DNA of 64,000 nucleotides from Athalassotoga saccharophila (GTDB taxonomy: Bacteria; Thermotogota; Thermotogae; Mesoaciditogales; Mesoaciditogaceae): positions 713,501 to 777,500 of the forward strand of contig NZ_AP019551.1 of assembly GCF_009936215.1 (NCBI RefSeq). The letters run 5' to 3'. The notes below the pieces were generated by a model. The model worked only from the letters and a program-made list of their open reading frames with translations. It searched no databases and was not told the origin of the DNA. The position numbers and the translations under genes were made by a program. Of this stretch, positions 1-64,000 are shown in pieces. Numbering within the stretch: position 1 is the first letter of the stretch; every line of letters starts with the position of its first letter.

Positions 1-2907
1 ATAGTAGATTCTGATAAAGATTTAGAGCAGATCTTAAGCAAAAAATTCGATGTAAGTGCTTTTCTTGCAAGATTGCTTTCAAAAAGGGTAAAAAATATCC
101 AGGAGGCTGAAGAGTTACTCTTTCCAGATCGAATAAAACTTGGCAATCCTTACGACATGTTCGGAATGTACGATGTTGTAAAAGAATTGATCAAGATCAG
201 AGAAAGGAAAGAACCTCTTGTTATATACGGTGATTACGATGTCGACGGTGTTACCGGTACGGCATTGTACTATTTACTTTTGAAAAAGTGGGGATGGAAT
301 GTTGAGTACCACATTCCAAGCAGGCTTGAAGAAGGGTATGGTCTTAGCAAGGAAAGCATAAAGAAATTTTCAGATGAGGGAAAGAAAAATTTTTTAACGG
401 TCGATTGTGGAATAACCTCTATAGATGAGGTAAGGTATGCAAATGATCTGGGATGCAAGATCATAATAACGGATCATCATGAGCCCAAGGACACGCTTCC
501 GGAGGCCACTGCCATAGTGAACCCAAAATGCCCTCAGGACACTTATCCTTTTAAATCCTTTTCCGGTGTAGGCGTTGCCTACAAGGTAGTCGAGGCTTTA
601 AAAGAGTACCTTCAGACCGGCGATGATCTCGAAAATTATCTTGATATAGTAGCCCTTGGAACGATAGCGGATATTGTCCCTTTGATGGGAGAAAATAGAT
701 ATTTTGTCCACAAAGGTATTCAACTGCTTTCTTTGAAAAACAGGGTAGGACTTTCTGCACTAATGGAGGCATCGAATGTAGATTTTGAAAATATAAAAAC
801 CCACGACGTGGGTTTTAGAATAGCGCCAAAGATAAACGCAGTCGGAAGAATAGACAATGCAGTTACAGCCCTTCAGTTGATAATCGAAGAAGATTCGAAA
901 GAGGCCGCAAAACTTGCCGATGAACTTGTACGGAAGAATCAAGAAAGACAATTCATAGAAAATCAGATATATCAAGAGGCTATGGCAAGCCTCGACAATC
1001 TCGAAATCGACAAATTAAAGGCTCTTGTCATAGATCACAAAAACTGGCATCCGGGCGTTATAGGTATAGTTGCATCGAGAATACTTTCAATATACCACAA
1101 GCCAACCTTTATGATAAGTGTAGATGGAGATATGGCAAGAGGATCTGCGCGAAGCGTCGATAACGTCAACATAATAGATGTGCTAAGTAGGGCAAAGGAT
1201 CTCCTTGAGGAATTTGGCGGTCACAAAATGGCGGCCGGATTTTCTCTTAGGGCCGAAATGATAGGCGCTTTTAAAGAGAGAATAAATGAGATTATGGCCG
1301 ATTACGATTCCGAATTGTTAAAGAGTGAATTACTTATAGACGATGAGATCTCTTTGGAGGATATAAATGAAGAATTTGTAAATGGCATAGAAAGGCTAAA
1401 ACCATTTGGAAATGGAAATACCGAACCGGTCTTTCTCATAAGAGATCTTAGAATAGAGCAGTTAAAGCCAGTTGGAAAGAACAGTTTTAAGGTATTGCTT
1501 AGATCCAAAGAAAGCAGAATGGAAGGCGTAGGATTTGGCCTTTTGGAACTGACGAATACTTTTAGATTTTCTCCCGGGTACAAAACGGCCGATGTCGTTG
1601 CCAATGTGTGGATAAACTCATGGAATGACACAAAAAGATATCAGTTGAACATAATAGATTTAGACGTAAAGGATAACGTCGTTCATCGCGATCATCATTT
1701 CGATGAGTTAGAGATAGAAGGCATGATAAATCAAAACTCCTTTGTGATCGGTTCTGCCGACGTAATCGAGAAGATGATCGTCCAAATGTCTAAAAAAGTT
1801 AAAAACATTGTCGTCGTTCTTCCGACCAATTCGATGCTTGCCGACCTCTTTAGTTCTGTTAAGCATTCCCTTTCGAATTTCAGACTCGGGTACGTTGATG
1901 CCCTTCACCAGCCATTTGAAGAAATGGACATCGTCTTTACAAATGCGCTATCGCTTGGCAGGATTAAAAATTCTTCGAATCTTGTCATCTGTGAGCCCCA
2001 AATGATGATTCACTCTTTTGCCTTTGATGAAATGTTGTACAACATCGAAAGGTTAAATCCCAAAACACTTCTATTCTTTTCATCTTTCGTGAATCGAGAT
2101 GAGGAAGATAAGATAATAAGAGAGTTCAATTGCAAGGTAATAAAGATCTTCCAAAAGCAAAATGTGGGGATAATAGACGATAGAAATGTCAAAGACAAAA
2201 CTGAAATGATAATCGATCTCATAGAGAGCAGAATGAAAACTGCCGTTATTTTTTCCAATATCCAAAGTCTTAAGTCTTTTTATTCTAAACTTTGCAAGAT
2301 TTATCCAGAAATGTGTTCAAATCAAGAAATAACGGTCTACAACGATGTAAAAAATGCTTTTTTGAAATACTCAAAGGTTAACCTTTTGCTCGTCAACGGA
2401 ATGAACATTCCAAAAATGGAGTTCGATAGGATAGTTTATTACGATTTTCCGAGAAATCATATGGAATTTCTCAAGCCTCCTGCAATTTTAAAGGATAGAT
2501 CTATTACCCTTCATATGGCCTTTGGATACGAAGATTTTGAACAAAATCTCAGAGATCTCGATGAGATCTTTCCGTCTCCCTACAAAGTTATCGAAGGCGC
2601 GAAGAATATATATAAGTTTGAAGATGAAGATCCCATCGATGTACTTGTCAGATCGGAGATAGCATCTTCAAGATCCATCGCAAAGATATACCTTTCAATA
2701 CTTTCTGAAATATCGGCCTTTGACGGTAAGAGAATAACAAGAATACCTTCTCTAAATGAAATCGAAAGAAGTTCAAGAGAAAGAGAAGGAAAGATGGAGA
2801 GACTTAATTTGAGATTTCTCGAAAGAGATCTTATGAATTCTCATGTAAAAAGTATAGCAAGAATTTTTCAGAATCCTTTTGAAATTCATGAAAAAAGCGG
2901 CAATTGA
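1..2907 (+). CDS. recJ: Single-stranded-DNA-specific exonuclease RecJ (5' end outside window)
   Basis: DHH-family 5'-3' exonuclease acting in recombination and repair. The frame is open from base 1, and the residues before the first TTG (73) already match the family N-terminus (SAFLARLLSKR), so the gene begins left of the window. Motif I YGDYDVDG lies at about residue 80, the DHH motif ITDHHEP at about 155, NAVGRIDNA at about 280, and the DHHA1 motif GGHKMAAGF at about 410. An OB-like region follows, then a long C-terminal part of about 390 residues. At 968 visible residues it is much longer than E. coli RecJ; long C-terminal extensions are known in Gram-positive RecJ. The 3' end overlaps ruvX by 20 bp. 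Confidence 0.93.
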   Translation: MVDSDKDLEQILSKKFDVSAFLARLLSKRVKNIQEAEELLFPDRIKLGNPYDMFGMYDVVKELIKIRERKEPLVIYGDYDVDGVTGTALYYLLLKKWGWNVEYHIPSRLEEGYGLSKESIKKFSDEGKKNFLTVDCGITSIDEVRYANDLGCKIIITDHHEPKDTLPEATAIVNPKCPQDTYPFKSFSGVGVAYKVVEALKEYLQTGDDLENYLDIVALGTIADIVPLMGENRYFVHKGIQLLSLKNRVGLSALMEASNVDFENIKTHDVGFRIAPKINAVGRIDNAVTALQLIIEEDSKEAAKLADELVRKNQERQFIENQIYQEAMASLDNLEIDKLKALVIDHKNWHPGVIGIVASRILSIYHKPTFMISVDGDMARGSARSVDNVNIIDVLSRAKDLLEEFGGHKMAAGFSLRAEMIGAFKERINEIMADYDSELLKSELLIDDEISLEDINEEFVNGIERLKPFGNGNTEPVFLIRDLRIEQLKPVGKNSFKVLLRSKESRMEGVGFGLLELTNTFRFSPGYKTADVVANVWINSWNDTKRYQLNIIDLDVKDNVVHRDHHFDELEIEGMINQNSFVIGSADVIEKMIVQMSKKVKNIVVVLPTNSMLADLFSSVKHSLSNFRLGYVDALHQPFEEMDIVFTNALSLGRIKNSSNLVICEPQMMIHSFAFDEMLYNIERLNPKTLLFFSSFVNRDEEDKIIREFNCKVIKIFQKQNVGIIDDRNVKDKTEMIIDLIESRMKTAVIFSNIQSLKSFYSKLCKIYPEMCSNQEITVYNDVKNAFLKYSKVNLLLVNGMNIPKMEFDRIVYYDFPRNHMEFLKPPAILKDRSITLHMAFGYEDFEQNLRDLDEIFPSPYKVIEGAKNIYKFEDEDPIDVLVRSEIASSRSIAKIYLSILSEISAFDGKRITRIPSLNEIERSSREREGKMERLNLRFLERDLMNSHVKSIARIFQNPFEIHEKSGN

Positions 2908-3658
2908 TGTAGGAATAAAAAGAACCGGATTTGCCTTTACCGATCCCGAAGAAAAGATCATCTCCAAAGTCAAAACTGTCGAGACGGCAGATATAGATCG
3001 TGAAATAAATGAGAATATGCCGTTATCGGAGATCATTGTGGGTTTTCCGATCAATTTACAGAATCGTTTTACCCCCTCCACGTATATGGCAGTTAACAAG
3101 GCTATAGAAATAGCAAAGAACTATGCCCCCGTTCCTGTGTATTTGATGGATGAAAGATTTACCACAAAAATTGCGAGCGAGATGAGAAAAAAGCATATAA
3201 TAGATGGAATAAGTGCCTCTATTTTGTTGGAAGAGAGATTGAATGGATCAAAGGGAAGAAGGGTTTTTTGGTCATTGCCATTTTTGTCTGATAAAATAAG
3301 TTCTCTCTTTTCTCTTGGTAATTTTAAAAATGTCTGTATGATGGGAGAAGACCTAAGAGGCATTGAGTCAAAAGCGCACGATCTTAATTTTTTGATCTTT
3401 GAGGAGGATCCGACCTTTTTTGTGTTAAGATCGAGGTGTAATAATTGTACTTTACATTTCGGCATAGATTGGGATATAATTTTGCAAAGCGCGAATAACA
3501 TTGATTTGGTCATATGCTCTCAAAGATACGTCGAAAAAGCCAAAGAGATCTTTCGAGAGGGGACAGCGATTGTAAGTGAAGGTTCTGAATATGATGGTTT
3601 ATATATAGGAGGCAGATGGATCAGGATAGAAACGGTAAAAGATCGAGAGAACTTGTAA
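2888..3658 (+). CDS. ruvX: RuvX/YqgF-type RNase H-fold protein with a long unassigned C-terminal extension
   Basis: The first ~115 residues carry the YqgF signature: AAIDVGIKRTGFA (first acidic residue plus GxxRxG), IVGFP, DERFTT and DGISASILLEERL. The family is linked to pre-16S rRNA processing and was once called a Holliday-junction resolvase. At 256 aa it is nearly twice the usual ~140 aa. Residues ~120-256 form an extra region that I cannot assign; it contains a CNNC pair (about residue 180) and an alternating hydrophobic pattern. ATG 2888 is preferred over TTG 2879, although no clear RBS is visible. The gene overlaps recJ by 20 bp and the next gene by 43 bp, so it is probably translationally coupled. 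Confidence 0.8.
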   Translation: MKKAAIDVGIKRTGFAFTDPEEKIISKVKTVETADIDREINENMPLSEIIVGFPINLQNRFTPSTYMAVNKAIEIAKNYAPVPVYLMDERFTTKIASEMRKKHIIDGISASILLEERLNGSKGRRVFWSLPFLSDKISSLFSLGNFKNVCMMGEDLRGIESKAHDLNFLIFEEDPTFFVLRSRCNNCTLHFGIDWDIILQSANNIDLVICSQRYVEKAKEIFREGTAIVSEGSEYDGLYIGGRWIRIETVKDRENL

Positions 3659-3882
3659 ATCTTTTCAAGAGTGCGAACATAGTAACTTCTTTTAGCGCGA
3701 TCGTTATTGCCAACATAGCAGTAGGGGGATTTTTAGGTTATTACATCGATAAGTGGACATTTAACAACAAAATAATCTTTATTATTTTACTTTTTTTGGG
3801 AATCATTTCTGGTATATACAATGGAATAAAATATCTCCTAAAAGAGGTAGAAAAATCGGATGGAAAGAGCAAAAAAGATTGA
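3616..3882 (+). CDS. AtpZ/AtpI-like small membrane protein of the ATP synthase operon
   Basis: 88 aa with two predicted membrane helices (about residues 20-45 and 50-72) around a GGFLGYYIDKW motif. This matches the small two-helix proteins that head many F-type ATP synthase operons and that help c-ring assembly or divalent-cation handling. ATG 3616 follows AGGAGG at 3607-3612. The start lies inside the ruvX tail, and the end overlaps the next gene by 23 bp. The membrane topology and position are clear; the precise subfamily (AtpZ or AtpI) is inference. Confidence 0.75.
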   Translation: MDQDRNGKRSRELVNLFKSANIVTSFSAIVIANIAVGGFLGYYIDKWTFNNKIIFIILLFLGIISGIYNGIKYLLKEVEKSDGKSKKD

Positions 3883-4213
3883 TTTTTCCTTTAACATTTT
3901 TTTGACATATTTATTCTTCCTTCCCATCTTTTCGGTACTGGGATGGAGGGTAATTGCCGGTTTTTCTTTGGGATTTTTGTTTTCGGAGATCGGTTGGATT
4001 CTTCTTAACGAAGATGTAGAAAAGTTCAAAAATGGAAAGCGTGGATCCATTCTGACTGGTTTTTTAAAAAGATATTTGATCTTTTCTATTCTGCTTTTGA
4101 TGTCATTTTTAATAATTTCGGTTGAAGGTTTCTTTTCTGCCTTTTTAGGTCTTGAGATCTTGTCTTTGACACTTTTTGTTTCGCCAGATCTTATAGGGGA
4201 TAAAGGAGGATAA
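3860..4213 (+). CDS. ATP synthase subunit I-like membrane protein
   Basis: 117 aa hydrophobic protein with about four membrane segments and little else. It sits directly before atpB and overlaps the AtpZ-like gene, the usual place for atpI, whose product assists assembly of the c ring. Sequence conservation in this family is low, so the call rests mainly on length, topology and position. ATG 3860 is used. Confidence 0.6.
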   Translation: MERAKKIDFSFNIFLTYLFFLPIFSVLGWRVIAGFSLGFLFSEIGWILLNEDVEKFKNGKRGSILTGFLKRYLIFSILLLMSFLIISVEGFFSAFLGLEILSLTLFVSPDLIGDKGG

Positions 4214-4216
4214 AAG

Positions 4217-5038
4217 GTGAAATTGCACTTTTCGAGATCAGAGAAGATCTTTTTGATAATTTTTCTGTCTTTTTATTTTGCCTTTGCAATATGGAATGCC
4301 GGATCTGTGGAATTTCCAGAGGGAGTAGGTCATGTGTGGCAGGAAAATCTCCCAATTCTGGGAGTTGTAAATCCGTTGACTGTCATCATGACGGTCTCTA
4401 TAATCATTGCCTTGATAGCCATCGGAATAAAGTTCAAAAAGAGTCTTTCTTTTATACCATCTCGGTTTCAGAGCGCCATTGAACTTTTACTTTCCTTTCT
4501 TTACAACCTTGTCGAGGACACAATACCGGTTGAAGAACTTGTAAAACCTGTCTTTTACTTTGTCTCAACGCTCTTTTTGTTTATCGTTTTTTCAAATGTG
4601 CTTGGGGGTATCCCGGGCATATCCGTAAGTCCGGTCAATGGTGGATTGTCGATCAATTTCTTTAACGATACATGGTATTCTCCAACTGCCGATTTAAACA
4701 CGAACCTTACCTACGCACTTGTTGTCTTTATCGCAAGTTACATTTTCGCGATAAAACATAAAGGACTAAAGGTATGGGCTAAGGGCCTTATTTCTCCAAG
4801 TCCCTTTATGCTTCCCATGAACATATTGGGAGAAATTTCAAGGCCCATTTCTCATTCTTTTAGGCTTTTTGGTAATATAGGAGGAGGGGCTTTGATATCT
4901 TTGATGTTGTGTTATCTCACGAAATACACAGTTGTTCCGGTTGTAGTCTGGGGATTTTTTGGATTTTTTATAGGTGCAATACAGGCCTACGTTTTTACGA
5001 TACTTGCAGTTGCTTACATAAATGCACAACTTGAATAA
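4217..5038 (+). CDS. atpB: F-type ATP synthase subunit a
   Basis: 273 aa polytopic membrane subunit that forms the ion half-channels facing the c ring. The helix around residues 205-225 reads PISHSFRLFGNIGGG and carries the essential stator arginine (SFRLFGN). The C-terminal helix contains QAYVFTILAVAYI. The start is GTG 4217, behind the strong RBS AAAGGAGG at 4202-4209. It is first in the order B-E-F-H-A-G-D-C. Confidence 0.95.
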   Translation: MKLHFSRSEKIFLIIFLSFYFAFAIWNAGSVEFPEGVGHVWQENLPILGVVNPLTVIMTVSIIIALIAIGIKFKKSLSFIPSRFQSAIELLLSFLYNLVEDTIPVEELVKPVFYFVSTLFLFIVFSNVLGGIPGISVSPVNGGLSINFFNDTWYSPTADLNTNLTYALVVFIASYIFAIKHKGLKVWAKGLISPSPFMLPMNILGEISRPISHSFRLFGNIGGGALISLMLCYLTKYTVVPVVVWGFFGFFIGAIQAYVFTILAVAYINAQLE

Positions 5039-5054
5039 TTAAGGAGGGATTATC

Positions 5055-5306
5055 TTGACCGATTTCACAATGGCACAGGCAGTAGTACAAGCGGGAAAGT
5101 ACATAGGAGCGGGTATAGTGATGGGGCTGGGAGCGCTCGGACCGGCTTTGGGGGAGGGGAATATAGGTAGCAAAGCGATGGAAGCGATGGCAAGGCAGCC
5201 AGAGATGGTCGGAACTATAACGACGAGGATGATCCTTGCAGACGCTATAACAGAAACAACCGGCCTTTACGCGTTATTGATTGCTTTCATGATACTCCTC
5301 TTTTAG
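5055..5306 (+). CDS. atpE: F-type ATP synthase subunit c, with Na+-type ligand signature
   Basis: 83 aa hairpin of two helices joined by the polar loop ARQPEM. Aligned by eye to the Ilyobacter tartaricus Na+ c subunit, Glu34 takes the Gln32 position, Glu67 the ion-carrying Glu65, Thr68 the Ser66, Thr69 the Thr67 and Tyr72 the Tyr70 position (motif DAITETTGLY). This ligand set is expected for Na+ rather than H+ coupling; the two-carboxylate variant is known in Fusobacterium. The RBS AAGGAGGG lies upstream of the TTG start at 5055. Confidence 0.95.
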   Translation: MTDFTMAQAVVQAGKYIGAGIVMGLGALGPALGEGNIGSKAMEAMARQPEMVGTITTRMILADAITETTGLYALLIAFMILLF

Positions 5307-5315
5307 GAGAGAAAT

Positions 5316-5813
5316 ATGTCGGGGATCTTTTTGAATTTCAACGGAACTTCTATTCTTCAATTGATGAGTTTTTTCATCCTGATGTATTTCATGGTTAAAT
5401 TGCTTTACAAGCCCTTCCTTTCCATGATCGACAAAAGAAAGGAAAGTGTCAAAGCAGAGTATGAAAAGGCTACATCTGAAAGAATGGAGGCCGAGAATTT
5501 AAAAAAAGATGCTCAAAAAGCACTTGATGAGGTAAAAGAAAAGATAGCCATTTACGAAGAAGAGGCAAAAGAGAGAATCAAGGAATACGAATTGAAGGAA
5601 AAGGCACGCATCGATAGCGAGATAAAAGAGATGATGGAAAATGCCAGATCCCAAATAGAAAGTGAAAAGGAGAAGGCGCGAAAGATCATCGAAAAAAGTG
5701 CCGTTACCATTGCGATAGCACTTGCCTCTAAGATCATCCAGCAGGAGATAGACGAGAAATCTAAAAAAGAATTTTTGATGAAACAACTTTCAAAACTTGG
5801 CGATGAAAAATGA
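5316..5813 (+). CDS. atpF: F-type ATP synthase subunit b
   Basis: 165 aa: one N-terminal membrane helix (about residues 10-32), then a long charged coiled coil rich in Lys, Glu and Ala (residues ~38-145). This is the peripheral stalk that links subunit a to delta and alpha. It overlaps atpH by 4 bp. Length and composition are normal for the family. Confidence 0.92.
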   Translation: MSGIFLNFNGTSILQLMSFFILMYFMVKLLYKPFLSMIDKRKESVKAEYEKATSERMEAENLKKDAQKALDEVKEKIAIYEEEAKERIKEYELKEKARIDSEIKEMMENARSQIESEKEKARKIIEKSAVTIAIALASKIIQQEIDEKSKKEFLMKQLSKLGDEK

Positions 5814-6322
5814 TGAGTTACGTATCTTACAAGTACGCAGTTGTTTTAAGGAAAATAGAGAATAAAAAACTTCTGATGGCAATAGACGCACTCGTAAATG
5901 CGAAAGATGAAAGTCTGAGATCTTTTTTTTACAATCCGACGATATCCCCGCAGAAGAAAAGTGAGATTCTTGCCGGAGTTTTTGGTTTAGACGAAAGATC
6001 TAAGAAGTTTTTTGAACTTCTATTCCTTCACAAAAGATTTCATTTGTTGAAAGAGATAAGAGAAATAGTTCAGGATATATCTTTGCATGAAAATGGGATG
6101 GAAAGAGTTTATGTCAGAAGTGCGACAAAACTCGATGAAAATGACAAATCTGCGATAATCGCGGCCATAAAAAAGATCAAGGATATAAAGCCAGTTTTAG
6201 TGATACGCGAAGATCCTTCTCTTATTGCGGGAGTTGTTATCAATTTTGAGGATTTGATGGTAGATTTAAGTGCACTTGGCGCTTTAAAGGATTTGGAATC
6301 CTTTATCTCTGGAGGTATGTGA
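5810..6322 (+). CDS. atpH: F-type ATP synthase subunit delta
   Basis: 170 aa. The N-terminal part ([16 protein letters not shown] onward) is the helical domain that caps the alpha subunits. The C-terminal part has [11 protein letters not shown] and [18 protein letters not shown], the characteristic end of the family. It connects the b stalk to F1. It overlaps atpF by 4 bp and ends 1 bp before atpA. Two tandem ATG codons (5810, 5813) are possible starts. Confidence 0.92.
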
Positions 6323-6323
6323 T

Positions 6324-7831
6324 GTGCGGATAAATCCGGATGAGATATCCAAAGTTTTACTTGAGAAGATAGAGAATTTTGAACGAATTCCCAATCTAAA
6401 AGAAGTTGGCCATGTCGTTCAAATGGGAGACGGGATAGCCCATGTTTACGGACTTGAAAATGCGATGTATGGAGAACTTGTCAGATTTGACAAAGGGCAG
6501 ATGGGCATGATAATGAGCCTCGAGATAGACAGCGTTGGCGTTGTTGTGCTTGGAGAATACAAGAATATAAAAGAAGGAGATCTCGTTGAAAGGACGGGAA
6601 GGGTCGTTGAGGTGCCGGTTGGCGATGAACTCATAGGGAGAGTGGTAGATCCTCTCGGTAAACCTCTCGACGGGGGACCGGCGATCACTTCCAAAAAGAC
6701 AATGCCTATAGAAAGAAAGGCCGTTGGAATTATAGAAAGACAGCCTGTCAAGGTTCCTTTGCATACCGGTATAAAGGCAATAGACGCCATGATACCGATA
6801 GGAAGGGGACAGAGGGAACTCATAATAGGAGACAGGCAAACTGGAAAGACCGCGATAGCGATAGATACCATAATAAATCAAAAAAATCAGGGCGTTATTT
6901 GTGTTTATGTGGCAATAGGACAGAAAAACTCTGAGGTTGCAAGAACGATTGAAAAACTCAGGAAGACCGGCGCCATGAATTACACAACGGTTGTTGTCGC
7001 AAACGCAAGCGATCCGGCCGCTTTAAGGTACATTTCTCCCTATGCGGGAGCAACTATGGCCGAAGAATGGATGTTCTCGGGGAAGGATACGCTTGTCGTT
7101 TACGATGATCTGAGCAAGCATGCCGCTTCTTACAGAGAACTTGCCTTGCTTTTGAGAAGGCCTCCCGGAAGAGAGGCATACCCTGGCGATATTTTCTACA
7201 CACATTCGAGGCTTTTAGAGAGATCTGCAAGGTTAAGCGATGAACTTGGAGGGGGATCGATGACGGCCCTTCCAATAATAGAAACTCAGGCAAATGACGT
7301 GAGTGCCTATATTCCTACGAATGTTATATCGATAACGGACGGTCAGATATATCTCGAATCATCTCTATTTTACGGTGGTTTTAGGCCTGCGATAAATGTA
7401 GGGCTTTCCGTTTCGCGTGTCGGAGGGTCGGCGCAGACTAAGGCCATTAAAAAGATCGCTGGCAACCTCAGGATAATGCTTGCCCAGTACAGGGAACTTG
7501 AAACCTTTGCCCAGTTCTCAACTGAACTCGATCCGTCGACGCAATCTCAAATAAAAAGGGGCCAGCATCTTATGGAGTTGCTCAAACAAGAACAATTCGC
7601 AACGATGCCTTTTGAAGAAGAAGCGGTCTCGATATATGCCGGTGTTAGAGGATATATCGATGATCTTCCTCTCGGAGAGGTTAAAAGGTTCGAAAAAGGT
7701 ATGATTGAAAAGATGAAAAAAGAGACCAAAATTCTCGATAAGATACGTGAAAAAAAGGATATAGATGCCGAGACAGAGGAAGAATTGAAAAGATTCATCG
7801 AAGAGTTCAAGAAGAAATTCGGTGGTAGATA

Positions 7832-7832
<1 letters not shown>
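6324..7832 (+). CDS. atpA: F-type ATP synthase subunit alpha
   Basis: 502 aa non-catalytic nucleotide-binding subunit. The P-loop is GDRQTGKTA (about residue 170), and the signature [14 protein letters not shown] is near residue 355. The start is GTG 6324 after GGAGG. Its stop overlaps the atpG start by 1 bp. The length is normal. Confidence 0.97.
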
Positions 7833-10094
<2,262 letters not shown>

Positions 10095-10095
10095 T

Positions 10096-10500
10096 ATGTT
10101 CAGGTTAAAGATAATAACCCCGGAAAAGATCGCTTTTGACAAAGACGTCAAGTTCGTCGAATTCAGAACCGTCGATGGTGCCATGGGCACCTTGCAAAAT
10201 AGGATTCCACTCTTTGCCGCTTTGGCAATAGCGGAACTCGAGATAGAAGAGGCGGATGGGAAGAGGACCTTTTTTGCCGTTCACGGTGGGATCGGGGAAT
10301 TTTTCAACAATACCTTTACAATTCTTTCGGACGCTGCCGAAAGACCCGAAGAAATAGATGTTGAAAGGGCAAGAAGAAGTCTCGAACGTGCAAAGGTTGA
10401 CATCGAGTCTGTTGAGGAAATAAGGAGAAAGGAACTTGAAATGAAAATTCAAAGGGCCCTTGTTAGGCTCAAAATCTCTGAAAAGAGGGAGAGGCGATAA
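10096..10500 (+). CDS. atpC: F-type ATP synthase subunit epsilon
   Basis: 134 aa: an N-terminal beta sandwich (MFRLKIITPEKIAFD, GAMGTLQNRIPL) followed by two C-terminal helices rich in Arg, Lys and Glu (residues ~90-134). It is the regulatory part of the rotor. The pfk gene starts 2 bp after its stop, so the two are very likely co-transcribed. Confidence 0.92.
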   Translation: MFRLKIITPEKIAFDKDVKFVEFRTVDGAMGTLQNRIPLFAALAIAELEIEEADGKRTFFAVHGGIGEFFNNTFTILSDAAERPEEIDVERARRSLERAKVDIESVEEIRRKELEMKIQRALVRLKISEKRERR

Positions 10501-10502
10501 GA

Positions 10503-11525
10503 TTGAAAATCGCTATTTTAACGGGTGGAGGAGACTGTCCGGGTTTAAATGCCGTTATAAGGGGCATAGTTAAGGCAAAAAGAAATGAAGATGAGGTAAT
10601 TGGATTCAAAAGAGGATGGGAAGGAGCGCTCAACAACGATTACGTGAGTCTCACAGAGGATGATGTTGAGGGTATACACCTGCTTGGTGGTACGATACTT
10701 GGCACATCGAGAACGAATCCTTTCAGCATCAAAGATGGTGAAAAGAGAATTTTAGAGAACTTTGAAAAAGACAAATTAGACGCCCTAATAGCAATAGGCG
10801 GTGATGACACTTTAAGCGTTGCGACGAAATTTTGTGGACTTGGTTTGAAAATCGTTGGGGTTCCTAAGACGATAGACAATGACGTCTCCAATACGGATTA
10901 CACCTTTGGATTTCATACCGCTGTCAATGTCGGAGCAGACGCAATAGACAGGCTTCAGTCAACTGCCAAGTCACATGGGCGTATAATGTTAGTGGAACTC
11001 ATGGGACGGGATGCAGGATGGATAACTCTTGAAGCAGGCCTTGCCGCGGGAGCGCACCTTATATTGATACCTGAATTTCCAAGGACTATAGACGAGATAA
11101 TAGAAATACTTGTCAAAAGAATGAAGGCAAAGGGATATGCCGTTGTCGCCGTTGCGGAAGGGTTTAAACCAACCGATCTCGAGAGTGCCATTGGTGATAA
11201 ATCAACGATAGATCCATTTGGACACATAAAACTTGGCGGTATAGCGCATTATCTGTCTGAGGTTATAGAAGAAAGGACGGGTTATGAGACGAGATCTGTC
11301 GTTCTTGGACACCTTTTAAGAGGTGGCACACCAACGGCTTTTGACAGGATTCTTGGCACAAGATACGGTGTTGAGGCGATGAAACTCGTTCAAAAGGAAG
11401 ACTTTGGAAGAATGGTCGCCTTAAGTGGAAACAACATAATTTCCATCCCGATAGAATACGGGGTAACGACGAAAAAACTCGTTCCATTTGAATATTATAA
11501 ACTTGCGGAGATGTTTTTTGGATGA
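10503..11525 (+). CDS. pfp: 6-phosphofructokinase, pyrophosphate-dependent type by diagnostic residues
   Basis: 340 aa. It phosphorylates fructose 6-phosphate in glycolysis. Family motifs include TGGGDCPGLNAVIRG, AIGGDDTLSVA, VPKTIDND and ELMGRDAGWI. The two diagnostic positions (Gly104 and Gly124 in ATP enzymes) are Asp in GGDDT and Lys in PKTIDND. That combination marks PPi-dependent enzymes, which can run reversibly. The start is TTG 10503, with GAGG upstream. It lies 2 bp after atpC and overlaps the AMMECR1 gene by 4 bp. Family certainty is high; phosphoryl donor is inferred from two residues. Confidence 0.92.
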   Translation: MKIAILTGGGDCPGLNAVIRGIVKAKRNEDEVIGFKRGWEGALNNDYVSLTEDDVEGIHLLGGTILGTSRTNPFSIKDGEKRILENFEKDKLDALIAIGGDDTLSVATKFCGLGLKIVGVPKTIDNDVSNTDYTFGFHTAVNVGADAIDRLQSTAKSHGRIMLVELMGRDAGWITLEAGLAAGAHLILIPEFPRTIDEIIEILVKRMKAKGYAVVAVAEGFKPTDLESAIGDKSTIDPFGHIKLGGIAHYLSEVIEERTGYETRSVVLGHLLRGGTPTAFDRILGTRYGVEAMKLVQKEDFGRMVALSGNNIISIPIEYGVTTKKLVPFEYYKLAEMFFG

Positions 11526-12040
11526 TTGGAGAACATCCTTACGTTAAGTGGGCAATAAGGGTTATAGAGTCGAAGATAAAAGAGGGAAAGGATATTGAGC
11601 CAGATCCTAAAATTACTCCCGCCGATTTATTTCAAAAAAGGGCCGGTGCCTTTGTGACCCTTCACACGATCGATGGGGATCTAAGAGGGTGTATAGGCAC
11701 ATTTTTGCCCACGACTGCCGACCTTGCACATGAAATAGCGCAAAATGCCATCGCGGCGGCCCTTGAAGATCCGAGATTTGAGCCGGTCAGCGCCGATGAA
11801 CTCGATAAAATAGTCGTAAGTGTCGATGTTTTATCGACTCCTGAGGAAATTAGATCTGAAAGTGAATTAGATCCTAAAAAATATGGTATTATCGTTGAAA
11901 GTGGATGGCGAAGAGGATTATTACTTCCCGACCTTGAGGGCGTTGATACGGTGGATGAGCAGATAAGAATAGCGATGGCCAAGGCGGGAATAAGAAAATA
12001 CGATAAAATTTATAGGTTCACCGTTCAAAGATATCATTGA
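11522..12040 (+). CDS. AMMECR1-domain protein (AmmeMemoRadiSam protein A type)
   Basis: 172 aa single-domain protein with the AMMECR1 core motif LRGCIGTF (about residue 55) and GLLLPDLEGVDTVDEQI toward the C-terminus. The biochemical role of the family is not established. It often occurs with a Memo-like protein and a radical-SAM protein, but neither is in this window. It overlaps the pfk stop (ATGA) and is likely coupled to it. Confidence 0.85.
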   Translation: MIGEHPYVKWAIRVIESKIKEGKDIEPDPKITPADLFQKRAGAFVTLHTIDGDLRGCIGTFLPTTADLAHEIAQNAIAAALEDPRFEPVSADELDKIVVSVDVLSTPEEIRSESELDPKKYGIIVESGWRRGLLLPDLEGVDTVDEQIRIAMAKAGIRKYDKIYRFTVQRYH

Positions 12041-12054
12041 TCGGGGGCAAAAAT

Positions 12055-12684
12055 ATGGAAGTCAAACAAGCGGAAGAGTTATCGAAGATGCTTTCGACTC
12101 TTGATGGAGTCATGAAGGCGAAGGTTGTGGTCGATCCGGAAAGTGGAGAACTCACGGAAGTTCACATTCTCGCTTACGGAGACAAAAACCCGAAGCAGAT
12201 TGTGAGAGACGTCGAGACCGCCATACTGACAGTTGCAGGGGAGAGAATAGACAGAAGAATAATAAGTATAGCGCAAATAGGGGGAAATGAAGGCAGTGAA
12301 AATCCATCCTTTAAGGTTGAGTCCGCAGGTCTTTCGGAAGACGGTAGCGAAATAGAAGTTGGAGTTGGGATAAGTTTTGGTTTATCTTCCAAAGAATCAA
12401 AGAAACGTGGTATAAAGTCTTTCAAAAATGTGCTTAAACTTGCCGGTGAAGCGGCCATGGAAGCGATGGAGAGCGTATCTGATTCCAAATTGAAGTTTTC
12501 TCTCGATGAGATAAGAGAGGTTACGATAGAAGACAGGAAGTTCTTCATAGGGACCATGACAGTTATATCCGGCGCCGGCATGACGCGCGAACTCGTCTTT
12601 GCCGGCAAGATAGAGTTCAATTCGGTTAGAGACGTTGCGGAGGCAATTATCGAAAAGGTAAATGCCTCTGGCCTAAAGTTTTAA
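12055..12684 (+). CDS. Conserved-looking protein of unknown function between the AMMECR1 gene and minD
   Basis: 209 aa, soluble, no signal peptide. The first ~75 residues (VDPESGELTEVHILAYGDK, then ILTVAGERIDRRIISIAQI) look like a compact alpha/beta domain. The second part (residues ~85-209) has several beta segments and ends in a helix (DVAEAIIEKVNASGL). I do not recognise a family with confidence. ATG 12055 with the G-rich RBS at 12042-12046 is preferred over TTG 12037. minD begins 13 bp downstream, so a link to division-site placement is possible but only positional. Confidence 0.7.
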   Translation: MEVKQAEELSKMLSTLDGVMKAKVVVDPESGELTEVHILAYGDKNPKQIVRDVETAILTVAGERIDRRIISIAQIGGNEGSENPSFKVESAGLSEDGSEIEVGVGISFGLSSKESKKRGIKSFKNVLKLAGEAAMEAMESVSDSKLKFSLDEIREVTIEDRKFFIGTMTVISGAGMTRELVFAGKIEFNSVRDVAEAIIEKVNASGLKF

Positions 12685-12697
12685 AGAGGTGATTTGA

Positions 12698-13510
12698 TTG
12701 GCAAAAGTTTACGTCATTACGTCCGGCAAAGGAGGGGTCGGTAAGACAACTCTTACGGCCAACCTTGGGACTATAATGGCCTCTAAAGGAGACAGGGTTG
12801 CCCTCATAGATGCCGACATAGGGATGAAAAATCTTGACGTCGTTTTGGGCCTTGAAAATAGAATCGTCTACACGAGTATGGATGTCGTAAACGGAAAGGT
12901 AGACGTATTCGATGCGCTTGTCAGACACAAGCAATTGAAGAATTTGAGCCTTTTGCCGGCATCTCAGGTTGCGACCAAAGAGATGATATCGCCGGACGAC
13001 ATGAAAAAAATAGTGTCTCAAATCTCGGAAAAATTCGATTACATATTCATAGATTGTCCCGCTGGCATAGAGAGAGGTTTTAGGAATGCCGTCGCTCCTG
13101 CCGAAGAGGCGATTGTGGTTACAACGCCCGAATTGCCCGCTATAACGGATGCGGACAGGGTTATAGGACTTCTTGAGAATATGAATTTTGAAGATTCGAA
13201 AATACATCTTATAATCAACAGGTTTAAACCGCACATGGTAAGACATGGAGATATGCTAACGGTTGATGACATAAAGTCTGCCCTTTCCATCGATATAATA
13301 GGGATCGTTCCCGATTCTGAAGACGTTATTGTTGCAACAAACAAGGGGATTCCTCTCGCTTTAATGGATGGAAAGGATAAAATGGGAAAGATACTCGAGG
13401 GAATTGTTCTGAGACTTAAAGGAGAAGATGTTCCAATCCCGACTCTCGAAGAACTTGAGGAAAAGCAAAGTTGGTGGAAAAATTTCAGAAATCTTTTCAA
13501 GCGGGATTGA
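12698..13510 (+). CDS. minD: Septum-site-determining ATPase MinD
   Basis: 270 aa deviant Walker A ATPase: SGKGGVGKTTLTANLG at the N-terminus, DADIGMKNLDVVLGLENR, and DCPAGIERGF. The C-terminus ends in an amphipathic stretch (SWWKNFRNLFKRD) suited to membrane binding. With MinC it blocks FtsZ assembly away from midcell. The start is TTG 12698 behind AAAGAGGTG. minE follows; minC is not adjacent but lies near 58.2 kb. Confidence 0.95.
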   Translation: MAKVYVITSGKGGVGKTTLTANLGTIMASKGDRVALIDADIGMKNLDVVLGLENRIVYTSMDVVNGKVDVFDALVRHKQLKNLSLLPASQVATKEMISPDDMKKIVSQISEKFDYIFIDCPAGIERGFRNAVAPAEEAIVVTTPELPAITDADRVIGLLENMNFEDSKIHLIINRFKPHMVRHGDMLTVDDIKSALSIDIIGIVPDSEDVIVATNKGIPLALMDGKDKMGKILEGIVLRLKGEDVPIPTLEELEEKQSWWKNFRNLFKRD

Positions 13511-13524
13511 GGAGATGATCCGGT

Positions 13525-13815
13525 ATGGGCTTTTTTGATTTCTTCAGAAAAAGAAAAGATGGCACGGATAAAGAATCGGCGAGAGAGTCTGCAAAGGAAA
13601 GGCTCGATACGCTTGTTGGATCTGGAAGAAGGTTCGTCTACAGAATAGACGAGTTTGAGGATAAGGCTGATCTTGAAAGAAAGACAGAGGAAATAAAGAA
13701 GAAGATCCAGCAGGAGGCTTTGGAACTCTTCAAAACAGACGCGGACAAGATCAAGATAGTTGTCGAAGAACACAATGGTTACGTTATAATAATAACGAAC
13801 ATAAACTTTGAATGA
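13525..13815 (+). CDS. minE: Cell-division topological specificity factor MinE
   Basis: 96 aa. The N-terminus GFFDFFRKRK is the membrane-targeting segment, followed by the anti-MinCD helix (SAKERLDTLVGSGRR) and a dimerising beta/alpha part ending KIKIVVEEHNGYVIIITN. A linker of about 15 charged residues makes it slightly longer than E. coli MinE (88 aa). The gene is 14 bp after minD, with GAGGAG upstream of ATG 13525. Confidence 0.85.
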   Translation: MGFFDFFRKRKDGTDKESARESAKERLDTLVGSGRRFVYRIDEFEDKADLERKTEEIKKKIQQEALELFKTDADKIKIVVEEHNGYVIIITNINFE

Positions 13816-13816
13816 A

Positions 13817-14218
13817 ATGATCGAGATAAGCATAAATAGTTCGAAACATTTTGAAATGATAGACATAACGGAAGAAGTCCGAAAGGTAGTTAGAAATAGC
13901 GGGATAAAGGAAGGTATATGCTTCCTTTATGTGCCTCATACGACGGCAGGCATAACCGTTAACGAAGATGCCGATCCTGCTGTCAGGAATGATTTAATTT
14001 CATTTTTTCAAAAACTCGTCCCGTGGAATGGCGATTATTCACATATGGAAGGAAATTCTGCCGCCCATATTCTTTCGACCCTTGTGGGAGTGAGAATGGA
14101 AATTCCGGTAGAGGAAGGGAACCTTCACCTTGGAAGGTGGCAGGGTGTATTTTTTTGCGAATTCGATGGGCCAAGAAGGAGAAATGTTGAGGTTACGATA
14201 ATGGAGGTGGGGAAATGA
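13817..14218 (+). CDS. YjbQ/UPF0047 family protein
   Basis: 133 aa protein with the family signature: FLYVPHTTAGITVNEDADP, HMEGNSAAHI and GRWQGVFFCEFDGPR. Members can show weak thiamine-phosphate synthase activity, but the physiological role is unsettled. ATG 13817 lies 1 bp after the minE stop; TTG 13808 is an alternative start. It overlaps the next gene by 4 bp. Confidence 0.9.
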   Translation: MIEISINSSKHFEMIDITEEVRKVVRNSGIKEGICFLYVPHTTAGITVNEDADPAVRNDLISFFQKLVPWNGDYSHMEGNSAAHILSTLVGVRMEIPVEEGNLHLGRWQGVFFCEFDGPRRRNVEVTIMEVGK

Positions 14219-14943
14219 AAAAAGCGCTCTCATTCATTTTACTTTTTATCCCTGTCCTAACTTTCGCGATATCCTTTCCTTACGGATCGGTCATGAATTT
14301 CAATCCGGCATACATGGTCTACAACAAAAACTGGTCCATCTCTTACGAGATGTATTTTGCGAAGAATGAATCTGACATTTTGATCTTCCAGCCATTCAAA
14401 GATGGTTTTGCCGGGAAGATAGGTCTTTACACGTCTGGGGCGACAAGTGGCGTCGCGTATTCCGTGGCAACGAGGGCCGGTAATTTGAATATCGGATCTG
14501 ATTTTTTGATCTCCAATTATGGCACAGATCTTTCCGTTACTTTGGGACTTGGAATGGTTGAGCAAATCTCGCAAAATTTCGATCTGTCCGTTAGAATGCC
14601 ACAAATACTCACATATACCTATCAAAAAGGCATATCTGTTTATCCAAACTTCGAGGCAGGAATCAATTTTCTTAACGCTTACTGGAGTACAGGAGCCTTT
14701 ATCTCGATAGGCCAGATGGTCAGTGGTGGTATGATCGCTAACATATCCCTTTTCAATTTTCAAATTCTCGCAAGACTAAGTGGTGGATACATTCCGCAAA
14801 TTCCTTCTTTGAGTCAGAATGCTTTTGACCTTAACGTGGAAAGTTCGATAGGATCGATAAGTTTTGCATACCTGTACCGAAACGCATGGGGAACTTATAA
14901 TCCAGAACAATTAAATGGATTCAGAGTGTCTGCACAATGGTGA
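14215..14943 (+). CDS. Secreted beta-rich protein, candidate outer-envelope beta barrel
   Basis: 242 aa. A signal peptide is visible (MKKALSFILLFIPVLTFA, cleavage near residue 18). The mature part consists of alternating polar and hydrophobic stretches rich in Gly, Ser, Tyr and Phe, with no cysteine. It ends SAQW, and a terminal aromatic residue is the usual barrel-assembly signal of outer-membrane proteins. RBS GGAGGTGGGG precedes ATG 14215. I recognise no named family; a small toga-membrane barrel is the best guess. Confidence 0.65.
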   Translation: MKKALSFILLFIPVLTFAISFPYGSVMNFNPAYMVYNKNWSISYEMYFAKNESDILIFQPFKDGFAGKIGLYTSGATSGVAYSVATRAGNLNIGSDFLISNYGTDLSVTLGLGMVEQISQNFDLSVRMPQILTYTYQKGISVYPNFEAGINFLNAYWSTGAFISIGQMVSGGMIANISLFNFQILARLSGGYIPQIPSLSQNAFDLNVESSIGSISFAYLYRNAWGTYNPEQLNGFRVSAQW

Positions 14944-14948
14944 TGTGA

Positions 14949-16756
<1,808 letters not shown>

Positions 16757-16757
16757 A

Positions 16758-17606
16758 TTATTTTCCCATGCCCTCCCCTATTTCTCCGGCATAGACTACG
16801 GCAAGAAGTGTCTGAATTAATTCATCGTAAAAATCAGTCTTGAAAGTCACTGTTGTGCCACTGATACGCTTTACTCCGGGAATGAGTACCGCCTCATCTG
16901 CCATCGCAGTGGATTTGAAACTTATCTCAACCTTATACGGAGGAATTATTTTGTAAGGCTTTACGGACATTTTAAAGGTTCTTAAGAGTGCTTCCTTTGT
17001 ACCTTCGATGATCTCCCTTTTCAAAAGATTTTTAGGTTTCATTACAGCGGCGAACTTGCTAAGGCCGTGTTTTGTCTCTATGAGTACACTCTGAGGCATT
17101 TCCACTTTTAATTCTTCGACGAGTGCGTGATCGCCTATGATCATCGATACTGGCACATCGTAATTTCCTGCAAACGCGGCATTTATCGTCGATTCACTCA
17201 TGTGCTTTCCATTTATCTTTATTTCGTAAACGTCAGTTGAGTAGGTATGATCCATCGTGCCTTTCATGGATCCAACACCGGCATGGTATCCTACAAAGAA
17301 AACTGTCGAAAAACTCGCATCGAGACCTGTCATCATGTAATAGTCTCTCAGGCCACCGCTTATGAGATATATCCTGTCATCCTTTTCGGTGAAATCGTAG
17401 GAGAGATTTTCTCCCTTTGAATGTGAATCACAGATGAGTATTTGTTCGATCTTGGGATTGAGATCCGATGATTTTATTCCATCGACTATCCACGTTAGAG
17501 TCTCGGCCATGTATTTACCGAGGTATCTTGGATCCTTTTCCTCGACCTGATGCCATGAATTTATCCCCGGCAGTCCTTCCATGTCAGTCGAAATGAAGAT
17601 CTTCAT
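16758..17606 (-). CDS. D-aminopeptidase, M55 (DppA) family
   Basis: 282 aa. Candidate metal ligands and catalytic residues of the family are visible: STDMEGLPGI (Asp and Glu), CDSHSKGEN (His), FVGYHAGVGSMKGTMDHTY (two His, the second being the likely nucleophile) and a later Glu in DHALVEELK. The enzyme releases D-amino acids from peptides, consistent with peptidoglycan-peptide salvage. ATG 17606 has the RBS GGAGG just upstream; a longer frame reading into mnmA has no support. It is downstream of mnmA in the same operon. Confidence 0.88.
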   Translation of the reverse strand: MKIFISTDMEGLPGINSWHQVEEKDPRYLGKYMAETLTWIVDGIKSSDLNPKIEQILICDSHSKGENLSYDFTEKDDRIYLISGGLRDYYMMTGLDASFSTVFFVGYHAGVGSMKGTMDHTYSTDVYEIKINGKHMSESTINAAFAGNYDVPVSMIIGDHALVEELKVEMPQSVLIETKHGLSKFAAVMKPKNLLKREIIEGTKEALLRTFKMSVKPYKIIPPYKVEISFKSTAMADEAVLIPGVKRISGTTVTFKTDFYDELIQTLLAVVYAGEIGEGMGK

Positions 17607-17620
17607 TATCAAACCTCCTT

Positions 17621-18655
17621 CTACATTTGAATTGCCCCACCAATCATTTCTTTTTCTTTGTAAAAGGCTATGACCTGACCGGCAACGGGAATGGCCTTTT
17701 CGTAAAATAAAACGCTTTTCTCTTCGGGATCGAGACGACAATTTATCAATGGACCCGTGCTTCTCAATTTGCACATGCAATCGAATGGTTCGTGCAAATC
17801 GTACAAAAGGTTAAGATCATCGATCTTTATCTTTTCCTTTACCAGATCGCTTTTATCTCCAACGATCACGGTATTTGTGGCCGGATCGACTCCGACGACG
17901 TAAATCCTTTTTCCGGCCGCAATCCCCACCCCTTTTCTCTGACCTTTTGCGTATATCTGGTAACCTTCATGAGTGCCTATGACATTTCCGTGCACATCTT
18001 TTATCGGACCTGACTTGACTGAGATCCCTTCATTTTCGAAAAAACTTTTGAGATTTCCGTCTGGAATAAAGCACACATCCTGACTATCGGGCTTTGTCCC
18101 GACGATTAGATCGTTTTCTACGGCTATTTTCCTTACCTCTTCCTTTTTCATCCCTCCGACCGGCAATATCAATTTTTTGAGTGTATCTTTTGTAAGAAGT
18201 GAAAGAAAGTAGGACTGATCTTTTTTGGGATCCGATCCCATGTAGATTTTTCCATCCTTTACAAAAGCGTAATGACCCGTTGCGAATAGTTCAACTCCAA
18301 GATCTTTTCCGATCTTGTCAAGGGCCCAGAATTTCATCTTTTTGTTACACCAAACGCATGGATTTGGAGTTATTCCCATCTGATAACCTTTTATGAAATC
18401 CTTTATTATCCTTTCTCTAAACTCGGCTTTCAAATCCATTATCTTGATCGGTACGTCTATTTTTTTTGCGATCTTGATCGCGTCATGTGTATCGTCAGGA
18501 CTACAGCATACCTTATGGTTCAGGGAATATTTCGAAAAGAACAGATCGTCTTCCATTTTGAAATGAACTCCTATGACTTCGTACCCTTCCCTTTTCAACA
18601 AAAAGGCACTTACAGCGCTATCTACGCCTCCACTCATTGCAACTAAAATTTTCAA
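17621..18655 (-). CDS. mnmA: tRNA-specific 2-thiouridylase MnmA
   Basis: 344 aa ATP-pyrophosphatase that thiolates U34 of Lys, Glu and Gln tRNAs. PP-loop AMSGGVDSAVSA at the N-terminus. The two catalytic cysteines are in NPCVWCNKKMKF and DSQDVCFIPDG. The start is TTG 18655 with the RBS GAGGTG. It is divergent from the sigma-54 gene across a 148-bp intergenic region and is followed by dppA 14 bp later. Confidence 0.95.
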   Translation of the reverse strand: MKILVAMSGGVDSAVSAFLLKREGYEVIGVHFKMEDDLFFSKYSLNHKVCCSPDDTHDAIKIAKKIDVPIKIMDLKAEFRERIIKDFIKGYQMGITPNPCVWCNKKMKFWALDKIGKDLGVELFATGHYAFVKDGKIYMGSDPKKDQSYFLSLLTKDTLKKLILPVGGMKKEEVRKIAVENDLIVGTKPDSQDVCFIPDGNLKSFFENEGISVKSGPIKDVHGNVIGTHEGYQIYAKGQRKGVGIAAGKRIYVVGVDPATNTVIVGDKSDLVKEKIKIDDLNLLYDLHEPFDCMCKLRSTGPLINCRLDPEEKSVLFYEKAIPVAGQVIAFYKEKEMIGGAIQM

Positions 18656-18671
18656 CTTTTCACCTCAAATC

Positions 18672-18683
18672 AGATCGCGATCT
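18672..18683. promoter_or_regulatory. Perfect 12-bp palindrome between mnmA and rpoN
   Basis: AGATCGCGATCT is a perfect inverted repeat abutting the -35 box of the rpoN promoter. It lies about 17 bp upstream of the mnmA start, so it could act on either gene. Twelve-base palindromes also occur by chance, and no matching regulator gene is adjacent. Confidence 0.35.
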
Positions 18684-18712
18684 TGATTTTTGTTTTTTAA
18701 TCATGATATAAT
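18683..18712 (+). promoter_or_regulatory. Sigma-70 type promoter for rpoN
   Basis: TTGATT at 18683-18688 and TATAAT at 18707-18712, with an 18-bp spacer. The start codon used for rpoN is about 90 bp downstream. Confidence 0.65.
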
Positions 18713-18803
18713 CTTTATGTAACAATTTTTAATCGCGCTTTCTTTTATGTAAAAATGTGTCCAGTGTGTGGATCATTTCTATTTTACAATATCTGGAGTG
18801 AAT

Positions 18804-20087
18804 ATGGGCCATTTCATTAATCAAAAACTCAAATTGAAAAACACGCTCTTTCTCAGCAACAAAATGTTGCTTTCTTTGAAACTACTGAACATGAATATCA
18901 TCGACCTCGAAGAAGAGATAGAAAAGATCGCGCAGGAAAACCCTTTTATAGAATTCGAAGTATTTTCCAATTTAAATTTCGTAAGAAAAAGGGAAAATGA
19001 AGAGGAATACGATATAGACAATTACGAGGTCGAAAATCGTTCTTTGAAATCGCATTTACTCGATCAATTTTATCTTATGGATTTCACAAAAGAGGAAGAA
19101 GGGATCTTCCTTTATTTGATTGAAATGATAGACGATCGAGGCTTTATAAAGGCTGGAATCGATGAGATTGCAAAAGATTTGAAAGTCGATCCCCGACAGG
19201 TTGAAAAGATGATCGAAATTCTTAAATCTCTCGATCCGCCCGGTATCGGAAGCAGGGACATTAAAGAGGCGCTCCTTGCACAGACCGATGATCCAAAATT
19301 ACGCGCGCTTATAAACCTACTCGAACTTCTTGAAAAGGATCCCGCCGAGGCCTTGGCAAAGTCGGGAATGGAAAGGGAAGAATTTCAGGAAACGTTAGAG
19401 AAATTGAAGGGGTTAAATCCGTATCCGGCAAATGGATTTTACGAATCTTTGTACACGCAGTACGTTGAACCTGACATTTTTATCTCTAAAGGAGATAACG
19501 GATTTGAGGCTTATGTCAACGAAAGGATCGAAATAAGATTTGCAGATTTAGAACTTTACGAAAAGATGATTGAAAGCGGGGACAAAAAGCAAATGGAGTT
19601 TGCGAAATTGAAATACGATCAGGCAAAGAACTTGATAGAATCCTTTGTCAAAAGAAGAGAGACTCTGATCAAATTCGGCCAGATCATCGCAAAAAAGGAA
19701 GAGGAATTTTTTAATGGTGGAAAGTTAGTTCCGCTGAAAGTTGGATGGATTGCAAATGAAATCGGGGTAAATCCATCGACTGTAACAAGGATTATCTCTT
19801 CAAAGTACGTTAAAACTCCAAATGGAATATATCCTTTGAAGTATTTCTTCGAAAGGTTTATATACAAAAATGAAGACAAAGAAATATCAAGGGAAGAGGT
19901 TAAAGAAAAGATCGCCCGGTACGTAAAGGAAGAAGACAAGAATTCACCTTTATCGGACTTTGAGATTCAAAAGAAACTCAAGGAGGAAGGCATCGATCTT
20001 AGCAGAAGAGTCGTCGCAAAGTACAGAGAAGAACTTGGAATTCCGAGTTCATCCAGAAGAAGGCTAAAGTCAACACCCACATCTTAG
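18804..20087 (+). CDS. rpoN: RNA polymerase sigma-54 factor
   Basis: 427 aa. Region I (residues ~3-45) has the activator-interacting pattern LFLSNKMLLSLKLLNMN. The core-binding region follows, then the helix-turn-helix region (GWIANEIGVNPSTVTRII, TPNGIYPLKYFF), and the RpoN box RRVVAKYREELGIPSSSRRR near the end. Such factors need AAA+ activators and read -24/-12 promoters. ATG 18804 with GGAG at 18795-18798 is preferred over upstream starts. The TAG stop is followed by an open frame that runs into thiN (see findings). Confidence 0.95.
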   Translation: MGHFINQKLKLKNTLFLSNKMLLSLKLLNMNIIDLEEEIEKIAQENPFIEFEVFSNLNFVRKRENEEEYDIDNYEVENRSLKSHLLDQFYLMDFTKEEEGIFLYLIEMIDDRGFIKAGIDEIAKDLKVDPRQVEKMIEILKSLDPPGIGSRDIKEALLAQTDDPKLRALINLLELLEKDPAEALAKSGMEREEFQETLEKLKGLNPYPANGFYESLYTQYVEPDIFISKGDNGFEAYVNERIEIRFADLELYEKMIESGDKKQMEFAKLKYDQAKNLIESFVKRRETLIKFGQIIAKKEEEFFNGGKLVPLKVGWIANEIGVNPSTVTRIISSKYVKTPNGIYPLKYFFERFIYKNEDKEISREEVKEKIARYVKEEDKNSPLSDFEIQKKLKEEGIDLSRRVVAKYREELGIPSSSRRRLKSTPTS

Positions 20088-20092
20088 AGATG
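20080..20092 (+). other. Hairpin with the rpoN stop codon as its loop
   Basis: CATCT-TAG-AGATG: a perfect 5-bp stem whose three-base loop is the TAG stop codon. Two further C-G pairs form beyond a bulged A. No T-run follows, so it is not a simple terminator. Confidence 0.5.
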
Positions 20093-20237
20093 GGAACTTG
20101 TAAAAGCCCTTGAGAAATGTTTCATATGTGGTCTTCGAACTGAAAAAGTTAGATTGGAAAGTGCAAAAACATTGTTGATAGAAAGGCAGGTAAGGTGGTA
20201 CCCTCCGACAGATCGGAGTATTATTGCCACAAAGGCG
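20088..20237 (+). other. In-frame leader between rpoN and thiN, possibly coding or structured
   Basis: These 150 bases are open in the frame shared by rpoN and thiN. The translation looks protein-like (WELVKALEKCFICG, TEKVRLESAKTLLIER) and includes a CFIC pair, but there is no ATG or GTG start; TTG codons occur at 20154, 20169 and 20172. A perfect 6-bp hairpin (stem CTCCGA/TCGGAG, loop CAGA) lies at 20203-20218, just after GGTGGTACC. It could be an N-terminal extension of ThiN, a readthrough linker or an RNA leader; I cannot decide. Confidence 0.4.
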
Positions 20238-20903
20238 ATGAAAGCAGTCATTTTTGCGGGAGGAGATTACAAATTTCCGCCTTTTTACGAAGAGATTTTG
20301 AAATTTTTCGATCTAAAGATAGCCGCCGATTCCGGTGCGAACTTTTTAACCTCCCTTGGGATATTGCCGGATATCTTAATAGGGGACATGGATTCTATAG
20401 AAAAAGAGACGCTCGATCTGTGTCAGACCAAAGGTGTGACGATCGTAAGATTTCCTCCCGAAAAAGATGAGATAGACACCGAACTTGCCCTTATTGAGGC
20501 AGAGAAGAATGGTGCAAATGCGTTTTTCATAGCGGGTGCCTTTGGTACAAGGCTCGATCAAACCCTCGGAGTTTTCAGACTGATGGAACGTTTTAAGGCA
20601 AGTATCACATTCAACGAAGATCTGTGTGCATTTGTTATAGATCGACCTCTTTATCTTGAAAGTTGTGCCGGAGAAAGGTGGTCTGTCATTCCACTTCAAA
20701 GAGATGTTGAAGGTGTCTCGTTGAAGGGGTTTAAATACAATCTCGACAGAAAGAAAATGGAATATCTCAGACCATACGGTATAAGTAACGAATCGGCAGG
20801 AAAAGAGGTTTTTATAGATCCCGGGAATGGGAGGTTGCTTGTCTTCAGATACCATTCAAGAAATGTTGGATGGATAGATGAACTTTATTCCAAATTAAAA
20901 TAG
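20238..20903 (+). CDS. thiN: Thiamine pyrophosphokinase
   Basis: 221 aa. Transfers pyrophosphate from ATP to thiamine to give the cofactor ThDP. Motifs: IGDMDSIEKE, PPEKDEIDTELAL and GTRLDQTLG, where the usual His is Gln. ATG 20238 (MKAVIFAGG) is the natural family N-terminus, although its RBS is weak; TTG 20154 would add 28 residues. ThDP is needed by the pyruvate oxidoreductase encoded 3 kb downstream. Confidence 0.88.
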   Translation: MKAVIFAGGDYKFPPFYEEILKFFDLKIAADSGANFLTSLGILPDILIGDMDSIEKETLDLCQTKGVTIVRFPPEKDEIDTELALIEAEKNGANAFFIAGAFGTRLDQTLGVFRLMERFKASITFNEDLCAFVIDRPLYLESCAGERWSVIPLQRDVEGVSLKGFKYNLDRKKMEYLRPYGISNESAGKEVFIDPGNGRLLVFRYHSRNVGWIDELYSKLK

Positions 20904-20915
20904 AGGTGAGGTAAG

Positions 20916-21779
20916 GTGAAGGAAGAGAAAACGATCCGTCAGTTGAAAAAAGAGGCCATGTCTCTGAGAATCAAGGGTTATTACAACATGACGAAGGCCG
21001 AACTTGCCGAGGCCATTTCCAAAAGAAAGATGGAACTTGCGAAAAAGATGCGCGAGATCGATAAGATGGAGATTGAAGAATTGAGAGGTCTTTCCAAAGA
21101 GTTCAATCTAAAGATTCCTTGGAAATCGACAAGGGCCAATTTTGTTAAGAAGTTAAAGGAATTTTTTGAAAGTTTAAAATTGGGTCAGGAAATCGAAAAA
21201 ACTCCACCGTCCATCTCCTCAATGTCCGTTTATGAAGAAAAGATCACAGTTGTTCCAAAGCAATCTCTTCCTTCCACTTATTACAAAGACAAGTTCGTTG
21301 GTCTCGAGGTCAATCAAAACTGGATCCATTTTTACTGGGACTTTTCCCCTCAAACGTACGAGATCATCAAAAACCATCCTCATGTCGTTTTAAGAATCTA
21401 CGATGTCACCTACATAGAATTCAACGGTACAAATGCTCACAGAACCTTTGAAATGGAAATAGATGAAAAGATGAGAAAATATTACGTTTACGTGCCTCAG
21501 CCCGGGGCGGATTATCTTGCGGAGATAGGATACAGAGAGAATGAAAGATTCATTCCGATCTTGAGATCAAATCTCGTCTCAACGCCTCCTTCGATGCCGA
21601 GAATGGCGCAGATGGAGTTGTGGATGGACCTCAGAACAAAACGGAAATTCACAGAAATTGGTCCATCGAGAAAGATCTTAAGAATAGAAAAACTTACAGG
21701 TTCGGCATCGTTGCCAACAAGTGGTGCAAGATCGGGCGGAGGATCATTCTTTTTCCTTAGCGGGAGGCGAGGATCTTGA
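20916..21779 (+). CDS. Rho-N/SAP-like plus DUF4912 domain protein
   Basis: 287 aa. The N-terminal ~75 residues hold two short helical repeats of Rho-N/SAP type (TIRQLKKEAMSLRIKGYYNM and IEELRGLSKEFNLKI), which often bind nucleic acid or act as docking modules. Residues ~105-250 match a DUF4912-like domain (WIHFYWDFSPQTYE, DYLAEIGYRENERFIPIL). The C-terminal tail is rich in Gly, Ser and Arg. The function of DUF4912 is not established; it recurs next to GH57 enzymes, as here, where the two genes overlap by 4 bp. Confidence 0.8.
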   Translation: MKEEKTIRQLKKEAMSLRIKGYYNMTKAELAEAISKRKMELAKKMREIDKMEIEELRGLSKEFNLKIPWKSTRANFVKKLKEFFESLKLGQEIEKTPPSISSMSVYEEKITVVPKQSLPSTYYKDKFVGLEVNQNWIHFYWDFSPQTYEIIKNHPHVVLRIYDVTYIEFNGTNAHRTFEMEIDEKMRKYYVYVPQPGADYLAEIGYRENERFIPILRSNLVSTPPSMPRMAQMELWMDLRTKRKFTEIGPSRKILRIEKLTGSASLPTSGARSGGGSFFFLSGRRGS

Positions 21780-23356
21780 AAGGGAAGATAATTTTGATGC
21801 TTCATGCCCACCTGCCTTACGTTAATCATCCAGATCATCCTTACTTTCTCGAAGAAAACTGGCTTTTCGAGGCTATAACGGAGACTTACATACCGCTTTT
21901 GATGGCCTTCGAGAGATTGAGAGATGAAAATGTCCCATTTGGCATAACGGTATCGGTAAGCCCTCCACTCATAGAAATGATGGCCGACCGTACCCTTATG
22001 GACAAGTACAAAAGGCATCTTCAGTCTTTGATAGAACTTGCCAAAAAAGAGGTCTCTTTGACAAAGAACGAAGAGCCTTTGAAGCACAAAATGGCGTTGA
22101 AATACCTTGAAGATTTTGAATCCTACCTTTCCTTTTTCGAAAGATATGGAAATTTGATAAACGCATTCAAAGAGTCTGCAAAGGACGGAAATGTTCAACT
22201 TATAACCTGTAACGCAACGCACGGATTTCTGCCACTTATGAAGGTTAACCCAAGGGCAGTCCATGCCCAGATTGCGATCGGCGTTAAGGCGTTCGAGGAA
22301 AGGTTTAAAATGCATCCAAATGGCATGTGGCTTGCCGAATCTGGTTATTATCCCGGCCTCGACAATGAACTCGCCGATCAAAATCTCAAGTTCTTCTTTG
22401 TCGATTCTCACGCTCTTTGGTATGCCGATATTCCGCCACATTACGATGTTTACAGGCCTGTTATGACTCCGTCTGGCGTTTTCGTTTTTGCAAGAGATCC
22501 GGAATCGAGCGAACAGATATGGTCTGCCCAGTTGGGATACCCCGGAGACTGGAATTACAGGGAATTTTACAGGGATATAGGATTCGATAGGCCATTCGAT
22601 TACGTAAGACCTTACATAGATCCTTCGGGCGTCAGAACGAATACGGGCATAAAGTACCACAAAATAACGGGCAACGTATCTCTTGGAGATAAGGAGTTGT
22701 ACGATCCGGATGTTGGAATTCAGATAGCCCTAAGGCACGCAAAGGATTTTGCACAAAAAAAGGCATTACAGATAAAAAGGTTGAAAGACCAGATGGGAAT
22801 CGATCCCGTTATAGTTGCCCCATTTGATGCCGAACTTTTTGGACACTGGTGGTACGAAGGGCCTAAGTTTCTCGAATTTTTCCTTAAAGAATCTTCCGGT
22901 TCAGAAATTTTTGAGACTTCAACTCCTGACAGGGTTATAAACTCTATCGATGAGGTACAAATTTTAACGCCGGCCCAGTCAAGTTGGGGTGCAAATGGAT
23001 ACAACGAAACGTGGATTAACGGATCGAATGACTGGATATACCCGCATCTTCACGAAGCCGAAAGCAGAATGACAGAACTTGCAAACGAATATTACCATAC
23101 CTCCGATCCTCTTTACATACGCGCTTTGAACATGTGTGCAAGGGAACTTTTACTTGCAGAATCAAGCGATTGGGCCTTTATAATGACAACGGGCACCTCC
23201 GTTGAATATGCAGTTAACAGAACTAACACACATTTATCACGTTTTCTTGAGATATATGATGCAATAAAGTCGCATAATATAGATGAGAGATCAATAGAGC
23301 TTTATGAATGGCTCGATCCGATTTTTCCTTACGTAGATTACAGGGTTTATGCGTAA
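21776..23356 (+). CDS. GH57 family glycosidase, 1,4-alpha-glucan branching enzyme type
   Basis: 526 aa, close to the length of characterised GH57 branching enzymes. The N-terminus has LMLHAHLPYVNHPDHP. The candidate nucleophile Glu is in MWLAESGYYPG, and the acid/base Asp is in APFDAELFGHWW, followed by the usual C-terminal helical domain (WIYPHLHEAESRM). It probably introduces alpha-1,6 branches into alpha-glucan. The start is TTG 21776, overlapping the DUF4912 gene. The stop codon lies inside the stem-loop of a terminator. Confidence 0.9.
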   Translation: MKGKIILMLHAHLPYVNHPDHPYFLEENWLFEAITETYIPLLMAFERLRDENVPFGITVSVSPPLIEMMADRTLMDKYKRHLQSLIELAKKEVSLTKNEEPLKHKMALKYLEDFESYLSFFERYGNLINAFKESAKDGNVQLITCNATHGFLPLMKVNPRAVHAQIAIGVKAFEERFKMHPNGMWLAESGYYPGLDNELADQNLKFFFVDSHALWYADIPPHYDVYRPVMTPSGVFVFARDPESSEQIWSAQLGYPGDWNYREFYRDIGFDRPFDYVRPYIDPSGVRTNTGIKYHKITGNVSLGDKELYDPDVGIQIALRHAKDFAQKKALQIKRLKDQMGIDPVIVAPFDAELFGHWWYEGPKFLEFFLKESSGSEIFETSTPDRVINSIDEVQILTPAQSSWGANGYNETWINGSNDWIYPHLHEAESRMTELANEYYHTSDPLYIRALNMCARELLLAESSDWAFIMTTGTSVEYAVNRTNTHLSRFLEIYDAIKSHNIDERSIELYEWLDPIFPYVDYRVYA

Positions 23357-23366
23357 CCCTGTTTTT
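23340..23366 (+). terminator. Intrinsic terminator overlapping the end of the GH57 gene
   Basis: Stem ACAGGGTT/AACCCTGT (23340-23347 with 23355-23362), a 7-base loop, then five T residues. The stem includes the last codons and part of the TAA stop. The next gene begins only about 40 bp later, so some readthrough into the pyruvate oxidoreductase gene is likely. Confidence 0.8.
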
Positions 23367-23385
23367 GGTGTGAGGAAAAAAATAA

Positions 23386-27449
<4,064 letters not shown>

Positions 27450-27460
27450 AATGTGGTAAA

Positions 27461-27495
27461 ATAGAACGGATCGAAGGATCCGTTCTATTTTTTTT
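27461..27495 (+). terminator. Strong intrinsic terminator after the ferritin-like gene
   Basis: A perfect 12-bp stem (ATAGAACGGATC with GATCCGTTCTAT), loop GAAG, then a run of eight T. This is the strongest terminator in the first half of the window and ends the pyruvate oxidoreductase unit. Confidence 0.93.
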
Positions 27496-27508
27496 GATGG
27501 GGGAAAAG

Positions 27509-27799
27509 ATGAGCGAGAAATCGAGAAGATTTGTGGCTGAATGGCTCTTCAATCATGAACCTGAATTTGTCGTGATAAATTCGAAAGATTCCGTCGAATT
27601 CTTCAGATATCCGCGAAGAATTAGTTTGAAATTCAACGGTACGAATTACGATTTTTCCGTCGAATCTGATTCTGAAAGATTTGAAGTGGAGATAGGAAAT
27701 GACTTCACGGCCCTCTGTCCGGATAAATACAAGGAAAGTTCTCTACTCATAGTTGATTCGGTTATCTCCGTAGAAATGGTCGAACGTTTTGAGAGGTAG
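27509..27799 (+). CDS. Small protein of unknown function
   Basis: 96 aa, soluble and charged, with alternating strands in the middle (RRISLKFNGTNYDFSVES, RFEVEIGNDFTAL). Not recognised. ATG 27509 with GGGGG at 27499-27503 is the best start, because the longer frame reads back through the terminator. It ends 2 bp before the metallo-hydrolase gene. Confidence 0.65.
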   Translation: MSEKSRRFVAEWLFNHEPEFVVINSKDSVEFFRYPRRISLKFNGTNYDFSVESDSERFEVEIGNDFTALCPDKYKESSLLIVDSVISVEMVERFER

Positions 27800-27801
27800 A
27801 A

Positions 27802-28635
27802 ATGATTTCCATAGGTGAGGACATATTCGTCACGGAAAATCCTAACGGAGCGTCTAATGCCGGTGTTGTGATAGGAAAAAAGGGAATTATCGTCGTCGAT
27901 TCGACCTTCTTTCCATCAAAGACCGTTAGATTGATGGATTTCATCTCTTCGATCTCATCAAAAACAATTCTGTACGTTGTAAACACGCATTATCATCTTG
28001 ATCATACTCTCGGTAATTGTGCCATAGAAGCGCCGGTCATCTCGAGTAAGATGACAAAGGATTATTTAGAGCGAATAGATTTCGAAAAATTTCGATCCTC
28101 ACTTGAACCCATCATTCAGAAGGAATTAAAGGATGCCAGTATAGTCTTTCCCTCGATTACCTTTAACAAGAGGATGACCGTGGATCTTGGAAACAAAAAG
28201 ATTGAGATTCTGCGCGTTGGAGGCCACACACCCGATTCTTCGATAATCAAGGTTTGGCCCAACGGAGTATGTTTTTGTGGCGATTTGCTTTTTTCTGGCT
28301 ACCATGCGGAAATAACCTCTGAATCTGATATGGATTCGTGGATAAAGGCCCTTGGTAAGTTAAAGAATGAAAATTTGAGGTGGTTTGTCCCGGGCCATGG
28401 TCCGGTTGGAAGTGTAAAAGAAGTCGATGAGATGATGATTTATCTTGAAAAATTTAGATCTCTTTCTTTTATGATAAAATCTAATAAAATTGATGACGTT
28501 ATCGCAAAGTTTGGCGATGATCCTGTCTTTGCGAAAAGAGGCTTTCCATTACTTTTCGAGGATAGCCTTATCGAGTATCTAAGGAGGGATGATGTTGGAA
28601 AGAACGCTGGTCCTTATAAAACCAGACGGCGTTGA
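27802..28635 (+). CDS. Metallo-beta-lactamase fold hydrolase
   Basis: 277 aa. The HxHxDH zinc motif is VNTHYHLDHTLGN (about residue 60), with further ligands in GGHTPDSS, CGDLLF and PGHGPVG. The substrate cannot be told from sequence; the fold serves glyoxalase-II-like, quinolinase-like and other hydrolases. The C-terminal 45 residues overlap the start of ndk by 44 bp in another frame. Confidence 0.82.
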   Translation: MISIGEDIFVTENPNGASNAGVVIGKKGIIVVDSTFFPSKTVRLMDFISSISSKTILYVVNTHYHLDHTLGNCAIEAPVISSKMTKDYLERIDFEKFRSSLEPIIQKELKDASIVFPSITFNKRMTVDLGNKKIEILRVGGHTPDSSIIKVWPNGVCFCGDLLFSGYHAEITSESDMDSWIKALGKLKNENLRWFVPGHGPVGSVKEVDEMMIYLEKFRSLSFMIKSNKIDDVIAKFGDDPVFAKRGFPLLFEDSLIEYLRRDDVGKNAGPYKTRRR

Positions 28636-29005
28636 AAGAGGCCTTGTTGGAGAGATAATTTCGAGGTTCGAGAAAAAAGGTTTCAAAATCGCTGAAATGA
28701 AGATGTTTAAGATGGACAGAGCCCTTGCCGAAGCCCATTACGAAGATCACAAGGGAAGGCCTTACTATGAAAAACTTATAAATTACATTACAAGCGGTAA
28801 AACAGTCGCGATGGTCTTGGAAGGTGATAATGCCGTCGAAATCGTAAGAATGATGATAGGAAAAACCTCTCCGCTTGAGGCCTTGCCCGGAACGATCAGA
28901 GGCGATCTCGCCCTCAACGTCACGGTGAATTTAGTCCACGCCTCGGATTCTCAAGAGAGTGCGAAAAAGGAAATAAACAGGTTCTTTCCATCTAAGGGGG
29001 AATGA
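28592..29005 (+). CDS. ndk: Nucleoside diphosphate kinase
   Basis: 137 aa. Transfers the gamma phosphate between NTPs and NDPs through a phosphohistidine. N-terminus RTLVLIKPDGVERGLVG; active-site His in NLVHASDSQESA. The RBS AAGGAGGG at 28581-28588 serves ATG 28592 (or the adjacent ATG 28589). It overlaps the metallo-hydrolase gene, and the next gene begins 2 bp after its stop. Confidence 0.96.
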   Translation: MLERTLVLIKPDGVERGLVGEIISRFEKKGFKIAEMKMFKMDRALAEAHYEDHKGRPYYEKLINYITSGKTVAMVLEGDNAVEIVRMMIGKTSPLEALPGTIRGDLALNVTVNLVHASDSQESAKKEINRFFPSKGE

Positions 29006-29007
29006 AA

Positions 29008-29673
29008 ATGTCAGATGAAATTGAGAATTTGAAGAGAGAAAATGAACATCTCAAAGAAAGGATAAAATGGTACGAAAGCCAGATAGAACAAATGGAAACT
29101 CTTATAAATCAATACAATGAACTTGTCAGGCGAGAGTTCGATAATCTCGAAAATGTTGTCAACAGAATGGGTACTCATGAAGTTATAGATCCCGTAACGA
29201 GAGTTTACTCGCGCGATCACATGCTTGCGTATTTGAACTTCATCTATTCTAAAGCCTTCGAAATGAATCTAAAATGCGCCCTCATCTTCTTTGACATAGA
29301 CGATTTTGAGCAAAGGACGAAAATGTTTGAAAAGCAAGAGATAGACATTTTGATGAGGGAGATCGGTAAATTTCTCAAAAACGCCGTAAGAGTTCCCCTC
29401 GACATGGTATCGAGGATCGGGTTTGATGAATTTTTAATACTTGTAACTGAAACTCCAAGAGAAAACGTCATATCTATAGCCCGAAGGATAAACAAATCAT
29501 TTGCCGCGCAAAAATTTGAAATAGATGGCAAGATGATCGGTATGACCTGTACGATTTCAATCGTTACCTTTCCGGAGGATTCGAAGGAATTCACAAAACT
29601 TCTCGATTTGGGAGAGAGATTGATCGAGATCGGCAAACAAAAGGGTAAAAACATGGTGATCTTTTCAGAATGA
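29008..29673 (+). CDS. Coiled-coil protein with a degenerate GGDEF domain
   Basis: 221 aa, cytoplasmic. Residues ~1-55 form a coiled coil (IENLKRENEHLKERIKWYES). Residues ~62-221 match a GGDEF domain: DPVTRVYSRDHM, FFDIDDFEQR, and the catalytic loop SRIGFDEFLIL. The signature is GFDEF rather than GGDEF/GGEEF, so the second glycine is lost. Diguanylate cyclase activity is doubtful; a GTP- or c-di-GMP-sensing role is possible. ATG 29008 lies 7 bases after a strong G-rich RBS. It overlaps the next gene by 4 bp. Confidence 0.82.
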   Translation: MSDEIENLKRENEHLKERIKWYESQIEQMETLINQYNELVRREFDNLENVVNRMGTHEVIDPVTRVYSRDHMLAYLNFIYSKAFEMNLKCALIFFDIDDFEQRTKMFEKQEIDILMREIGKFLKNAVRVPLDMVSRIGFDEFLILVTETPRENVISIARRINKSFAAQKFEIDGKMIGMTCTISIVTFPEDSKEFTKLLDLGERLIEIGKQKGKNMVIFSE

Positions 29674-30644
29674 GCGATATTTCCATCGTAAAATTCGCGG
29701 GTCAGAGCAAAGTAACGCTTGAGGGATATGTTGGATACTTTCTTATTACAAGAAGCGGAGATTTCAAATACGATGTCATTCAATATCCGTTGAGTTTTTC
29801 TTCCATGATAAATGTCAGTTTCAAAGATGATTTCAAATTGATACAGTTGAGGATACCGCAGATAAAGAACAGGATGGCCAAAAGTTCTCCCGAGATAAAG
29901 GAAATGAATGCCGAACTTGAAAAATTCATAAACAAAAGGATAAATTCTGACGAATCCTTCAAGCACAGACTTAAAATCGCGATTCAAAACGCGGACATCG
30001 AAGTTATAGGTTCTATAATAGAGGATTTTTTCAAAGAATGGGTTGATCCCATCAAAATGAGCGTGGACATTCAGGAAATGACATTTGCCGAGTTTTCAAA
30101 GCAACTTTCCAAGGTGGGAAATAGCGAGGATGCTTTCAAAGTCATAAAAAGGGATGATCTCAAAGATCTTTCGGAGGCCTATCCCATAGTCGATCCTATT
30201 GCTGGGAAATCGATAAATGACTTTAAAATAGGAGAGAAGGTTTATTTTACCGTTTTGAGATTTGCGAATGATCAAGTGAAATCCGAGATGCTTAAAAAAT
30301 TTCCAGACGATTTCAACGCTCAGGGCGAAAATGTTTCTCCTCTTGTTGGAAGAATAATATCAAAAGAATTCGTTCCGGAATTTGGAGAGGATTTCACGCT
30401 TATAAAGATAGAATGCCAGAACTTTTACTTTAAGGCCATGGTATTGAACAGTATGAATTTGATGACAACCTCTGTGGGAGTACCGATCATAGGCAACTCA
30501 CAGCCTGCCGTGCCACGCCAGCCAAGTGTTAAGAGTGAGGAAGAGGTACACCTCCATCTTGCGGATATTCTTGTTGCGGTTATCCTTGTTGCCGGTATTG
30601 TAGGAACGGCTTTAGCGATAATGTACTTTTTTTTCATGAAATGA
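29670..30644 (+). CDS. Tail-anchored protein of unknown function
   Basis: 324 aa. No signal peptide; one membrane helix at the very C-terminus (residues ~300-322, ADILVAVILVAGIVGTALAI), so the body should face the cytoplasm. The body mixes beta segments at the start with a helical middle (residues ~70-165). No family recognised. It overlaps the GGDEF-like gene and the first pseudopilin gene by 4 bp each, which suggests one operon, perhaps tied to a pilus or secretion function. Confidence 0.7.
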   Translation: MSDISIVKFAGQSKVTLEGYVGYFLITRSGDFKYDVIQYPLSFSSMINVSFKDDFKLIQLRIPQIKNRMAKSSPEIKEMNAELEKFINKRINSDESFKHRLKIAIQNADIEVIGSIIEDFFKEWVDPIKMSVDIQEMTFAEFSKQLSKVGNSEDAFKVIKRDDLKDLSEAYPIVDPIAGKSINDFKIGEKVYFTVLRFANDQVKSEMLKKFPDDFNAQGENVSPLVGRIISKEFVPEFGEDFTLIKIECQNFYFKAMVLNSMNLMTTSVGVPIIGNSQPAVPRQPSVKSEEEVHLHLADILVAVILVAGIVGTALAIMYFFFMK

Positions 30645-30895
30645 AAAAGGGATCTGTACTTATTGAATCTCTGTTATTTTTGATTTTGTCTTTTATTTTA
30701 TTTTTGATTATCAATTCTGCTTTTTCATCTTTGATGAACAATCAAAGACAGATAGAGAAAGGTTCTGTAGAACTATCTCAAATCATCTCAATTTCGAATC
30801 TGTCTTACGATGATCTTTCGTTGATAGATGCGGGGGGAATTGATGAATACAAATCCACGATCACGGGGGAGACTTTCAGGATCGGTGATAATTGA
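30641..30895 (+). CDS. Short pseudopilin-like protein
   Basis: 84 aa. The N-terminus MKKGSVLIESLLFLILSFIL fits a type III prepilin signal: two Lys, cleavage after Gly4, and Glu at +5 of the mature protein, followed by a ~20-residue hydrophobic helix. The remainder is short, with no globular domain of normal pilin size. It may be a minor pseudopilin of a type IV pilus or type II secretion-like machine. It overlaps the next gene by 53 bp in another frame. Confidence 0.65.
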   Translation: MKKGSVLIESLLFLILSFILFLIINSAFSSLMNNQRQIEKGSVELSQIISISNLSYDDLSLIDAGGIDEYKSTITGETFRIGDN

Positions 30896-31373
30896 GTTAC
30901 TTGTCGCCTTTTCGATTTACGCAGTCGGCGCTTCGATAACCTATGAATCCATAATGATCTTGATAAATATGATCGAAAAGGTCTCGATTTCCAATCAATT
31001 CGTTGAGGATTTCGAAGATGTCATACTCTACATGTACAAAGAGGTAAAGGGGAAAGAACTTGAATTGATCTTCTACAAAGATAGTTATATCGAACACTCA
31101 ATACTTTTGATAGGATCCGATCCTGTTATTGCATACCAGTTATTTCAGACGAAAGATAGATCATCTTTGAGAAGATTAGTCGCGATGGGCCATGAAGACA
31201 TTCACAAACTGGCCAAGTTAAGGCCGGGAAGCAATTATTTTAACACCCGATTTTCTGGATTTAACTCTCTCTACAATGGAAAAGAGTCCATATCTTTTAA
31301 AGTTGAGGGAAATTACATCACCTTCAAATTCGGAAAATTAAAGACGTACATCGGGAAGATCTCTAATCGCTAA
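30843..31373 (+). CDS. Pseudopilin-like protein
   Basis: 176 aa. After a basic leader, RLSGSVIIELLVAFSIYAVG gives a second prepilin signal (Gly at -1, Glu at +5, then a hydrophobic helix). The rest (residues ~50-176) is a soluble domain typical in size for minor pseudopilins. ATG 30843 with a GGGGGG RBS at 30832-30837 is preferred. The 3' end overlaps the convergent sufU gene by 11 bp. Confidence 0.68.
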   Translation: MNTNPRSRGRLSGSVIIELLVAFSIYAVGASITYESIMILINMIEKVSISNQFVEDFEDVILYMYKEVKGKELELIFYKDSYIEHSILLIGSDPVIAYQLFQTKDRSSLRRLVAMGHEDIHKLAKLRPGSNYFNTRFSGFNSLYNGKESISFKVEGNYITFKFGKLKTYIGKISNR

Positions 31374-31782
31374 GGGCCTTTTGGACAGCGTGCCATGCAA
31401 GCGTGGCGCATTTCACACGCATTGGATATTTGCTAACGCCGCTGAATACCTGAGCATCTTTGAGATCATCAACGGGCGCTTTGCCGTTTGTTACCATTTC
31501 TATGAATTCGGAAGATATCCTTTTTGCCTCATTTACGTCCGTTCCCTTTAAGAGTTCAGTCATCACAGAGGCCGAGGCCATGCTTATGGCACATCCCATC
31601 CCTTTGAATTTTATATCTTTTATCTTTCCATCTTCGAATTTTACCTGTAAAGAGATCTGATCTCCGCACGAAGAGTTGGTCATTTGAACTTCTTTGTCAA
31701 AGATCGGAAGAGTTCCGAAATTTCTCGGATGTTTTTGGTGATCCATTATTATTTCAGCGTAAAGATCTGAAAAATCTCTCAT
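31363..31782 (-). CDS. sufU: SufU-type iron-sulfur scaffold or sulfur-transfer protein
   Basis: 139 aa. Conserved cysteines in NSSCGDQI, GMGCAISMAS and RVKCATLAWHA, as in SufU/IscU proteins. It accepts sulfur from SufS and passes it to SufBCD. It is last in sufC-B-D-S-U and overlaps sufS by 4 bp. It converges on the pseudopilin gene with an 11-bp overlap. Confidence 0.92.
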   Translation of the reverse strand: MRDFSDLYAEIIMDHQKHPRNFGTLPIFDKEVQMTNSSCGDQISLQVKFEDGKIKDIKFKGMGCAISMASASVMTELLKGTDVNEAKRISSEFIEMVTNGKAPVDDLKDAQVFSGVSKYPMRVKCATLAWHAVQKALSD

Positions 31783-33014
31783 GAGAATCGCCTCTTTGCA
31801 TCTTCAATCGCATCTACAAGCACGTCTATGTCTGATCTTTCATTGTATATGTAAAAACTTGCCCTCGCCGTTGCCATGAATTCTACATTAAGATATCTTA
31901 AAATCGGCTGGGCACAATGATGACCGCTTCTTATGGCTACGCCATTTGCGTCCAATATCGAGGCAACGTCATGGGGATGGATACCTCTGATGTTGAATGA
32001 AAGAATTCCGCCTCTTTTTTCGAAATTCTTTGGGCCGTAGAGTATCACACGATCTACAGAACTTAACCTTTCGTATGCGTATCCGAGCAAATCCCTTTCA
32101 TGTTCCAAGATCCCTTCCATTCCTATTTCTCTCAGATATCTTATGGCAGTCGCAAGTCCTACAGCACCCTCAACATTTGGAGTTCCCGCCTCGTACCTGT
32201 CCGGTGCGCAGGCAAAGGTCGTTGAGTCGTTTTTTACCTCATCTATCATACCACCGCCGGTAAGAAATGGTTTTAAACTTTCAATGATGGATTTCTTTAC
32301 GTAAAGCACACCTATTCCCATAGGACCAAGCATCTTGTGTCCAGAGAAGGAAAGAAAATCGGCATCCATTCGCTTTACATCTGTTGGCATCGATGGGACT
32401 GACTGGGCTCCGTCCACGACAAAGACTGCCCCCGATTTGTGTGCTATATGGCCTATCTCTTCGACTGGATTTATAATGCCGAATGAATTCGTCATCCCGG
32501 CACAGGCGACTACTTTCGTCTTTGATGTCACGTACCGCTTTACCGTATCGATATCTATAGTTCCGTCTTCACGAAGAGGTACAACTTTAAAATGTGCCTT
32601 CTTTCTTAAAGCAAGTTGTTGCCACGGAACGAAATCGCTATGGTGCTCACTCGTCATCACAACGATCTCGTCGCCTTCAGAGACATTTTCATCTCCCCAT
32701 CCATAGGCTATCGTGTTTATCGATTCGGTCGTTCCAGAGGTGAAGATTATCTCATCCTGATCGGCATTTATGAACTTTGCGACCTCTTTTCTTGCATCGT
32801 TGTAAGCGATAGTTGTTTTCTCCCCAAGGTAATGGGCACTTCTCGCGACATTCGCGTTGGTGAATTTGTAAAAATCTGCCAGCGCATTTATGACCTGAAT
32901 GGGCTTTTGGGTTGTGGCCGCGTTATCGAGGTAGACTAATCTCTTTCCATTGGGTAAAACCGTTGAAAGAATTGGAAAGTCTTTTTTCACCTCAGATCCT
33001 AACCGATATTGCAT
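31779..33014 (-). CDS. sufS: Cysteine desulfurase SufS
   Basis: 411 aa PLP enzyme. The PLP lysine is in SFSGHKMLGPMGIGVL, and the catalytic cysteine in RSGHHCAQPILRYL. Other group II desulfurase motifs: NAATTQKP near the N-terminus and TSGTTESIN. It supplies persulfide sulfur to SufU. It overlaps sufD by 23 bp. Confidence 0.95.
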   Translation of the reverse strand: MQYRLGSEVKKDFPILSTVLPNGKRLVYLDNAATTQKPIQVINALADFYKFTNANVARSAHYLGEKTTIAYNDARKEVAKFINADQDEIIFTSGTTESINTIAYGWGDENVSEGDEIVVMTSEHHSDFVPWQQLALRKKAHFKVVPLREDGTIDIDTVKRYVTSKTKVVACAGMTNSFGIINPVEEIGHIAHKSGAVFVVDGAQSVPSMPTDVKRMDADFLSFSGHKMLGPMGIGVLYVKKSIIESLKPFLTGGGMIDEVKNDSTTFACAPDRYEAGTPNVEGAVGLATAIRYLREIGMEGILEHERDLLGYAYERLSSVDRVILYGPKNFEKRGGILSFNIRGIHPHDVASILDANGVAIRSGHHCAQPILRYLNVEFMATARASFYIYNERSDIDVLVDAIEDAKRRFS

Positions 33015-34128
33015 CTTCGATCTCCTCTTTTAGGTTTGAATTGTCAAGAGGGATCTCATTTATCACAGGTTCAAAAATGCCCGACACTATCAATCTTATC
33101 GCAGACCTCTCATCGAGCCCCCTTGACATTAGATAGTATAACTTATCTTCATCTATATTTCCAACAGAGGCACCGTGCTTTGCGATAACGTCGTTGTTAT
33201 CAACGTAAAGTGAAGGGATTGAATCTGCTCGGGCCTTTTTAGAAAGGCTAACAGTGTTACTTCTTTCTTCAGAATCAGATCCAATTGCCGTATGCTTTAT
33301 CTCTATATTTCCCCTGACTACGGAATATCCTTCATCTGAGATGGATCCATTTGTTTCTATTCTTCCATACGTGGATCTTCCGAAATGATTCAAAGAAGTT
33401 CTTAGATCTATTCTTTCTTTTCCGCGTGCAAAGTAGACGGTTTTAAATGTAGCCTTTGAAAAATCTCCATTCAGATTTGCCGTGTGATCTATGGCCGTCT
33501 TCTGACCTCCAAAGATAACGTCGTAGACTTCTAAATTTGCACTTTCCTCGAGGTTGTACAAACTTGAAGAGACAACAAGATCGGTCTTCGGGCTTATTAT
33601 AACGTTGAAGATCTTCAATCTCGATCCTGTCTTGAGCAAGAATTTCGAAGCAGAATTTAAAAACTCTCCCTCTCCCCTGTACGACCTTACCATTACGACA
33701 GAGGAATTTTCTTCCAAAATGAGGCCCGAATTCTCTATTATCGTGTTGTTATCTTTCAGGTTGTATTCGAGATCTATCTTTTCATTTTTATCGATTTTTG
33801 AGAAAATGCCGCTGTTGAAAAAGATAAGGGCCATCATCACGAACTTTGGATCTACTCCGTTGAATTTGCCGGTTATAAAATCTTTCAATCCAGTTTTTAT
33901 GGCATCTTGTGTAAGAATTGATTTTCCATTCTTGACAAAATTTCCGGAATATTTTTTGATGGGGTATTTTTTGAATTCCGAAAATTCAAGTCTTTTCCAG
34001 ACGGGAAAGTCATAAGATAAATAATCAGAAAGCAGATCGTAGAAAGATTCATCTTTGTTTGGTATGTCCTCCCATCCGTAATCTTTCGCGGTAAAACTTT
34101 GTCTTTTTGGTTCCACCCTTGTAAACAT
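32992..34128 (-). CDS. sufD: Fe-S cluster assembly protein SufD
   Basis: 378 aa beta-helix protein, less conserved than SufB. The C-terminal motif [26 protein letters not shown] is shared with SufB, and HTANLNGDFS and HGASVGNIDEDKL are typical of the SufBD core. It forms SufBC2D with the neighbouring products. ATG 34128 is chosen for its spacing from AGGGTG; GTG 34137 and ATG 34134 are alternatives. Confidence 0.88.
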   Translation of the reverse strand: MFTRVEPKRQSFTAKDYGWEDIPNKDESFYDLLSDYLSYDFPVWKRLEFSEFKKYPIKKYSGNFVKNGKSILTQDAIKTGLKDFITGKFNGVDPKFVMMALIFFNSGIFSKIDKNEKIDLEYNLKDNNTIIENSGLILEENSSVVMVRSYRGEGEFLNSASKFLLKTGSRLKIFNVIISPKTDLVVSSSLYNLEESANLEVYDVIFGGQKTAIDHTANLNGDFSKATFKTVYFARGKERIDLRTSLNHFGRSTYGRIETNGSISDEGYSVVRGNIEIKHTAIGSDSEERSNTVSLSKKARADSIPSLYVDNNDVIAKHGASVGNIDEDKLYYLMSRGLDERSAIRLIVSGIFEPVINEIPLDNSNLKEEIEDAISVRI

Positions 34129-34133
34129 GTCCA

Positions 34134-35483
34134 TCACCCTATCTTCGAGTTGAAATGCATGTCTATTATTCTGTTGAATTCAACTGCGTATTCAAAAGGC
34201 AATTGTTTTATGAACGGATCGAGGAATCCCCTTACTATGAGTGCCTTTGCATCGTCTTCGGTAAGGCCCCTGCTCATAAGATAGTATATTTGATCCTCAT
34301 TTATTTTTCCGACGTAGGCTTCGTGACCTATCTCTGATTGATTGTTCATAACTTCTATTATAGGGAGCGTATCTGATTTGGATATATCATCGACCATTAA
34401 GGCAGAACAATCAACAGAAGATTTTGAATGAATTGCCGATTCTGATACCCTTACAAGGCCTCTGTAAAATGCGTATCCACCACCAAAACTTATACTTCTC
34501 GAGTCTACCTTTGAGGAGGTGTAAGGGGCAAAGTGAAAGACCTTTGTGCCAGTATCAAGATGCTGACCGGGCCCTGCGTAAGTTATGGTTGTGTACTCTG
34601 CCCTTGCGCCTTTGCCTTTAAGTATGCTCGATGGGTATAGCATAGTTTTGGCAGATCCCATAGTTCCAGAGATCCATATTATAGTTCCGTCTCTGTCGAC
34701 AGAAGCACGTTTCGTATTCAGATTGTAGGTATTTTTTGCCCAGTTCTCTATCGTTGAGAATTTAACAGTCGCACCCTCTTCAACGTATATTTCAACGGCT
34801 CCGGCGTGCAGATTGCTTATCGAATAATTCTGGCCCGAACATCCTTCTATGAATTCCAATTTTGATCCCTTATCAACGACTATCAACGTATGTTCAAATT
34901 GGCCCATTCCGGGAGATCCCATCAGATAATAAGATTGTATTGGCATGGGCACATTCACATTTGGTGGGACATATATGAAAGTTCCACCACTCCACACGGC
35001 ACCGTGAAGGGCGGCAAATTTGTGATCGTTGGGCGGAATAAGGCGCATGAAGTACTTTTTAACAAGGTCTGGATACTCTCTGACGGCAGTCCCCATTTCA
35101 AGAAAGATAACACCCAATTTTTTTAAAGATTCTTTCATGTTGTGGTAGACCATTTCGGAATCGTACTGGGCGCCAACACCGGCGAGAGATTCTCTTTCTG
35201 CCTGTGGTATCCCAAGTTTTTCGAAGTTTTCTCTTATATCTTCGGGCACGTCTTCCCACGATCTTTCATTTTGGGCACCCGGCCTTACGTAATTTACTAT
35301 AGAGTTGAGATCGAGGGCCGATATATCCACTCCAAAGTTGGGATTGGGCCTATTCAAAAAGTATTCAAGGGATTTCATCCTTATCTCTCTCATCCACAAA
35401 GGCTCATTCTTTGATTCCGATATTTCCTCTATGATCCTTCTATTTAAACCGGGTTCTGTTTTCGAAAGTGCGTTGTTTGTCAT
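34134..35483 (-). CDS. sufB: Fe-S cluster assembly protein SufB
   Basis: 449 aa. Typical motifs: [55 protein letters not shown]. The conserved SufB Cys and Glu region ([13 protein letters not shown]) is present. It is the scaffold component of the SufBCD complex. It overlaps sufC by 4 bp. Confidence 0.96.
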
Positions 35484-36217
35484 ATTCTCACTTCCTCATA
35501 CCCACTTCTTTCGAGTTCCTCGGCAAGTTCTATTCCGCCGGTCTTTACTATGCGTCCGTCCATGAAGATGTGAACGAATTTTGGTCTGACATAATCTAAA
35601 ATTCTTTTGTAATGTGTCACCAATACAATGGACATACCTTTCTTTGACGCGTTGTTTATTCCTTCGGATACAATCCTTAAGGCGTCTATATCAAGACCTG
35701 AGTCCGTTTCGTCAAGAAGTGCTAACTTTGGATTCAGAGCACTCAATTGAAGAATCTCTGATTTTTTCCTTTCTCCTCCAGAAAAACCAAGGTTGACGTA
35801 TCTTTTGAGAAAATCGTGATCCATCTTAAGAGAGTCGGCGATCTTTACCATCATGTCTCCAAATTCGAGAACGCTCATCTTTTTATCGGGATGCATTTTT
35901 TCGTAGGCAAGGCGTAAAAAGTTCATAAAAGTAACGCCAGATATTTCTTCTGGATATTGAAAAGATTGGAATATACCTAATCTCGCCCTTTCATCAACGC
36001 TTAAATTGATTATGCTCTTGCCTTCAAAAAGAATGTCTCCAGATGTGACTTTGTATTTTGGATTTCCCATTATGACATTTATAAGGGTGGTTTTTCCGGC
36101 ACCGTTAGGCCCCATTATCGCGTGAACCTCGTCCTTATTCACCTCGAGATTCACTCCTTTGATTACTTCCCTTTCTCCAATCGATGCATGAAGATCGATA
36201 ATCTTGATCAATTCCAT
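35480..36217 (-). CDS. sufC: Fe-S cluster assembly ATPase SufC
   Basis: 245 aa ABC-type ATPase. Walker [12 protein letters not shown], Suf-specific region [13 protein letters not shown], signature-like [15 protein letters not shown], and Walker [20 protein letters not shown] 36217 follows GAGGAGG. It is the first gene of the suf operon, read from the promoter at 36261-36289. Confidence 0.96.
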
Positions 36218-36260
36218 AATTAAGCCTCCTCATAAATCTATACCTTTTTAGTCCAAATTA

Positions 36261-36289
36261 ATTTTACCACTATTTGAAAATAAAAGCAA
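36261..36289 (-). promoter_or_regulatory. Promoter of the suf operon
   Basis: On the minus strand, TTGCTT (36289-36284), a 17-bp spacer, and TAAAAT (36266-36261) preceded by TGG, i.e. an extended -10. No obvious IscR- or Fur-type palindrome is visible around it. Confidence 0.55.
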
Positions 36290-36344
36290 GAAAAAAGACC
36301 AAAAAAATGATAAAATAAAAGTTGAATGATAATTGGAGGTTAAG

Positions 36345-36746
36345 ATGCGTCAGGGACATGGTTTTGGAAGAAGACACGGTATGAGGGTAAGATTTATAGG
36401 ACCTTTTTTGCTTTTAGCGCTTTACAAAGAGCCATCTTACGGATATCAATTGATGGATAAATTGAGAGAATTTGGCTTTGAGGAGTATCTGCCGGATCAA
36501 ACGGCAATTTACAAGATGCTTAAAAATTTGGAAGAGAAGGGTTTGATAACATCGAAATGGGATACGACAGGTTCAGGCCCTGCACGCCACGTCTACGAGA
36601 TAACACCTGCTGGAATTGAAACACTCGATATCCTTGCCTCAGAGATAAAGGATAACATTCAAATTTACAAAAATTTCCTTGAAATATTCGAAAATGTTAG
36701 AAAGGCAGATGACACAGATAAAAAAAATCGAATGGCTAAACCGTAA
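36345..36746 (+). CDS. PadR family transcriptional regulator
   Basis: 133 aa. After a basic His/Gly/Arg-rich start, the winged helix has the family pattern FLLLALYKEPSYGYQLMDKL, YKMLKNLEEKGLITSKWD and RHVYEITPAGIETL. The C-terminal helix would make the dimer. RBS GGAGG (36335-36339) precedes ATG 36345. It overlaps the MFS gene by 38 bp and probably controls it; PadR regulators often control drug exporters. Confidence 0.88.
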   Translation: MRQGHGFGRRHGMRVRFIGPFLLLALYKEPSYGYQLMDKLREFGFEEYLPDQTAIYKMLKNLEEKGLITSKWDTTGSGPARHVYEITPAGIETLDILASEIKDNIQIYKNFLEIFENVRKADDTDKKNRMAKP

Positions 36747-37926
36747 CCTCACTCTTTTGATGATGGGCCGTCTTTTAAGAAGTATGGCCCAGGGTTTTTT
36801 GGTGATAATCGTCGCAATTTACCTCTCCAAATTGGGCTTTTCAGGTGTCCAGATAGGTCTTATTTTCACGGTTACCATAGTTGTTTCTCTATTTTTTGCG
36901 ATTTTGGTTGGCTTTTTTGCCGATAAGTATGGAAGAAAACTCGTAATAATAGTTATGACGGTTATAAGTGCAATAAGCGCTGCCGGCTTTCTCTTTACGA
37001 CGAATTATTACATCTTGATGGTACTTATCGCAGTAGGGACTATAGGGCGTGGCGGAGGGGCCGGCAGTGGAGGCGCCTTTGGACCCTTTTATCCGGCCGA
37101 GCAGGCTTTGATAAGCGAAAGTGTAAAGCCAGCCTTTAGAAATCATGCCTTCAGTTATCTATCGATCTTCGGAACGATAGGAAGTGCCGCGGGATCGATT
37201 TTGGCACTTATACCTTCTTATTACGATAATCTATTTAACCTTGGATGGCGTGGAAGTTATCTTTTTTTGATGGCTTTGGCCTCCGCCATCTACGTTATTA
37301 TGGTCTTTTTAACTATCCCGATAGAAGAGAGCAAAAACAGACCGAAGAGATCTGGCACATTCAAAATTTCGTGGAGTCTTGTCGGTAAACTCTCCATAAC
37401 AAATGCTTTGAATGGCTTTGGAATAGGATTTTTAGGCCCAATACTCGTTTATTGGTTTTTCATAAGGTACGGCGCAAATACAGCCTCTATTGGAATCCTT
37501 TACACCGTGATCAACATCATGGCGATAATTCCATTTTTGATAGCGCCGCTTCTTGCCAAAATATGGGGATCGGTTAAAACTATAGTTATCACGAGACTTT
37601 TTGGCGTTGCATCCCTTGTTTTGGTGGCCTTTATGCCAACCTTTTTGCTTGCGAGTATCTTCTTTGCGATAAGGATGATGGTAATCGCGATAGGGAATCC
37701 TCTCCGTCAGTCTTTCGTTATGGGTCAGGCAAAAAGTGAGGAGAGGGCAACCGTTGCATCTTTGAGCAACCTTCCACAGCAGATAACCTCATCTTTCGGA
37801 CCGGCAATAGGCGGATACCTTATAGATCTTTCAATGGTAGAAATGCCTTTGCTTATCGCGGCTGCATTTCAATTTTTGAATGCAGTCTTTTACTGGAAGT
37901 TTTTCAAAGATTCGAATGAAGAATAA
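36709..37926 (+). CDS. Major facilitator superfamily transporter
   Basis: 405 aa with about 12 membrane helices. MFS motif A is FFADKYGRKLVII between helices 2 and 3. The glycine-rich stretch GRGGGAGSGGAFGPF is notable. The substrate is unknown; an exporter is suggested by the PadR partner. The start at ATG 36709 lies inside padR. A terminator follows the stop directly. Confidence 0.82.
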   Translation: MTQIKKIEWLNRNLTLLMMGRLLRSMAQGFLVIIVAIYLSKLGFSGVQIGLIFTVTIVVSLFFAILVGFFADKYGRKLVIIVMTVISAISAAGFLFTTNYYILMVLIAVGTIGRGGGAGSGGAFGPFYPAEQALISESVKPAFRNHAFSYLSIFGTIGSAAGSILALIPSYYDNLFNLGWRGSYLFLMALASAIYVIMVFLTIPIEESKNRPKRSGTFKISWSLVGKLSITNALNGFGIGFLGPILVYWFFIRYGANTASIGILYTVINIMAIIPFLIAPLLAKIWGSVKTIVITRLFGVASLVLVAFMPTFLLASIFFAIRMMVIAIGNPLRQSFVMGQAKSEERATVASLSNLPQQITSSFGPAIGGYLIDLSMVEMPLLIAAAFQFLNAVFYWKFFKDSNEE

Positions 37927-37950
37927 GCGGGCCTTTCAGCCCGCGTTTTT
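37927..37950 (+). terminator. Intrinsic terminator after the MFS gene, overlapping the end of oppF
   Basis: Stem GCGGGC/GCCCGC (37927-37932 with 37939-37944), 6-base loop, then GTTTTT. It starts 1 bp after the MFS stop, and its loop contains the complement of the oppF stop codon. The T-run serves the plus strand only. Confidence 0.85.
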
Positions 37951-38928
37951 GTACAGTATGCATCTTACAAAGTGATCTTCTGAAATTTTTACCATATCGG
38001 GTACCCTTTCTTTGCATTCTGGCTTTGCAAATGGGCACCTTGGCTCAAAAGGACATCCGGGCGGAAGATTTGTCAGATCCGGTACCTCTCCTCCAACATC
38101 GACCTTTTCCGGCTCTAATCCCGCCTCCGGCTTGGGCGCTGCCTTCTTTAACAATTGCGTGTAAGGATGTTTTGGATCGTTTATCACATCATCGGACGGG
38201 CCTATTTCAACCAAATGACCAGCGTACATTATCGCAATCCTATCTGACATGTAGTGAGCACCCGCTAAATCGTGCGTTATGAAAAGGTACGAAACGCCTT
38301 CTTTTTCTTTCAATTCTAACATCTGGTTCATTATGTCAAGCCTTATCGATACGTCCAACATAGATGTAGGCTCATCGGCAAGTATCAACTGCGGTTGAAC
38401 CGCTATAGCGCGCGCTATTCCGACCCTTTGTCTTTGCCCTCCAGAAAGTTCGTATGGAAGTTTATCGTATATCTGCTTTGGAGGAATAAGACCGGCCTCT
38501 TCGAGGATTTGTAAAACTCTATCTTTTATCTTCCCTTTTTCGACTATTCTGTGTATCTTCAACGGCCTTGTGAGGGTGTATCCGACCGTATGCAAGGGAT
38601 TGAGAGACGAGAAGGGATCTTGAAAGATCATCTGAACATGTTTTCTGTAATTGACGAGTTCTTTGTGCTTCATTCTCAAGGGCGTTTCCTGACCGTTTAA
38701 AAAGATCTTTCCACTCGTCGGCTCGTAAAGTCTTACTATAACCCTTGCAACCGTCGTCTTCCCGCTTCCGGATTCTCCGACAAGACCGAGAACCTCTCTT
38801 TCTTTTATCCAAAAGTCTATCCCGTTTATCGCGTGGACTATCCTCGTCCTTCCAATGCCACCTATCCTGAATTCCTTTACAAGATTTTTCACTTCTATAA
38901 CGTTCTTTGTCTTTTGTACTGTCTCCAT
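37936..38928 (-). CDS. Oligopeptide/oligosaccharide ABC transporter ATPase (OppF type)
   Basis: 330 aa. Walker A GESGSGKTTVARV, signature LSGGQRQRVGIARAIA, Walker B LILADEPTSMLD. The C-terminal ~80 residues carry the Opp/Dpp-specific extension with a cysteine cluster (PPGCPFEPRCPFAKPEC). ATG 38928, 6 bp after the oppD stop, is preferred over the longer frame. Last gene of oppBCDF. In Thermotogota such systems often carry oligosaccharides, so the substrate is open. Confidence 0.9.
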   Translation of the reverse strand: METVQKTKNVIEVKNLVKEFRIGGIGRTRIVHAINGIDFWIKEREVLGLVGESGSGKTTVARVIVRLYEPTSGKIFLNGQETPLRMKHKELVNYRKHVQMIFQDPFSSLNPLHTVGYTLTRPLKIHRIVEKGKIKDRVLQILEEAGLIPPKQIYDKLPYELSGGQRQRVGIARAIAVQPQLILADEPTSMLDVSIRLDIMNQMLELKEKEGVSYLFITHDLAGAHYMSDRIAIMYAGHLVEIGPSDDVINDPKHPYTQLLKKAAPKPEAGLEPEKVDVGGEVPDLTNLPPGCPFEPRCPFAKPECKERVPDMVKISEDHFVRCILYKNAG

Positions 38929-38933
38929 CTCTA

Positions 38934-39899
38934 TCACTTCCCATCGTAGAGATGACACGCGACGAAATGTTCGCTCTCTATCTCCACAAGTTTTGGATTC
39001 TCAACGTCGCACACGCCATTTATTCTCTTTTCACATCTTGGATAGAATGGACACCCCTTTATATCGCTCGAAAGATCCGGCGGCCTTCCTGCTATGCCAT
39101 GTAGTTTTTGCCTTTTCCCAACAAGAGGGGGAAAGGCGTGCATAAGTCCGTAGGTGTACGGATGCAAAGGTTTTGCGTATAATTTCTCAGATGGTGCCTT
39201 TTCTATTATTTGACCTGCGTACATTATCGCAAGAGAATCCGAGATCTCGACAAGCAAAGAAAGATCGTGAGTTATGAAAATTATCGCAAATCCCAATTGC
39301 TTTCTTAATTCATCGACCTCTTGGAGTATCCTTCTTTGAACTACAACGTCTAAGGCCGTAGTCGGCTCATCCATTATCACCAATTTCGGATTTAGGGCAA
39401 GCGCCATCGCTATTACGACCCTTTGCTTCATTCCTCCCGACAACTGGTGGGGATACGCGTCCAAGTATTTTGAAGAGACATTTACAAGATTTAACAATTC
39501 TTTCGCACGTTTATCAAGTTCGGACTCCGTCATATTGACATGGTACTTTATCGAATTGTATATTTGCGTCCTTACCTTTAAGACCGGATTCAAAACGTTC
39601 ATTGAGGCTTGAAAGACCATCGAGAATTCTTTCCATCTCATCTTTCTTAAACTCTCATCGTCAACCTTCATCAAATCTATACCGTTGAATTCTATCGATC
39701 CTGAAAAGATCTTTCCCGGTGGCATGAGTAACCTTATGACTCCAAATGCGAGTGTGGACTTTCCACATCCCGATTCTCCCGCTATACCAAGAAACTCTCC
39801 TTTATTTAGTTCGAAGGAAACATTCCTCACTGCCCACGTCTTGAAGTTTGTGAATTCATATCCCGCGTTTAAGTCTTTAACTTTTAGCAATGCATCCAT
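38934..39899 (-). CDS. Oligopeptide/oligosaccharide ABC transporter ATPase (OppD type)
   Basis: 321 aa. Walker A GESGCGKSTLAFGV, signature LSGGMKQRVVIAMALA, Walker B LVIMDEPTTALD, and the C-terminal Opp extension with cysteines (IKGCPFYPRCEKRINGVC). It pairs with the OppF-type ATPase encoded next. Confidence 0.92.
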   Translation of the reverse strand: MDALLKVKDLNAGYEFTNFKTWAVRNVSFELNKGEFLGIAGESGCGKSTLAFGVIRLLMPPGKIFSGSIEFNGIDLMKVDDESLRKMRWKEFSMVFQASMNVLNPVLKVRTQIYNSIKYHVNMTESELDKRAKELLNLVNVSSKYLDAYPHQLSGGMKQRVVIAMALALNPKLVIMDEPTTALDVVVQRRILQEVDELRKQLGFAIIFITHDLSLLVEISDSLAIMYAGQIIEKAPSEKLYAKPLHPYTYGLMHAFPPLVGKRQKLHGIAGRPPDLSSDIKGCPFYPRCEKRINGVCDVENPKLVEIESEHFVACHLYDGK

Positions 39900-39900
39900 C

Positions 39901-40737
39901 TTATCGCTTCCTCAACCTTGGATTCGTTAATTCGTCAACTGCGAAATTCATAAGGGCAAAGGACATTCCGAGTAAGGCTATGAGTAATCCGGGAACTGCC
40001 GCCCATTCCCACAGTCCAAAAAGCAGTGCCTGATTGTTTTGCGCCCAGTAAAGGATAGTTCCCCACGATATCGCGCTTGAATCGCCAAGGCCCAAGAATT
40101 CGAGTCCTGCCTCGCTTAAGACCGCGTAAACGGCCGCTCCAAAGAAATTGGCAACTACAAGACTTAACATATTTGGAAAGATATCCGAAAATATTACGTG
40201 TGCCGAACTTTCACCGGTCACAACAGATGCCTTGACGTAATCCCTGTTTTTCAAGGTTAAAACCTGGGACCTTAAGGTTCTCGCCCCCCAGGCCCATCCC
40301 GTCAATGATATGACAAAGATTATCGTCCATATACCCTTTACGACTATGAAGGCACTTATTATGATTATCAGCGGAAGACCGGGGATGACAAGGAAGATAT
40401 TCGTGATAGTCATCAAAATATCATCGGTCAGCCCTCCAAGATACCCGGAAGATAAGCCTATTATGACGGAAACGACAGTCGCTATGCCTCCGGTTATGAG
40501 GCCAACTATCAAAGATAGCCTTGTACCCCATATAACCTGAGAGAGTATGTCCTGTCCGACGGCAGTCGTACCTAACCAGTGTTTCCAACTGGGACCTTGA
40601 AGAGGGGTAAATGCCATCGAATTTGGAGAATAAGGGGCTATCCATGGAGCAAAGATCGCGAGCACCACGAAGAAAAGAAAGATTATAACCCCTATTGCAG
40701 ATTTCTTATTCCTGAAGAAAAGTTTTACGTAATTCAC
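39901..40737 (-). CDS. ABC transporter permease (OppC type)
   Basis: 278 aa with about six membrane helices. The N-terminal OppC-like segment contains FFRNKKSAIGVIIF, and the EAA loop is near AGLEFLGLGDSSAISWG. GTG 40737 with GGTGG upstream fits the usual overlap with the oppB stop; longer starts up to 40770 are possible. Confidence 0.9.
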   Translation of the reverse strand: MNYVKLFFRNKKSAIGVIIFLFFVVLAIFAPWIAPYSPNSMAFTPLQGPSWKHWLGTTAVGQDILSQVIWGTRLSLIVGLITGGIATVVSVIIGLSSGYLGGLTDDILMTITNIFLVIPGLPLIIIISAFIVVKGIWTIIFVISLTGWAWGARTLRSQVLTLKNRDYVKASVVTGESSAHVIFSDIFPNMLSLVVANFFGAAVYAVLSEAGLEFLGLGDSSAISWGTILYWAQNNQALLFGLWEWAAVPGLLIALLGMSFALMNFAVDELTNPRLRKR

Positions 40738-40738
40738 A

Positions 40739-41722
40739 TCATTCACCACCCGATCTTGCTCTTGGATCAAGGAAGACGTAAACTATGTCTGCTATGAAAT
40801 TGGCTACAAGCACCGCTATCGTTATGAAAAGGAAGATGGCCTGCATGAGAGGATAATCTATGTTTAAGACGGCCTGATAGAGCAGGTATCCAACTCCCGG
40901 GTATGAGAAAACTATCTCGGTTAAAAGCACACCGCTTATGACAAAACCTATTGCCATTGCAAAACCTGTAAAACTCGGCAATATGGCATTTCTGGCGGCG
41001 TAATTCATCTCTATCTCTCTCTCCGGCAAACCTTGCGCAAAGGCAAAGGTTATGTAATCGTCTGAGAGAACGCTTATCATGTTGTTTCTCATGGTCAGCA
41101 TCCATCCTCCCATGGCCGTTATTATTATCGTTGCCGCTGGAAGTATGGCGTGATAAAGCACTGACCATACTAATGCCAGTCCAGAAAGGCCTGATGATGA
41201 CGAATATGCGCCACCGAGCGGGAACCATCCAAAGACAAAGGCAAAGACATATTCAACTATCAAGGCAAACCAGAAATATGGCATAGAATTGAGAAAGAAT
41301 GCTATTGGTACGGCAAAACTACTCGAGATGGAATTTCTCTTCCACGATACTCTTATTCCTAAAAGTGTTCCAAGTATAAATGCTATAACGGTTGAAATTC
41401 CGGCAAGTCCTAATGTCCAGGGAACTGCCTGCGCCAAAACCTGAGCAACCGTTGTTGGATAGAAACTCACGGATATTCCAAAATTACCCGTTACCATCCT
41501 TCCAAGGTAGTCCCAGTACTGGGCAAGCATACTTTCGTGGGTATTTATACCGAAGGCAATCTCTAAGGCACTTATTGCCTGAGGATTTAGTCTACCCTGA
41601 AACTTTGCTATCATAACCTCGGCCGGGTTCCCTGGCATCATTCGTGGAAGAATGAAATTTATAGTTACAGCCGCCCATAGAGTGATTAGAAAAAAGACAA
41701 TTCTTTTCAAAATGTACTTCAT
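40739..41722 (-). CDS. ABC transporter permease (OppB type)
   Basis: 327 aa with about six membrane helices. The N-terminus MKYILKRIVFFLITLW is typical of OppB/DppB permeases; the C-terminal EAA region includes LTEIVFSYPGVGYLLYQAV. ATG 41722 follows GGAGG with suitable spacing. It is first in the operon. No substrate-binding protein gene is adjacent, so the binding protein must be encoded elsewhere or shared. Confidence 0.9.
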   Translation of the reverse strand: MKYILKRIVFFLITLWAAVTINFILPRMMPGNPAEVMIAKFQGRLNPQAISALEIAFGINTHESMLAQYWDYLGRMVTGNFGISVSFYPTTVAQVLAQAVPWTLGLAGISTVIAFILGTLLGIRVSWKRNSISSSFAVPIAFFLNSMPYFWFALIVEYVFAFVFGWFPLGGAYSSSSGLSGLALVWSVLYHAILPAATIIITAMGGWMLTMRNNMISVLSDDYITFAFAQGLPEREIEMNYAARNAILPSFTGFAMAIGFVISGVLLTEIVFSYPGVGYLLYQAVLNIDYPLMQAIFLFITIAVLVANFIADIVYVFLDPRARSGGE

Positions 41723-41774
41723 CCAGCGCCTCCACACTTAAAATTAACCCGGCTATCCGCTGTTTTAATATATC

Positions 41775-41803
41775 ATTTTACTTATCATGTTGCTAAATGT
41801 CAA
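41775..41803 (-). promoter_or_regulatory. Promoter of the opp operon
   Basis: On the minus strand, TTGACA (41803-41798), a 17-bp spacer and TAAAAT (41780-41775), about 50 bp upstream of the oppB start. The -35 box overlaps a perfect palindrome. Confidence 0.75.
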
Positions 41804-41810
41804 ATTTGAC
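41799..41810. promoter_or_regulatory. Perfect 12-bp palindrome over the opp -35 box, candidate operator
   Basis: GTCAAATTTGAC is a perfect inverted repeat sharing five bases with the -35 hexamer of the opp promoter. A repressor bound there would block RNA polymerase. The regulator is not identifiable from this window. Confidence 0.45.
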
Positions 41811-41975
41811 GATTAATGACAATTATAGATGATTTCCTTTAAAATACCCAATTTATTTCGTTATTGCTGCTAATAACTAATATTTTTGCTGTATATGTTT
41901 ATATATCGTAAAATATCTATAAAAAATAAGTTTTTTTGATGAAGATATATATCGCATAACGATGCAATATCCAAA

Positions 41976-42482
41976 TCAGGTTTTAGATCGGATCAATTGG
42001 ATTTTTGATATCCTTTTTGCAAGTGGAAAGACCAAAGAGATCTTTATTGCGTCTATCCACACGAATGGTAAAAATCCAGTCTCGATAGAACTTCTAAGGC
42101 TATGAAGGTAAAGGTAAAGCACGCCGACACCGAAGATGTATATGATAAGGAGCGCAAGGGACAACATTAGAATTCTGAATATGCCATTTCTTTTCCATCC
42201 GAAGGATGCTATGGCGGCAGATGGAATGAAGCCTAAGATGTATCCTCCCACCGGACTCATGATCGCTCCGATTCCACCAGATCCGGCAAAGATTGGAAGG
42301 CCTATCATTCCAAGAATCGTATAACCGATCATTACCACAAAGGAATCGAGTGGAGAAAGAAAAAAAGCCATTAAAAATATCGCGAATACCTGAAGAGTTA
42401 TCGGAACAGGTCCTATCGGAATCGAGACTGTCGAAAGTAAAGATACGATTGCAAGCCAGATTGCCATCCTTGATATCTTCAT
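41976..42482 (-). CDS. bioY: Biotin ECF-transporter S component BioY
   Basis: 168 aa with about six membrane helices. The family pattern is clear: PIGPVPITLQVFAIFLMAF and GLPIFAGSGGIGAIMSPVGG near the centre. It binds biotin for the energy-coupling-factor transporter; EcfA and EcfT are not in this window. ATG 42482 lies only about 7 bases after a TATAAT box and has no RBS, so the mRNA may be leaderless. The 41811-41975 stretch downstream is AT-rich, and I see no gene in it. Confidence 0.9.
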   Translation of the reverse strand: MKISRMAIWLAIVSLLSTVSIPIGPVPITLQVFAIFLMAFFLSPLDSFVVMIGYTILGMIGLPIFAGSGGIGAIMSPVGGYILGFIPSAAIASFGWKRNGIFRILMLSLALLIIYIFGVGVLYLYLHSLRSSIETGFLPFVWIDAIKISLVFPLAKRISKIQLIRSKT

Positions 42483-42488
42483 ACATCG

Positions 42489-42497
42489 ATTATACCA
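42489..42497 (-). promoter_or_regulatory. Extended -10 promoter of bioY
   Basis: Minus strand TGG-TATAAT, a perfect -10 hexamer with the TGn extension, ending 6 bases before the bioY ATG. No good -35 is visible. Transcription would begin at or next to the start codon. Confidence 0.6.
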
Positions 42498-42512
42498 AAC
42501 AAAAATCCAAAA

Positions 42513-42530
42513 TGGTACGTAGCGTGTGGC
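42513..42530 (-). repeat. Copy A of a short intergenic element
   Basis: On the minus strand GCCACACGCTACGTACCA. It matches copy B (49681-49698) at 15 of 18 positions and copy C (62554-62568) at 12 of the first 14. It lies in the bioY/ABC-F intergenic region. Confidence 0.4.
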
Positions 42531-42644
42531 GGGTGGCAAGCAAAAGAGATTAGGGAAAGGCATCCTGCCCTCCGTTTAAATTAAAGAACATTCGACTTTT
42601 AAGGTTATTTAAGTACATACACTGAAGCATTGACCATAAAGAAA

Positions 42645-42653
42645 TGTTATAAT
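42645..42653 (+). promoter_or_regulatory. Extended -10 promoter of the ABC-F gene
   Basis: TGT-TATAAT, a perfect -10 hexamer with TGn extension, 16 bp before the ATG at 42670. No -35 hexamer at good spacing is visible. Confidence 0.55.
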
Positions 42654-42669
42654 TCTTGCGGAGGCAGAG

Positions 42670-44520
42670 ATGATTCTTAAGATAGAAGATCTCGAAATGA
42701 GATTTGGTGACAATCTTTTATTTGAGAGGGTAAATCTTCAAATCAAAGAAGGAGAAAAGATCGTCCTGATAGGTCCAAATGGATCGGGAAAAACAACGTT
42801 TTTAAAGATATTAAACGGTGAAATAGATCAAAGCGGTGGAAAGATATTTTTTTACGGCCGCAGGATGGGAACTTTAAGCCAGTTTAGGATAGATAAAGAC
42901 CGGACGCTCTACGAAGAAGGCCTTTCGGCCTTCGATAGGGCATTTTATTATTACGAGAAAGCCCTCGAAAATGCTATAAAAAGTGATATAGATGGGTACG
43001 AGTTGGCACTCTCTAATGCCGAATCGCTTGATGTTTATTCGGCCGAAAAAAGAGTCAGGGAGATGCTTAAAGGTATTGGATTTTCAGAAGGGGATTTTGA
43101 CAGAAGGATCTCAACTTTGAGTGCCGGTGAGATAACCAAACTCGAGATTGCCAAATTGATGATAATGGATCCGGATCTGATGATTTTGGATGAGCCCGGC
43201 AATTATCTCGATGTTTACGGAATGGAATTTTTGAATGATACGATTCCAGAACTTAAGGGGGCCGTTATAATCGCCACTCACGACAGGAATATAATGGAAA
43301 GGGTTCCAGACAAAATATGGGAGATAGACTTTGGAACGATAAGATCTTACGATGGAAAGTACGGTGATTTTCTTTTACAAAAGGAGAATTTTCTCAAGAC
43401 GATTGAGAACAAAACAAAGGTACTCGATAAAAAGATAAATGAAACTCAAAAGGCCATAAGACGTTACAGAGAATGGGGAAGAGACAAAGCGATCAAGCAG
43501 GCAAAATCAAAGGAAAAGTTCGTTGAAAAACTATTGGAAGAAAGAAAGGATTTCGAATTCGAAAAGCGTAAGACCTTTAAACAACTCAGATTTCAGACAA
43601 AGGGCGTAAGTGAGGATGTGATTTTGAAAGTTGATAATTTGGATGTATTTGCCGGAGAGAAATACATAGGCAATTTTTCCTTTGAAATTCACAATGGCCA
43701 AAAAGTTGCGCTTTTGGGAAAAAACGGAATAGGAAAGACTTCTTTGCTTAAGTCTTTGATGTCGAAAAAAGCGGCGCTTAGTTGGGGCCCGAATACGCGC
43801 GTTGCCTTTGTTGATACAGTTGGAGCAGACAGAAGTGAAAAGCAGATAATCGAAGATATATGGGAAGTTGTACCTTTGTGGAAGGATTTTGAAGTAAGAA
43901 AGTATCTTGGAAGATTTGGATTTGAAGGAGATGATGCCTTCAAAGAGATCTCATCTTTAAGCGGTGGTGAATTCGTAAGGTACCAATTGGCAAAGGCGTT
44001 GATAAATGATCCGAATTTTCTCATTTTGGATGAGCCTACAAACCATCTCGACCTTTACATGATCGAATCTTTGGAAGATACCCTTTCGAAATATGCCGGT
44101 GCGATCCTTTTCACGACCCACGATCTTAAATTTGCAGAACACATAGCAGATCTATATTTTATATTGGACGCACAAGGGCTGCACGGATTTGAAAATTATG
44201 AAATGACCGAAGATTTTCTCAGAAGTGCTTTCAACAATGTCAAAGTGATTTCGACTTCGAATGAGGATTTTGAGAAAAAAAGAAGGATTAAAAACAGGAT
44301 AAAAAAGTTAGAGATCGAAATTGCAAATCGTGAGGAGAGATTGAACATTCTAAATGAAAGGATAAGAGATCTCGAATCTCAAATGTCGAATTGTAATGAT
44401 CATTATAAACTCGTTGAAATTCTCAAAGATAAAGAGAAGGTTGAGAAAGAGGCAGAAGAGATCATAAAACAGATGTACGAATTTGAGGAAGAAAAAAGAG
44501 TTCTTGAGGAGGAATCATAA
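42670..44520 (+). CDS. ABC-F family ATPase
   Basis: 616 aa soluble protein with two ABC domains and no membrane segments. Domain 1: GPNGSGKTTFLKIL, LSAGEITKLEIAKLMI, LMILDEPGNYLD. Domain 2: LGKNGIGKTSLLKSL, LSGGEFVRYQLAKALI, LILDEPTNHLDL. A charged linker joins them (residues ~235-290), and a C-terminal coiled coil of ~85 residues follows. ABC-F proteins act on ribosomes in translation control or antibiotic protection; which subfamily this is I cannot say. It overlaps hutH by 1 bp. Confidence 0.9.
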   Translation: MILKIEDLEMRFGDNLLFERVNLQIKEGEKIVLIGPNGSGKTTFLKILNGEIDQSGGKIFFYGRRMGTLSQFRIDKDRTLYEEGLSAFDRAFYYYEKALENAIKSDIDGYELALSNAESLDVYSAEKRVREMLKGIGFSEGDFDRRISTLSAGEITKLEIAKLMIMDPDLMILDEPGNYLDVYGMEFLNDTIPELKGAVIIATHDRNIMERVPDKIWEIDFGTIRSYDGKYGDFLLQKENFLKTIENKTKVLDKKINETQKAIRRYREWGRDKAIKQAKSKEKFVEKLLEERKDFEFEKRKTFKQLRFQTKGVSEDVILKVDNLDVFAGEKYIGNFSFEIHNGQKVALLGKNGIGKTSLLKSLMSKKAALSWGPNTRVAFVDTVGADRSEKQIIEDIWEVVPLWKDFEVRKYLGRFGFEGDDAFKEISSLSGGEFVRYQLAKALINDPNFLILDEPTNHLDLYMIESLEDTLSKYAGAILFTTHDLKFAEHIADLYFILDAQGLHGFENYEMTEDFLRSAFNNVKVISTSNEDFEKKRRIKNRIKKLEIEIANREERLNILNERIRDLESQMSNCNDHYKLVEILKDKEKVEKEAEEIIKQMYEFEEEKRVLEEES

Positions 44521-46016
44521 TGAATTACGTTATAGAAGACAGAATAACTTTAGAGGATGTCGTTAAAGTTGCCAAAGGTGAAAAGGTTGAAATATCTCAA
44601 AAGGCGGTCGAGAGGATCAACAATTCGAGGAGAAAGGTTGAAAAACTTTTGTCTTCGGACAAAGCCATGTACGGTATAAATACCGGGTTTGGAGCCCTTG
44701 CAACTGTGAAGATATCGAAAGAGGAGATAGACGATCTTCAATCAAATTTAGTTCGCAGTCATTCCGTTGGTGTTGGCCCAATCTTAGACGAAGAGAGTAC
44801 AAGGGCGATGATGCTTTTGAGAGCCTTCTCTCTTTCTCGCGGATATTCGGGTGTAAAAATTGAAACTGTAAATCAGATAATTGAGTTTTTGAACAGGGGT
44901 GTTACTCCGGTTGTTCCCTCTCAAGGTTCGGTAGGATCGAGCGGTGATCTTGCGCCTCTTGCCCACGTTGCACTTGCGATGATGGGAGAAGGAGATGTGA
45001 TATACCACGGAAAGGTAATGGATGCCTCGAAAGTCCTTGAAATTGAAGGGTTAAAGCCTTTGAAATATTCCGCAAAAGAAGGCCTCGCGCTTACCAATGG
45101 AACGCAGGCGATGACGGCCATTCTCGCCCTCGTCCTCTACGATTCAAAGGTGCTTTTTGAAAATTCACTCATAACTGCCTCTATCTCAATAGATGCGCTC
45201 AAGGGATCGACAACGCCATTCGATCCTCGGATACACGAATTAAGGCCTTACGAAGGTCAAAGATACGTCGCATCGCGCATAATGGAATACCTTGCAGGGA
45301 GCGAGATAAGGGCATCACACATAAATTGCTCAAAAGTTCAGGATGCCTATTCTCTTAGGGCAATTCCTCAGGTGCTTGGCGCTGTGAAGGACACACTCGA
45401 TTACGTCGAGAGACAACTCGATATTGAAATGAATGCGGTTACGGATAATCCACTCGTTTTTGAAGATGAAGTTTTGAGTGGAGGAAATTTTCACGGAGAG
45501 CCGATGGCCTTTGCCGCCGATTTTCTCGGTATAGCCTTGAGTGAACTTGGAAATATAACTGAAAGGCGGATAGATAGACTCGTTAATCCGCTTGTTTCTG
45601 GTCTTCCTCCATTTTTGGCCGATGGAAAGGCCGGACTTAATTCTGGATTGATGATGTGGCAGTACACGGCGGCATCTTTGGTCAGTGAGAACAAGGTCCT
45701 TTCGCATCCTGCATCCGTGGATTCTATTCCGACATCTGCATATCAGGAAGATCATGTTTCCATGGGCACTATCGCTGCCGTTAAAAGCAGAAAAATATTC
45801 GAAAATGTTTCGAAAATAATAGCGATAGAGGCCATGATCGCATCAAAAGGTGTAAGGTATCATCTTCCGCTTCGTACCGGAAAAAAGATAGAACCATTGG
45901 TAGACCTTATAAATTCAAAGGTTAAATATTCACAAAGAGATCATTACATGGGAAAGGAATTCGAGGAAATTTTGATAATGGTAAAAAACGAAAATATGAG
46001 AGGAATGATCGAATGA
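44520..46016 (+). CDS. hutH: Histidine ammonia-lyase (MIO enzyme family)
   Basis: 498 aa. Deaminates histidine to urocanate. The cofactor-forming loop reads GSVGSSGDLAPLAH, so the MIO tripeptide is Ser-Ser-Gly instead of the common Ala-Ser-Gly. The active-site Tyr loop YGINTGFGAL and the Ser-His substrate pair (RSHSVGVG) support histidine as the substrate over phenylalanine or tyrosine. No hutU, hutI or hutG is nearby. It overlaps the ABC-F and rnr genes. Confidence 0.9.
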   Translation: MNYVIEDRITLEDVVKVAKGEKVEISQKAVERINNSRRKVEKLLSSDKAMYGINTGFGALATVKISKEEIDDLQSNLVRSHSVGVGPILDEESTRAMMLLRAFSLSRGYSGVKIETVNQIIEFLNRGVTPVVPSQGSVGSSGDLAPLAHVALAMMGEGDVIYHGKVMDASKVLEIEGLKPLKYSAKEGLALTNGTQAMTAILALVLYDSKVLFENSLITASISIDALKGSTTPFDPRIHELRPYEGQRYVASRIMEYLAGSEIRASHINCSKVQDAYSLRAIPQVLGAVKDTLDYVERQLDIEMNAVTDNPLVFEDEVLSGGNFHGEPMAFAADFLGIALSELGNITERRIDRLVNPLVSGLPPFLADGKAGLNSGLMMWQYTAASLVSENKVLSHPASVDSIPTSAYQEDHVSMGTIAAVKSRKIFENVSKIIAIEAMIASKGVRYHLPLRTGKKIEPLVDLINSKVKYSQRDHYMGKEFEEILIMVKNENMRGMIE

Positions 46017-48175
46017 CCCGTGAAGAACTTGTCAAGTATTTTAATTCGAAATCTTACGCTCCTTCGACGATAACGGCTATTGCCCAAAAGACAAATTCGA
46101 AGGTCGAGGAATTGAAAGATTTGCTTGAAGATCTTGAGGAAGAAGGATTTATTTACAGGACAAGAAGCGGCAAATGGCACAAAGTAAAGGAAAATGAGAT
46201 GGTAGGAATTATAAAATTCACGAGATCCGGCAAAAGAGCCTTTGTCACATCTTCTTCCGGTAGAGAAGCATCTGTGGAAATAGCCAATACAATGTGGGCT
46301 TTGAATGGAGATAAAGTACTCGTCGAAATAACGAAAAATGGAGAGGACATTCCTTCTGGAAAGGTTGTCAAGATCCTTGAAAGATCGCTAAATAAAATAG
46401 TCGGTGTTTACAAATCCCAGTGGACAAATTTTGGATATCTAATACCCGATGATCCGAGAATAATATACGAGTTTAGAGTTTATTTTAAAGATTCAATAGA
46501 TGTTAAAGATGGAGACAAAATTGTAGCAAAGATAACGAGATATCCAGATTCCAGTGCTGAAGGTACTGTCGAGATAGTTGAAAAAATAGGAAGGGCAGAT
46601 CTTCCACAATCGGATCTTCCAAGCGTTATAGAAAAGTATAACCTACCAAAGCCCGAAGAATTTCCGAAATCCGTCATCAAGGCCATTAAAAAACTTCCAG
46701 ACGATGTCGGGGAAAAGGACATTCAAGGTAGAAAGGATTTCAGGGGCAAACATGTCTTTACGATAGATGGAGAGGACGCGAAAGACTTTGACGACGCCGT
46801 CTCGATAGAAAAACTTCCAAATGGGAATTACCTGCTCGGTGTTCACATTGCCGACGTTTCGAATTACGTCAAGGAAGGCGATCCAGTGGATATCGAGGCT
46901 TTCAAAAGAGGAACAAGCGTTTATCTTATAGATACCGTTATACCGATGTTACCCTTCAAATTGTCCAACGATCTTTGCAGTCTTGTTGAGGGAAAGGACA
47001 GACTCACGGTTTCTGCGGAGATGGAGATAGACGAATACGGCCGTATACTTAAAAAGCAATTTTCGAAAAGTGTTATAAGGTCTGTAAAAAGACTTACATA
47101 CACGAAGGTTACAAAGTTACTCGAAGATCCGGATCAAGAGATAGAAAATGAAATTGGCTTTATAAGAAAAGATCTTGAAATGATGAGGGATCTTGCCCAT
47201 ACCATAAAGACAAGCAGGCTTGGAAGGGGATCTATAGAATTCGCATCAGACGAAGTTAAGGTTATCTTAGATGAGAATGGATACGTCAAGGATATAGTCT
47301 TAAGAAAACAAAATGTTGCCGAGATGATGATAGAAGAGTTCATGATAAGTGCAAATGAATCTGTTGCCGAACTTTTTGACAGGATCGGTTTTCCATTCAT
47401 CTACAGAATCCACGGAAAGCCAGATGTTGAGACTATAGCCGAACTTTCGGAATATCTTAGAGCGATAGGCATAAAGTTCAAGATCACCGAAAATATACAG
47501 CCAATAATGCTTCAAAGAATTTTGGAGCAGATAAAAGGTCATCCTCTTGAAATGGTGATCCAGCGCCTTCTTGTCAGATCGATGAAAAAGGCCGTTTATT
47601 CTGAAACAAATGTCGGCCATTTTGGCCTTGCATCTTTGAATTACACGCACTTCACAAGTCCCATAAGGAGGTATCCAGACCTTATGGTTCACAGGCTCTT
47701 GAAGATATACATTGAAAAGGGTAAGTTCTCCAACGAAGAGGTAGAAAGATATTCGAAGATCTTGCCATCGATAGCGAAACATTCTTCAGAAAGAGAAATC
47801 ATAGCGGACCAGGCCGAGAGGGATCTTGTGTCTATGAAAAAGATAGAATATGCCCAGAATCATATCGGAGAGGTCTTCGATGTAGTTGTGACCGGCGTTA
47901 CAGACTTTGGCCTTTTCGTTGAAATACCTGACAAAGCCATAAGTGGCCTCATTCATATCTCTACCCTTAACGATTATTACATTCATGATGAGAAGTTCAA
48001 TACACTCACCGGCACTCATGGAAAGATCTTCAAAATAGGTGACAAATTGAGGGCGAAGATAACTTCGGCAGACAAGATAAAGGGAATGATCGATTTTGTG
48101 CTGGAGGATGAAAATGGAAAAGACAGAGAAGGAAAAAACGATCAAAAGGTTAAGAAGAATAGAAGGGCAGGTTAG
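46013..48175 (+). CDS. rnr: Ribonuclease R
   Basis: 720 aa. An N-terminal helix-turn-helix region (residues 1-60), cold-shock domains, the RNB catalytic domain with DGEDAKDFDDAVSIEK (metal-binding aspartates), HIADVSNYV and HFTSPIRRYPDLMVHR, then a C-terminal S1 domain (GEVFDVVVTGVTDFGLFVEI) and a basic tail. It degrades structured RNA 3' to 5'. It overlaps hutH by 4 bp and the repressor gene by 62 bp. Confidence 0.95.
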   Translation: MTREELVKYFNSKSYAPSTITAIAQKTNSKVEELKDLLEDLEEEGFIYRTRSGKWHKVKENEMVGIIKFTRSGKRAFVTSSSGREASVEIANTMWALNGDKVLVEITKNGEDIPSGKVVKILERSLNKIVGVYKSQWTNFGYLIPDDPRIIYEFRVYFKDSIDVKDGDKIVAKITRYPDSSAEGTVEIVEKIGRADLPQSDLPSVIEKYNLPKPEEFPKSVIKAIKKLPDDVGEKDIQGRKDFRGKHVFTIDGEDAKDFDDAVSIEKLPNGNYLLGVHIADVSNYVKEGDPVDIEAFKRGTSVYLIDTVIPMLPFKLSNDLCSLVEGKDRLTVSAEMEIDEYGRILKKQFSKSVIRSVKRLTYTKVTKLLEDPDQEIENEIGFIRKDLEMMRDLAHTIKTSRLGRGSIEFASDEVKVILDENGYVKDIVLRKQNVAEMMIEEFMISANESVAELFDRIGFPFIYRIHGKPDVETIAELSEYLRAIGIKFKITENIQPIMLQRILEQIKGHPLEMVIQRLLVRSMKKAVYSETNVGHFGLASLNYTHFTSPIRRYPDLMVHRLLKIYIEKGKFSNEEVERYSKILPSIAKHSSEREIIADQAERDLVSMKKIEYAQNHIGEVFDVVVTGVTDFGLFVEIPDKAISGLIHISTLNDYYIHDEKFNTLTGTHGKIFKIGDKLRAKITSADKIKGMIDFVLEDENGKDREGKNDQKVKKNRRAG

Positions 48176-48368
48176 AGGCATTCAGACAATGATAGAGAAT
48201 GACAGGGAATGTCCCGACATTCTCATAGAGATATCCGCAATAAAATCTGCCTTAGATGCTGTTAGCAAGATCATAGCCCAGAATTATACCTATGAATGTG
48301 TAAAGGTGAGTCCGGACAACGAAGAGAAATTGGAATCGCTTTTGAAAGCGATTTTCAAATACCATTGA
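48114..48368 (+). CDS. CsoR/FrmR/CstR family repressor, CstR-like residues
   Basis: 84 aa all-helical DUF156 protein: RLRRIEGQVRGIQTMIE and DILIEISAIKSALDAVSK. Cys33 and Cys62 keep the 29-residue spacing of the sensor pair. The copper-ligand His, four residues before the second Cys in CsoR, is Tyr58 here (YTYECVK). The Cys-x-Cys pair without His is the pattern of CstR persulfide sensors. GGAGG at 48103-48107 sets ATG 48114. It overlaps rnr by 62 bp. Confidence 0.85.
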   Translation: MEKTEKEKTIKRLRRIEGQVRGIQTMIENDRECPDILIEISAIKSALDAVSKIIAQNYTYECVKVSPDNEEKLESLLKAIFKYH

Positions 48369-48381
48369 AAGGAGACTTTAA

Positions 48382-49635
48382 ATGAGAAGATACCAAAAGA
48401 TAATTGTGGCCATATTTTTAATATCGGCCTTGATCGGAATTGCATGGGCAACTGAAAATATAGCGCAGTCGAATTCTGACACGGTTGGAGAGGTTTTGAA
48501 ACTCATAAAGATGTATTATTACAACGGATCTTCTGTGGATTTTGAAAAACTTCAGGATGCGGCGATAAATGCCATAATCTCAAATCTTGGAAGTCATTTC
48601 ACCTACTACTTTTCACCGAGCGAGGCAAGCGAGTTTAACATCCAGACCTCATCCCAGTACGGTGGAATAGGCACCGAGGTAACTTACAATGCAACAAGGA
48701 ATGCAATCGAGGTAATAAGTCCTATGTACGGATCACCCGCCGAAAGGGCTGGAATAAAGAGCGGCGACCTTATAATGTCGATAGACGGTACAAGTGTAAA
48801 ATCTCTCGGATATGTGAATGCCGTTAACGCGTTGAGAGGCACCCCGGGATCGACTGTTACGATCGTTCTCTACAGACCCTCTGACAATGCGACGATGACT
48901 TTGAAAATAACGAGGGCAAAGATAGAGTTAAAAACTGTCAAATACACAACATTTGAGGCCTCTTCCGTCAAAATAGGTTACATTAGAATAACGAATTTCA
49001 GTGAGACTACTGCCAGTGATTTCAATAAGGCCTTTGCATCTCTTTTAAACGATCACATTCAGGCTTTGATCTTAGATCTCAGAGACAATCCGGGTGGATT
49101 ATTCACGGCAGCCCTCGATGTCGCAAGTCAATTCTTGCCAAAGGGCAAGTTGATAATCACCATGAGGGACAAAAACGGAGACGAGTATCCATTCTTCTCC
49201 TACGGAGGACTTGATCCCAAAATACCCGTTGTCGTACTCGTGAATAACGGATCGGCTTCCTCTTCCGAAATAGTATCGGCCGCTTTAAGGGACAATCATG
49301 TTGGGGTTTTGGTTGGAGAAAGAACCTTCGGTAAGGCTGCCGTCCAGACTGAATTCAAACTCAGCAATGGCGGCTTATTGCTCTTGGTTACAGATCATTA
49401 CTTCACACCGAATGGTCAGGATATAAACCTTAAAGGGATAGAGCCTGACTACGTTGTCTCGGCTGGCGCCACGCCAACTCAAAACGAAAGTTACAAGGCC
49501 TTAATTCAAAGCGTTGTTATGTCCACACAAAGCATGGCCCAGATAGACTTCTCCGATCCTCAGGTTCAGAAGGCAATTGAAATTCTCTTTGGAGAGGTAA
49601 AAGAAGGAATAACTTTTCCGAAAGATTTGAAATAA
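48382..49635 (+). CDS. C-terminal processing protease, S41 family
   Basis: 417 aa. An N-terminal signal or anchor helix (residues ~7-23), then a PDZ domain (SPAERAGIKSGDLIMSIDG, residues ~115-185). The catalytic domain has the nucleophile Ser in NNGSASSSEIVSAAL and the general-base Lys in GERTFGKAAVQTE. It cleaves envelope proteins near their C-termini. RBS AAAGGAGA precedes ATG 48382. The stop codon lies in a perfect 10-bp hairpin. Confidence 0.94.
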   Translation: MRRYQKIIVAIFLISALIGIAWATENIAQSNSDTVGEVLKLIKMYYYNGSSVDFEKLQDAAINAIISNLGSHFTYYFSPSEASEFNIQTSSQYGGIGTEVTYNATRNAIEVISPMYGSPAERAGIKSGDLIMSIDGTSVKSLGYVNAVNALRGTPGSTVTIVLYRPSDNATMTLKITRAKIELKTVKYTTFEASSVKIGYIRITNFSETTASDFNKAFASLLNDHIQALILDLRDNPGGLFTAALDVASQFLPKGKLIITMRDKNGDEYPFFSYGGLDPKIPVVVLVNNGSASSSEIVSAALRDNHVGVLVGERTFGKAAVQTEFKLSNGGLLLLVTDHYFTPNGQDINLKGIEPDYVVSAGATPTQNESYKALIQSVVMSTQSMAQIDFSDPQVQKAIEILFGEVKEGITFPKDLK

Positions 49636-49650
49636 ATCAAATTTCAAATC
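49624..49650 (+). other. Perfect hairpin spanning the stop codon of the S41 protease gene
   Basis: GATTTGAAAT/ATTTCAAATC (49624-49633 with 49641-49650), 7-base loop. The TAA stop begins at the last stem base. No T-run follows, so it may stabilise the 3' end more than terminate. Confidence 0.6.
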
Positions 49651-49657
49651 TCTACGT

Positions 49658-49707
49658 CAGGTGGTTTTGGCATGTGGCATGCCATTCGCTACGTGCCAAA
49701 TCGCCTG
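49658..49707. repeat. Long imperfect intergenic inverted repeat containing copy B of the short element
   Basis: The inner stem pairs TTTGGCATGTGGC with GCTACGTGCCAAA (13 pairs including two G-T), loop ATGCCATTC. It extends outward through CAGG/CCTG to about 20 pairs. It lies between two converging genes without a T-run. Its core GCCATTCGCTACGTGCCA resembles sites at 42513 and 62554. Confidence 0.55.
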
Positions 49708-49744
49708 TTAGATTCGGTAAAAATGGTTCATATTGTCAAGTTCA

Positions 49745-52060
49745 TTATTTTACGGTTATAATTGAAGTTCTCTTTGTCATATTCCCCGCGTTATCGTAGG
49801 CCATAACGTATATCGTATATGTTGCAGAACCTGTCGGTTGCCAGTCAAATTCAAAGGCATTTGATTTGAAGTTTTTTACGACAATGGGTATCAGATTTGG
49901 ATATGGTTGTGGATCTATCGAAGAGTAGATCTGCAACTCGAGGTAATTAATTCCGCTTATCAAATCAGTCGCACGCGCACTTATGTGAATCGTCGAGTTT
50001 GTAGACGCCGTTGACGGTGCTGAGATCTCGAGATTCGGTGGCGTTGTGTCTTTGAAGACGTTGAAATAAGCGCTTGAATACCCTTTCTTTCCGTAAGCAT
50101 TGACGGCCTCAACCATCAAAGTGTGCGACCCTTGAACCTGTGGAGTCCAGCGTAATATGTACGGAGGCGCACTTACCGATCCTATTTCATTTCCATCGAC
50201 ATAGAAATTAACGTAATTTATCGCCGCGCTTGATTGGATTACGGTGGATCCAAGAGTTATCTGGCCTCCAAGGTATATCGAGACCGGAGTTGCAAATGCT
50301 TGAATCTCCGGCAAAGTTCCTGGATAGACGTAAAAATAGAAGTTAGACGTTGAGGATCTGCCGAGGATGTCTTGTGCGTAGACTTTGAAAAGATGTGTGC
50401 CAGTTGCCGAGGCGATCCAGTTGATCGTGTAAAGGCCAGTCGCGCTTTTGGATGGGGTAAGAGGGATATTGTCTATCCACATCTCGACATTCGCGATTTT
50501 GCTTTGAGAGAGGACGCTCGCACCGAAGGTCACAAAATCTGATTGCTCGACCAGAGAAGAGATATAGGGATATATTATCGGACCATAATTGTTTATGTAA
50601 TTGGGTAAAACATTCAAATTCACTATCGTGGAAGATATCGTGTTGTTTGAATCAACGCTTTCTATCCTTATCGGTATTACTCCGGCCTTGTCTGGAGTCC
50701 AAGATATCGCATACATGTTGTTATTTCCACTTGAGACACTTCCTATGCTTGATGAATTAAGAATATTATAGAAATTGACGAACTGTATAGATGCCCCGGG
50801 GGCCGTTGCGTATGTCTTGACGGTTAAGATCTTTGGGATTCCGGTAGTTGCGTATGGGGTAAATGTCGCAGAAAGATAGGGTGGATATGATTTTGGATTG
50901 TATGAAACGTTGAAGTTAAATGATGTGGATTGCATTTCAAAATTGTCATTTGCGACGATAGTTACTGTGTGAAATCCATCGGATGGATTAAATCTGTAAG
51001 TTAGAGTATCTGTGGAATAGGCCGTGTATACAAGACCACCGTCTATGTAAAGTCTTATTGTTTTCATTGGTGGATAGTAATTGTAAACGACGGCAGTTAT
51101 GGTCGCACTTTGACCATGCTGGATATTTGAAGGCGTTATTCCTGCCTCAATTACCATGTTGTTGGTCTGGGGTGTTACGGCTATATGGTAGGTCTTCTCG
51201 TTAAACCACCCAAGAGAATCTTTCAAAATCACGTTGACTGTGTGGTATCCGGCGACAACAGTCCATGTTGCAACGTAGGTCGTTGAAGATGATGAAGATG
51301 GTGCAACGTTGAGTGGGAGATCGTCAACGGTTATGTAAGGCGTAAAGCCAATGGGGTCGTATCCGGAAACTTTAAAGGTCACGTAAGAATTCGAGATCGA
51401 AGGATATTGAGGTGTCCATGAAACATTTTTTATCTGTGGATAGGGATAGTTTGATGCCGTAAAATAGATAGAAGTTGAAGAAGTTGTGCCTATTTTGTCG
51501 GAGACATTTATCGAGATCGTATGGTTGCCCGGGGTAATTGTGGAGGTCGAAAGAAAGGTCGATGGCGAGATCGCTATCACAGGCAATGGGTGTGAATCGA
51601 GACTTACTTCCTCTGAAGAAAGGCCTATTTGTGAGGTTGACGAGAAGGTAAAGGACATGATCTGACCACCTTGAGGATTTGATGGCGAGATGGAAATGTT
51701 GTATATCTTCGGAGGATATGGCAGGGAGACATCTATGATCTTTGAATTTGAAGAAGAGTGATTGTAAGAATCCGTAACAGTTGCGACTATTGTGTGCACT
51801 CCGCTTACGGCCGTCCATGTGGCGATAAAGGTATCATTCGTACCCGTAATCTGAAGAGTTTGGCCATCAATGGAAAGTGCACATGTGAGGTTAGAATACA
51901 GATCGTTGGATTGCACCGTTATCTTTACAGTTTGTCCGGCCACAAAATTGGAAGGACTAAATGATATCGAAGGCATCTCAGGACCTGAAAAATTCATGCA
52001 TCCTGCAAGTAATATGGAAAGTGTTACAAGTATTATTGAAAATAAAAATATTCGTTTCAT
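49745..52060 (-). CDS. Large lipoprotein with about eight Ig-like repeats
   Basis: 771 aa. The signal peptide ends in the lipobox LLAGC (Cys21), so it is a lipoprotein. The rest divides into about eight repeats of ~85-100 residues. Each begins near a Pro-rich linker, contains an xSPSN.xxGQ-like start, and ends with a W..xx.G.HT.xVxxxD pattern (for example TWTAVSGVHTIVATVTD, TWTVVAGYHTVNVILKD, RWTPQVQGSHTLMVEAV). Ser, Thr, Asn and Tyr are very frequent. It is probably an envelope adhesin or scaffold. RBS GAGGTGATC precedes ATG 52060. Confidence 0.82.
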   Translation of the reverse strand: MKRIFLFSIILVTLSILLAGCMNFSGPEMPSISFSPSNFVAGQTVKITVQSNDLYSNLTCALSIDGQTLQITGTNDTFIATWTAVSGVHTIVATVTDSYNHSSSNSKIIDVSLPYPPKIYNISISPSNPQGGQIMSFTFSSTSQIGLSSEEVSLDSHPLPVIAISPSTFLSTSTITPGNHTISINVSDKIGTTSSTSIYFTASNYPYPQIKNVSWTPQYPSISNSYVTFKVSGYDPIGFTPYITVDDLPLNVAPSSSSSTTYVATWTVVAGYHTVNVILKDSLGWFNEKTYHIAVTPQTNNMVIEAGITPSNIQHGQSATITAVVYNYYPPMKTIRLYIDGGLVYTAYSTDTLTYRFNPSDGFHTVTIVANDNFEMQSTSFNFNVSYNPKSYPPYLSATFTPYATTGIPKILTVKTYATAPGASIQFVNFYNILNSSSIGSVSSGNNNMYAISWTPDKAGVIPIRIESVDSNNTISSTIVNLNVLPNYINNYGPIIYPYISSLVEQSDFVTFGASVLSQSKIANVEMWIDNIPLTPSKSATGLYTINWIASATGTHLFKVYAQDILGRSSTSNFYFYVYPGTLPEIQAFATPVSIYLGGQITLGSTVIQSSAAINYVNFYVDGNEIGSVSAPPYILRWTPQVQGSHTLMVEAVNAYGKKGYSSAYFNVFKDTTPPNLEISAPSTASTNSTIHISARATDLISGINYLELQIYSSIDPQPYPNLIPIVVKNFKSNAFEFDWQPTGSATYTIYVMAYDNAGNMTKRTSIITVK

Positions 52061-52143
52061 CGGATCACCTCAAAATATTATTCAACTTTTTGGACCGCTC
52101 TTCCTTTGCCCATGTCATTCACAAATTGTTTCATTTTTCTTAA

Positions 52144-52173
52144 TTGACTTAAAAGTGCCTTATAGAGTATACT
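52144..52173 (+). promoter_or_regulatory. Promoter of the ffh-led operon
   Basis: TTGACT at 52144-52149 and TATACT at 52168-52173 with an 18-bp spacer, about 18 bp before the ffh start. The operon appears to run to about 62 kb without an internal terminator. Confidence 0.7.
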
Positions 52174-52190
52174 TACCGAGAGGTGGGTAA

Positions 52191-53504
52191 ATGTTTGAAA
52201 GTTTACAGAGCAAGTTATCGGAAGCATTTAAGATTTTAAGGGGAAAGGGAAAGATAACAGAGAAAAATATTCAAGATGCCGTCAAACAGGTTAAGATGTC
52301 ACTGCTGGAGGCCGATGTTAATTACAAGGTCGTAAAGGAACTGACCGACAGGATCTCCCAGCGTGCAATAGGAGAAAAGGTCATTCAAAATATCTCTCCG
52401 GATCAGCAGTTTATAAAGATAGTCAACGACGAACTGCTTAAACTCTTTGGAGAGACGGCTTCTTTGGATCTGCACTCAAGGCCTGCAGTTATCCTGATCG
52501 TCGGCCTTCAGGGAAGCGGAAAGACAACTTCGGCTGCCAAACTTGCTTTGTGGCTTAAAAAGAAAAATGGAAGGAATCCATTGCTTGTCGCAGATGATGT
52601 TCATAGGCCTGCCGCGATAGATCAACTCGAGGCTCTCGGCAAAAGTGTCGACATACCGGTCTTTTACGGAGACAGAAAAGATCCTTACAAGATCGCTCGG
52701 GAATCCCTTGATTTCGCTGTGAAAAAAGGTTGTGACGTTGTGATCGTCGATACTGCAGGAAGGCTTCAAATAGACGAAGAGATGATGAAAGAGGCCGAAG
52801 AAATAGCGAAAGTAGTAAAACCCGATGAAGTGTTGATGGTGCTCGACTCTATGGCCGGTCAAGATGTAGTTAACGCGGCAGTCGAATTCGATAAAAGGCT
52901 TTCGGTGACAGGCTTTATAATAACAAAACTCGATGGAGATGCAAGAGGAGGAATTGCGCTATCCACAAAGTACGTAACAGGCAAGCCAATAAAATTCTCG
53001 AGCACCGGAGAAAAGTTAGATCAATTCGATCTTTTTTATCCAGACAGGATCGTCTCGAGGATTCTTGGCATGGGAGACATAGTTTCTCTCGTTGAAAAAG
53101 TTCAGCAAGGTCTCGATAAGAAAAAGATGGAAGAAATGGAAAAGAGACTTAAAAAGGCCCAGTTCACTTTTGATGACTTTTTAGATCAAATCCACCAGAT
53201 AAAAAAGATGGGATCTCTTTCTTCCATTTTGGAAATGATTCCGGGTGCTCAGAATGTCAAAGACCTTAAGATCGACGATGAACAGGTAAAGCATGTCGAG
53301 GCCATAATAAATTCAATGACAAAGAAGGAAAGATCCAATCCCGAGATAATAAATTTTTCAAGAAAAGAAAGAATTGCGAAGGGAAGCGGAAGACCTCTTT
53401 CCGAAGTGAACAAACTCATGAAAAACTATGAAGACATGAAAAAAATGCTTAAAAAATTCAATAAGATCGATAAATTAGGGAAGTTCCCTTTTCAGATGAA
53501 ATAA
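52191..53504 (+). CDS. ffh: Signal recognition particle protein Ffh
   Basis: 437 aa. N domain, then the G domain: GLQGSGKTTSAAKLA, VDTAGRLQIDEEM, ITKLDGDARGG. The methionine-containing M domain (residues ~320-437) includes MTKKERSNPEIINFSRKERI and SGRPLSEVNKLMKNYEDMKK. It binds signal sequences and SRP RNA and delivers ribosomes to the membrane. It is first in the operon with rpsP. RBS GAGGTGGG. Confidence 0.97.
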   Translation: MFESLQSKLSEAFKILRGKGKITEKNIQDAVKQVKMSLLEADVNYKVVKELTDRISQRAIGEKVIQNISPDQQFIKIVNDELLKLFGETASLDLHSRPAVILIVGLQGSGKTTSAAKLALWLKKKNGRNPLLVADDVHRPAAIDQLEALGKSVDIPVFYGDRKDPYKIARESLDFAVKKGCDVVIVDTAGRLQIDEEMMKEAEEIAKVVKPDEVLMVLDSMAGQDVVNAAVEFDKRLSVTGFIITKLDGDARGGIALSTKYVTGKPIKFSSTGEKLDQFDLFYPDRIVSRILGMGDIVSLVEKVQQGLDKKKMEEMEKRLKKAQFTFDDFLDQIHQIKKMGSLSSILEMIPGAQNVKDLKIDDEQVKHVEAIINSMTKKERSNPEIINFSRKERIAKGSGRPLSEVNKLMKNYEDMKKMLKKFNKIDKLGKFPFQMK

Positions 53505-53515
53505 GGAGGTGCAAA

Positions 53516-53788
53516 ATGGTTAAGATCAAACTTACCAGAATGGGAAAAAGAGGTCAACCTTTTTACAGAATCATCGTCGTTGAATCTTCAAAGTCAAGGG
53601 ATGGTGCTTACATAGAGTCTCTTGGTTATTACAATCCGATGAAAGAGCCATTTGAGGTCAAAATAGACGATGAAAGGACTCTTTACTGGCTCGAGCACGG
53701 AGCCCAGCCAACGGAGACCGTTAGATCTCTGCTTTCTAAAAATGGAATAATGAAATCTTACCATGAAAAACGCTTTGTAAAGGGATAA
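53516..53788 (+). CDS. rpsP: 30S ribosomal protein S16
   Basis: 90 aa. Typical start VKIKLTRMGKRGQPFYRIIV and GYYNPMKEP. RBS GGAGG 7 bases before ATG 53516. Lies between ffh and khpA, the usual bacterial order. Confidence 0.97.
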   Translation: MVKIKLTRMGKRGQPFYRIIVVESSKSRDGAYIESLGYYNPMKEPFEVKIDDERTLYWLEHGAQPTETVRSLLSKNGIMKSYHEKRFVKG

Positions 53789-53790
53789 TC

Positions 53791-54024
53791 GTGGACGTAA
53801 AAGAATCTCTTGAATTCATGATAAAATCCGTTTGCAAAGAGCCAGAATTTGTAAGAATCAAAGAAAGTTTTGAGGATGGAAAGACCATTTACGAGATCTT
53901 TGTGTCAGACGAGGACATAGGACAGATAATAGGCAAAGATGGAAGAACTATAAAATCGATAGAGTTAATCCTTAGATCTTTGAAAAATGGCGAGGGGGAT
54001 TTTGAATTAAAGGTGATCAGATGA
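53791..54024 (+). CDS. khpA: KH-domain RNA-binding protein KhpA
   Basis: 77 aa. A single KH domain with the GxxG loop in DIGQIIGKDGRTIKSIE. It binds RNA, usually as a partner of KhpB/Jag, and affects ribosome maturation and cell size in Firmicutes. The start is GTG 53791, 2 bp after rpsP; it overlaps rimM by 4 bp. Confidence 0.92.
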   Translation: MDVKESLEFMIKSVCKEPEFVRIKESFEDGKTIYEIFVSDEDIGQIIGKDGRTIKSIELILRSLKNGEGDFELKVIR

Positions 54025-54518
54025 ATCTTGTCGCGATAGGAAAGGTTTTTTCAGTTTTCGGCCTGAATGGAAAGGTTAAGTTCTATCCCTACATAGAAGA
54101 TCGTGATATGAAGAATTTCTTAAACCATGATGTGTGGATAGGACGTAACTCCAAAAAAGTTTCAAAAATAAGGATAAACTCTCTTGCTAAAATGAGCAAT
54201 CACCAGATAATAGGATTTGATGGATTCGATTCCGTGGATAAGGTCAAAAACCTTGCAGGTCAAATGATATACGTCGATGAATCAGACCTGCCCGTTTTAA
54301 GAGAGAATGAATATTATTTTTACCAACTTATCGAATCCACAGTCTATTACGAGGATGGGAGCGAGGCCGGAATCGTAACTGATGTTATAAGGACAGGATC
54401 TAACGATGTTCTCGTGATTGGAAATGAAGAGATTTTGGTTCCGGTTATAAAAGATTACATCTTGGAGATGGATCTTAAAAATCACAGAATAACGGTTAGA
54501 AAGATGGAGTGGTTCTGA
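54021..54518 (+). CDS. rimM: Ribosome maturation factor RimM
   Basis: 165 aa. N-terminal reductase-like barrel with AIGKVFSVFGLNGKVKFYPY, and a C-terminal PRC barrel (DVLVIGNEEILVPVIKDYI). It helps 30S head assembly with S19. It overlaps khpA by 4 bp, and trmD begins 1 bp after its stop. Confidence 0.94.
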   Translation: MNLVAIGKVFSVFGLNGKVKFYPYIEDRDMKNFLNHDVWIGRNSKKVSKIRINSLAKMSNHQIIGFDGFDSVDKVKNLAGQMIYVDESDLPVLRENEYYFYQLIESTVYYEDGSEAGIVTDVIRTGSNDVLVIGNEEILVPVIKDYILEMDLKNHRITVRKMEWF

Positions 54519-54519
54519 T

Positions 54520-55254
54520 TTGAAGATCGAAGTTGTAACGACCATTCCTGAACTTTTTGATTCCTTCGTGAAATTTGGAGTCGTCGGGAGGGCCATAAGT
54601 TCAAAAAGGATAGAATTCACCGTTATAAATTTGAGAGACTATACTCACGACAGACATAAGACCACGGACGATTACACTTATGGTACTGGAATCGGAATGG
54701 TGATGAAGGTTGAGCCGGTCTTTGAGATGTTCGATGAATATGTCAAAAATTACGGAAGGCCGTGGATTGTCTATCCTTCTCCACAGGGAGAGATCTTCGA
54801 TCAGCAAAAAGCGATAGAACTTTCGTCTAAATCCGATGTGATGTTTTTGTGCGGAAGATACGAGGGAATAGATGAGAGGATCATGTCGATCGTTGACGAG
54901 GAAATATCTATAGGAGATTTCGTTGTAAGCGGTGGTGAAAGTGTAACGATGGTCTTCATAGAGGCAATCGCAAGGATGATTCCGGGCGTTGTTGGAAAAC
55001 ACGCTTCTGTCAAGGATGACTCATTTTTTGCGGGCCTTCTGGATCACTCCAATTACACGAGGCCGCCATCTTACAGGGGAATGGAAGTTCCCGAGATATT
55101 GAGATGCGGAGATCACGCAAAAATAGGAAAATATCTTCTTAAAGATGCGATAATTAGGACTGCAAAAAAGAGGCCGGATCTTTTTTTGAAAAGAGATTTC
55201 ACCCTTGAGGAAAAGGCGGCCATAGTGGAATTGCTCAGGGAGAAGACATGTTAG
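54520..55254 (+). CDS. trmD: tRNA (guanine-N1-)-methyltransferase TrmD
   Basis: 244 aa SPOUT enzyme making m1G37. Motifs: TTIPELFDSF, YGTGIGMVMK, LCGRYEGIDERI, IGDFVVSGGES and GLLDHSNYTRPPSYRG. The start is TTG 54520. It overlaps the next SPOUT gene by 7 bp. Confidence 0.97.
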   Translation: MKIEVVTTIPELFDSFVKFGVVGRAISSKRIEFTVINLRDYTHDRHKTTDDYTYGTGIGMVMKVEPVFEMFDEYVKNYGRPWIVYPSPQGEIFDQQKAIELSSKSDVMFLCGRYEGIDERIMSIVDEEISIGDFVVSGGESVTMVFIEAIARMIPGVVGKHASVKDDSFFAGLLDHSNYTRPPSYRGMEVPEILRCGDHAKIGKYLLKDAIIRTAKKRPDLFLKRDFTLEEKAAIVELLREKTC

Positions 55255-55814
55255 ACAAAATATACGTTGGAGTTTTGCATTACCCTTCCATTGGCAAGGA
55301 TGGAAGAATAGTAACGACCGCAGTCGTGAATATGGATGTTCACGATATAGCGAGAACTTGCAGAACCTATCTTGTCAAGAAGTATTACATAGTCAACAAC
55401 CTTCCCGTCCAGAAACAAATAGTTTTAAGGGTTTTGAATTTTTGGGGAAGTGATTTCGGAAAAAATTACAATTCTTCAAGGTTTGAGGCTTTAAAACTTG
55501 TCAAGATGGTCTCTTACTACGAAGATTTGATAGAAGACATTACCAGAGTAGAAGGATGTGAACCTGTAAAGATTTTCACGTCTGCAAAGAAAAGAGACAA
55601 TATGGTCTCTTACGCGACCTTAAGAAACATGATCGTTAGAGATGAAAGACCTTTTTTGTTTCTTTTCGGAACTGGACAGGGAATGCCGAAGGAAATTCTT
55701 GAGACGTGTGATATATCTTTAGAGCCAATAAGGGCTTTTTCGGATTACAATCATCTTTCTGTAAGATCGGCTGTTGCCATAACTTTGGATAGAGCGATAG
55801 GAGAATTGATCTAA
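55248..55814 (+). CDS. SPOUT-fold RNA methyltransferase, TM1570-like
   Basis: 188 aa. The C-terminal half has the SPOUT knot pattern: FLFLFGTGQGMPKEIL and PIRAFSDYNHLSVRSAVAITLDRAIGE. A protein of this type follows trmD in Thermotoga maritima, as I recall, and has a known SPOUT structure; its RNA target is not established. It overlaps trmD by 7 bp and precedes rplS. It serves as a marker of Thermotogota-like gene order. Confidence 0.82.
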   Translation: MLDKIYVGVLHYPSIGKDGRIVTTAVVNMDVHDIARTCRTYLVKKYYIVNNLPVQKQIVLRVLNFWGSDFGKNYNSSRFEALKLVKMVSYYEDLIEDITRVEGCEPVKIFTSAKKRDNMVSYATLRNMIVRDERPFLFLFGTGQGMPKEILETCDISLEPIRAFSDYNHLSVRSAVAITLDRAIGELI

Positions 55815-55830
55815 AAGGAGGTCATTTAAA

Positions 55831-56190
55831 ATGGATCAACTTATAAGGGCCATAGAACTGCCCGATAAAAAGGAGTTACCAAAGATATCCATAGGGGATG
55901 TGGTAAAGGTTACGACTTCAGTTGTGGAAGGAGGAAAGGAAAGGGGCCAGGTTTTTGAAGGGACAGTTATAGCGATGTCTGGATCCTCTGGCGGAAGAAC
56001 ATTTACAGTCAGAAAGATCTCACATAACGCCATAGGAGTGGAGAGAATTTTCCCCTTCAATTCTCCGTCTATAAAGGATATTACGATCGTCAGACACAAC
56101 AAAGTAAGAAGGGCGAAACTCTATTACATAAGGGCCTTGAAAGGCAAAAAAGCGAGAATGAAGGAAAAACGCCAGATGCCTTCAAATTAA
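55831..56190 (+). CDS. rplS: 50S ribosomal protein L19
   Basis: 119 aa. Family motifs: GDVVKVTTSVVEGGKERGQV, FEGTVIA, GVERIFPFNSPSI and VRRAKLYYIRALKGKKARMK. RBS AAAGGAGG. The conserved trmD-(SPOUT)-rplS order supports it. Confidence 0.97.
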   Translation: MDQLIRAIELPDKKELPKISIGDVVKVTTSVVEGGKERGQVFEGTVIAMSGSSGGRTFTVRKISHNAIGVERIFPFNSPSIKDITIVRHNKVRRAKLYYIRALKGKKARMKEKRQMPSN

Positions 56191-56200
56191 GGTGTTTGAA

Positions 56201-57094
56201 GTGGCGAACAAAACGGCCAAAAAATCTGGTGATCTATCCAAAAGAGTAAAACATGAGACGTGGGAATGGATAAAAGCCATCGTTATAGCGATACTTATAG
56301 TCATACCCGTAAAACTCTTTGTTCTCGATACGATGATCGTTCCCACGGGTTCTATGATACCTACGATAATGCCCGGAGATAGGATCTTCGTGGATCAGAT
56401 ATCGTGGAAATACAAGGATCTTAAAATAGGAGACATAATAGTCTTCTGGACGCCATTTGTCGATAAATCTTCTTTGGCAATGCTTGGACCTTTTGACAGG
56501 TTTATGGACGCTTTAAGTCCTGTCCATTACGCGGGCCATGTGAAATACGTAAAAAGGCTCATAGCGGTAGGAGGGGACACCGTTCAACTTGTTCCAATAG
56601 CTAATAAATATTTTAAAACAATAAATCAACCTGTTATATTTGGAGCCCAACCAATAAAGCAAGAAGTTGAATCTAATAAGATAGTTTATTTTTACCAAGC
56701 TTATGAAGTTGAAATAAACGGCAAGATACCCGATGGACTTAAAAAAATTGAATATATTAGTGCTGGGATTTTCAACGATCCGAATTTTTACAAAGAAATG
56801 GCTTATCCTAATAAATATATAAATCCAAACTATAATTTCTTTGTATACTACAACCAAGACATGGATTATACGACGTATTACAACTCTGTTGTCTCGAAGT
56901 GGGGAAATTATGTTACCGAAGATGCTTCGGGCAATATAGTCATTCACGTACCTAAAGGATATTTTTTTGCCATGGGTGATAACACGACAGATTCTTTTGA
57001 CAGCAGGTACTGGGGCTTTGTGCCGATGTCAAATATGATAGGCACGCCATTTTTGAGAATATGGCCTCTTAACAGGTTTGGAGTGATGAAATAA
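56201..57094 (+). CDS. lepB: Signal peptidase I
   Basis: 297 aa. One N-terminal membrane helix (AIVIAILIVIPVKLFVL), nucleophile Ser in VPTGSMIPTIMPGDRI, catalytic Lys in HVKYVKRLIAVGGD, and the box GDNTTDSFDSRYWGFV. An insert of about 100 residues between the Lys and the last box (roughly 130-235) is Asn/Tyr-rich and AT-rich in DNA, unlike the flanks. GTG 56201 with AAGGTG upstream is preferred over GTG 56192. It overlaps rbgA by 1 bp. Confidence 0.93.
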   Translation: MANKTAKKSGDLSKRVKHETWEWIKAIVIAILIVIPVKLFVLDTMIVPTGSMIPTIMPGDRIFVDQISWKYKDLKIGDIIVFWTPFVDKSSLAMLGPFDRFMDALSPVHYAGHVKYVKRLIAVGGDTVQLVPIANKYFKTINQPVIFGAQPIKQEVESNKIVYFYQAYEVEINGKIPDGLKKIEYISAGIFNDPNFYKEMAYPNKYINPNYNFFVYYNQDMDYTTYYNSVVSKWGNYVTEDASGNIVIHVPKGYFFAMGDNTTDSFDSRYWGFVPMSNMIGTPFLRIWPLNRFGVMK

Positions 57095-57882
57095 TGGAAG
57101 TATGGTACCCATCTCATATAGAAAAAGCCAAAAGGGCCATAAAATCCCTTATAAAACTCGTAAGCGGTATAATAGAGATCGTTGACGCAAGGGCTCCAAT
57201 GGCGACAAGGCCTCTCGATATAGAGCCGTATTTCAAAGACAAAAAGCGTCTCATCTTTCTTAACAAGGCGGATCTTGCCGAAGAAGATGTCACGAAAAGA
57301 TGGGTTGAGAAGTTCTCAAGGGAATGCCAGACTCTTTCAGGATCGATAAAGGAGATGCCCAACATTCAGGAGATCTTCATGCCATTTAGATCTGATCATG
57401 AGGTGAACATATTGATCGTCGGTATGCCAAATGTTGGCAAATCCACCCTTGTTAACATGGTCAAAAAAAAGCGTGCCGCCGCGATCGGAGATAAACCCGG
57501 CGTTACAAGATCTGTTCAATGGATAAGAATAGACGATAAGATGAAATTGCTTGACACTCCCGGCATTACCTATCCAAAGATCTCGAATGAGATACTTTAC
57601 GCTAAATTGGGTTTGTGCAACGTCATAGACATCGAGCAGGTTGATTTTGAGGCACTTGTGTATTACGAATTAGATTTGCTCTCGAAGATAAAGCCGGAAC
57701 TGATAGAAAAGATAGGAGAGGGAGATTCAATAGTTAAGAGAATAGAAAGTTACGGAATGCAAAGAGGATTTATTCTTAAAGGTGGCGTTTTGGATATAAA
57801 TAGAACGCTTTTGACATTGCATAGGGAAATAACGCACGAAAAATTTGGTAAAATAAGTTATGAATTTCCAGAGGATTTTTGA
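57094..57882 (+). CDS. rbgA: Ribosome biogenesis GTPase YlqF/RbgA
   Basis: 262 aa with circularly permuted GTPase motifs: NKADLA (G4) first, then GMPNVGKSTLV (G1), a Thr-containing switch GVTRSVQW and DTPGITYP (G3). It binds the 50S subunit during late assembly. It overlaps lepB by 1 bp. Confidence 0.93.
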   Translation: MEVWYPSHIEKAKRAIKSLIKLVSGIIEIVDARAPMATRPLDIEPYFKDKKRLIFLNKADLAEEDVTKRWVEKFSRECQTLSGSIKEMPNIQEIFMPFRSDHEVNILIVGMPNVGKSTLVNMVKKKRAAAIGDKPGVTRSVQWIRIDDKMKLLDTPGITYPKISNEILYAKLGLCNVIDIEQVDFEALVYYELDLLSKIKPELIEKIGEGDSIVKRIESYGMQRGFILKGGVLDINRTLLTLHREITHEKFGKISYEFPEDF

Positions 57883-57895
57883 AAGGAGAAAAAAT

Positions 57896-58129
57896 ATGGA
57901 CACATTTGAAAAGGTCAAACAACTTATCTCCGACAAATTGGGAGTCGAAGGTGATAAAATAACAGAAAAGTCCTCTTTTGTCGATGATCTTGGAGCGGAT
58001 TCTTTGGATCTCGTCGATCTTGTCATGGCGTTGGAAGATGAATTTGGCATAAAGGTTGATGATGATAAACTTGAAAAGTTCGTCACGGTTGGAGATGTTG
58101 TTCAATATATCAACAGCGTCAGGAAGTGA
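57896..58129 (+). CDS. acpP: Acyl carrier protein
   Basis: 77 aa acidic four-helix protein. The phosphopantetheine Ser is in LGADSLDLVDLVMALE. ATG 57896 has the RBS AAAGGAG. It carries acyl chains in fatty-acid synthesis. It lies alone among division and ribosome genes; no other fab gene is in the window. Confidence 0.96.
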   Translation: MDTFEKVKQLISDKLGVEGDKITEKSSFVDDLGADSLDLVDLVMALEDEFGIKVDDDKLEKFVTVGDVVQYINSVRK

Positions 58130-58150
58130 TTTTCTTAAAGAGGTGGGGTA

Positions 58151-58825
58151 ATGGGAAATGTCGATTTGAGAATGACAAAAAGGGGAGTTGTGCTTTACAT
58201 AGAAGAGTACGATGACTTGGACGATCTCTTTGTTCAGATAACCAACAAATTTTCCCAGTTAAATGGTTTCTTCGCCGAAGATGATAAGATATCTGTCATG
58301 TTGAAGGATAAGGAAAAACATTCGAAGGATATAACGGAGATAATTTCTTTCATTGAAAAGATGGGATTCAAAGTGGGCGAAATTCTCGTCGGTGAAATGA
58401 GTCAGAATGTAAAGCAAAAAACTCTCTCGGTAAAGGAAAAATTGAGTCTTGTAGATGAAGAAGATAAGTCACGTATGAATCCAACGAAGGTTATAAAAAA
58501 GACCGTGAGATCTGGTCAGGCCATAGTGCACGATGGGGATGTAATGCTCATAGGAAATCTTAACGATGGCGGAGAGATAATAGCCGGTGGAAATGTCGTC
58601 GTTATAGGAGAGGCCAGAGGCGTTATAAGGGCCGGATCGAGGGGAAATGAAGAGGCTATAATATATGCCGTCATTATGTCACCGGAATTAATTCAGATAG
58701 CCAATTACGTCATCCATTTAAATGAGCCGGTTGTAAATGCCATTGGCTATGTGAGAAACGGTAAGGTCCTTGTCGAAAGGTTTGATACGGTCAAATTTGG
58801 TCAGGTGATGAATCATCGGGAATGA
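58151..58825 (+). CDS. minC: Septum-site-determining protein MinC
   Basis: 224 aa. The N-terminal FtsZ-interacting domain (residues ~1-100) is weakly conserved. The C-terminal beta-helix is clear: KKTVRSGQAIVHDGDVMLIG, NDGGEIIAGGNVVVIG and EARGVIRAG. It inhibits FtsZ ring assembly when recruited by MinD. It is about 45 kb from minD-minE. It starts 21 bp after acpP, with GAGGTGGGG upstream. Confidence 0.92.
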   Translation: MGNVDLRMTKRGVVLYIEEYDDLDDLFVQITNKFSQLNGFFAEDDKISVMLKDKEKHSKDITEIISFIEKMGFKVGEILVGEMSQNVKQKTLSVKEKLSLVDEEDKSRMNPTKVIKKTVRSGQAIVHDGDVMLIGNLNDGGEIIAGGNVVVIGEARGVIRAGSRGNEEAIIYAVIMSPELIQIANYVIHLNEPVVNAIGYVRNGKVLVERFDTVKFGQVMNHRE

Positions 58826-58829
58826 AAAA

Positions 58830-59843
58830 TTGTTAGTGTCCGATTTTTTGCCAGTTAGAAATGATCAAAACAAGATGTCTGTTTATCTTCTCCAAAAAAA
58901 GGCTGATTTCCAAGAATTCATCGAAACGCTTTATCGTGGTAGAGAGTTCATTTACATAGTTGATTCGAAGATAAGGCTTTTTCACACGGATTTCGTCAGT
59001 TCTGCTGAAAGTACGCCGATCTTCGCCGGAGAAAGGGCAAAATCCGTCATAGGAATGATGGACGTTCAAAATCTCATAATAAATTCTGAAATGAACGATC
59101 CGGTCGTTGTGGCGATTGGCGGTGGAAGTGTCCTTGATACGTGTGGTTTTGCCCTTGCAACGTACAAAAAACGTCTGGATACCGTCTTTGTTCCAACAAC
59201 GCTTAGCGCTCAACTTGAAAGTTTTTTCAAAAATGAAGTTTATCTTAATTTCGATAGAGTAAAGGATGCCATGAAGGTGCGGTTCCAGCCAGATGTGCTT
59301 GTCAACATCGTTGAATTCACGAAAACGCAACTTGTCGAAGAAAAAAAACTCTCAATGATCCATGCTATATCCTTTGGACTTTCTCATTCGAAAAAATTTT
59401 TTGACATGGTCGAGAAGATACTCAATTCAGAATTGATCGGAAATTATGAAGTTATATCTCACATGATCTTTGAAAGTCTAAGGTTGAAGATAAACACGGG
59501 TCAGGTAAATGTTGGAGAGGAGAGCGCCCGTGCTTTTATGACGGCCTCTCAATTGAACATTCCGTACCTTGTTGCACTTTACTACGGTGTTATGATCGAA
59601 TCTTTTGTCTCTTACAAACTTGGATTTATCTCCGAAGAAGAGATGAACAAGATTTATTCTGTTTTGAAAATGTCTTCAAATGCCCATTTCGATTTTTCTT
59701 CTGCCATAGATCAGATCTCATCTTACGATGAGCCTTTGAAGATGAAATTGCCCGTAAGAATAGGTAAAACCATGGATTATCAAATTTTTCCGGGCTTTTT
59801 GGCAGAAATGATTTATTCGGCCCATTCAAAAGGGTTGATATAA
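58830..59843 (+). CDS. 3-dehydroquinate synthase-like pseudoenzyme
   Basis: 337 aa. The nucleotide-binding part resembles AroB: VVAIGGGSVLDTCGFALATY and VFVPTTLSAQLES. The AroB segment that follows (DSSVGGKTG) is missing, being replaced by FFKNEVYLNF. The regions holding the zinc ligands (a Glu, then two His in LNxGHTxGHA and HGEAVAxG) read AISFGLSHSKKFF and ASQLNIPYLVALYYGVM, so the ligands appear lost. Catalysis is unlikely. TTG 58830 is used. It lies between minC and the SPOR genes and may have a structural or regulatory role. Confidence 0.7.
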   Translation: MLVSDFLPVRNDQNKMSVYLLQKKADFQEFIETLYRGREFIYIVDSKIRLFHTDFVSSAESTPIFAGERAKSVIGMMDVQNLIINSEMNDPVVVAIGGGSVLDTCGFALATYKKRLDTVFVPTTLSAQLESFFKNEVYLNFDRVKDAMKVRFQPDVLVNIVEFTKTQLVEEKKLSMIHAISFGLSHSKKFFDMVEKILNSELIGNYEVISHMIFESLRLKINTGQVNVGEESARAFMTASQLNIPYLVALYYGVMIESFVSYKLGFISEEEMNKIYSVLKMSSNAHFDFSSAIDQISSYDEPLKMKLPVRIGKTMDYQIFPGFLAEMIYSAHSKGLI

Positions 59844-59855
59844 AGGGAGGTTAAA

Positions 59856-60560
59856 ATGGATAAGCAGAATATGTACTCTGTGGTAAGAGTGGTTCTACTT
59901 GTCGTGTTTATAGTCGTTGCACTTGGAGCCCTTATATGGGTTGCATCGTTGAGTGGAAAGATAAGCAGCATAGATCGCAAAGCTTCAAGCGCCCAAACAG
60001 CCGTCGCTTCTTTGACAACTCGCATAGCAAGTTTAACTGCGAGTATAGCAAAATTAAAAAGTGTGAGTACGACGAGACTTTCGTCAAGTGTGTCAGTCAA
60101 TCTTCCAACATTGCAGTCAACTTACATAAGCCTTCAATCTATAACCTATCCTTTGCTGTTGGCAAATGCTCCGGAATCCTTAAGTTCGAACATTTCACTG
60201 ACAACGATAACATCTACGAATCTTGACACTCTAAAGCCTTTGCTCTCATCGACCAATACTTATGAAATAACGCAGATGAACAATCTCTATTATTTTGCGT
60301 ACCCGGGAAGCGGGGTTACATATTCAATACAGGTATTGTCCTCCCCTTATCCGGACAGGGTGCTTGCTCTGGTTAAGTCTTTAAGGAGCGCGGGAGTGCC
60401 GGCCTTTAAGATAGACTATTCTTCTCAATCTGGACTATTTATAGGAGTTTTTCCAGATTACAATTCTGCCTCTGCTTATGCCAATGCAATCTCAACTCCT
60501 AACGTGACATCGATAGTTGGATCCGGAGCCTCTTCGTGGCTCATAAGAACGATACCGTAG
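59856..60560 (+). CDS. Membrane-anchored SPOR-domain protein (first copy)
   Basis: 234 aa. One N-terminal membrane helix (residues ~10-32), then a Ser/Thr/Ala coiled coil (AQTAVASLTTRIASLTASIA) and low-complexity linker. The C-terminal ~75 residues form a SPOR-type domain (YSIQVLSSPYPDRVLALV, AGVPAFKIDY, GLFIGVFPDYNSA). SPOR domains bind denuded septal peptidoglycan, which fits a division role beside minC. A close paralogue follows. Confidence 0.82.
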   Translation: MDKQNMYSVVRVVLLVVFIVVALGALIWVASLSGKISSIDRKASSAQTAVASLTTRIASLTASIAKLKSVSTTRLSSSVSVNLPTLQSTYISLQSITYPLLLANAPESLSSNISLTTITSTNLDTLKPLLSSTNTYEITQMNNLYYFAYPGSGVTYSIQVLSSPYPDRVLALVKSLRSAGVPAFKIDYSSQSGLFIGVFPDYNSASAYANAISTPNVTSIVGSGASSWLIRTIP

Positions 60561-60570
60561 AGGTGCTCGA

Positions 60571-61434
60571 ATGGATAAAGAAAACTTTGATCTCAGATTT
60601 ATTCTCTTGATAATTTCGATAGTAATAGGCCTTGTAGCGATCATCTGGGCAGGGGTATTGACTTCCAAAATTTCGAACTTCGATCAAAAGATCGCTCAAA
60701 CCCAGACGAGTGTGGCATCGATGACATCTTACGTGGCAAGCACAACGGCATCTTTAAACGATCAGATTGCAAAGATCGAAAAGATCGTCGCAACCCAGTC
60801 ATCGACAATTGCATCGTTGACCTCGTATGTCAAAAATATGTATGCCGATCTTTCTGCAAAGATTTTATCCGAGGATCAAAAGATATCGACAACCCAATCA
60901 AACCTTTCGGCACTTTCAAATCAGGTTGGGAGTTTGATCTCAAACCTTCAAAGTTTAACGGCACAGCCTCAAACCTCTTCGACCCAGCAGACCGTTGTTG
61001 CATCTTCTACGAATCCTTTGATGTCTCTTATTTTGGGATCGGCACCATCGCTGAATCCGTCAGTTAACCTTCTTACTACAACGGCAACGAGTTTAAGCGG
61101 TGTGAGTGCGATCCTTTCGGGAGTCACCACTTACGAAATAACTAAAAGTGATGGGATTTATTACATTGCCTATCCGGGGAAGGGTACAACGTACTCGATA
61201 CAGATCCTTTCTTCTCCTTATCCCGATAGGGTTCTTGCCCTTGTCAATGCGCTGAGAAATATTGGAATACCCGCCTTTAAAATAGATTATTCAAATCTTT
61301 CAGCCCTTTTCATAGGAGTCTTTACCGGCTATAACTCGGCTTTAAGTTATGCAAATTCGATAAGCGCAAATCCGGCCGTAACTTCCATAGTACAGTCAAC
61401 GGTTTCGTCTTGGCTAATAAGGCAGATACCTTGA
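60571..61434 (+). CDS. Membrane-anchored SPOR-domain protein (second copy)
   Basis: 287 aa paralogue of the preceding protein: same MDK start, membrane helix (residues ~9-30), longer Ser/Thr-rich coiled coil (about residues 35-125) and a C-terminal SPOR domain almost identical in pattern (YSIQILSSPYPDRVLALV, IGIPAFKIDY, ALFIGVFTGYNSA, SSWLIRQIP). The tandem pair most likely arose by duplication, with the stalk free to diverge. It ends 3 bp before the ComEA-like gene. Confidence 0.82.
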   Translation: MDKENFDLRFILLIISIVIGLVAIIWAGVLTSKISNFDQKIAQTQTSVASMTSYVASTTASLNDQIAKIEKIVATQSSTIASLTSYVKNMYADLSAKILSEDQKISTTQSNLSALSNQVGSLISNLQSLTAQPQTSSTQQTVVASSTNPLMSLILGSAPSLNPSVNLLTTTATSLSGVSAILSGVTTYEITKSDGIYYIAYPGKGTTYSIQILSSPYPDRVLALVNALRNIGIPAFKIDYSNLSALFIGVFTGYNSALSYANSISANPAVTSIVQSTVSSWLIRQIP

Positions 61435-61437
61435 TGA

Positions 61438-61983
61438 ATGAGTACGCGTACAAGGATTGTAATTGGGAGCATAATTCTAATTTTTGCAATAGGCATTTTC
61501 ATATCGGCGATCACGCCTTTGAGGGAAGGAATTAAGAAATCTGATAAGGCAATGACATCACATGCGACGTCTGTTTTTCCTGTGAATATAAATACGGCAG
61601 ATGAAAAAACTCTTGAAATGTTGCCAGGCATAGGTCCTTCAAAGGCAAGATCGATCGTCGATTACAGGAAAAAGATAGGATCCTTTCAAAATCTTGAAGA
61701 CCTTTTAAAAGTACCGGGTATAGGTCCCTCAACACTCGATAAATTTTCTGGATTGATTACCGGAATTTCTACCGCCACTTCTAAAGGCAATCAAAAGATA
61801 AATATAAACAGTGCAACGGCTAAAGAAATAGAAAACCTTCCTTCGATAGGTCAAATTAAGGCCCGTGAAATAGTCTCCTACAGAGAAGTTCACGGGCCCT
61901 TTCGTAATTTGGAAGATCTAAAAAAAGTAAGCGGAATAGGAACAAAAACAATCCAAAAGATAAAAGATTTAATAGAATTTTAA
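61438..61983 (+). CDS. ComEA-like protein with two helix-hairpin-helix modules
   Basis: 181 aa. N-terminal membrane helix (residues ~6-26), then two DNA-binding ComEA-type units: INTADEKTLEMLPGIGPSKA with FQNLEDLLKVPGIG, and INSATAKEIENLPSIGQIKA with FRNLEDLKKVSGIG. ComEA captures DNA during uptake; a doubled HhH unit is less usual. No other competence gene is adjacent. Confidence 0.85.
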   Translation: MSTRTRIVIGSIILIFAIGIFISAITPLREGIKKSDKAMTSHATSVFPVNINTADEKTLEMLPGIGPSKARSIVDYRKKIGSFQNLEDLLKVPGIGPSTLDKFSGLITGISTATSKGNQKININSATAKEIENLPSIGQIKAREIVSYREVHGPFRNLEDLKKVSGIGTKTIQKIKDLIEF

Positions 61984-62007
61984 AAACACCCCATCTTTGG
62001 ATGGGGT
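61982..62007 (-). terminator. Terminator downstream of tRNA-Ser
   Basis: Stem ACCCCATC/GATGGGGT (61988-61995 with 62000-62007), loop TTTG. On the minus strand the stem is followed by GTTTTT, so it ends tRNA-Ser transcription. On the plus strand it also lies just after the ComEA-like stop but lacks a T-run. Confidence 0.75.
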
Positions 62008-62011
62008 AAAT

Positions 62012-62100
62012 TGGCGGAGAGAGTGGGATTTGAACCCACGGAGCCTATTAAGCTCATACGCTCTCCAGGCGTACGCCTTTGACCACTCGGCCATCTCTCC
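62012..62100 (-). tRNA. tRNA-Ser (anticodon GGA)
   Basis: 89 nt including an encoded CCA. Acceptor stem GGAGAGA/TCTCTCC with discriminator G; D arm GCCGAGTGGTCAAAGGC; anticodon stem TACGC/GCGTA with loop CTGGAGA (GGA); long variable arm with stem GAGC/GCTC; T arm GTGGG-TTCAAAT-CCCAC. All pairs are good. It reads UCC and UCU. Confidence 0.96.
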
Positions 62101-62104
62101 TCAC

Positions 62105-62135
62105 AATTAAATCCCTGGCAACCAGGGATTTAATT
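62105..62135. other. Perfect 14-bp inverted repeat between the two tRNA genes
   Basis: AATTAAATCCCTGG pairs with CCAGGGATTTAATT, 3-base loop. It begins 5 bp upstream of tRNA-Ser and ends at the first base of the plus-strand promoter. It may be a processing hairpin, a terminator for the CAU tRNA transcript or an insulator for the plus-strand promoter. Confidence 0.7.
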
Positions 62136-62163
62136 TGACAAAATAGTTAAAGAGTGTTATAAT
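62135..62163 (+). promoter_or_regulatory. Perfect consensus promoter reading antisense to the CAU tRNA
   Basis: TTGACA (62135-62140), exactly 17 bp, then TATAAT (62158-62163): 12 of 12 consensus bases. Transcription would start near 62170, cross the CAU tRNA gene in antisense, and reach the small ORF at 62345 and the terminator at 62502. Confidence 0.8.
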
Positions 62164-62191
62164 TTTGAAAACGTTACTTTTATTTTAACTT

Positions 62192-62267
62192 TGGTGGGCT
62201 CAGGTGGATTCGAACCATCGACCGCCCGGTTATGGGCCGGGAGCTCTACCAGCTGAGCTATGAGCCC
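62192..62267 (-). tRNA. tRNA with CAU anticodon (Met or Ile2), with unusual C33 and T-stem mismatch
   Basis: 76 nt with encoded CCA. Acceptor GGGCTCA/TGAGCCC fully paired, discriminator A; D arm GCTC/GAGC; anticodon stem CCCGG/CCGGG with loop CCCATAA. Position 33 is C where U is nearly universal in bacteria. The T stem GATGG/CCACC has an A.C mismatch. The paired first base pair argues against initiator tRNA. Elongator Met or lysidine-type Ile2 are both possible. It has its own perfect promoter. Confidence 0.85.
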
Positions 62268-62280
62268 AACAGCGTTAATT

Positions 62281-62309
62281 ATTATAAAACATTTGATTCA
62301 AATTGTCAA
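62281..62309 (-). promoter_or_regulatory. Perfect consensus promoter of the CAU tRNA
   Basis: On the minus strand TTGACA (62309-62304), 17 bp, TATAAT (62286-62281); predicted start about 7 bases before the tRNA 5' end. It faces the plus-strand promoter at 62135-62163 across the tRNA. Confidence 0.88.
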
Positions 62310-62344
62310 TAGGAATATCAAAAATGTGAGGGGTGAAACATGTT

Positions 62345-62518
62345 ATGCAAGACAATCGTGTTGATCCCGTGAAAATATTGATAGTCAAATATCCGAGGCT
62401 CCTTATAATAAAAGCCGCATTCTCGATCTTTAGCCAGCACAAAAAAATAGACCTTTTCGCACTTGAAGACAGCATAAAAAAAGAATTTGAAAGGGAAAAT
62501 CAAAAGAGAGCCTTTTAG
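62345..62518 (+). CDS. Small protein, unknown, in the unit antisense to the CAU tRNA
   Basis: 57 aa from ATG 62345 (GTG 62333 would add four). The sequence is basic with a hydrophobic centre (VKILIVKYPRLLIIKAAFSI) and a charged C-terminal helix (ALEDSIKKEFEREN). GAGGGG at 62328-62333 could be a distant RBS. Not recognised. Support comes from a complete unit: perfect promoter upstream and a terminator whose loop contains the TAG stop. Confidence 0.55.
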   Translation: MQDNRVDPVKILIVKYPRLLIIKAAFSIFSQHKKIDLFALEDSIKKEFERENQKRAF

Positions 62519-62529
62519 GCTCTCTTTTT
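62502..62529 (+). terminator. Intrinsic terminator overlapping the 57-codon ORF stop
   Basis: Stem AAAAGAGAGCC/GGCTCTCTTTT (11 bp), loop TTTTA, ending in a T-run. The stop codon TAG is at 62516-62518, at the loop/stem junction. Confidence 0.9.
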
Positions 62530-62553
62530 ATACCGATTTAAAAGCCGCACAAT

Positions 62554-62568
62554 GCCACATGATACGTG
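62554..62568 (+). repeat. Copy C of the short intergenic element
   Basis: GCCACATGATACGTG, flanked by GCACAA and TTGTGC (62547-62552 with 62569-62574), which can pair. The 62530-62608 stretch holds nothing else that I recognise. Confidence 0.35.
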
Positions 62569-62607
62569 TTGTGCCGGAACGAATTGAAATTTGAACTTTG
62601 TTTGGAA

Positions 62608-62982
62608 TTAAAAATTCTTCCTCTTTGGAGGAAGGTTAAATGTGGCAGTTTTATCGTCATCTTTGACGAGTTTGAGATATCTGTTTGCGGCATCTTTGGC
62701 GAGTCTTTCGATTATCGCCGGAAGATCGCTTTCTCTGATAAGGTAATCGAATCGGGGATCTTTTTTCAAATTTTCTGAGATTTCGTATTTCGTCTCGCCA
62801 TCGACATCGAGTTTAACGTCTGATGGCGTGTACTTTGCGAAGTCCTCATTTATCCTCGAAAGCAGGTCAATGACCGTTTTTGAGAATACATCCATCACTT
62901 CTGAAGGCTTTTTTGTTTCATTCAACCTTTCTCTGTAATTTTTGGATATCTCCTTTTCTATATGTGTGTAACTGTACATCAT
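62608..62982 (-). CDS. Small protein of unknown function downstream of rsmE
   Basis: 124 aa, soluble, mostly helical and charged (YRERLNETKKPSEVMDVFSK, LPAIIERLAKDAANRYLKL). Not recognised. Two ATG codons at the start (62982, 62979). The last eight codons and the stop form the stem and T-run of a terminator. It overlaps rsmE by 4 bp. Confidence 0.72.
   Translation of the reverse strand: MMYSYTHIEKEISKNYRERLNETKKPSEVMDVFSKTVIDLLSRINEDFAKYTPSDVKLDVDGETKYEISENLKKDPRFDYLIRESDLPAIIERLAKDAANRYLKLVKDDDKTATFNLPPKRKNF
62610..62634 (-). terminator. Intrinsic terminator inside the 3' end of the hypothetical gene
   Basis: On the minus strand CTTCCTC-CAAA-GAGGAAG (62634-62617) followed by AATTTTTAA, which contains the stop codon. 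It ends the serS-rsmE unit while encoding the C-terminus. Confidence 0.82.
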
Positions 62983-63652
62983 CGTAACACCCCCTTGAGT
63001 ACTGTTATAGACGATAAAGCGAAGATCACCGCCGTCTCAACCCTTAAAATTCTTTCGCTTAACTTTATTTTTTCAAAACCGATCGATTCAAATCTCTCTT
63101 TTTCCCTTTGTGTAAATCCACCTTCGGGTCCAAAGATCAAAACATATTCAGAAGAATCATCGATTTCCCTTATCGATTTTTTCGAGTCCGGATCGAATAG
63201 GATCTTTACAGCACTTTGTGGAATTTTAAAATCCTTAATATCGACTATCTCTGGCATGTACAGATTTCCACTTTGCTTTAGCGCGTCGCGCATTACAAAT
63301 TCGATCTTCTTTATCTTTGACTCCGTTTCCTTTCTCGTGGTTCTATCCATATTCGATAAGACAAGCGTAGAAATTTCTAATTCAGTCGCTTTTTCGACTA
63401 AAAAACGCATTCTTTCCCATTTTATCGGAGAAATTATGATATGAATTTTCAGTCCCTTTCTTTCTTGGACCTTGACAACATCATCAACTTTCGATCGGTA
63501 ATTGGAAAGAATGCCTCTGAAAAGGCGACCTTTACCATCGGTAAAGAATATCTCAGATCCATCTTTTATTCTCATGACCTTCATGTGATTTATCTCATGA
63601 TCGTCAAATTCGGCGATACCGTTTTCTATCCTTGCGAAGAAAAATTCAGACA

Positions 63653-63653
<1 letters not shown>
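62979..63653 (-). CDS. rsmE: 16S rRNA (uracil-1498-N3)-methyltransferase RsmE
   Basis: 224 aa. N-terminal PUA-like domain (residues ~1-70), then the SPOUT domain: PIKWERMRFLVEKATELEI, LIFGPEGGFTQREKE, and LSERILRVETAVIFALSSI forming the knot. The start is GTG 63653, overlapping the serS stop by 1 bp. Confidence 0.94.

Positions 63654-64000
<347 letters not shown>

Follow-up and report, generated by a model that had tools for sequence, protein, structure and literature searches.

A small-protein gene of Thermotogota with a predicted mRNA leader antisense to a complete CAU tRNA gene

The locus and its tRNA

The window, a 64,000-nucleotide stretch of the Athalassotoga saccharophila genome (NZ_AP019551.1, positions 713,501 to 777,500), carries near its right-hand end a tRNA gene and a short open reading frame (ORF) that diverge from one another, together with the following elements.

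61987-62008, minus strand: intrinsic terminator after tRNA-Ser (hairpin scan)
62012-62100, minus strand: tRNA-Ser(GGA), downstream of the CAU tRNA and on the same strand (ARAGORN and Rfam)
62107-62133: perfect 12-bp hairpin that lies between the tRNA genes and abuts the antisense promoter (sequence)
62135-62163, plus strand: antisense promoter of the ORF, TTGACA-N17-TATAAT, exact at 12 of 12 positions, the -10 being extended by TG; start predicted near 62170
62171-62344, plus strand: predicted 5' leader of the small-protein mRNA, 174 nt, with the full tRNA antisense inside (placed from the promoter and ORF positions)
62192-62267, minus strand: tRNA with CAU anticodon (ARAGORN and Rfam)
62281-62309, minus strand: tRNA promoter, TTGACA-N17-TATAAT, exact at 12 of 12 positions
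62328-62336, plus strand: Shine-Dalgarno sequence of the ORF, GAGGGGTGA (sequence)
62345-62518, plus strand: ORF of 57 codons plus stop, DPVKxLLxKYPRLxIIKAAF family
62502-62529, plus strand: intrinsic terminator, a hairpin with T-run that overlaps the ORF stop codon (sequence and hairpin scan)

The -10 elements of the two promoters face each other across the CAU tRNA gene. An earlier note on this DNA had described facing promoters that match the consensus at all 12 positions with 17-nt spacers, a CAU tRNA on the minus strand, a 57-codon ORF and the terminator at 62502-62529; both promoters are indeed exact, and the other elements are present where it had placed them. The terminator stem, AAAAGAGAGCC..GGCTCTCTTTT, is symmetric and has Ts at its plus-strand end too; the hairpin scanner listed it for the minus strand only, and it could work on both strands. 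Within the locus, the Rfam gathering score was reached by the two tRNAs alone, all other hits being weak and sub-threshold. A conserved hypothetical protein of 124 aa (62608-62982, minus strand) adjoins RsmE; it also occurs at loci L032 and L033 and has no match in Pfam or NCBIfam.

Exact TTGACA-N17-TATAAT sites number only 13 in the whole 2.04-Mb genome, and two of them face each other here. Shuffling the window yields a mean of 0.01 exact sites, and a backwards control pattern of the promoter has 0 sites in the 2.04-Mb genome. A chance origin of the promoter was rejected on the basis of the shuffles, the genome count and the comparison with other tRNAs given below.

ARAGORN labels every CAU tRNA 'Met', from the anticodon alone. 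By elimination among the three CAU tRNA types found in relatives, and by its acceptor-stem pairs, the tRNA of the window is most probably tRNA-Ile2, the lysidine type that reads AUA, and not tRNA-Met. The classes in relatives are TGCGGGG (initiator), GGCGGCG (elongator-like) and GGGCTCG/A (ORF-linked); a search of the window's own assembly (91.6% complete) turned up neither the initiator nor the elongator-like CAU tRNA. Described TilS determinants are C4:G69 and C5:G68 in E. coli and G3:C70 in Burkholderia cenocepacia (PMC12514573). Of these, the window tRNA shows C4:G69 and G3:C70 and differs at the remaining pair, with U5:A68 in place of C5:G68; the elongator-like CAU tRNA has none of C4:G69, C5:G68 and G3:C70. 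U33 is nearly universal in tRNAs; the CAU tRNA of the window's genus (loci L001-L004) has C at position 33, within the loop CC-CAU-AA, and other families have U33.

A small-protein family beside the tRNA

The 57-codon ORF is a real gene of a new small-protein family under strong purifying selection, with a pooled pN of 0.06 versus a pS of 0.44 over 22 pairs. The ORF was found in 41 of 61 genomes in the first search of relatives; a profile search within the phylum Thermotogota placed it in 62 of 103 genomes, nearly always in single copy (63 copies in total, of which 62 were inspected, the copy in genome G067 being left out). A scan of genome contigs with one query sequence returned close relatives only, the closest named contig being Mesoaciditoga sp. 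ARK-11. Family members measure 50-69 aa, share the invariant residues D7, P8, Y16 and A24 (Asp-Pro, Tyr, Ala), and nearly all the relatives have a motif resembling a Shine-Dalgarno sequence ahead of the start codon.

What the protein resembles was sought at the levels of sequence and structure. Searches of Pfam, NCBIfam, PHROGs and PADLOC gave no significant match (best E = 0.007, for two members), and neither did a PDB profile search (best E = 1). A structure predicted from an alignment of four close sequences has three helices at a pLDDT of 69.7, and with this low-confidence model Foldseek found no match. A histone fold, to which yeast Mhf2 (3v9r) had been a weak lead, was rejected given its E of 1 and the lack of a match in Foldseek and Pfam. 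A defence or phage family was likewise rejected for want of a significant match in PADLOC, PHROGs and the other collections, and a type I toxin-antitoxin system, which pairs a small, hydrophobic, membrane-spanning toxin with a non-coding antisense antitoxin RNA, does not fit: the protein is charged and, by reading, lacks a long hydrophobic stretch, the opposite RNA is a tRNA, and there is no PADLOC hit.

The CAU tRNA lies divergently and directly 5' of the ORF in 61 of the 62 inspected copies (at locus L213 the ORF position comes from the profile search). The exception, L046 in genome G018, has no tRNA in the 0.7 kb up to the contig end and carries a promoter-like site right before the ORF, which would give a short leader; a promoter-like site directly upstream of a tRNA-less ORF fits the antisense promoter being the ORF's own. 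Genome G025 contains the whole unit twice (L018 and L045), each copy with its own tRNA and antisense promoter, and throughout family f10 both the ORF and the antisense promoter are gone, the CAU tRNA there following tRNA-Cys. Taken across much of Thermotogota, the arrangement appears to be a head-on gene pair with deep conservation and not a chance overlap. L032 (= L003) has an insertion of ~115 nt (~2850-2965), perhaps an insertion-sequence end, that separates the tRNA promoter from the ORF within the leader; apart from this the unit is intact.

The antisense promoter and the predicted leader

Where does transcription of the ORF begin? Using a simple weighted consensus made for this analysis, we took for each locus the highest-scoring plus-strand promoter within the first 160 nt past the tRNA 3' end. 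Each of the 60 scored loci that contain both ORF and tRNA reaches at least 8.9, a threshold picked post hoc, with the promoter lying 21-75 nt past the tRNA 3' end. The median was 10.1 and the minimum 8.9 in the first set of 41 ORF-bearing loci, and all 19 further ORF loci score at least 8.9. For 64 other tRNAs the median is 7.3 and a single one reaches 8.9; for 16 copies of the ORF-linked tRNA that lack the ORF the median is again 7.3 and none does. Mann-Whitney tests of the ORF loci gave p = 4e-18 against other tRNAs and p = 2e-9 against ORF-less copies, values that ignore relatedness among loci spanning several families. L047 was excluded from the ORF-less copies: no ORF was detected on its contig, which stops 230 nt past the tRNA, yet the promoter is kept (10.1), and counting it would bring the copies with a promoter to 1 of 17. 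L217, where the ORF occupies 473718-473867 on the minus strand and the antisense -10 ends 31 nt past the tRNA 3' end (predicted start ~24 nt past it), has a tRNA-Met-Thr-Tyr-Trp cluster next to it, whose promoter and the antisense promoter are placed back to back.

The gap between the tRNA 5' end and the start codon measures 47-177 nt (median 77) and is mostly filled by the tRNA's own promoter, which matches the consensus perfectly or nearly so in each of the 41 loci checked. In most loci the best plus-strand site within the gap scores at shuffle level (median score 7.1, median p 0.4); weak gap sites occur in a few loci of Petrotoga type, the best at 9.4 (L013). We rejected a separate ORF promoter in the gap, since candidate sites do not rise above shuffles in most loci and none is conserved. 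Given the conserved promoter past the tRNA and the lack of a conserved one in the gap, the ORF mRNA very probably starts at the antisense promoter, with a leader that would hold the entire antisense tRNA. Leaders predicted in this way are 144-271 nt long in 41 loci; the usual 5' UTR lengths in T. maritima are 11-17 and 26-32 nt (PMC3636130). The folding z of the leader, -2.3, arises because an antisense tRNA folds like a tRNA.

The earlier note had drawn a complete plus-strand unit of promoter, antisense tRNA, ORF and terminator, and had proposed looking in related genomes for both promoters and the ORF. These are conserved phylum-wide, which strongly supports the unit as predicted from sequence; among the options that the note offered, a small-protein gene with a tRNA-complementary leader is the best supported.

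Terminators bear on how far each transcript would reach into the other gene. Outside the window's genus, practically every locus has a terminator-like hairpin that separates the tRNA from the antisense promoter; in 13 of 41 loci the T-rich tail of this hairpin and the antisense -10 overlap. Within the window's genus there is no terminator hairpin between the two; on the minus strand the hairpin at 62107-62133 is not followed by a T-run, and tRNA-CAU and tRNA-Ser are therefore probably co-transcribed. This placement implies that ORF transcription would invade the tRNA gene always, whereas tRNA transcription would fully invade the ORF promoter in the window's genus only.

Interlocked transcription and related systems

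How might the two genes influence one another? We envision an excludon-like, interlocked head-on pair in which transcription of the tRNA restrains the small-protein gene, a scenario that we consider evenly poised between right and wrong. A polymerase starting at the far-side promoter would have to cross the tRNA gene and the tRNA promoter backwards before it reached the ORF, and the resulting mRNA leader would carry a complete antisense tRNA. Firing of the tRNA promoter would send polymerases head-on against those that started at the ORF promoter; in the window's genus, tRNA-derived polymerases would also run over the ORF promoter itself. The small protein might thus be made mainly when tRNA transcription slackens, as in slow growth or starvation, and the reciprocal effect on the tRNA would be modest only. 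Transcriptional interference, another option of the earlier note, plausibly follows from the geometry: with a near-perfect tRNA promoter directly against the ORF mRNA, some head-on traffic would be hard to avoid. That the strong tRNA promoter restrains the ORF by such traffic is plausible, the chances being about equal either way, and outside the window's genus the tRNA terminator before the antisense promoter would limit the reach of tRNA transcription into the ORF promoter. The excludon-like pair is favoured by the conservation of the ORF gene, its divergent position in 61 of 62 copies, the promoter at 60 of 60 loci, the absence of a gap promoter and the joint duplication; against regulation we count that physical interlocking alone would keep the gene order and that L047 keeps the promoter where no ORF was found.

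It is possible, although we lean against it, that the ORF is merely transcribed from beyond the tRNA, the genes having become interleaved in an ancestor, and that interference is slight and without a regulatory function. The order would then persist because any break would separate the ORF from its promoter, and conserved order, co-loss and joint duplication are all explained without regulation. The compactness of the T. maritima genome, with its little intergenic space (PMC3636130), and the tolerated loss of ORF and promoter in the whole of family f10 point the same way. Such a history sits less easily with a tRNA promoter that stays almost perfect directly opposite the ORF mRNA, and with leaders of 144-271 nt, unusual beside the 11-17 or 26-32 nt that are typical of T. 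maritima. The antisense promoter could also be a product of chance or a by-product of the tRNA terminator, the ORF having another promoter. The T-run overlap in some clades (the 13 of 41 loci) and the weak Petrotoga-type gap site at L013 would suit this idea, which we find scarcely credible: most clades retain a near-consensus -35 at 17-nt spacing, such a site is missing from other tRNAs, the majority of which presumably have terminators too, and no gap promoter is conserved.

Alternatively, the leader itself may be the effector. Antisense RNA controlling tRNA supply, as the earlier note had suggested, would have the leader pair with tRNA-Ile2 or its precursor, RNase III cut the duplex and AUA decoding drop, the ORF being secondary. 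The complementarity is full-length and the promoter strong, but where the ORF goes the promoter goes too while the tRNA remains, and the suggestion is thus left without direct support; moreover, mature tRNA is abundant and highly structured, and the ORF is under coding selection, and we regard such control as unlikely. A further idea links the tRNA to the codons of the ORF. AUA makes up 136 of 226 Ile codons in the family versus 101 expected from neighbouring genes, an enrichment that persists with genome and codon context controlled (odds ratio 1.9; z 4.1 for all sequences, which are related, and 2.7 for 21 representatives). An AUA-rich ORF might then sense charged tRNA-Ile2 encoded opposite its own leader, slow decoding altering the fate of the leader or mRNA. 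However, GAA and TTA/CTA are enriched in the ORF as well (AAA, AGA, GTA and GCA are not), so that the AUA excess may reflect no more than a small gene's weak codon adaptation; AUA already accounts for 57% of Ile codons in the window, and no attenuator was identified in the leader. We consider this feedback very improbable. A phylum-wide translational sensor, in which an AUA-rich small-protein mRNA running antisense across the gene of the AUA-decoding tRNA would join tRNA-Ile2 output, AUA decoding and the small protein in one feedback loop, is in our view doubtful, though somewhat less remote.

The excludon-like pair, if real, would be of a known kind (PMC7154746); we found no description of such a unit with a tRNA as partner or with conservation throughout a phylum. 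The earlier note had known of no described system, which holds for a tRNA-based one in that we found none, and does not hold for long antisense 5' leaders as such. The text of the excludon review (PMC7154746) does not mention tRNA, and the open-access literature yielded no paper describing an mRNA leader that is antisense to a tRNA. A small-protein family unmatched in Pfam, NCBIfam and PADLOC marks most Thermotogota lineages, and a protein gene whose predicted leader contains an exact tRNA antisense has been kept across families.

Several systems share parts of this anatomy. In mammals, Polr3e harbours a nested, antisense, Pol III-transcribed MIR element and is reported to be affected by it through transcriptional interference (PMC5358760); there too a conserved small-RNA-type unit is nested antisense in a gene, but the system is eukaryotic and involves two different polymerases, and the analogy is one of mechanism only. 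Streptomyces ambofaciens has two dedicated antisense RNAs to tRNAs, with a putative promoter of their own (PMC8388888). Like them, the transcript predicted here is bacterial and antisense to a tRNA; they are listed as non-coding and come from one species, whereas ours would be a conserved mRNA. The noncontiguous operon menE-menC-MW1733-ytkD of S. aureus, for which collision and RNase III cutting are described (PMC7154746), likewise has an oppositely transcribed gene within another transcription unit; in our case a tRNA gene is nested in the predicted leader and one short ORF follows.

The closest relative is the excludon, or long antisense 5' UTR, of Listeria and other bacteria, for which interference and RNase III have been proposed as mechanisms (reviewed in PMC7154746). 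Unlike there, the partner is a tRNA gene and not a protein gene, the overlap covers the entire partner and its promoter, the arrangement is conserved across the phylum, and mutual exclusion of the two genes is putative. The geometry is otherwise that of an excludon: the neighbours are divergent, the predicted leader runs antisense over the tRNA gene from a promoter present at 60 of 60 scored loci, and the long transcript would code for protein, a 57-aa product under purifying selection. As in an excludon, mRNA and antisense RNA would be one predicted molecule and, if transcriptional interference links both genes, the activity of the tRNA promoter would directly set the output of the protein.
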